Of a stretch of 25,052 bases of DNA, positions 1 through 25,052 are shown piece by piece. Position 1 is the stretch's first letter, and every line of letters starts with the position of its first letter. The stretch is taken from positions 1 to 25,052 of IMG/VR virus record IMGVR_UViG_3300027963_000317; one strand, written 5' to 3'. A program made the position numbers and the translations under genes. This DNA comes from a virus. The notes beneath the pieces are model-generated. The model was given only the letters and a program-made list of their open reading frames with translations, searched no databases and had not been told where the DNA came from.

Positions 1-275
1 TTGTGTAATTGAGGACATCCCAAAATTAACATAGCAATTTCAGAAGGATCTTCCATTCCAATTTCTAATGCCTCGACAGTATGGTTTGTGCCATTATCTA
101 ATACATAAGTTTTTTTAATTGCATACCTACTATTTAAGTTATAGTTAATCCATTGGTTCAATATTTTGATATCAAGATTTTTTACCGTAATTTTTGAAAA
201 ATGGTCGGGAATGAACGTTAACTGCCTCATTCCCAAAATTCCCAACGGAGTTAATTCACCTCTCTTTAACGACAT
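1..275 (-). CDS. Hypothetical protein, 3' end cut by window edge
   Basis: An open frame runs from an ATG at 275-273 to the left edge with no stop, giving 91 residues that begin MSKLKRGEL-like (MSLKRGELTPLGILGMRQLT) and end in LILGCPQLH. I do not recognise the family. It has no obvious membrane segment or catalytic motif. A late-promoter octamer (288-295) sits 12 bases upstream, and a weak Shine-Dalgarno stretch (TAGGTAG) lies between the promoter and the ATG. This suggests that the gene is expressed late, separately from the VWA gene that ends at 287. The lack of in-frame stops across the whole stretch and the promoter placement support a real gene; the function is unknown. Confidence 0.7.
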   Translation of the reverse strand, partial: MSLKRGELTPLGILGMRQLTFIPDHFSKITVKNLDIKILNQWINYNLNSRYAIKKTYVLDNGTNHTVEALEIGMEDPSEIAMLILGCPQLH

Positions 276-286
276 TAACTACCTAC

Positions 287-1546
287 TTATTTATAATGAA
301 TAGTTTGGCCAAAGGGTGCAATGATTGAATCATTGCCGTGAATAACAAACAATGTATCACAATATTCTTCATCACCCCAACTACCAAATGGATAACCATC
401 TGTAAACATGATAAACTTTTTAGGTTGAATATCATGGTCTTTCATAAATCTCCAATTTGCGTCAAAGTCGGTACCACCACCGCCCATACATTCATAATAT
501 AGAATATCATCAGAGTTATCACCAGTAAATTTATTGTGATTATAAACATCTGTATCAAAGCACCAAAGATTGATTGCAAAATCAGTATATTCATCCATGA
601 TTCCTTTAACTTCACTGATAAAGTCTCTGGCTTGAGTATTGGAAATACTACCGCTCATATCAATACCAATTGCAACATCAATAGTCTCTTCATTCATCAT
701 TCCAGGTAATATAGCACCGCAATGTTGACTTTTTCGATTAGGACGACTGAAACTAAAATTGCTTTTGATAATACTTTGGATATTCATACGTAATACTTGA
801 CGCCAATCCATTTTTGGCTCAGTAAACTCGTTGATTAATCTTTTAATGCCTTCTGGAATTTTTCCTGCACCAGAAGCTTGAGCTGCCGAAACCATTGCTT
901 CTTTAATTTCGTCTCGAATTTGTTTTTTTTCTTCAGCAGTTAATTTGGGACGACCTTTGCCTTCTTTGTCTCCGCCATCTTGATCACTACTTTCTCCGTC
1001 ACCTTCTCCGTCCAAATGTTCGTCCAATAATTCGCCTAGCGAACTAATATCAATCTTGTCGGCCTTTTCATAAAGATCGGCATAAATTTCTTCGTAGCTT
1101 TTGCCTCGATATTTGTCATTTTGAAAAATATTAATGAAGCTAGGTACCTCACCAATTTTTTCATCTTTAAGAATTTGATTAACTGCATAATCGGCTGCAA
1201 TGTTACTTAATTCTGGAATTCGTCCATTTCGACGAAACATATGTTCAAAAACATTATGTAATACTTCGTGTGCAAATCCAAATTCGCATTGTTTGGGAGT
1301 AAGTTCGCTGACAAAGTCATTGCTATAATAAAAATTACGCCCGTCAGTGGCTAGGGTACTACACCAATCACTAGCATCAATTAATTTCATTCGAGTGGCC
1401 ATATTACCAAAAAATGGATGACGAAGTAGTAAACCAACACGAGCTGTAATCAATTTTTCAATAATTTTATTTTTTTGATCTTGAGTAAACTGTTTTTTCT
1501 TTGTGAAATCAATTTTTTTATTAGCGGTGGATGTTTTGGATGTCAT
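287..1546 (-). CDS. VWA domain / putative metallopeptidase-like protein (DUF2201 type), MoxR partner
   Basis: The protein has 419 residues. The N-terminal half carries an HExxH sequence, HEVLH at residues 93-97, typical of the metallopeptidase-like domain that precedes VWA in this family. An acidic, glycine-rich linker follows at about 178-198. The C-terminal VWA-like domain shows a MIDAS motif DMSGS (296-300), GGGGTDFD (355-362) and FTDGYP (381-386), so metal binding looks intact. Proteins of this type are usually encoded next to a MoxR AAA+ ATPase, as here, and are thought to work with it in assembling or remodelling target proteins. The phage target is unknown. The gene has its own sigma70-type promoter (1569-1597) and a good ribosome site (TAGGAG) 6 bases before the ATG. 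Confidence 0.82.
   Translation of the reverse strand: MTSKTSTANKKIDFTKKKQFTQDQKNKIIEKLITARVGLLLRHPFFGNMATRMKLIDASDWCSTLATDGRNFYYSNDFVSELTPKQCEFGFAHEVLHNVFEHMFRRNGRIPELSNIAADYAVNQILKDEKIGEVPSFINIFQNDKYRGKSYEEIYADLYEKADKIDISSLGELLDEHLDGEGDGESSDQDGGDKEGKGRPKLTAEEKKQIRDEIKEAMVSAAQASGAGKIPEGIKRLINEFTEPKMDWRQVLRMNIQSIIKSNFSFSRPNRKSQHCGAILPGMMNEETIDVAIGIDMSGSISNTQARDFISEVKGIMDEYTDFAINLWCFDTDVYNHNKFTGDNSDDILYYECMGGGGTDFDANWRFMKDHDIQPKKFIMFTDGYPFGSWGDEEYCDTLFVIHGNDSIIAPFGQTIHYK
288..295 (-). promoter_or_regulatory. T4-like late promoter
   Basis: The minus strand reads TATAAATA exactly, which is the T4 late-promoter -10 consensus recognised by the phage late sigma factor. It overlaps the stop codon of the VWA gene and lies 12 bases before the ATG of the gene at 275. 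No -35 element is expected for this class. An octamer of A and T can occur by chance in an AT-rich genome, but the position between two genes supports function. Confidence 0.55.
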
Positions 1547-1568
1547 TCCTACTCCTAGTTAAAAATAT

Positions 1569-1597
1569 ATTATACACGAATTTATGCCTGAGGTCAA
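1569..1597 (-). promoter_or_regulatory. Sigma70-type promoter for the VWA gene
   Basis: On the minus strand, TTGACC (1597-1592) is followed by a 17-base spacer and TATAAT (1574-1569). It starts directly after the terminator that closes the MoxR gene, so the VWA gene can be transcribed independently of MoxR. The match is one base short of consensus in the -35 box. Confidence 0.75.
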
Positions 1598-1599
1598 TG

Positions 1600-1621
1600 A
1601 AAAAGGGACTAAGCCCTTTTT
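1600..1621 (-). terminator. Intrinsic terminator after the MoxR gene
   Basis: A perfect 8-bp stem (AAAAAGGG at 1600-1607 paired with CCCTTTTT at 1614-1621) encloses a 6-base loop, directly after the MoxR stop codon at 1622-1624. On the minus strand the stem ends in a run of five T. The symmetrical A/T flanks could let it work in both directions. It sits between the MoxR stop and the -35 box of the VWA promoter. Confidence 0.8.
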
Positions 1622-2701
1622 TTATTCCATGGCCTGTATAATTAGTTTACCATATTTTTCGTAAAATTGATCAAAATTCTTCAATTTAGTTGTATCAAAT
1701 GGTAATTGATAATTGGTCATTGCCACTTTGGCACCCATAACTACTAGTTCAGTGGGGAAATTCTCCATCATAAACTTAAAGAAGTTATCAGCCTGTTCGT
1801 CCCAATTTTTTATTTTCTTTTGATCAGCTGATTGTAACTCATAGCACAATGACACGGTCAAAGAATACATGGCAGATATTTCTTTGATATTACATTTACT
1901 TACTTTACCACTCAAAATATCTTCTGGATTAGGCATTTGTTTGGCAACCTTACGATGTGCCATAAATTTAACCGCAAGGCCTTCGCCAACTGCACCAGCA
2001 ACCAAATCAGTGAGTGTGTTTTCATTAAGATCATCATCTTGAAGAAGTTCAGATACAAAACTCCAGCTACGTGGTGTAGCAAATGCACGACTAGAACTCT
2101 TTGGGTCAAAATCATATAGATCCTGTTTGGCAAAACCAACATAACCCACAACTTGTTCATGGATTCGATTATTGGTAGCCCATTGTAACCAGTCATCATA
2201 ATCTGTTTTAAGTTCAATATGAACAAAACGATTAGCCAATGGAGCGGGCATACGGAATGTTACACCCTTGTCAGTTTCTCGATTACCTGCGGCAACAATA
2301 CTAACGCCTTTTGGCAATATATAAGTACCAACACGACGGTTTAGAACCAATTGATAAGCCGCTGCCTGTGTTGCCGGAGCAGCCGAGTTCAACTCATCTA
2401 AAAATATAATAGCAGTCGAATCTGGATCAGTAGGCAACTCTGCAGGAGGAGCCCATGTCATTGTATTTTCTGAAGAATTGTAATAAGGAATACCTTTAAT
2501 GTCAGTAGGTTCCCAGAGGCTCAATCGAATATCAATAACATCACGATTTGTTTCATCGCCAATTTGTTTAACGATGTCAGATTTACCAATTCCTGGAGGC
2601 CCCCACATAAAAACAGGACGTTGAATTTTGATACATTTACGAATGCTACGTTTTGCTTCGTTAGGAGTGACTGTGCGATTAGTGCTAATTTGTTCTGCCA
2701 T
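1622..2701 (-). CDS. MoxR-type AAA+ ATPase
   Basis: The protein has 359 residues. It shows a Walker A motif GPPGIGKS (34-41), a Walker B stretch IIFLDELN (98-105) and a sensor-like segment VSIVAAGNRETD (about 132-143), the order expected of MoxR/RavA-type AAA+ proteins. These usually act with a VWA-domain partner, and here one is encoded immediately downstream. The likely role is ATP-driven remodelling or metal-cofactor loading of a client protein. Whether the client is phage or host is not shown by sequence. The gene is read from a consensus sigma70 promoter (2757-2785) and ends at a strong intrinsic terminator. The start codon is preceded by AAGAGCGGA. Confidence 0.88.
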   Translation of the reverse strand: MAEQISTNRTVTPNEAKRSIRKCIKIQRPVFMWGPPGIGKSDIVKQIGDETNRDVIDIRLSLWEPTDIKGIPYYNSSENTMTWAPPAELPTDPDSTAIIFLDELNSAAPATQAAAYQLVLNRRVGTYILPKGVSIVAAGNRETDKGVTFRMPAPLANRFVHIELKTDYDDWLQWATNNRIHEQVVGYVGFAKQDLYDFDPKSSSRAFATPRSWSFVSELLQDDDLNENTLTDLVAGAVGEGLAVKFMAHRKVAKQMPNPEDILSGKVSKCNIKEISAMYSLTVSLCYELQSADQKKIKNWDEQADNFFKFMMENFPTELVVMGAKVAMTNYQLPFDTTKLKNFDQFYEKYGKLIIQAME

Positions 2702-2756
2702 TTCCGCTCTTTCTTAAAAGTTGTATTGTAGGCACCTTGCTTTACAATATGTATAA

Positions 2757-2785
2757 ATTATACAGCAGATTTTTAATGTTGTCAA
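2757..2785 (-). promoter_or_regulatory. Consensus sigma70 promoter for the MoxR gene
   Basis: On the minus strand, TTGACA (2785-2780), a 17-base spacer and TATAAT (2762-2757) form a perfect consensus pair. The -35 box overlaps the last codons of the upstream gene (stop at 2782-2784). The expected transcript start is near 2750, about 50 bases before the MoxR ATG. Such a strong host-type promoter suggests early expression by unmodified host RNA polymerase. Confidence 0.85.
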
Positions 2786-3150
2786 CTAGCAGACGCTTTT
2801 ATTTCGGAATATCTAGCTATGTTGCCGGAAAATAACACCAGTTGCACCGCCATTTTTTCGTGAAAAACATACACTTCTTTACTAGTAACATACCATGGAC
2901 TGTCAATATATTTGTCTAACCAAATTATAATCTTATTAGTATATTTTATAGGTTTATCAATGATCACACGATGCACTTTGATATGTTCTGAAATTGTAGA
3001 AAATCCTTCATCAGTGAGTCTAAGACCCCCTGATGATTTTTTTCTTGGATTGAACCACCATTGAATCATTAACTTTTTGATAGTTTCTTCGTCGGTAGGT
3101 AAATTACATTGTTCTGCTATGTATTTTGTTAAATCAATTTTTTGATTCAT
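2782..3150 (-). CDS. Conserved phage hypothetical protein
   Basis: The protein has 122 residues. It contains WWFNPRKKSSGGLRLTDEGF near residues 31-50, a pattern I associate with small uncharacterised proteins of marine T4-like phages. It has no signal peptide or catalytic motif that I recognise. The start overlaps the end of the next upstream gene (stop at 3134) by 17 bases, which fits translational coupling. The 3' end carries the -35 box of the MoxR promoter. Function unknown. Confidence 0.7.
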   Translation of the reverse strand: MNQKIDLTKYIAEQCNLPTDEETIKKLMIQWWFNPRKKSSGGLRLTDEGFSTISEHIKVHRVIIDKPIKYTNKIIIWLDKYIDSPWYVTSKEVYVFHEKMAVQLVLFSGNIARYSEIKASAS

Positions 3151-3433
3151 TGGGCATTTTTTCCCCAGTAACTAACTTATACACAGAAAACTCTGAAGTA
3201 TTGAATAGCTTATTGAGTTTTTCGGCAAGATTAATAGCATGGCCAGGATTACTGAAACTGATTTTTTTATATTTTGGACCTACTTTTTGAGCTACAATAC
3301 TATTGGTTTTTAAATTAATGGGTTTATCTTGATAAAATACAGCCCAAATAGCTTCAGCATCCAAAACCTGCTCTGTTTTATAGGTTTTTTTGTTAGTTAT
3401 TTCTAATAATATTTTTGGTTTTGGCCTAGACAT
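3134..3433 (-). CDS. Conserved hypothetical protein, 99 aa
   Basis: I place the start at the ATG at 3433-3431, giving MSRPKPK..., rather than at an ATG 21 bases upstream. The reason is the Shine-Dalgarno AAGGAG (3444-3449), 10 bases before the chosen ATG; the longer start would place that site inside the coding sequence. The protein is basic and contains a central DAEAIWAVFYQDKPINL segment. I do not recognise a family. The ribosome site lies in a hairpin loop (3438-3457), so translation may be controlled. Confidence 0.68.
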   Translation of the reverse strand: MSRPKPKILLEITNKKTYKTEQVLDAEAIWAVFYQDKPINLKTNSIVAQKVGPKYKKISFSNPGHAINLAEKLNKLFNTSEFSVYKLVTGEKMPNESKN

Positions 3434-3437
3434 TAAG

Positions 3438-3457
3438 TATATGCTCCTTAGCATATA
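3438..3457 (-). promoter_or_regulatory. Hairpin presenting the Shine-Dalgarno of the gene at 3433
   Basis: Arms TATATGCT (3438-3445) and AGCATATA (3450-3457) are perfectly complementary around a 4-base loop, AAGG in the mRNA. The AGGAG ribosome site spans loop and stem, so folding would partly hide or display it. A late-promoter-like AATAAATA (one mismatch to TATAAATA) lies at 3463-3456, and a transcript from it would begin close to or inside the hairpin. Confidence 0.5.
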
Positions 3458-3470
3458 TTTATTCTAGTAT

Positions 3471-3686
3471 TTAAAAAGTCCCGCCAGTCATTTTAATTTG
3501 GATAGGATCATCATTATTGGAATTTTGATCCAATTCACCACTTAATCTGGTCATCACTATTGCTAGACTATTTTGTAAATCAGCAACTTCTTTGATATCT
3601 AAAGTCACTGATTTTTGGTTACTTTTAATGGCAATTCTAGCTTTATCTAAAAAATTTTCAATAGGTATAGTGTTTAGTTGTCGCAT
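3471..3686 (-). CDS. Small hypothetical protein, 71 aa
   Basis: A short acidic protein with a probable helical middle (NSLAIVMTRLSGELD) and a Gly/Thr tail. No family is recognised. Its start overlaps the upstream gene's end by 13 bases, with AAGG upstream of the ATG. It fits the overlapping gene chain of this region, which is the main support. Function unknown. Confidence 0.6.
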   Translation of the reverse strand: MRQLNTIPIENFLDKARIAIKSNQKSVTLDIKEVADLQNSLAIVMTRLSGELDQNSNNDDPIQIKMTGGTF

Positions 3687-4159
3687 GAATGATTAGCCTT
3701 TCTCAATGCTTGTTTTGATTCTTCTTCAGTTTTCCAGGGACCCTGAAATGGATATCTTTCCAATGTAATTAATTTGGGGCTGAAGCTTTTAACCCACCCT
3801 TTTCTAAATTTAATAATGTAATGACCTGCACAATGTTGGCTTTTGCTTTTGGCTCTTTTTGTATATAATGGCAATTTTTTCTGTACGTTATATAATGGCT
3901 CATAGGGTTTGGACTTGCAGGGAAACCCATAGATATTATAAGGAGCAGTTTCTTCTCGTTTTCGATTTTTGATACTTTCTTCAAAAAATGCAATACCAAT
4001 TGCTGATTTTATTTCGGCTAGATCTTTAAATGGTATTGATACACCGTTATGTAATACCAAATATCCTTTTTTGACTTTGGATATAGAAGCAATTTTATTA
4101 TCGCCGTCTTTGATTATCCATTCTCTATCAGGTATTAACACTTTAGCGGTAGAATTCAT
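3674..4159 (-). CDS. Conserved phage hypothetical protein, 161 aa
   Basis: The N-terminal part (about 1-60) looks like a small beta domain. The C-terminal half is strongly patterned, with PYNIYGFPCKSKPYEPLYNV (about 73-92), then SKSQHCAGHYIIKF and LERYPFQGPWKTEEE. I associate this pattern with an uncharacterised protein family of marine T4-like phages, but this is from memory and unverified. The start codon overlaps the stop of the FEN/RNase H gene (ATGA-type overlap at 4156-4159), suggesting co-translation and perhaps a replication-related role. No catalytic motif is evident. Confidence 0.75.
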   Translation of the reverse strand: MNSTAKVLIPDREWIIKDGDNKIASISKVKKGYLVLHNGVSIPFKDLAEIKSAIGIAFFEESIKNRKREETAPYNIYGFPCKSKPYEPLYNVQKKLPLYTKRAKSKSQHCAGHYIIKFRKGWVKSFSPKLITLERYPFQGPWKTEEESKQALRKANHSCDN

Positions 4160-5151
4160 TCTTTAATATACCTCGCATTTAATGGTTCCACATAGCTAGC
4201 GGCTTGTTCATTAATTTTTTGCATATCGTACTCCGCACAAAACTTCATAAATCTAACACCAACTTGTGTAATATTTTTTTCTAAATTAATAGCATCATTA
4301 ATTGTGTCAAGAATAATTGTTTTAATTTCTTCTGGTTGAGCTGTCAAATCGCATAATTGTACATTACGATTGTAATCATCTAGAACTCTATGTTCAAAAC
4401 CTTCGTGATCAGACCAACGTTGCAACATCATGTTGTTCCACGAGTATCCTTTGGATTCTCTATCGGCAAATGCTTCACGGAGACCGACTTTATTCTTTGT
4501 GCCTTTTTCACGTACTCCTGGATAAGCACTAAAGATGTTGTCGGAGGTGTCACCACGCATACACTTCTCAAATAACAACCAGGTTGGATCCGGAGCCGCT
4601 TTTTCTTGTTTAGTTTTCTTATCAACAACACGTTTACCTTTAGCATCAAAATATCCTTCATGCGTAGTTGTAATTTCCATCACACCGTTATATTGTTTGA
4701 CATTAGGTGCAATCAGTTGTGCAAAGTCGCCGTCAGTACTGATAATAACATGATTATCATTTGGGTGTGTTTGAATAAATCCTGCAATTAAATCATCTGC
4801 TTCTAATTGAGAATGATGTAATACTGTTGCATTAGTTTTAGATTTAATAAAATCTTTAAATTGATCAAAAGTTTCCCAAAACACTCGTTCTTCTTCTTGT
4901 TCACTAGGACTGGCAGCGGCCCGGCCTTCAGCACGTTGTCGTTTATAAGGAGCATAATAATCTTTACGCCAGCTTCTTCCCTCTAAACAAAACACTACAT
5001 GATCACCTTTAAAATCTCGCCATGCCTTACGTATACTGCCCAATACAGTATGAATACTCATACCAATTTTATCTTCTAGGCTACCACGCACCGCATGTCT
5101 AGCTCTAAAAAAAGTATTAGCAGTATCAACAAGAATATATGTTTTATTCAT
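4156..5151 (-). CDS. rnh: RNase H / FEN1-family 5'-3' exonuclease
   Basis: The protein has 331 residues, near the 305 of T4 RNase H. Acidic metal-binding residues of the FEN/5'-nuclease family are all in place: D9 in LVDTANTFFRAR, the SWRKDYYAPYKRQR helical-arch basic segment (60-73), EADD (117-120), STDGDF (138-143) and RGDTSDNI (199-206). In T4-like phages this enzyme removes RNA primers and flaps from lagging-strand fragments. It overlaps both neighbours by one to four bases. Confidence in the family is high; whether it behaves as T4 RNase H or as a flap endonuclease cannot be told from sequence. Confidence 0.9.
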   Translation of the reverse strand: MNKTYILVDTANTFFRARHAVRGSLEDKIGMSIHTVLGSIRKAWRDFKGDHVVFCLEGRSWRKDYYAPYKRQRAEGRAAASPSEQEEERVFWETFDQFKDFIKSKTNATVLHHSQLEADDLIAGFIQTHPNDNHVIISTDGDFAQLIAPNVKQYNGVMEITTTHEGYFDAKGKRVVDKKTKQEKAAPDPTWLLFEKCMRGDTSDNIFSAYPGVREKGTKNKVGLREAFADRESKGYSWNNMMLQRWSDHEGFEHRVLDDYNRNVQLCDLTAQPEEIKTIILDTINDAINLEKNITQVGVRFMKFCAEYDMQKINEQAASYVEPLNARYIKE

Positions 5152-5525
5152 TAACTAACTTCCGTTTTGCCATTGCCTAAATTATTAATATTGATATAAC
5201 CTGAACTTCTACGTTCCATATCAATATTTTCCTCAGCACCAACATTCCTGCAAAGTTCAGAGAACCAAGCATCAACCACAGCTTCATCTGTCTCGCCAGA
5301 ATATCCTGCTGTACGTAATTGTAACACAAAGTATTCGTTCCAGTCAAGTTCAAAAAATCCGTTACGGATATTATCTGGATTAACATGAGTATTCAAAACA
5401 GCAATATAAGGTTCTTTGAGTTCGGTGGCAATCTCTTTTTCAGTTTTAACCGCGGGTAATGATAACTCTGCGGTGTCTTTAGTTTTTTGATTTTTAAAAA
5501 AACTTAATATTTTATCCACTATCAT
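5151..5525 (-). CDS. Conserved hypothetical protein, 124 aa
   Basis: I choose the ATG at 5525-5523 (MIVDKILSFFKNQ) because it lies one base after the QueE stop codon and has GGGGAACC upstream. A longer reading from 5573 would overlap QueE by 47 bases. The C-terminal two thirds contain the patterned segment AVLNTHVNPDNIRNGFFELD and then YFVLQLRTAGYSGETDEAVVDAW, which looks well constrained but matches no family I can name. No membrane segment. Function unknown; it lies between queE and the nuclease. Confidence 0.72.
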   Translation of the reverse strand: MIVDKILSFFKNQKTKDTAELSLPAVKTEKEIATELKEPYIAVLNTHVNPDNIRNGFFELDWNEYFVLQLRTAGYSGETDEAVVDAWFSELCRNVGAEENIDMERRSSGYININNLGNGKTEVS

Positions 5526-5526
5526 T

Positions 5527-6375
5527 TTAGGTTCCCCATTGGTTCTTGAAGAGAGGAACTTGAAGCCGATCACTGTATCTCAAACCATGTTTCATTGCTA
5601 ACAATGCTACATTACGATTGTTCAATGCGTAAACACTTTCCACACCGCCAACTGGCATTAGATAAACATGTCCTGTGAAACCTGCTTTACGATATGCGGC
5701 AATAGCACATTCAGCATCAGCAAAGTCTTGTTCTGTAGCAATAACAAACTTCAAATATGCTGTACCACGTTTTTCATAGTCGCAAACTACTTCAGGAAGA
5801 ATAGCTTCTTCCCACTTCTCACCACTGCATGGCAGTTTGGCACTTACACTAAATGTAACTTCTCTATCCCATTGTTTGGCAGTCCATTCGCCTAAATAAT
5901 GTTTAAACTCTTCTGTTAGCTTTTGAGTGCCGTTTGTTTCGAACGTGATCTCTTTCAAACCTGCCATCTTAGGATTGTTTAGCAAGTCTGGATAAGCACG
6001 TTGCCAACCTAGCAACGGTTCACCACCTGTGATGACCAAGTGTTCATCCTTCCATTCACCATGCGGAATAATCTCTGCAATACGATCTGCAATAGCATCA
6101 CTGGTTAGCATTGGACTTAGGTCTTTAAACTCTGGCATCCATGAGGCATAGGAGTCGCAGCCTGTACTTACTAGTGGTAGCTCTTCATATTTGTTAAACA
6201 TATGAGCCACTTGAGAGATATCATGTCTTTCGTGACTTTTCTCTCCCCTAGCCATCCCAAAGCCGTCACAGGTAAAGTTACAACCAAATGTTCTAAGGAA
6301 CACGCTGGGCACTCCCATGTATCTGCCTTCACCCTGAATTGAATAAAATAACTCTGCTACTTTAATTTTGCTCAT
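5527..6375 (-). CDS. queE: QueE, 7-carboxy-7-deazaguanine synthase (radical SAM)
   Basis: The protein has 282 residues. It begins with the QueE hallmark FYSIQGEGRYMGVPSVFLR (10-28), followed by GCNFTC (C32, C36), a GCDSYASW segment (C73) and the radical-SAM VITGGEPLL motif (about 114-122). QueE converts 6-carboxy-tetrahydropterin to 7-carboxy-7-deazaguanine (CDG), the committed step to preQ0 and deazaguanine bases. The three cluster cysteines are spaced CX3CX36C, whereas cellular enzymes have CX3CX2C or CX14CX2C, so about 35 residues are inserted in the cluster loop. In phages this enzyme normally serves DNA modification, and a DpdA-like transglycosylase and QueD-like protein are in the same window. 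The ATG follows AGGAAAAAT. Confidence 0.93.
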   Translation of the reverse strand: MSKIKVAELFYSIQGEGRYMGVPSVFLRTFGCNFTCDGFGMARGEKSHERHDISQVAHMFNKYEELPLVSTGCDSYASWMPEFKDLSPMLTSDAIADRIAEIIPHGEWKDEHLVITGGEPLLGWQRAYPDLLNNPKMAGLKEITFETNGTQKLTEEFKHYLGEWTAKQWDREVTFSVSAKLPCSGEKWEEAILPEVVCDYEKRGTAYLKFVIATEQDFADAECAIAAYRKAGFTGHVYLMPVGGVESVYALNNRNVALLAMKHGLRYSDRLQVPLFKNQWGT

Positions 6376-6376
6376 A

Positions 6377-6661
6377 TTATTTTTCCTGATCTTTATAGAT
6401 GTTGGACCATACTTTTAGTTTTTCAATCTTGGCCTGCTTGGCTTTATTTAGGCCTTGATCACTAACAACATTATATAATTTTAACAGATCAATCATGGCA
6501 AGTAAATCCCCAATCTCACCTTCAAGATGTTCTGCATTGGTTAGAGGTTTATTGGGTTTGGCGTTGTCCAAACCAAATCTAAAACACTTGCTGATTGCCT
6601 GTGTGACCTCTGCACATTCCTCTTGTGTTATTAACAAGATTTCCCGTAGTTGTTCATTCAT
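6377..6661 (-). CDS. MazG-like nucleotide pyrophosphohydrolase
   Basis: The protein has 94 residues, the size of a single MazG-like all-alpha NTP pyrophosphohydrolase domain. The metal-binding pattern EExxE is at 14-18 (EECAE) and ExxD at 49-52 (EIGD). Such enzymes cleave NTPs or dNTPs to the monophosphate and pyrophosphate. In marine phages MazG homologues are common auxiliary genes, thought either to clean nucleotide pools or to alter host stress signalling. Its place directly upstream of queE may point to the nucleotide pool. It overlaps the upstream small gene by four bases. Confidence 0.8.
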   Translation of the reverse strand: MNEQLREILLITQEECAEVTQAISKCFRFGLDNAKPNKPLTNAEHLEGEIGDLLAMIDLLKLYNVVSDQGLNKAKQAKIEKLKVWSNIYKDQEK

Positions 6662-6846
6662 ACAAGATCCTTAAACATTAATTTTCGTCCTTCTTCACCA
6701 ATTTCATTATCAAATAAGTCTTTAACCAAAATCATCATACAAGATGCTAACATGAGTAAATCTTCTCGATCATCACACATCATAATTTGGCGATTAATTG
6801 GCTCCATTAATTCCATCATTCTTTTTTTAACATCATGGTCGTTCAT
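6658..6846 (-). CDS. Small hypothetical protein, 62 aa
   Basis: A Met-rich, acidic, probably all-helical protein with MELMEPINRQIMMCDDREDLLMLA near its centre. It is linked to both neighbours by four-base overlaps, which supports translation. No motif of known function. It could be a small regulator or adaptor, but the sequence does not say. Confidence 0.65.
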   Translation of the reverse strand: MNDHDVKKRMMELMEPINRQIMMCDDREDLLMLASCMMILVKDLFDNEIGEEGRKLMFKDLV

Positions 6847-7301
6847 TGTTGGGCCTTGTCAGTAAGGTATTTTTCATTATGAATCCACTTGTTGTTGACA
6901 AGGAATCCCCATTCACGTTTGTGAGGTCCTGGCATAAACAGAGTCCATGCAGTTACACCTTCTTTTAATTCAATTCGATGATAGCTAGTAGGTTGACTAA
7001 TTCTAAAATGTCCAGGGCCACGCCAATATTTTATTTCATTGATCTTTTGACCCAAGGTGTTAAACACGGGCACCCATTCATAATAACCGCCGGTCAAAAT
7101 AAACGTAGCATAGGGCCAAGGATGATCATGAACATCGTCGGGATCACCTTTTAGGAATTTATGAATGAACACGTTAAATGGAAAATGTTTACGGGTATTG
7201 AATAATACATAATAACGTTCAAGATACGGTTCGTTATTCTGTCGATCCATGATAATACGTTTTCGACCCATTCTATCCAACCAATTAAAAAACCATTTCA
7301 T
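6843..7301 (-). CDS. Cupin-fold protein, possible metal-dependent dioxygenase or isomerase
   Basis: The protein has 152 residues. The metal-binding cupin motif 1 is visible as DDVHDHPWPYATFILTGGYYE (55-75) with H58, H60 and E75 as likely ligands, and H108 (SYHRIEL) as the motif 2 ligand. The rest is beta-rich, as expected. Cupins range from dioxygenases to sugar epimerases and storage proteins, so the reaction cannot be assigned. It lies near a glycosyltransferase and the deazaguanine genes. Start and stop overlap neighbours by four bases. Confidence 0.72.
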   Translation of the reverse strand: MKWFFNWLDRMGRKRIIMDRQNNEPYLERYYVLFNTRKHFPFNVFIHKFLKGDPDDVHDHPWPYATFILTGGYYEWVPVFNTLGQKINEIKYWRGPGHFRISQPTSYHRIELKEGVTAWTLFMPGPHKREWGFLVNNKWIHNEKYLTDKAQQ

Positions 7302-7513
7302 TTACAAATCTCCAAAAATTCATTAAGTCTATGTACGGCTTCATCAAAATCAACTGCCCATACTTTAGCTTCTAAATTGTTGCCAACAATTTTTATATCA
7401 TATGGAATCACACCATTAAATTGAAATCCTTCTGAAATTTCAGTATTAACAACAAACTCCTGTAAATGTTTAGCTCTAAAAATCAAATTATTGGCCATGT
7501 CAATGGAATTCAT
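7298..7513 (-). CDS. Small hypothetical protein, 71 aa
   Basis: The protein begins MNSIDMANNLIFRAKHLQEF and contains PYDIKIVGNNLEAKVWAVDF, suggesting one helix followed by beta strands. It has no recognised family. It overlaps the glycosyltransferase stop and the cupin start by four bases each, the usual sign of coupled translation in this region. Confidence 0.65.
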   Translation of the reverse strand: MNSIDMANNLIFRAKHLQEFVVNTEISEGFQFNGVIPYDIKIVGNNLEAKVWAVDFDEAVHRLNEFLEICK

Positions 7514-8616
7514 TCTTCGTCCTTTGTAATTCTTTCTAATAATTTATTTGCACTAAAAAAATGTTTAGTCAAATCTTCCGTTTGTTTATACAGTTGTCCC
7601 AATCTTTTTTCATAATTTGCCATTGTGACAACAATATGATGACACAATTCCTGTCTATGTATTAGATAGCTATCCCAATCTTGTGTCCATTCGCTGGGAT
7701 ACTTGAATCCTTCGTAATACATTTCTGTATATGACAACCGATTTGGAACCATAGGAATAACATCTACAATAGCACCCTCGTAGCAACTAATACCCAATGT
7801 TTCTTGCAAGTTGGCTGAAAATACTATTTTTGCTTGACTTAATAAGGTGTGATATTCATGTTTGGTTAATGGTTGATCTTGACAAACTACAAACTCATAT
7901 TGTGGCAAATGCTCTTTTAAGTCACGAAAGATATTAACTTGTTTTTCTGGAGCAATGCGATGCGGAAATAAAATTAAATCACGTTTGGGTAAATTTTTAT
8001 ATGGAATTAATGTATCCACCATATACTCCATGGGCCATCCTGACCTTACAATTTTACCACCATCGTAGCGTTCAGCAAAGTCCTCTTCATACCAAGGATT
8101 TTCTTGAGGATATCCAGCATGAAGTAATTCGTCTATGAATAACTTAACATGGAATTCTGTAGCAAAGTAGTTATGATCAAATGCGTGATAGAAACTTTTT
8201 TCAGCATTTCTGACCCAAGGCTTATTGCCCACAAGCCGACCTAAAAAGTCTTGAGGATCGTAACTGCCAGCATGCCATAAGCCATGTGTAGTTACTGGAA
8301 TACCCAGTAGTTCACTCATGTACTTTAAGTTTATAATGCCTGGATGCCAAGCATCAGTAAAAACAAAGTGGTCGCCAGGATGAACGGATCCACTACAAAA
8401 TAAACGGCCCATCTGCTCAACTTGACTAGCTTTATATATGTTAGTTCCACCAAAATTGAGAAAAGCCCCAGGAGTGGTAGCAGTCGGAATATCCGTAGGT
8501 CCAGAAATAATTTGAACATTGTGTCCTGCCTTTTTAAGTAGATAAGGTAAATGCAATTTCCATTCGCAGGTATAACGAGTGGAAACTGATTCTAGATCAA
8601 TTAAAAAAATCGTCAT
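7510..8616 (-). CDS. GT-B glycosyltransferase (GT4-like)
   Basis: The protein has 368 residues with a two-domain GT-B layout. The N-terminal half has a Rossmann-like start, LIDLESVSTRYTCEW, and HLPYLLKKAGHNVQII. The C-terminal donor-binding domain shows FPHRIAPEKQ (217-226) and an E-rich GT4-type motif ETLGISCYEG (272-281) followed by IVDVIPMVPNRLSYTEMY. The acceptor may be modified DNA, as in T-even phages, or a host or virion surface glycan. The neighbourhood contains deazaguanine and oxygenase genes, which makes a DNA-linked role worth testing but does not prove it. No signal peptide. Start overlaps the upstream stop (ATGA). Confidence 0.78.
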   Translation of the reverse strand: MTIFLIDLESVSTRYTCEWKLHLPYLLKKAGHNVQIISGPTDIPTATTPGAFLNFGGTNIYKASQVEQMGRLFCSGSVHPGDHFVFTDAWHPGIINLKYMSELLGIPVTTHGLWHAGSYDPQDFLGRLVGNKPWVRNAEKSFYHAFDHNYFATEFHVKLFIDELLHAGYPQENPWYEEDFAERYDGGKIVRSGWPMEYMVDTLIPYKNLPKRDLILFPHRIAPEKQVNIFRDLKEHLPQYEFVVCQDQPLTKHEYHTLLSQAKIVFSANLQETLGISCYEGAIVDVIPMVPNRLSYTEMYYEGFKYPSEWTQDWDSYLIHRQELCHHIVVTMANYEKRLGQLYKQTEDLTKHFFSANKLLERITKDEE

Positions 8617-8894
8617 TGCTGATAACGATTATTTCCGCCACGATTAAAGTCTGGCCGATATTCTTTATTTTTAATCGGCTCAGGACGACCTTCACGCTCA
8701 CGTCGTGCCTTGCGTTCTAAGTATTCCTGTTCCTGCTGGAATTTTCGATAGTCAGGACTACGGTATAAGTCCTTGGCATCGAATTTAATTAAGTTAAACC
8801 TACAATAGTCTAACCACTGGTCAAGATCATCAAAAATACGAGTAACCTCAGTCTTCATTTTTAAAGTTTTCTTGACGTATGTAGGCAGTGCCAT
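8613..8894 (-). CDS. Small basic hypothetical protein, 93 aa
   Basis: I choose the ATG at 8894-8892 (MALPTYVKKTLKMK) because AAAGGAAAA lies 5 bases upstream and the start falls just after the QueD-like gene. A start at 8942 would overlap that gene. The C-terminal third is highly charged (QEYLERKARREREGRPEP) and probably a single helix ending in an Arg/Asn-rich tail (GGNNRYQQ). It may bind nucleic acid, but that is only inferred from composition. Confidence 0.65.
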   Translation of the reverse strand: MALPTYVKKTLKMKTEVTRIFDDLDQWLDYCRFNLIKFDAKDLYRSPDYRKFQQEQEYLERKARREREGRPEPIKNKEYRPDFNRGGNNRYQQ

Positions 8895-8916
8895 GTGTTT
8901 TCCTTTTATTAATTGT

Positions 8917-9294
8917 TTAAGGTTTGTATTCAATAATACCATCGGACTCGCCGTCTTCTGATACTACTACTTCATAATATCTTTGACCATAATTAGGTAA
9001 AAGATGATTTTCCAAAATATCAGTAGCAATCATTTCACAACTTTTATGATTTTGATTGCCTGATTTAATGAAATTATGTAGCGCCCATTTGACTAAGAAA
9101 AATTCTAATTCTCGATCAAGATGAGTGACTGAAATTTTTACTTCAACTTTGAACATGTGACGATGTTCGTTTTCTAAAAATTTGATACGGGGATCAATAC
9201 TACCAGCATTGGGGTAATAATGAAACCCTTCAAATTCTGTACGTACTTTAATAAAGGTCATTGTTGAAGGTCTAACGTCTTGTTTAATATTCAT
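8917..9294 (-). CDS. QueD / 6-pyruvoyl-tetrahydropterin synthase-like T-fold protein
   Basis: The protein has 125 residues. FEGFHYYPN (21-29) and EHRHMFKVEV (43-52) reproduce the three zinc-binding histidines of the PTPS/QueD family (H25, H44, H46). SCEMIATDILE (85-95) corresponds to the T/S-x-E helix, and VVVSEDGE (109-116) to the pterin-binding Glu near the C-terminus (E113). The usual catalytic Cys just before the HxH motif is absent; C86 is the only nearby alternative. QueD makes 6-carboxy-tetrahydropterin, the QueE substrate, so its presence in the same chain fits a deazaguanine pathway. No clear Shine-Dalgarno precedes the ATG at 9294; M12 (9261) is a possible later start. Confidence 0.62.
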   Translation of the reverse strand: MNIKQDVRPSTMTFIKVRTEFEGFHYYPNAGSIDPRIKFLENEHRHMFKVEVKISVTHLDRELEFFLVKWALHNFIKSGNQNHKSCEMIATDILENHLLPNYGQRYYEVVVSEDGESDGIIEYKP

Positions 9295-9297
9295 AAT

Positions 9298-9816
9298 TTA
9301 ATTGATGTAATTAAGATTGCCAGATACGCTAATTCGTATGTCTTTTCCAGTATTTTTACTCACAGAATGTTGCATCCAGCCTGGGAACAATATAATTGAC
9401 CCTACTTCGGGGGTTATATGATTTTTAAATTTATCGAAAAACCAAAATGTAAGATCACCTGAACCAGGTGGCACTTGCACATAATACACCCACGCAAATG
9501 GATAATTTCCATGACGATGCAAATTTGTACTCTCCAATGGACGATGTATTTGCCCCCACTGCTCCATGTTTCTAAGTCTCTTATCTTTAACAAAATCATT
9601 AATAGCTGATATTAGTTTATTTGCCTCACTATGTTCTGGGATTTCTAATAAACTATCTTCAATTTTAGTGTCATTGAGATCATTGGTCAACCTGATATCA
9701 ATATTTTTTAAAACTTCTTTAGCTAATTTTTCATTATCAACGCCAAAAGTATTAAATTTACTAATTGTTAGTTCCATCAAAACAAGATCACAATCAAAAT
9801 CTATTTTAATTGTCAT
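9298..9816 (-). CDS. Putative 2OG-Fe(II) oxygenase (TIGR02466-like)
   Basis: The protein has 172 residues. LHRHGNYPFAWVYYVQVP (99-116) gives the proximal iron ligands H100/H102. GSIILFPGWMQHSV (139-152) gives the distal H150, and RISVSGN (161-167) the 2-oxoglutarate-binding Arg. Such phage oxygenases use 2OG and O2 to hydroxylate proteins, nucleotides or small molecules; the substrate here is unknown. Its C-terminal half resembles the protein at 19716-20363, which ends RISVSGN in the same way, so the two are likely paralogues. The start is preceded by AAGGAT. Confidence 0.72.
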   Translation of the reverse strand: MTIKIDFDCDLVLMELTISKFNTFGVDNEKLAKEVLKNIDIRLTNDLNDTKIEDSLLEIPEHSEANKLISAINDFVKDKRLRNMEQWGQIHRPLESTNLHRHGNYPFAWVYYVQVPPGSGDLTFWFFDKFKNHITPEVGSIILFPGWMQHSVSKNTGKDIRISVSGNLNYIN

Positions 9817-10325
9817 ACTGGTGTATCCTTAGTATATTGATCCCAATAAGTATATTTTTCTTTATTCATTAGATTATGCAATTGATGTGTCCACACACCT
9901 GTATTTGTTGCTCCCCAAGTACGATCATCAATTTTCAGCGTGGCATTATAATTGTAGAGTTTGATGTAGGGTACCTTTACACTGATCATTGGAACAAATC
10001 TATCATTTTCACACCAACCATCTTCATGTATTTCCTCAGCATACTTTACATCAAAGTCTAAGGTGACCCAATAATTTTCATTTAAACAACCTGTAATAAG
10101 ATTACCCCAAGTTTTCCAATCATCATAATTTTGAGGATTAAAACTTTGACTGGTACCAAAATATATATGTTTAATTTCAATATCTTTGTTTGCTTGTTGT
10201 AATATTTCCTCCAATGGCGGAGTTCCTACAACAAATAATGTTTTCATACCGTGACAAATAGTATGTTCAACTTCGTATCCTGTAAAGTAAATTATATTTT
10301 GTCTTTGGTTAGTATTTAATGCCAT
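9813..10325 (-). CDS. Conserved phage hypothetical protein, 170 aa
   Basis: The sequence contains KHIYFGTSQSFNPQNYDDWKTWGNLI (near 51-76), YWVTLDFDVKYAEEIHEDGW (near 84-103) and a Trp-rich C-terminal part. I do not recognise a family with a known role. It overlaps the 2OG oxygenase downstream by four bases and has a good GAGGT ribosome site. Composition suggests a soluble alpha/beta protein; there is no signal peptide or membrane segment. Confidence 0.7.
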   Translation of the reverse strand: MALNTNQRQNIIYFTGYEVEHTICHGMKTLFVVGTPPLEEILQQANKDIEIKHIYFGTSQSFNPQNYDDWKTWGNLITGCLNENYWVTLDFDVKYAEEIHEDGWCENDRFVPMISVKVPYIKLYNYNATLKIDDRTWGATNTGVWTHQLHNLMNKEKYTYWDQYTKDTPV

Positions 10326-10334
10326 GTGGGTACC

Positions 10335-10967
10335 TCATTTAAAAAATAATGCTAAATTTAATCTATATTGATGGAAAAAAGTATCGTCATTAATCGCCAT
10401 GTTATGTAAGAATTTCTTACCATCAAACATAACTAGTCTATTATATTTTGCAGGGATAGTTTTGATTATATTATAAAATCGTTTAGATCTCCAAGGGGCT
10501 TGATGCTCATTTATTTTATTTTCATGTAGATATAATCTGTCTTCTGGGGAAACTTCTTCGTATATATTTGTTCCGTCAATTTCAAACTTGTTCATATAAA
10601 TCAAACAATTATAACCAGAATCTCTATGTGGCCACCAATAATTATTTTTGTAATCATTGAAGACTAAATCTTTAAAATATGCTACATTAGAATAAATTTG
10701 ACTTGTTGATAAATCGTTTACCCCGCATATAGACATCAATGTTTTTTGTATTATGCCTATTTGAGGATCATCAATAACATGGCGACCTTCAAAAAAATGA
10801 ACGGTATTAAAAGACGGATGTTCATTACCTTTGTGTATAAATGGTGGTGTTGCTAGAAGATATTCTAATATAGAATCAGGATTTTTGAAAAAATTATCTA
10901 TTGTATAGATATTTGATCCATCTATAGTTTCAATATCTATTTTTTCAATATTATTAAACTCAAACAA
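10335..10967 (-). CDS. 2OG-Fe(II) oxygenase-like protein (DUF6445-like), TTG start
   Basis: The protein has 210 residues. WWPHRDSGYNCLIYMN (111-126) supplies an HxD pair (H114, D116), KFLHNM the distal His (H188) and YRLNLALFF the Arg (R202), the order of a 2OG-Fe(II) oxygenase. The start codon is TTG at 10967-10965, supported by AAGGAA seven bases upstream; no suitable ATG lies near. The substrate is unknown. It differs from the other two oxygenase types in this window, so it is not a recent duplicate. Confidence 0.68.
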   Translation of the reverse strand: MFEFNNIEKIDIETIDGSNIYTIDNFFKNPDSILEYLLATPPFIHKGNEHPSFNTVHFFEGRHVIDDPQIGIIQKTLMSICGVNDLSTSQIYSNVAYFKDLVFNDYKNNYWWPHRDSGYNCLIYMNKFEIDGTNIYEEVSPEDRLYLHENKINEHQAPWRSKRFYNIIKTIPAKYNRLVMFDGKKFLHNMAINDDTFFHQYRLNLALFFK

Positions 10968-10985
10968 TATAATTTCCTTGAAAGT

Positions 10986-11885
10986 TTATCGCCAATTGAT
11001 AAACCCTCTACTATAGCCATTTGGACGATCCAAACCATCCGCAAATGCCTGTTGCCATTCTGTATTACGATTATACGCTCGAGTCCAAAATTTGTCAACA
11101 TCAATATGTTTATTTTCAATCATCCAAACAGCATCAATCATACATTGATGAAAATTTGGATTCCGGGGGCTAGGGCGAATCGTAGTACAGGATTTCCATA
11201 ATTGCTGTTGTGCTTCATCTCGATTCACTGCTTTACCAACACCATCAATGATCAATGCGTTATTATTTAGGCCAATATCTATACCTAAACTGTATTTTCC
11301 ACTAAGGTCAATAATTATGTCATAAGTTTTTTCAGTTTTTGATAATAACCGATCACCCCAAATATTTTGATTATTTGATCCTAGTATATCAATATTTTCA
11401 TCTTTTGAAAATAGTGCCAAATAGTTGTAGGCAACCCATGATAAAAATCCACTACCAATAATCAAAACTTCTCCGTATTTGGCAATATTTTTAATTTTAT
11501 AAAAATCGTGCTGTATTAGATTAATTGCACAGGCTACAGGTTCTATGATATATCTGGGATGAGCTTCTGGTACTAACACAAATTCATCTTTTTGAACATT
11601 ATAATAGTCTGCGTAGGCAGGTTCACCGCGAGTGGCTACAAAATCACCAATTTTTATATAGTCTTCTATTTTTTCACCAATTTCAACAACTTCTCCTAAT
11701 CCTTCGTGACCCTGCATCTCTAATGGCAACGGGCCAAAGGTACCTTGCATCATATCAATATCACTACGGCAAACTCCAGTCATAACATTTCTTACACGTA
11801 TTTGATCTTCTCCGCAAGGGGGAACTTCATAGGAAACTTCTTCAAAATAACCTTGACCTGTAGTTTGTAAGCATCTCACTTTCAT
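10986..11885 (-). CDS. Zinc-type alcohol dehydrogenase (MDR superfamily)
   Basis: The protein has 299 residues, shorter than the usual 340-380. The N-terminal catalytic domain keeps GVCRSDIDMMQG (C39) and GHEGLGEVVEIG (H60, E61) as catalytic zinc ligands, plus EPVACA (115-120). The four-cysteine structural zinc loop is missing. A nucleotide-binding motif is seen in VLIIGSGFLSWVA. The shortened length comes mainly from a reduced cofactor domain. MDR enzymes oxidise or reduce alcohols, often sugars or polyols. It overlaps the Gfo/Idh/MocA-type gene by an ATGA, so the two products probably act on the same substrate. Confidence 0.82.
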   Translation of the reverse strand: MKVRCLQTTGQGYFEEVSYEVPPCGEDQIRVRNVMTGVCRSDIDMMQGTFGPLPLEMQGHEGLGEVVEIGEKIEDYIKIGDFVATRGEPAYADYYNVQKDEFVLVPEAHPRYIIEPVACAINLIQHDFYKIKNIAKYGEVLIIGSGFLSWVAYNYLALFSKDENIDILGSNNQNIWGDRLLSKTEKTYDIIIDLSGKYSLGIDIGLNNNALIIDGVGKAVNRDEAQQQLWKSCTTIRPSPRNPNFHQCMIDAVWMIENKHIDVDKFWTRAYNRNTEWQQAFADGLDRPNGYSRGFINWR

Positions 11886-12763
11886 AAATTTTCAATACTT
11901 TTATGTATCCATAAATCTATTTCTAATTGATTTTGCCAAAATTCTTGATTGTCTTCGTTTGTAATAGCATCAACAATCATATTATGATATGCTTCTTCTG
12001 GGCACCAACCTAATTCAAATTTTTCTATGCTATTATCTTCCATGATAAATTTAATAGAGCTATCGTCTTCTTTCATAGTACGCCAGTCTGCTAGTAAAGT
12101 CCATTTGTTACCAAATAATATATGACACCGATCATCTACATTGTAAGTGCCTGCTGGATTTACTGTGCCGTATTCGGTACTTTCAATACTTTCTAGATTC
12201 CAGCAAGTCAATGCCATTTTTCCGGTTACTTGTGCTTGTTTCCATTTAGGATTCATGGCAACAAACAAACTTAACAAATGTGGCATTAAATCTCTACTAA
12301 CACCACCAAATGCTTTTTCTCTAGTAGTAAACCAACTACCTGGATTTGGAATACAATTTTTACGTAACCAATGAATATGTACCTGTTTTGAATGAGTTGC
12401 TTGATAAAGTAAATCAGCAATATTACTGCGCCACATATTATTCTTAACCATCATAAATCTAGTATTGGGAAAAGACTTAATTAAACTTTCCCATATATTA
12501 CTACTGGCTACACCTGGTTTTTCAATAAAAACAATTTTACTATATTTGGCCACTTTGGCAGCTAATTCAAAATGCGTGAAATTGGGAGTACAAATATGCA
12601 CAGTATCAAACAAACGGCACTCTTTGATAGCATCATCTACAGCTAAGAAATCTGCTTTTTTATTAGGATCAGAGTCAACGGTAATTACACCGTGACCAAG
12701 AGTGTCTAATATTGTGGCATATAAATTGCCGATACCCATTCCAATAATTAAACTTGTTTTCAT
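11882..12763 (-). CDS. Gfo/Idh/MocA-family NAD(P)-dependent oxidoreductase
   Basis: I choose the ATG at 12763-12761 because it puts the Rossmann strand MKTSLIIGMGIGNLY at the N-terminus, as in this family, and lies one base after the HAD stop. This gives 293 residues. Other features are CTPNFTH (58-64) and the family signature EKP (81-83). These enzymes oxidise or reduce sugar, inositol or nucleotide-sugar substrates. Pairing with an MDR dehydrogenase suggests a two-step sugar or polyol conversion. The substrate cannot be named. A link to a DNA-base decoration or a surface glycan is possible. Confidence 0.82.
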   Translation of the reverse strand: MKTSLIIGMGIGNLYATILDTLGHGVITVDSDPNKKADFLAVDDAIKECRLFDTVHICTPNFTHFELAAKVAKYSKIVFIEKPGVASSNIWESLIKSFPNTRFMMVKNNMWRSNIADLLYQATHSKQVHIHWLRKNCIPNPGSWFTTREKAFGGVSRDLMPHLLSLFVAMNPKWKQAQVTGKMALTCWNLESIESTEYGTVNPAGTYNVDDRCHILFGNKWTLLADWRTMKEDDSSIKFIMEDNSIEKFELGWCPEEAYHNMIVDAITNEDNQEFWQNQLEIDLWIHKSIENL

Positions 12764-12764
12764 A

Positions 12765-13184
12765 TTAAGAGATTTTAAAGTTTGCCAAACTGTGCATAAC
12801 CCATGTGTCATAATGTATTACAACAAGTTTGTGATTGTGTTTAACACAAAGATCAACCATTTCTGAAGAAATAACTGGATCACTTTCAACGTAAATTTCG
12901 TAATCTTGTTCTACGCACATTCTAAATTTAAATTCAGCTGGGGTTTCATCTAACGATGGCCGCATGTACAAATTAATTGGCATACGTTGTAGTTGTTGCA
13001 ACCATTTAATTGTAACATCACGATGTATCTCTAGTCTAGCAGTTACTATGTCAAACGGCAATAATGGGTTAATCAAAGGTTTGGTATATAGGGTTTGATT
13101 AAAAAATTCCTCATCTGTAAGATTAGGAATTACATTATAATCAGGGATTAATACACCATCTAAGTCAAAAGCAATTTTATTCAT
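12765..13184 (-). CDS. HAD-superfamily phosphatase-like protein
   Basis: The protein has 139 residues, a small cap-less HAD. Motif I is DLDGVL (8-13), with both aspartates present. A motif II threonine may be in FDIVTARLEIHR, and a motif IV acidic pair is in IYVESDPV. Such enzymes commonly dephosphorylate nucleotides or sugar phosphates. It overlaps the phosphoribosyltransferase gene by eight bases. A nucleotidase acting beside a phosphoribosyltransferase would fit base salvage or removal of a phosphate from a base precursor; this is inference. Confidence 0.78.
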   Translation of the reverse strand: MNKIAFDLDGVLIPDYNVIPNLTDEEFFNQTLYTKPLINPLLPFDIVTARLEIHRDVTIKWLQQLQRMPINLYMRPSLDETPAEFKFRMCVEQDYEIYVESDPVISSEMVDLCVKHNHKLVVIHYDTWVMHSLANFKIS

Positions 13185-13653
13185 CTCTATACCTCACTCC
13201 ATAATCTTGGCTAATTTTTTTACTTCCCCATATTGGCTCTTCAGCAAAGTATGGCAGTCTAACACCTTGTATAATTTCGTTACGAATATCTATGGGAGTA
13301 TGCCAATCACTAAACAATACTGCCCAACGCCATTCAGTAGTGGGGTAATATCTTTCCATGAACAGTTTGGTATCGTTGTATGTGCTGCCTGACAGAATAT
13401 TGTCGTCCACAAACACCAAACGTTCAGGATCACTGCTGGTGATTAATTCTCCACGTTCTGACCAATATGCACCTAAGGGCAGTTTCAACATCTGTGACAC
13501 CCACATACCATAACTGAATCCGCTTCTTGCAACAGCAACAATTTCATTGGGGGCAAATTGTGCTATCTGTAACAGCATGGTATCAAAATAGAATTCTCCC
13601 TCGTCAGCTGTCATGCGTCTGGGCTGTTCGGGAAAGTCGGTAAATTTATTCAT
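13177..13653 (-). CDS. Phosphoribosyltransferase-like protein
   Basis: The protein has 158 residues. The type I PRTase signature is clear: IVAVARSGFSYGMWVSQML (38-56) for the PP-binding loop region and LVFVDDNILSGSTY (79-92) for the PRPP-binding motif, with acidic D83-D84. These enzymes join a base with PRPP, or regulate purine synthesis. The base cannot be predicted. It overlaps the DpdA-like gene by eight bases, so it is probably co-translated with it and may handle a deazaguanine base or the guanine released by transglycosylation. Confidence 0.78.
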   Translation of the reverse strand: MNKFTDFPEQPRRMTADEGEFYFDTMLLQIAQFAPNEIVAVARSGFSYGMWVSQMLKLPLGAYWSERGELITSSDPERLVFVDDNILSGSTYNDTKLFMERYYPTTEWRWAVLFSDWHTPIDIRNEIIQGVRLPYFAEEPIWGSKKISQDYGVRYRDE

Positions 13654-15211
13654 TGATACTATTTTCCAAATCTATGAGTTTATCTTCATCTAAAATTGGC
13701 ATTGCTGAAACTTCTGATACACTTTTGTCTAAGACCATTTCTTCAGTATCAAATAAATTAAAGAATGTATTTTTTGCCATTCCATCTCGACTACGTGTGC
13801 CTTCAAGAGCCCTTAGGAATGTAATTCCATCCTCAATCATTTCAAATGCTGATTTTTTATCTTTGGTGTTAAACAGGTCTTCAATAAAGTTAGCAAAATA
13901 TAGTATATTGCGTGGAACCCAGTCACTGTATTGATCAAAACTGCTGTCATTAGCTTTGACAGCTCTCCAAGTGCGCCAGTTAATCTTACCTTGAGTTTTA
14001 GCAATTTCAATGTCCATTAGTTGGTTAGCACGTTGTACGCTGGTAATGTGACTGTTGACATTATGTGCCATCATCAATGCATAGCTAAAACTATCCCAAC
14101 TAGTCTTACCTTCCTTGCCAATTTTATTTAACATGCCTGGTTTATACCAGCAAAGATCGCCCATTGTTATTCTGCTGGCAATTTCACTGTCCCATGGGAA
14201 TGGGATTTTAGATTCTGCAAGTGCTTTGTTGTCTGGGGCTTTTTCCATAATAGTGCTCCACCGTTTGATCGAATGTTGTGGATTTGTGTAGACAAGTCCG
14301 TGTGCTGTGGCAATAAACGGTGAGGCGCAGTCAAAAGATATGGTAATTTCTTCATTGATGTGTTTCCTTATTTGTCTTTGAATCAGTGTTAAAAAACAAG
14401 CCCAGTCTAATTGGGCTGTGCCCAAAAAGTGCATCCAATTTTTGCCTTTTAGCATACCATCATCTCGCATGGTCATTAGACGTTTAAGTGTGACATCCAT
14501 CATGCTCATGTTGGCACCTCCCATGGCCCAACCTTCTGCGGCCTTGTCTCCCCATACTGCAGGATCACTGAATTCCTTGACTCCGTTATACCATTGTTCA
14601 GCTCGTTCCCAATCACTACCCTGTAGTACATTTAGGAATTTAGTTTGACCCAGTCTATTCTTTAAAAAATATTCATTATTGAATTTAGTTTTTTCCAAAC
14701 AGTCTTCGAAAGTCTTTAATCCAGTTTTTTCAGTATGATTGTGATCACACGCCCATGTGGGAACGTCCAACATCATGCTCCAATCAGCAGTGCATTCTAA
14801 CCATTCTAAAATGCTTTGCCTAGTCTTGTTAGCGTTTTTACCTTCAAAATCCAACCAATCAAATTTTAGTACACCTTTACCAATTTGGAATCCGCCAGAA
14901 TCACCTAAGATCAATGTTTTACTTCTGTCTCGATCTTGTATCATGCTTTCTTGTGTCAAACTCTTGTTCAAATCAAGTTGTGCATGACCTGCAGAATACA
15001 GACCATATTTGTAGGTAAAATAGCCTTGTTCTTCATTGAGAAAATTCATGCCTTCAATGCCACGATCAAAACCTTTGGGGATTCTGTTGTCTTCAATAAA
15101 TTTACCTAACCGTTGTTTGGCAACATATGTTTGGTAAAATGTACTGATAGCTGGCAAATAAACTGCCATGCCATCCTGTAAAGGTGATAAATTAACTGGT
15201 GGTTTCTTCAT
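13646..15211 (-). CDS. dpdA: DpdA-like TGT-family DNA guanine transglycosylase
   Basis: The protein has 521 residues. It shows the TGT fold signatures in order: DSGGFQ (104-109), MLDVPTW (147-153), VLQG (195-198), WAMGG (228-232) and ISFDCASPFIATAHG (291-305). The Asp in DSGGFQ and D294 correspond to the two TGT catalytic aspartates, so activity is plausible. The C-terminal CxCx2C zinc site of tRNA TGTs is not visible, and the C-terminal 200 residues differ from tRNA enzymes. DpdA proteins use this fold to exchange guanine in DNA for a 7-deazaguanine base. With QueE and a QueD-like protein in the same window, a DNA role is more likely than tRNA. It overlaps the upstream gene by 20 bases. Confidence 0.83.
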   Translation of the reverse strand: MKKPPVNLSPLQDGMAVYLPAISTFYQTYVAKQRLGKFIEDNRIPKGFDRGIEGMNFLNEEQGYFTYKYGLYSAGHAQLDLNKSLTQESMIQDRDRSKTLILGDSGGFQIGKGVLKFDWLDFEGKNANKTRQSILEWLECTADWSMMLDVPTWACDHNHTEKTGLKTFEDCLEKTKFNNEYFLKNRLGQTKFLNVLQGSDWERAEQWYNGVKEFSDPAVWGDKAAEGWAMGGANMSMMDVTLKRLMTMRDDGMLKGKNWMHFLGTAQLDWACFLTLIQRQIRKHINEEITISFDCASPFIATAHGLVYTNPQHSIKRWSTIMEKAPDNKALAESKIPFPWDSEIASRITMGDLCWYKPGMLNKIGKEGKTSWDSFSYALMMAHNVNSHITSVQRANQLMDIEIAKTQGKINWRTWRAVKANDSSFDQYSDWVPRNILYFANFIEDLFNTKDKKSAFEMIEDGITFLRALEGTRSRDGMAKNTFFNLFDTEEMVLDKSVSEVSAMPILDEDKLIDLENSINE

Positions 15212-15575
15212 GTGTCAATATCTCTGTTATTTTTAACTGTTCTTCTGCTTGAGCAAGTTCTTGTTTAATACGATTTATATTTTGTCTAGCAAGTTTAACA
15301 GCAGGGTTATCATTGGGTAATGATGCTAGAACTTCTTCTTCACGTTTCTTTTTCCTTGCCCAGTCTAACAACATTATTGTTTCAGTATCAAGTTCAACAG
15401 TGGCATAACTTGTACCAATCATTTGCCAGCCACTGCCAGTAAACACTTCCATTTCTGTGCCGTTGATACGGAGCATACCCGTTACCGGGTTGCTGGTATT
15501 AGGACCAACATAAGGCAAACTAGTGTTACCACCGTTTACAGCAATGCCCCGACCGCCCGTTAACCCTTTTATCAT
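15192..15575 (-). CDS. Conserved phage protein, possible structural role
   Basis: The protein has 127 residues. The N-terminal half is glycine-rich and beta-like (MIKGLTGGRGIAVNGG, then GMLRINGTEMEVFTGSGWQMI), a style common in phage tail or fibre-associated proteins. The C-terminal half is a long charged helix or coiled coil (DWARKKKREEEVL, INRIKQELAQAEEQLKI). I recall similar proteins in marine phage genomes without assigned function. It overlaps the clamp gene's stop by four bases. The structural role is a guess from composition. Confidence 0.68.
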   Translation of the reverse strand: MIKGLTGGRGIAVNGGNTSLPYVGPNTSNPVTGMLRINGTEMEVFTGSGWQMIGTSYATVELDTETIMLLDWARKKKREEEVLASLPNDNPAVKLARQNINRIKQELAQAEEQLKITEILTHEETTS

Positions 15576-16306
15576 GCCTGTGCTGGAATAATATATTTGT
15601 AAACTGCAATACCACTGTCCAGTGTAATTTGCAAGGCGCCGTCATTGCTGAAACTCATTAGCGTGTTATTGGCATCGGCAATTTTTAAAATACTCATTAC
15701 TGCACTGACTGGGTATGTCCATGCTTTGGTAATTTTACCAGTCACACCTGTGGCAAATATAAATTCGCCTGCATGGCTACTGGCATCACCAAAACTAAAA
15801 ATTAGCTTATCGCCATCAGTCTTTGCTAAAAATGATGTATGTTCAGTGTTAGCACCTGCCTGGAATTGAAATCTGTTGATTGCAATAATGCTGGGGTTTA
15901 CTTCCACATGCCAATTGGCACCACGGAATTTGACAGTCTTCAATTTTTCATTGATAATGTCCTGATTCATGAATCTGTAGTCATTTTTAAAATCGCCATC
16001 TGCATTTTCAAAATGTAAACCAGTGGGAATATCCACTCCATTACGTTGGCCAGTAAGAAGTTCAATTTTGGCTTCTTCTTGATATTCCTTACCCTCAACC
16101 AAATACCTAAGTTTGTCCAGTTGTGGCATACCAAATACGCCAATCATTTCAGGGTATGGATTGGCAGTTTCCGCATACATGATAACAGTGCGATCTTCAG
16201 CCATGCTGTCAATTGATGTTTTATCTTTAGTGCCAGTGACTTTGACAATGTTAAGAAAACCTAACTTGTTTGTATGTGCGACAATGTCTTTTAATAGTGA
16301 TTGCAT
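15572..16306 (-). CDS. Probable DNA polymerase sliding clamp (gp45-like)
   Basis: The start is set at the ATG at 16306-16304 (MQSLLKDIVAHTNK) because AAAGGAAAAT lies just upstream; this gives 244 residues, close to the 228 of T4 gp45. Clamp-like features are the initial helix and strand pattern, repeated beta segments, and an ending DGALQITLDSGIAVYKYIIPAQ that resembles the last strands of PCNA/gp45. The assignment rests on size, C-terminal pattern and position beside the polymerase gene, whose C-terminus has a clamp-binding-like peptide. It is read from a consensus sigma70 promoter with an overlapping palindrome. Sequence similarity to T4 gp45 is too weak to judge by eye. Confidence 0.6.
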   Translation of the reverse strand: MQSLLKDIVAHTNKLGFLNIVKVTGTKDKTSIDSMAEDRTVIMYAETANPYPEMIGVFGMPQLDKLRYLVEGKEYQEEAKIELLTGQRNGVDIPTGLHFENADGDFKNDYRFMNQDIINEKLKTVKFRGANWHVEVNPSIIAINRFQFQAGANTEHTSFLAKTDGDKLIFSFGDASSHAGEFIFATGVTGKITKAWTYPVSAVMSILKIADANNTLMSFSNDGALQITLDSGIAVYKYIIPAQA

Positions 16307-16324
16307 TTTATTTTCCTTTATGTA

Positions 16325-16353
16325 ATTATATTTAGGTATTGACAATGTGTCAA
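16325..16353 (-). promoter_or_regulatory. Consensus sigma70 promoter for the clamp gene
   Basis: On the minus strand, TTGACA (16353-16348), a 17-base spacer and TATAAT (16330-16325) form a perfect consensus promoter. It lies about 20-45 bases before the chosen clamp ATG, leaving a very short leader with AAAGGAAAA. Confidence 0.85.
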
Positions 16354-16355
16354 TA
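16337..16355. promoter_or_regulatory. Perfect 8+3+8 palindrome over the -35 box
   Basis: TATTGACA (16337-16344) and TGTCAATA (16348-16355) are exact inverted repeats separated by 3 bases. The palindrome covers the -35 box of the clamp promoter and part of the spacer. This is the size and place of a repressor operator. The -35 sequence itself forms part of each arm, so chance plays some role; the protein that would bind is unknown. Confidence 0.5.
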
Positions 16356-16356
16356 G

Positions 16357-16959
16357 TTATTTTTGATTTTTTGAATCAATGTCAGCTATCCATATGGTTG
16401 CGATATATTTTGTTCCATTCATTACAATTTCTCCGCTATGTAATGTATCAGATTTAACTTTTGGATCATCGTAATCATATCTAAAAAATAATGCAGATCC
16501 AGCTTTTGGAATTATATTTAAATTTAAGTGTGGAAAAAATGTAGTACCATTTTCAAAATTATCATTAAAATAAATTATAAAAGTAGCACGTCGATCAATT
16601 TTAACTACGTCTAAATGATGTGGGGGAATATTAAAATAATCAAAATGAGGTTTATAATATTCACCAGTTAAATATTTTGTAATTTGTATTCTTTCTAAAG
16701 AAGTTTTTTCAAGTTTTGGCAAATAGTTTTTGAGCAAATCAAATGAGCGATCCATTATAAAGTTAAATCTATCATCTACGGGATGATAAGTCCAACTATT
16801 TCTATAATCGCCAATCACATTTTGTTTAATGGTAAAATCAAATTGAGGACTTTTTTCAAAAAGAATCTGATCAATTTGTAATGATTGAATTTCTTCTTTA
16901 GATAAAAAAGAATCAAATAATTCTACATATGGGAACATGTTTAATATTTTAGAGTTCAT
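16357..16959 (-). CDS. Prolyl-4-hydroxylase-like 2OG-Fe(II) oxygenase
   Basis: I use the ATG at 16959-16957 (MNSKILNMFPYVELFDSFLS), one base after the polymerase stop; a TTG nine bases earlier is a possible alternative. The protein has 200 residues. YYKPHFDYF gives the HxD iron pair (H105, D107). RRATFIIYFNDNFENGTTFFP is the family's central strand pair, SDTLHSGE gives the distal His (H174) and TKYIATIWI a basic residue for 2OG (K184). P4H-like enzymes are common in aquatic phages. The substrate is unknown; it lies between polymerase and clamp genes. Confidence 0.85.
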   Translation of the reverse strand: MNSKILNMFPYVELFDSFLSKEEIQSLQIDQILFEKSPQFDFTIKQNVIGDYRNSWTYHPVDDRFNFIMDRSFDLLKNYLPKLEKTSLERIQITKYLTGEYYKPHFDYFNIPPHHLDVVKIDRRATFIIYFNDNFENGTTFFPHLNLNIIPKAGSALFFRYDYDDPKVKSDTLHSGEIVMNGTKYIATIWIADIDSKNQK

Positions 16960-16960
16960 A

Positions 16961-19633
16961 TTAGTCAAATGAAAATAATGATGAGAATGTATTAGTATCT
17001 AGGGTATCTTCCAACCGCCATTCTAATACTCCAATAAGATTTTTAATCTTGTTATTGATAATTACAGCTTCCATTTCTGCATGATCAAAAGGTAAATCTT
17101 GAAACCATTTGGGTAATCTTAATTCGTCTACTGGATATGCAATACTGGTATATCCTAAAGCATTAGGCCTAACTTTACAGACAATGACTTTCATGCCATC
17201 TACAATTTGTTGACTGTACTTGTCTCCATTCATGCGTTTTAGCGTATTCCAGTTAATAGCTGCTCGGACATGTCCAGGCATATTGGCCTTGCCCATTTTT
17301 TCTTCTTTGGCTTGATAAGCGGCAATATTATTAGCACGTTTGGGACTACCTTTCTCCCAGCCAGGTCGTGATTTGAATTCTGTTCTAAAAGTAGTAATCA
17401 TATCTAGAATTTCCTGTTCTTCAGCGCCGTTTAGTACTTGAGTTAATACTTCTTCCAAAAATTGTTGCATAAATTCAGGAGTATCACTGCGTTTAAGATC
17501 TAACCCCATGGCTTTAATTTTTCCAGGTTTTCCATCTATATCACTGCGTTTACCTTCTTTATCATAATAAAGAACTGCATACCTTTTTTTGGTAATGAAT
17601 AAACCTTTGATAGCAACAACTTCTCGACCAGCTCGAATAACATCTCCTCGAGTTTTTGGACAATGATGTGCATCCAGCATAAACTGTGGAAATGTTGTAT
17701 TGACTTCTTCAGCAATGGTATCATAAAGTTGAACGATACTATCTTTAGACCATGGAATTTCACCTTTGATAATTTCATTTTTCAATGATGTATATGCGCT
17801 AAAATAGGCACTGTCAGTATCTCCATATATAACGGCCTTACCAGTATGGTTATAATCCCCAGTAATTACTTCATTTATTTTAGCAGCCATATGTTTGGCA
17901 ATACCTCGACCAGTCAGTGTAGTTGATTGTCCAATTCTATTATCAAAAAATCGGCACCCTGAATTCAAAATTGCACCATACAGACTATTTAGGTTAATCT
18001 TCTTGACCAACTGACGTTTATCCCAATATTCTTCTTCAATTTTATTTTCTGCTTTGATTGCTTCTTTGAGTTTGGCCTGCATGTCCTTTCTCTCTGAATA
18101 CCATCGCTTTAATAATCCTGGAATAATACCTTCCTTCTCGTAAGTAAAAATAGTACCATTAGCACTGATCATCCATGGATTATTACTTTCAAAAATTAAT
18201 TCGTAAATTTGAGCACCACTCATTACATCAGTACGTCCGTCTTCCCAATCAATAATAATGTCATTGACTCGATCCTGATTCATGACAAATTCATATTCGT
18301 TACTACCAAATTTACCCTCCCATGCTTCAGCAAACTTTCCACCGTTTTTAGCCATTTTGGTTTCAATTTCTTCTCGAGTATAATCTTGACGTAATTGACC
18401 AACAATAGTTTCTGGGCCCATATTCAATGCACGAATTACACTGGGATACAAACTGTTAATGTCCATACTACCAATCCAATCATGAAGTCCTTTTTTAGGA
18501 ACAGCAACATAGGCACCTGCGGCTTGATTATTGGCATTAGGATCTCTTTTAGGACGACTGGGCACCATCATGCCTCGATGGTGAGCTTCATTAACAATGG
18601 CCTGTTCAGTAACAGCCACAGCCCCCATAGTAGTTTGTAATAATACCGTATTTTCATGGGCTACAGTATTGGCTAAACTGATAAATTTTAATTTTTTATC
18701 TAACTTATTCAACAATGCAGTATCTTGTCTGTTATACTCAATGAACTTTTTAAAATCATTATTATATAACTGATCTAACGTTCCTTCATACACTGTTTTG
18801 TTTTCACCAATTTCCATCTCGCCAATTGCATCTAGTCGATAGGTATGACGTTCTTCGTAAGTATATTTTCTATATAGTTCAAGGCTATCCAAGTGTACGC
18901 GACCAATCAAATCATAAGTGACTGCTTTCTTTCCGTATTTTTCGTATTCTCTTTTTTTAGGATATTGATTCCATAAACAAAATCTGCGTGTATCTTCTTT
19001 ACTTAACACTTTGATAACTCTATTTACAGTATACGGAATATCGAAACCCTCACTATTCCATCCACTCAACACATCTGCATCTTCAATTAAATTAAGAAAT
19101 GTGTCTAACATTTCATGTTCTGTTTCAAACAATATAGTGTTGGGAAATTCTTTAATCTGTTCTTGTGCTTGCCCCATGGTCAGTGTCTTTGGCGGTATAG
19201 CCAAACACACCAAAGTATCTAACCATTGCAGATGTACTGATATGGCAGTGATTGGCATAAATGCATCATCAGGACTTGCGTAGCCACGCTCTGGATCAAA
19301 GTCCACCTCAATGTCAAAAAATGCTACATTTAAATTGGGAGTATCTTTGCCAAGATAATTTTCCTCTAGACACCTAAATACAGGATTGATGTCACTTTCA
19401 TACAGCTTATGATTACTATGTATTCTTTGTTCTTTGATGTAATCTTTAAAACTTCTCGCTGATACTTTGGTAAGATTTTCCCCAAAGATACTTTTGTATT
19501 TTCCTTTAGGGTCTGGGTAATAAAATAGATAACGGGCAGGATATTCTTTGTAAACTCTACCCTTGACAGGATCTCGTTCAACAACATTGACTATGTCTGT
19601 TTCACGGTTCCAGATAGCATCGCAATAACTCAT
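16961..19633 (-). CDS. 43: Family-B DNA polymerase (gp43-like) with 3'-5' exonuclease
   Basis: The protein has 890 residues, close to T4 gp43 (898). Exonuclease motifs are FFDIEVDFD (D107, E109), SGWNSEGFDIP (N193, D198) and YNRQDTALL (Y300, D304), so proofreading looks intact. Polymerase motifs are DINSLYPSVI (391-400, motif A), KKINLNSLYGA (motif B, about 544-554) and YGDTDSAY (603-610, motif C). The C-terminus TFSSLFSFD resembles the clamp-binding tail of T4 and RB69 polymerases. It is the main replicative polymerase of the phage. It has AAAGGAAAAG upstream, and a leader with a small reading frame and hairpin that might control translation. Confidence 0.96.
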   Translation of the reverse strand: MSYCDAIWNRETDIVNVVERDPVKGRVYKEYPARYLFYYPDPKGKYKSIFGENLTKVSARSFKDYIKEQRIHSNHKLYESDINPVFRCLEENYLGKDTPNLNVAFFDIEVDFDPERGYASPDDAFMPITAISVHLQWLDTLVCLAIPPKTLTMGQAQEQIKEFPNTILFETEHEMLDTFLNLIEDADVLSGWNSEGFDIPYTVNRVIKVLSKEDTRRFCLWNQYPKKREYEKYGKKAVTYDLIGRVHLDSLELYRKYTYEERHTYRLDAIGEMEIGENKTVYEGTLDQLYNNDFKKFIEYNRQDTALLNKLDKKLKFISLANTVAHENTVLLQTTMGAVAVTEQAIVNEAHHRGMMVPSRPKRDPNANNQAAGAYVAVPKKGLHDWIGSMDINSLYPSVIRALNMGPETIVGQLRQDYTREEIETKMAKNGGKFAEAWEGKFGSNEYEFVMNQDRVNDIIIDWEDGRTDVMSGAQIYELIFESNNPWMISANGTIFTYEKEGIIPGLLKRWYSERKDMQAKLKEAIKAENKIEEEYWDKRQLVKKINLNSLYGAILNSGCRFFDNRIGQSTTLTGRGIAKHMAAKINEVITGDYNHTGKAVIYGDTDSAYFSAYTSLKNEIIKGEIPWSKDSIVQLYDTIAEEVNTTFPQFMLDAHHCPKTRGDVIRAGREVVAIKGLFITKKRYAVLYYDKEGKRSDIDGKPGKIKAMGLDLKRSDTPEFMQQFLEEVLTQVLNGAEEQEILDMITTFRTEFKSRPGWEKGSPKRANNIAAYQAKEEKMGKANMPGHVRAAINWNTLKRMNGDKYSQQIVDGMKVIVCKVRPNALGYTSIAYPVDELRLPKWFQDLPFDHAEMEAVIINNKIKNLIGVLEWRLEDTLDTNTFSSLFSFD

Positions 19634-19646
19634 TTATTCTTTTCCT

Positions 19647-19709
19647 TTATGGGATTTGTGGTTCCCAAATACCTTGATTATCATTTATGGCTGATACAAC
19701 CTTGCTCAT
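19647..19709 (-). CDS. Possible 20-codon leader peptide upstream of DNA polymerase
   Basis: An ATG at 19709-19707 opens a frame of 20 codons (MSKVVSAINDNQGIWEPQIP) whose TAA stop overlaps the AAAGGAAA ribosome site of the polymerase gene. A gene of this length could occur by chance, and no strong ribosome site precedes it. The stop/Shine-Dalgarno overlap is what makes it worth listing, as translation of the leader could affect polymerase initiation. Confidence 0.25.
   Translation of the reverse strand: MSKVVSAINDNQGIWEPQIP
19654..19670 (-). promoter_or_regulatory. Small hairpin just before the polymerase ribosome site
   Basis: On the minus strand ATTTG (19670-19666) pairs with CAAAT (19658-19654) around a 7-base loop GGAACCA. 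In T4 and RB69, gp43 represses its own translation by binding a short-stem hairpin immediately upstream of its ribosome site. The stem and loop sizes here are similar, but the stem is weak and the loop sequence differs, so this is only a candidate. Confidence 0.3.
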
Positions 19710-19712
19710 AGT

Positions 19713-19720
19713 TATTTATG
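19713..19720 (-). promoter_or_regulatory. Late-promoter-like octamer upstream of the polymerase
   Basis: The minus strand reads CATAAATA, one mismatch from TATAAATA, overlapping the stop of the gene at 19716 and about 80 bases before the polymerase ATG. Replication genes are usually not late, so this may be chance in AT-rich DNA. Confidence 0.25.
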
Positions 19721-20363
19721 AAATTGTAGTTATAATTTCTATATTTCCAGACACTGAAATTCTATAACTATCAGTGCTATAAAAAGGATTTACAGAATGC
19801 ATAAAAGAGGCCGGGAACAACAACATGTTATTGTTAAAAGTTTTATCGGCTGGAAAATCGTATGGCAATATAGATCCCAAAGTATTTGTTAAATAAAAGC
19901 ACACATGTCCTGGTACAAGGCCAGCAGATTTTGAACCTGGTGCAACAGCATACTCGTCCCCCATGCTGAAGGGAATATCAATCCATATTATAAAACTAAA
20001 ATCGCCACTATGGGAATGACAAGGGTTGAATTCATAACGTTGTTGAAAATTTACCCATACCTTGCTTAATTCTAATTCAAAATTTAAGTTTTTAGCTAAA
20101 TTTTCATAATTATATGTACGTATGTATTTCAAACACATTGGAAGCACTAGTTTTTCAATTTGTTGCTTACTGATGATTAGTTCATATGAATGATCTAAAT
20201 TTCCCACCAAATAGTTATTGTGAGATATTGCACTACTAAAATTGGATTTGATTTGATCTATTTCCAATTTTATTGGTCCCAGTATTTCGTCAGATAGTTT
20301 AGTTTGCCATAAAGGAAAATTTGGTAACCAAATTGGTTCAACTGTGGGTTCCATTTGTTTCAA
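19716..20363 (-). CDS. Putative 2OG-Fe(II) oxygenase (TIGR02466-like), paralogue of the one at 9298
   Basis: The protein has up to 215 residues from a TTG start at 20363 (TTGA overlap with the upstream stop; AGGA about 10 bases before), or 212 from the ATG at 20354. CHSHSGDFSFIIWIDIPF (115-132) offers H116, H118 and D121 as proximal iron ligands, and FPASFMHSV the distal His (H189), followed by RISVSGN (201-207). The same end pattern occurs in the protein at 9298-9816, so both belong to one family. Substrate unknown. It lies upstream of the DNA polymerase gene. Confidence 0.75.
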   Translation of the reverse strand: MKQMEPTVEPIWLPNFPLWQTKLSDEILGPIKLEIDQIKSNFSSAISHNNYLVGNLDHSYELIISKQQIEKLVLPMCLKYIRTYNYENLAKNLNFELELSKVWVNFQQRYEFNPCHSHSGDFSFIIWIDIPFSMGDEYAVAPGSKSAGLVPGHVCFYLTNTLGSILPYDFPADKTFNNNMLLFPASFMHSVNPFYSTDSYRISVSGNIEIITTIS

Positions 20364-20659
20364 GATATCAACATCCTAATTAAACCAGTACTATCTATAA
20401 AAACAATTAAGGTATAATTGGCCAGCATACCAAAACTTTTTCGAGTATAGGCAGCCCACGCATACAATGTGCATCCAACAATCCAAATTGGATACAAAGT
20501 TAATAATGGTGGATTAGGCACAGTGACTGCCATAGTTATTGCACAACCAATGGAAATCGCCCATGCTATGAATTCAATAAGGAATCTAAAAGGATATGTT
20601 TTGTAGTCATCTTTGATCCACTGATACACATCATTGGCTGCGTTAAAAAATATATTCAT
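20360..20659 (-). CDS. Small membrane protein with about three transmembrane helices
   Basis: The protein has 99 residues. Hydrophobic segments lie at about 26-47 (FLIEFIAWAISIGCAITMAV), 52-72 and 76-98, with a short charged N-terminus (DVYQWIKDDYKTYPFR). It would sit in the host inner membrane. Size alone could suggest a holin, but it lies among replication and regulatory genes with no endolysin in sight, so I leave the function open. Four-base ATGA overlap with the dsbA-like gene. Confidence 0.75.
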   Translation of the reverse strand: MNIFFNAANDVYQWIKDDYKTYPFRFLIEFIAWAISIGCAITMAVTVPNPPLLTLYPIWIVGCTLYAWAAYTRKSFGMLANYTLIVFIDSTGLIRMLIS

Positions 20660-20931
20660 TGTTCGTCTTTTCTCATGTGAGCATGGCCACTAATATCTAC
20701 AATAGTTTCAAGATCATCAAACTCTCGAAATACCTGATCCCACTGATCTTTTTGTGCAATACGAATTGCTTTTTTGATTACGCTGGGTTTGACTTCTAAT
20801 TCTTCAGCCACTGCTTTAATAGTTTCGTTCAAACCTTCAGTAAGATCCTGAATTTCCTGCATGACTGTGACGCCTTCGGCCACAATCTGTTTGATCTTTG
20901 CTTGTTCGGGAGCACCAAATGCTTTACTCAT
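20656..20931 (-). CDS. dsbA: DsbA-like dsDNA-binding late-transcription protein
   Basis: The start is the ATG at 20931-20929 (MSKAFGAPEQAK), chosen for the strong AAAGGAG site six bases upstream; the frame extends six codons further to a GTG. The protein has 91 residues against 89 in T4 DsbA. The middle and C-terminal part (LNETIKAVAEELEVKPSVIKKAIRIAQKDQWDQVFREF pattern, then DDLETIVDI) matches the layout of T4 DsbA, a double-stranded DNA-binding protein that acts at late promoters. Similarity was judged from memory. It has its own sigma70-type promoter. Confidence 0.68.
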   Translation of the reverse strand: MSKAFGAPEQAKIKQIVAEGVTVMQEIQDLTEGLNETIKAVAEELEVKPSVIKKAIRIAQKDQWDQVFREFDDLETIVDISGHAHMRKDEQ

Positions 20932-20951
20932 ATCTATCTCCTTTATCACTT

Positions 20952-20980
20952 ATAATAAAGGATTTATCAGTATAAGTCAA
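20952..20980 (-). promoter_or_regulatory. Sigma70-type promoter for the dsbA-like gene
   Basis: On the minus strand, TTGACT (20980-20975), a 17-base spacer and TATTAT (20957-20952), one mismatch in each box. It fills the short gap between the deaminase stop (20991) and the dsbA-like ATG, showing that the replication block can be transcribed separately from the accessory block upstream. Confidence 0.7.
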
Positions 20981-20990
20981 CAATTATTGA

Positions 20991-22001
20991 TTATTTTTTT
21001 GCTCGTCCAGCTTTCATGTTGGCCAGCCAGTGGGCCATGCGTTGCTTTTCACCTGATGAATGTTTGGCTGTGTTGCGTAGACTACTCACTGACGCTTTGG
21101 TGTTGACGCCTACACGTTTGGCTAGACCTTTGCGCCCTGGATTCTTACCATCAGCAAAGTTTTCCGCCACAGCTTGCTGACCCAATAAAGATTGCACCCA
21201 TGGAATGAATGTGTTTATGATCCAGTCATTGTGCTGTTTGCTTTTGTCTAGTGTGCTGGAATCTGCCACACGACCGTTTATGGTCACAGGCTTGATGTTG
21301 TTCACAGCATCCGTAATTTTCTTCTGCACAGCAGGATCAGCATCCTTGATAACTGTTTGCAGTCGACCAGCGGCTTCGCTTTGTCTACCTTGCATAGCCA
21401 ACAATGCCACACGTTGCAGATTGGCAAACACAGGATCGCCTAGGTTGTTGAACGCCTTGGTGATACCTGCCGCAGTGTTTTCTGATAAGTTTTTGTGTGC
21501 ATTATCCAAAAATGTATCAGCAAATTTTTTACAAAGTTCTTTAACATCACTATTACTGGTTTGTTCCAAAGTGTATTCATTACGCTCGTTGTCCTGACTG
21601 GGGTCTTGGTATCCGCAGTATACTTTTCTGACCATGCTGTTGTTGATGATATCAGTGCAACTTTCTCCATAACGTTCGTCGGCCATATGTGTGTTGTATT
21701 CATTACACGGACTTAATGTGGTTATGATAATACTGCCTTTGGGAATTTCTCCATGTTGTTCAACATATCGATCCATGGCAACTCTCTCTGCGTGGCGTCT
21801 TTTATTATTTTCGGCTGCCTCGTTAATGCCGAATACAGTGCGGTTTTTGGGGTCTAAGACACAGGCCGCAACCATCCCATATTTTATAGGATCATGCTGT
21901 TTTCCTTTGATAATTTGGTGGCAGAGTTCAACCAGAATTTGATCCAGTTTGGTTCGATTATGAATTTCATAATCACTATCTGAGAACTCTAGTAATCTCA
22001 T
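20991..22001 (-). CDS. Deaminase-fold protein fused to a C-terminal phage module
   Basis: The protein has 336 residues. The N-terminal domain shows RRHAERVAMDRY with H70-A71-E72, then TTLSPC (C99) and ESCTDII (C115), the zinc ligands and catalytic Glu of the cytidine-deaminase superfamily. The two cysteines are 16 positions apart rather than the usual 3 (PCxxC), so a loop of about 13 residues is inserted. The substrate is unknown: a nucleotide, a nucleic acid or a protein-linked base. After a low-complexity helical middle, AVAEN (277-281) precedes a basic C-terminal module (GLAKRVGVNTKASVSSLRN, then SSGEKQRMAHWLANMKAG) that I associate with other aquatic-phage proteins. Start overlaps the previous stop (ATGA). 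Confidence 0.75.
   Translation of the reverse strand: MRLLEFSDSDYEIHNRTKLDQILVELCHQIIKGKQHDPIKYGMVAACVLDPKNRTVFGINEAAENNKRRHAERVAMDRYVEQHGEIPKGSIIITTLSPCNEYNTHMADERYGESCTDIINNSMVRKVYCGYQDPSQDNERNEYTLEQTSNSDVKELCKKFADTFLDNAHKNLSENTAAGITKAFNNLGDPVFANLQRVALLAMQGRQSEAAGRLQTVIKDADPAVQKKITDAVNNIKPVTINGRVADSSTLDKSKQHNDWIINTFIPWVQSLLGQQAVAENFADGKNPGRKGLAKRVGVNTKASVSSLRNTAKHSSGEKQRMAHWLANMKAGRAKK
21162..21171. repeat. GVAEG-type junction repeat, copy 4 (AVAEN)
   Basis: The 10-mer TTCCGCCACA on the plus strand is identical to copies at 22664 and 22853. It encodes V-A-E on the minus strand at the boundary between the deaminase protein's middle and its C-terminal module. Confidence 0.75.
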
Positions 22002-23971
22002 TTTTTCTTTTTGCTGGGATTTTTGGCACTATAACTGGCTGCTACAGCCATTTGTTGTATTTTTTCTGCACTTTTATTTTTAAACTGATGATGACCTTTG
22101 GCATTTGGAGTCTTTGCTGCCTTCATGAAATCATCAATATATGCGCTAACTGGAGCATTGGCAGGAATTTTTTCTGATAGTTGTGTGTATAGAGATTCGA
22201 TATAGGGATCTACATGTTCTGCTTTCATTGGATCTTTGCCTGCTTGTGCAGCTTTATACCATTTGATAAGTTCAGGATCGCTGGCAAGTTCCAAATAATT
22301 CACTTCCCAGCCCAGTTTCTTTGCCAAGTACTGAATTAATTGTTGTCTTCTTGTATAATTAAGCAGGCCTTCTGCCACACCTTCATTGGGCACACAGTTA
22401 CGAACTTGCCCGCCATTTTTACCTTTTTTGGTACCGGCAGCATGATGTCCTGGCCAGCATTTGGTAAACCCATTTGAATCTTTAGCACCTTTCTTGATCT
22501 CATCAAGACTGCCGTGTGTTTGACACATGCCGCAATCTGGGCATACTGCTTCCATTGTCATCATACTTTCTTCGTGCTTCTTCTTACCAGCACAGTGAGC
22601 CTTTTGACTAAATCCTTTTGGATGTGAGCAGTTGATACTGGATTTATATTTTTGACTCCACTCTTCCGCCACACCTTGTTTCAATCCAGGAACTTCATTT
22701 TTAAGAACACTCATTGCTCTTTGTAAACTTGAGTATGTATCAATATGTTTACCGTTAGCGTGAATTATAAAGTCTGTTGGACCTTTTTGAATGATTTCAT
22801 ATTTGCCACCGTTAGAACCTGTGCCAGAGAATACAGTTTGGTCGGCCGTGCCTTCCGCCACACCTTCTTTGGCCATGTAGTCACTTGATGAACTAACAGT
22901 TGAACTGTAAGGACCACTGTCCATAGAACCAGATGCACCTGTGTCGGATGCTGGAGCCTTGTCTAGATAATTGTTGTTGTATTCTTTTTCCGACACACGT
23001 TCAAGGCTAAACTCGTAGAATTTAATACCTTTAGATTTCAAAAATTTTTCTAGTGCAGCTGATGCGTCACCTGGAGACTTAAAACTGGTTCCTAGATTAA
23101 TATCTTTGGTAACTGTATTACCATTGACTTTAAAAGTAACATGAGCAACAATATCTGGTAAAAAGTCTTCTCCCGATGACTGAGCACGAGCGCCACCACC
23201 TAGTGCCATTGCGCCTGCAAGGGCCGCGCCACCTAGTGCTGACTTCCAGCCTTCATCAACTTCTTCACCAATATGGACATCAATACCTCTTGAACCAATG
23301 CCACCTTTTTTGCGTTTTTTGGCCAGTTCATCAATGCCATGACGTATTTGTTCAATGTTCATGGTCAATTCATCAAACTGTTTGGCAATCATTTCCCATT
23401 CTACAGCACTGGCTGTTTGTGCTCGTTGTGTTAGGTCTTTCAATTGACCTGTAGCTCTCATCATGCGATATTTTAGTGTAGCAGGGTTGGCGCCATGACC
23501 ATAAATCATGGGGTTCATTGGATCTGAGGGATCCATCTCTATGGGAGTCTCATGCACAGAATCATCACGACCCTGACCACTCCAACGACTGGTGTTTTTT
23601 CCAGCAGTGGCATAACTGTGCATGCCAAATGGGTTACCATTCATACCAACTGTGCTATGATCCTCGTCTATTGAAACTTGTTTGTTCTTGTGTTTTACAT
23701 CGCCTTGTTTCTCAGCTTTCTTTTTATCTTTATGTTGTCCAGCTCCACCCATCTTAGCATTCTTAGCAACAAAATTTCTTGGTTTTGTAGGTTCAATTTT
23801 TTTTTCGTAGTCTTGAACAATGATGCTATCCTTGGAGCGACGTTGTTGAACGCCTCCTATTGCTACACTATTACTGGCCACAGCACCTGCACTGGTGCCG
23901 CCACTTGTGGCACTTTCTAATGTATAGACTGTAGTGTCTTTGAATTGTTTGGCTTTGAATTCGTTGTTCAT
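21998..23971 (-). CDS. Large modular protein with GVAEG junctions and Cys-rich modules
   Basis: The start is the ATG at 23971-23969, with an ATGA overlap with the upstream stop; this gives 657 residues (an in-frame TTG lies 15 bases earlier). Residues 1-100 are low-complexity and basic; about 150-225 is helical (RMMRATGQLKDLTQRAQTA). VDE-G (238-241) precedes a short hydrophobic Ala/Gly stretch and a small alpha/beta domain (about 265-330). GVAEG (370-374), GVAEE (433-437) and GVAEG (531-535) separate a small domain, a Cys-rich region (INCSHPKGFSQKAHCAGKKK, CPDCGMCQTHG, and a TKCWPGHH...RNCVPN block) and a helical C-terminal domain. I recognise the modules as recurring in aquatic T4-like phages, without known function. 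Confidence 0.75.
   Translation of the reverse strand: MNNEFKAKQFKDTTVYTLESATSGGTSAGAVASNSVAIGGVQQRRSKDSIIVQDYEKKIEPTKPRNFVAKNAKMGGAGQHKDKKKAEKQGDVKHKNKQVSIDEDHSTVGMNGNPFGMHSYATAGKNTSRWSGQGRDDSVHETPIEMDPSDPMNPMIYGHGANPATLKYRMMRATGQLKDLTQRAQTASAVEWEMIAKQFDELTMNIEQIRHGIDELAKKRKKGGIGSRGIDVHIGEEVDEGWKSALGGAALAGAMALGGGARAQSSGEDFLPDIVAHVTFKVNGNTVTKDINLGTSFKSPGDASAALEKFLKSKGIKFYEFSLERVSEKEYNNNYLDKAPASDTGASGSMDSGPYSSTVSSSSDYMAKEGVAEGTADQTVFSGTGSNGGKYEIIQKGPTDFIIHANGKHIDTYSSLQRAMSVLKNEVPGLKQGVAEEWSQKYKSSINCSHPKGFSQKAHCAGKKKHEESMMTMEAVCPDCGMCQTHGSLDEIKKGAKDSNGFTKCWPGHHAAGTKKGKNGGQVRNCVPNEGVAEGLLNYTRRQQLIQYLAKKLGWEVNYLELASDPELIKWYKAAQAGKDPMKAEHVDPYIESLYTQLSEKIPANAPVSAYIDDFMKAAKTPNAKGHHQFKNKSAEKIQQMAVAASYSAKNPSKKKK
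22370..22379. repeat. GVAEG junction repeat, copy 3 (one mismatch)
   Basis: TTCTGCCACA on the plus strand, one base different from the shared 10-mer. It encodes V-A-E of GVAEG (531-535) between the Cys-rich region and the C-terminal helical domain. Confidence 0.75.
22664..22673. repeat. GVAEG junction repeat, copy 2
   Basis: TTCCGCCACA on the plus strand, encoding V-A-E of GVAEE (433-437) just before the module beginning INCSHPKGF. Identical at DNA level to the copies at 22853 and 21162. Confidence 0.8.
22853..22862. repeat. GVAEG junction repeat, copy 1
   Basis: TTCCGCCACA on the plus strand, encoding V-A-E of GVAEG (370-374) at the end of a Ser-rich linker. The match to copy 2 extends to TTCCGCCACACCTT, 14 bases. 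Confidence 0.8.
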
Positions 23972-24351
23972 TTTTTGTTGTTCCAATTGGACACAGGGCT
24001 TGTTGAGTTTACACCTGGTGATTCTCTGCTGGCGCTATCTGCAACTTGAGTGCCTGTAACACCCATTAGCTTATCAGCCATTTTAATTACTTCCTCATCT
24101 TGGGCTGTGTATCCCACAATGGTTAAATTTTCAGCCCATCCACTTTCTTGTTCAAACTCAATATGCCCAGCTGCGTCAGCACGACTCGCTGCCATGGCCA
24201 ACCCATAACGATATTGCATATACGGATCAGTATTGCGTAATTGTCTTTGCACCCATACACCTGGCAATGCTAGATCTGCACTTGCACCAATACCTTTGAA
24301 TGTACCGTGTGCTTTTGCACCTTCGTTAATTACGAATTCTTTTGCTCTCAT
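23968..24351 (-). CDS. Hypothetical protein with capsid-targeting-like N-terminus
   Basis: The protein has 127 residues and starts MRAKEFVINEGAK. This resembles the capsid-targeting peptides of T4 internal proteins (a short charged, hydrophobic segment with EF[IV] and then I-x-E). Residues 8-11 (I-N-E|G) fit the T4 prohead-protease cleavage rule. The rest contains DPYMQYRYGLAMAASRADAAG and EEVIKMADKLMGV, with a Ser/Asn-rich tail. I know no function. It overlaps the large modular gene (ATGA) and follows the Dps gene with two bases between stop and start, so these genes are likely co-expressed. The start follows CAGGAC. Confidence 0.7.
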   Translation of the reverse strand: MRAKEFVINEGAKAHGTFKGIGASADLALPGVWVQRQLRNTDPYMQYRYGLAMAASRADAAGHIEFEQESGWAENLTIVGYTAQDEEVIKMADKLMGVTGTQVADSASRESPGVNSTSPVSNWNNKK

Positions 24352-24353
24352 GT

Positions 24354-24794
24354 TTAGTCCTGTTTGGTGCTGGCCCTAAGAAACCAACCATGTTTACGGT
24401 GTGCATCCATACGTTCAGCTAAAAAATTACTAAATCCATGTTCACCAGCTTCTTCAGCTGCATCATAGCATTTTTTCAGTATGATGACCATTTTTTCGTT
24501 GTCCATCAACAGTTCCTGCACCATTTGATTCTTGGATGGCACATAATTTTCATCTTCTACCTTGCTCAACATGCTAAGTGTTTGATGTGTATAAGGTGTA
24601 TAGATTGCAAGACTACGTAGTTTTTCTGCAAAATCATCAATATTATCTAATACTTCTTGATAAATGGTTTCAAACAATGTGTGATATTCGTAAAAATCTT
24701 GACCCTCTACATTCCAGTGAAATGCGTGGGTTTTCATGTAGAATGAAAACTCGCTGGCAAATGCGATTCGAGCAAGTTGGTGTAGTTTTTCCAT
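24354..24794 (-). CDS. dps: Dps / ferritin-like protein
   Basis: The protein has 146 residues, near the 150-170 of Dps. HAFHWNVEG (23-31), H38 in YHTLFETIYQEV, and DDFAEKLR (D53, E57) reproduce the Dps ferroxidase ligands with their usual spacing (H26-H38 twelve apart; D53-E57 four apart). Dps proteins form 12-mers that oxidise and store iron and can shield DNA from oxidative damage. A phage copy could protect its genome during infection or be packaged. DNA-binding tails are short here. It is encoded next to proteins that I suspect may be capsid-associated. Confidence 0.85.
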   Translation of the reverse strand: MEKLHQLARIAFASEFSFYMKTHAFHWNVEGQDFYEYHTLFETIYQEVLDNIDDFAEKLRSLAIYTPYTHQTLSMLSKVEDENYVPSKNQMVQELLMDNEKMVIILKKCYDAAEEAGEHGFSNFLAERMDAHRKHGWFLRASTKQD

Positions 24795-24799
24795 AGTAG

Positions 24800-24807
24800 T
24801 ATTTATT
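24800..24807 (-). promoter_or_regulatory. Late-promoter-like octamer before dps
   Basis: The minus strand reads AATAAATA, one mismatch from the T4 late consensus, within the short gap between the basic-module gene and dps, five bases before the dps ATG. The short distance leaves no room for a good leader, so its role as a dps promoter is doubtful. Confidence 0.25.
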
Positions 24808-24818
24808 TAATTTTGATA

Positions 24819-25052
24819 TTACTCGCAATGCCATTTACGTAGGGCTTTGTTAATGCGACTGTTTGGATCTCTCTTAGTTTTGGCTCCGGCTCTGTGTTTT
24901 TTCATACCCTTCATACGAGCACAAAAACTTTTACGGCGTTTGGCAGCTTTTGAACCTGGTTTTAGTTTACTGGGTTTAGTAGTAACCGCAGTTTGTAGTT
25001 TACTGCCAGGGTGGCTACGTCTGTAACTGGCCACGCCTTTTTTATTAAGCCC
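24819..25052 (-). CDS. Basic DUF6321-like domain protein, 5' end cut by window edge
   Basis: The frame is open to the right edge, giving 78 residues beginning GLNKKGVASYRRSHPGSKL and ending ALRKWHCE. A GTG at 25034 could start it, but the residues upstream are in the same style as the domain in other phage proteins, so I believe it is truncated. Lys/Arg-rich segments (KAAKRRKSFCARMKGMKK, then TKRDPNSRINKALRKW) suggest nucleic acid binding. I recognise the pattern as DUF6321, whose function is unknown. The domain often occurs at the end of longer phage proteins. Confidence 0.7.
   Translation of the reverse strand, partial: GLNKKGVASYRRSHPGSKLQTAVTTKPSKLKPGSKAAKRRKSFCARMKGMKKHRAGAKTKRDPNSRINKALRKWHCE

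Follow-up and report, generated by a model that had tools for sequence, protein, structure and literature searches.

Phages encoding the transglycosylase DpdA2 are established carriers of dPreQ0 (PMC6884629), and for the Pseudomonas jumbo phage PA5oct a deazaguanine system was predicted in 2021 (PMC7824862). For a DNA-modifying enzyme that works at a sliding clamp, the experimental precedent is the alpha-glucosyltransferase of T4, which binds the gp45 clamp; clamp binding is not the main cause of the dominance of alpha-glucosylation (PMC13216743). In the viral locus described here, which belongs to a large phage from freshwater, we consider it probable that a DpdA-type enzyme docks on the clamp and inserts a 7-deazaguanine derived from 7-carboxy-7-deazaguanine (CDG) into new phage DNA, with a glycosyltransferase (GT) probably decorating the base.

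The window analysed is an entire IMG/VR record of 25,052 bases, in which all long genes lie on the minus strand and no tRNA genes were found. Inspection of its sequence had assigned one 521-aa product to the TGT family, with both catalytic Asp residues but without the zinc site of tRNA enzymes, and had related it to DpdA.

13646..15211, minus strand: predicted TGT-fold DNA guanine transglycosylase, DpdA-like, 521 aa (Foldseek, VIA-align, motifs in register with TGT/DpdA2)
14900..14902, minus strand: codon of Asp104 (GDSGGFQ), predicted general acid/base, invariant in the 39-sequence alignment
14330..14332, minus strand: codon of Asp294 (SFDCASPF), predicted nucleophile, invariant in the 39-sequence alignment

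Searches of Pfam, PHROG, NCBIfam, PDB (by sequence) and PADLOC returned no match for this protein. It is conserved over its full length in 116 viral loci, has at least 249 pattern-confirmed relatives in viral contigs, and finds its close matches among isolated phages in PA5oct-type Pseudomonas jumbo phages (40%), Vibrio phage 2.275.O (32%) and Sinorhizobium phage Phosso (30%). An AlphaFold model that drew on 39 members of the family (mean pLDDT 65, pTM 0.72, core better) matched only TGTs in the PDB at E<=1e-3 when compared by Foldseek (all 27 matches; E 5e-7), and VIA-align superposed it on TGTs with Z 16-17 over about 300 residues at an rmsd of 5-6 A. The TGT motifs are kept, namely D104 in DSGGFQ, D149, Q197, HFLG and D294 in FDC, which confirms the family assignment and the catalytic Asp pair. 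The zinc site CxCxxC...H of tRNA TGTs is indeed missing, the only invariant cysteines in the 39-sequence alignment being C155, C171 and C295. An enzyme altering the wobble guanine of host or phage tRNA during infection would agree with the nearest solved structures, which are tRNA TGTs. We regard this as very unlikely, since the protein lacks the zinc motif and any Pfam (PF01702) or NCBIfam TGT match, is distinct from E. coli TGT, holds a fixed position in an operon with a polymerase and a putative clamp, and ends in a polymerase-like tail. The most likely role of the TGT-fold enzyme is to replace guanine residues of the phage genome by a protected analogue.

Compared with seven DpdA2 proteins, the family profile gave P=2.7e-5 and placed the catalytic motifs in register, while four unrelated controls gave P 0.25-0.52. 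GDSGGFQ, D149, Q197, HFLG and SFDC line up with nt-1 DpdA2 as well as with known TGT motifs. The proposed relationship to DpdA is thus upheld as a distant homology to phage DpdA2. A protein of Pseudomonas putida phage Illi-2 forms a sequence bridge, weakly matching the family profile (E 3e-4) and matching archaeosine-TGT models. With no BLASTP match to nt-1 and no PHROG match, the window protein falls outside DpdA2 proper (phrog_10773); judging from its sequence, it belongs to a separate subfamily that is distantly sister to phage DpdA2.

Gene order around the transglycosylase is constant, running from the DNA polymerase through the putative clamp, the TGT, the 170-aa protein, the QueD-like protein, the 109-aa protein and the GT to QueE.

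16961..19633, minus strand: family B DNA polymerase, 890 aa (PF00136, 8e-38), upstream of the TGT in 96/96 loci
15572..16345, minus strand: putative sliding clamp, between polymerase and TGT in 96/96 loci; Phosso homologue annotated as sliding clamp
13177..13653, minus strand: phosphoribosyltransferase (PRTase)-like ORF overlapping the TGT stop (weak PF00156)
9813..10325, minus strand: 170-aa partner, 48/48 loci, also upstream of DpdA2 in ACP17
8917..9294, minus strand: second T-fold-like protein, not QueD, 125 aa (phrog_17812), 48/48 loci
8613..8942, minus strand: 109-aa partner, 47/48 loci
7510..8616, minus strand: GT-B retaining glycosyltransferase (GT4/BshA-like), 368 aa, 47/48 loci and 6 other phages
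6843..7301, minus strand: cupin/cysteine-dioxygenase-like protein (phrog_4786, 1e-34), 41/48 loci
6377..6661, minus strand: MazG-type NTP pyrophosphohydrolase (PF03819, 8.6e-5), 26/48 loci
5527..6375, minus strand: QueE, 7-carboxy-7-deazaguanine synthase (phrog_2076, E=1.7e-50; NCBIfam QueE models to 1e-16), 48/48 loci

Polymerase and then the putative clamp gene (244 aa) precede the TGT in every one of the 96 loci with enough flank, and the 170-aa protein, the QueD-like protein and QueE follow it in all 48 loci with 8 kb downstream; PA5oct has a closely similar layout. The putative clamp is placed by synteny and by the Phosso annotation, its profile comparison with gp45 being not significant (P about 0.05), and neither it nor the 170-aa partner found a match in a PDB profile search. 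A pair of ADH-like and Gfo/Idh-like dehydrogenase genes (10986-12811), inserted between the TGT and the 170-aa gene, recurs in 12 other loci and in locus L212. Two 2OG-Fe(II) oxygenase-like ORFs (9298-9816, phrog_81; 16357-16968, phrog_61) were not found in the relatives' loci. The deazaguanine loci of both PA5oct and BUCT-ZZ01 contain PRTases too, and the PRTase-like ORF of the window may recycle the guanine that base exchange sets free.

Typically, the C-terminal peptide of T4-type polymerases is their clamp-binding site. The polymerase of the window ends in a peptide of this type, and a closely similar one lies in the tail of the transglycosylase.

16964..16993, minus strand: polymerase C-terminal peptide NTFSSLFSFD, clamp-binding type
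13751..13771, minus strand: clamp-binding-like tail peptide NTFFNLF of the TGT, residues 481-487, in the low-pLDDT tail

The C-terminal 50 residues of the TGT model are mostly of low confidence, and the motif N-x-F-x-x-L-F within them is nearly invariant (N481 98%, F483 89%, L486 87% and F487 100% among 53 non-redundant members). As in a sliding-clamp client, a short peptide resembling the polymerase C-terminus is thus carried in an unstructured tail. When local ORFs (about 29 per locus) were compared with the polymerase peptide of their own locus, the TGT was the best match in 93 of 97 loci, which are related and not independent. Of 118 phage members, 105 have the tail motif, whereas it is missing from all 50 complete bacterial homologues. 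In marine relatives from MAG bins, FxxLF is retained and the residues next to it vary. In the window family, the polymerase/TGT pair is NTFGSLFSF/NTFGSLFE. Five further phages, four with DpdA2 and one a jumbo Vibrio phage, also show a match to their own polymerase, with the polymerase/DpdA-type pairs SLDDLFE/TLDELFE in ACP17, SLESLFG/SLEELFG in X1, SLEDLFGW/SLDDLFG in YB07, TLDDFFS/SLDSFFD in BUCT-ZZ01, which has its own FF variant, and NTDLFDW/NNDLFGW in Vibrio 2.275.O. These distant phages are independent cases. Genome-wide, the transglycosylase was the best non-polymerase match in ACP17 (226 proteins), X1 (307) and Vibrio 2.275.O (475); in YB07 it ranked 5th with the polymerase's last W kept and first after the polymerase without this W, and in PA5oct it ranked only 23rd. 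Clamp tethering is not universal, because DpdA2 of nt-1, KVP40 and pf16 lacks the polymerase-like tail and the match in Phosso is doubtful.

Conservation within the family would also be expected if the tail were a structural or dimerisation element. This appears improbable, as the tail is absent from the 50 bacterial homologues, which have the same catalytic motifs, the flanking residues vary, and the tails of distant phages follow the C-terminus of the phage's own polymerase. Our preferred reading of the tail is a clamp-binding peptide. The sequence-only reading, whose TGT/DpdA assignment stands, had missed this tail, the fixed place beside polymerase and putative clamp, and the GT partner. 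Similar tails were seen in two further proteins: the second glycosyltransferase of BUCT-ZZ01, located beside DpdA2, has the polymerase-like end AGSLEDFFND (L129:3361-4704), and a zinc-ribbon-like protein (L125:9819-10580), which may be another clamp client, ends in GLDDFFV, with a similar tail, GLEDFFG, in YB07.

The proposed linkage of the TGT with deazaguanine genes was borne out by QueE, found in all 48 loci, and by relatives carrying FolE and QueD or QueF, YhhQ and QueC. The assignment of 5527-6375 to QueE was correct, as shown by the PHROG and NCBIfam matches and the three invariant cysteines C32, C36 and C73. These are arranged as C32-x3-C36 plus a distant C73, not as the compact CX3CX2C cluster motif. 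The product of 8917-9294 had been called QueD-like; this is a genuine, conserved ORF whose one match is phrog_17812 (function unannotated), and it matched neither Pfam PTPS (PF01242) nor, by sequence or profile search, any PDB entry. Its invariant residues are H25, H44, H46, C86, E87 and E113, so that three His in QueD-like positions and a Glu are kept, but the position of the QueD catalytic Cys, four residues before HxH, is L40, and the protein's own invariant Cys86 lies elsewhere. In ACP17, phiST, BUCT-ZZ01 and PA5oct it is present alongside canonical QueD. Because the catalytic Cys is missing and canonical QueD co-occurs in relatives, we exclude that this protein is QueD; its sequence makes it a candidate CDG-processing enzyme. 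Cui et al. in 2023 reportedly predicted a CDG decarboxylase, DpdL, for which we take the protein to be a candidate.

Since the window is the whole record, folE and queC were sought only in relatives. The complete genome of PA5oct encodes FolE, two PTPS/QueD-type proteins and QueE; ACP17, BUCT-ZZ01 and phiST encode FolE, canonical QueD, QueE and the second T-fold-like protein; QueC had no match in any of these four or in Phosso. In Vibrio 2.275.O, the TGT homologue adjoins QueF, YhhQ, QueC and FolE, and a few relatives have divergent QueC-like fragments. Of the bases first suggested (CDG, preQ0 or a derivative), a CDG-derived one stands and preQ0 has become less likely with the absence of QueC from five relatives. 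Given that complete PA5oct combines FolE, QueD-type proteins and QueE with a lack of QueC, CDG rather than preQ0 is probably the source of the inserted base, though a host QueC could act in the pathway. An amidoligase-like gene directly after the TGT of Vibrio 2.275.O (L122:13627-14739) possibly encodes an alternative tailoring enzyme.

The partner GT was modelled with AF2 (pLDDT 88). The model resembles GT4 enzymes, BshA among them (E 1e-8, Z 24-25), and the EX7E motif with invariant E272 and E280 places the protein among GT-B, GT4-like enzymes. Its homologues adjoin a DpdA-type gene and/or a QueD-like protein in ACP17, X1, BUCT-ZZ01, PA5oct and Phosso. Moreover, in seven bacterial loci (L226, L231, L235, L254, L257, L263 and L266) a GT of 40-49% identity lies beside a chromosomal TGT homologue. 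The short gene adjoining the bacterial GT and TGT belongs to the Vut_1/YhhQ family (Pfam-tested in L226 and L231; clusters across eight loci), a family of queuosine-precursor transporters. Mainly because of this two-sided linkage in phage and bacterial loci, we propose that the GT acts on the 7-deazaguanine, and it probably decorates the base. A GT needs an acceptor group, which CDG or 7-deazaguanine does not obviously offer.

In an ordinary DpdA system, preQ0 made via a host or distant QueC would enter the DNA, the tail would be incidental, and the GT would act elsewhere, e.g. in host surface modification. Known DpdA and DpdA2 systems do insert preQ0 or derivatives (PMC6884629), Vibrio 2.275.O has QueC, QueF and YhhQ, and some hosts encode QueC. 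We nevertheless think such a system rather unlikely here: QueC is absent from complete PA5oct, Phosso, ACP17, BUCT-ZZ01 and phiST, the GT accompanies different DpdA subfamilies and bacterial homologues, and the tail, conserved in a low-confidence region, tracks each phage's own polymerase.

Several further associations were observed. In Xanthomonas phage PhiXhv-12 (L130:2669-5903), a related GT lies beside a QueC-domain protein annotated as aminotransferase and beside a gene annotated as GlcNAc-malate deacetylase. The surroundings of other bacterial TGT homologues (most of L215-L274) include a short tyrosine integrase in 39 loci, a gene of about 574 aa that matched nothing in Pfam in 28 loci and a DUF6641-type gene in 24 loci; this neighbourhood is likely a mobile element, and LmuB-like genes occur near the homologues in L224 and L234.

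We propose that the free base CDG would be made by FolE, QueD and QueE. Docked on the phage sliding clamp by a short C-terminal peptide of the same kind as the polymerase's, the transglycosylase would then replace guanine with a 7-deazaguanine base in newly synthesised phage DNA, with Asp294 as nucleophile and Asp104 as acid/base. Because QueC is missing, the inserted base would be CDG or a CDG product made by the QueD-paralogue-like protein 8917-9294, and the GT-B glycosyltransferase would probably decorate it as the last of these steps. Tentatively, and with somewhat more doubt than conviction, we extend this proposal to glycosylated 7-deazaguanine in the DNA of phages and of some bacterial chromosomes, those with the YhhQ-type transporter/GT/TGT cluster; in phages it would be installed behind the fork by a clamp-tethered transglycosylase and sometimes a clamp-tethered GT.

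Tails matched to the own polymerase offer a direct, mutable test of replication-coupled modification, and the GT partner predicts a sugar-bearing 7-deazaguanine in the cultured phages PA5oct, ACP17 and X1. If the reading of the GT is true, glycosylated 7-deazaguanine would possibly be a new DNA base, and the transporter/GT/TGT cluster of bacteria hints at an equivalent on chromosomes. Within the literature searched, which was covered incompletely, no report of a clamp-bound DpdA, of GT coupling or of glycosylated 7-deazaguanine DNA was found. What was already known are the deazaguanine prediction for PA5oct (PMC7824862) and the DpdA2 phages with dPreQ0 (PMC6884629); the clamp tail and GT coupling are new within that literature.

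Compared with known systems, the window protein shares the (beta/alpha)8 fold and the catalytic Asp pair with bacterial queuine TGT and archaeosine TGT, whereas these have the zinc site and the TGT profile that it lacks. Like nt-1 DpdA2 (PMC6884629), it is a phage enzyme of TGT fold that lacks the zinc site and is encoded among deazaguanine genes, and the catalytic motifs of the two align. However, the two show no pairwise BLAST similarity, and nt-1 DpdA2 is about 60 aa shorter and has no polymerase-like tail, in a phage that has QueC and dPreQ0. The partner GT shares fold and EX7E motif with BshA (GT4), which acts on malate and is only 10-12% identical. T4 alpha-glucosyltransferase (PMC13216743) is a DNA-modifying enzyme for which binding to the sliding clamp, gp45, was shown, as clamp docking is proposed here for the transglycosylase; the T4 enzyme glucosylates 5-hmC and is unrelated to TGT. 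PA5oct encodes a direct homologue of the window protein at 40% identity, in synteny with the window; the accessible text of PMC7824862 names the deazaguanine system only and does not describe clamp tail, GT or QueC absence. Finally, the DpdA2-type enzymes of Acidovorax ACP17, Xanthomonas X1 and Synechococcus BUCT-ZZ01 belong to another transglycosylase subfamily, and their clamp is clearly gp45-type, but they have the same partners (GT, second T-fold-like protein, QueE and FolE) and the polymerase-like tail.
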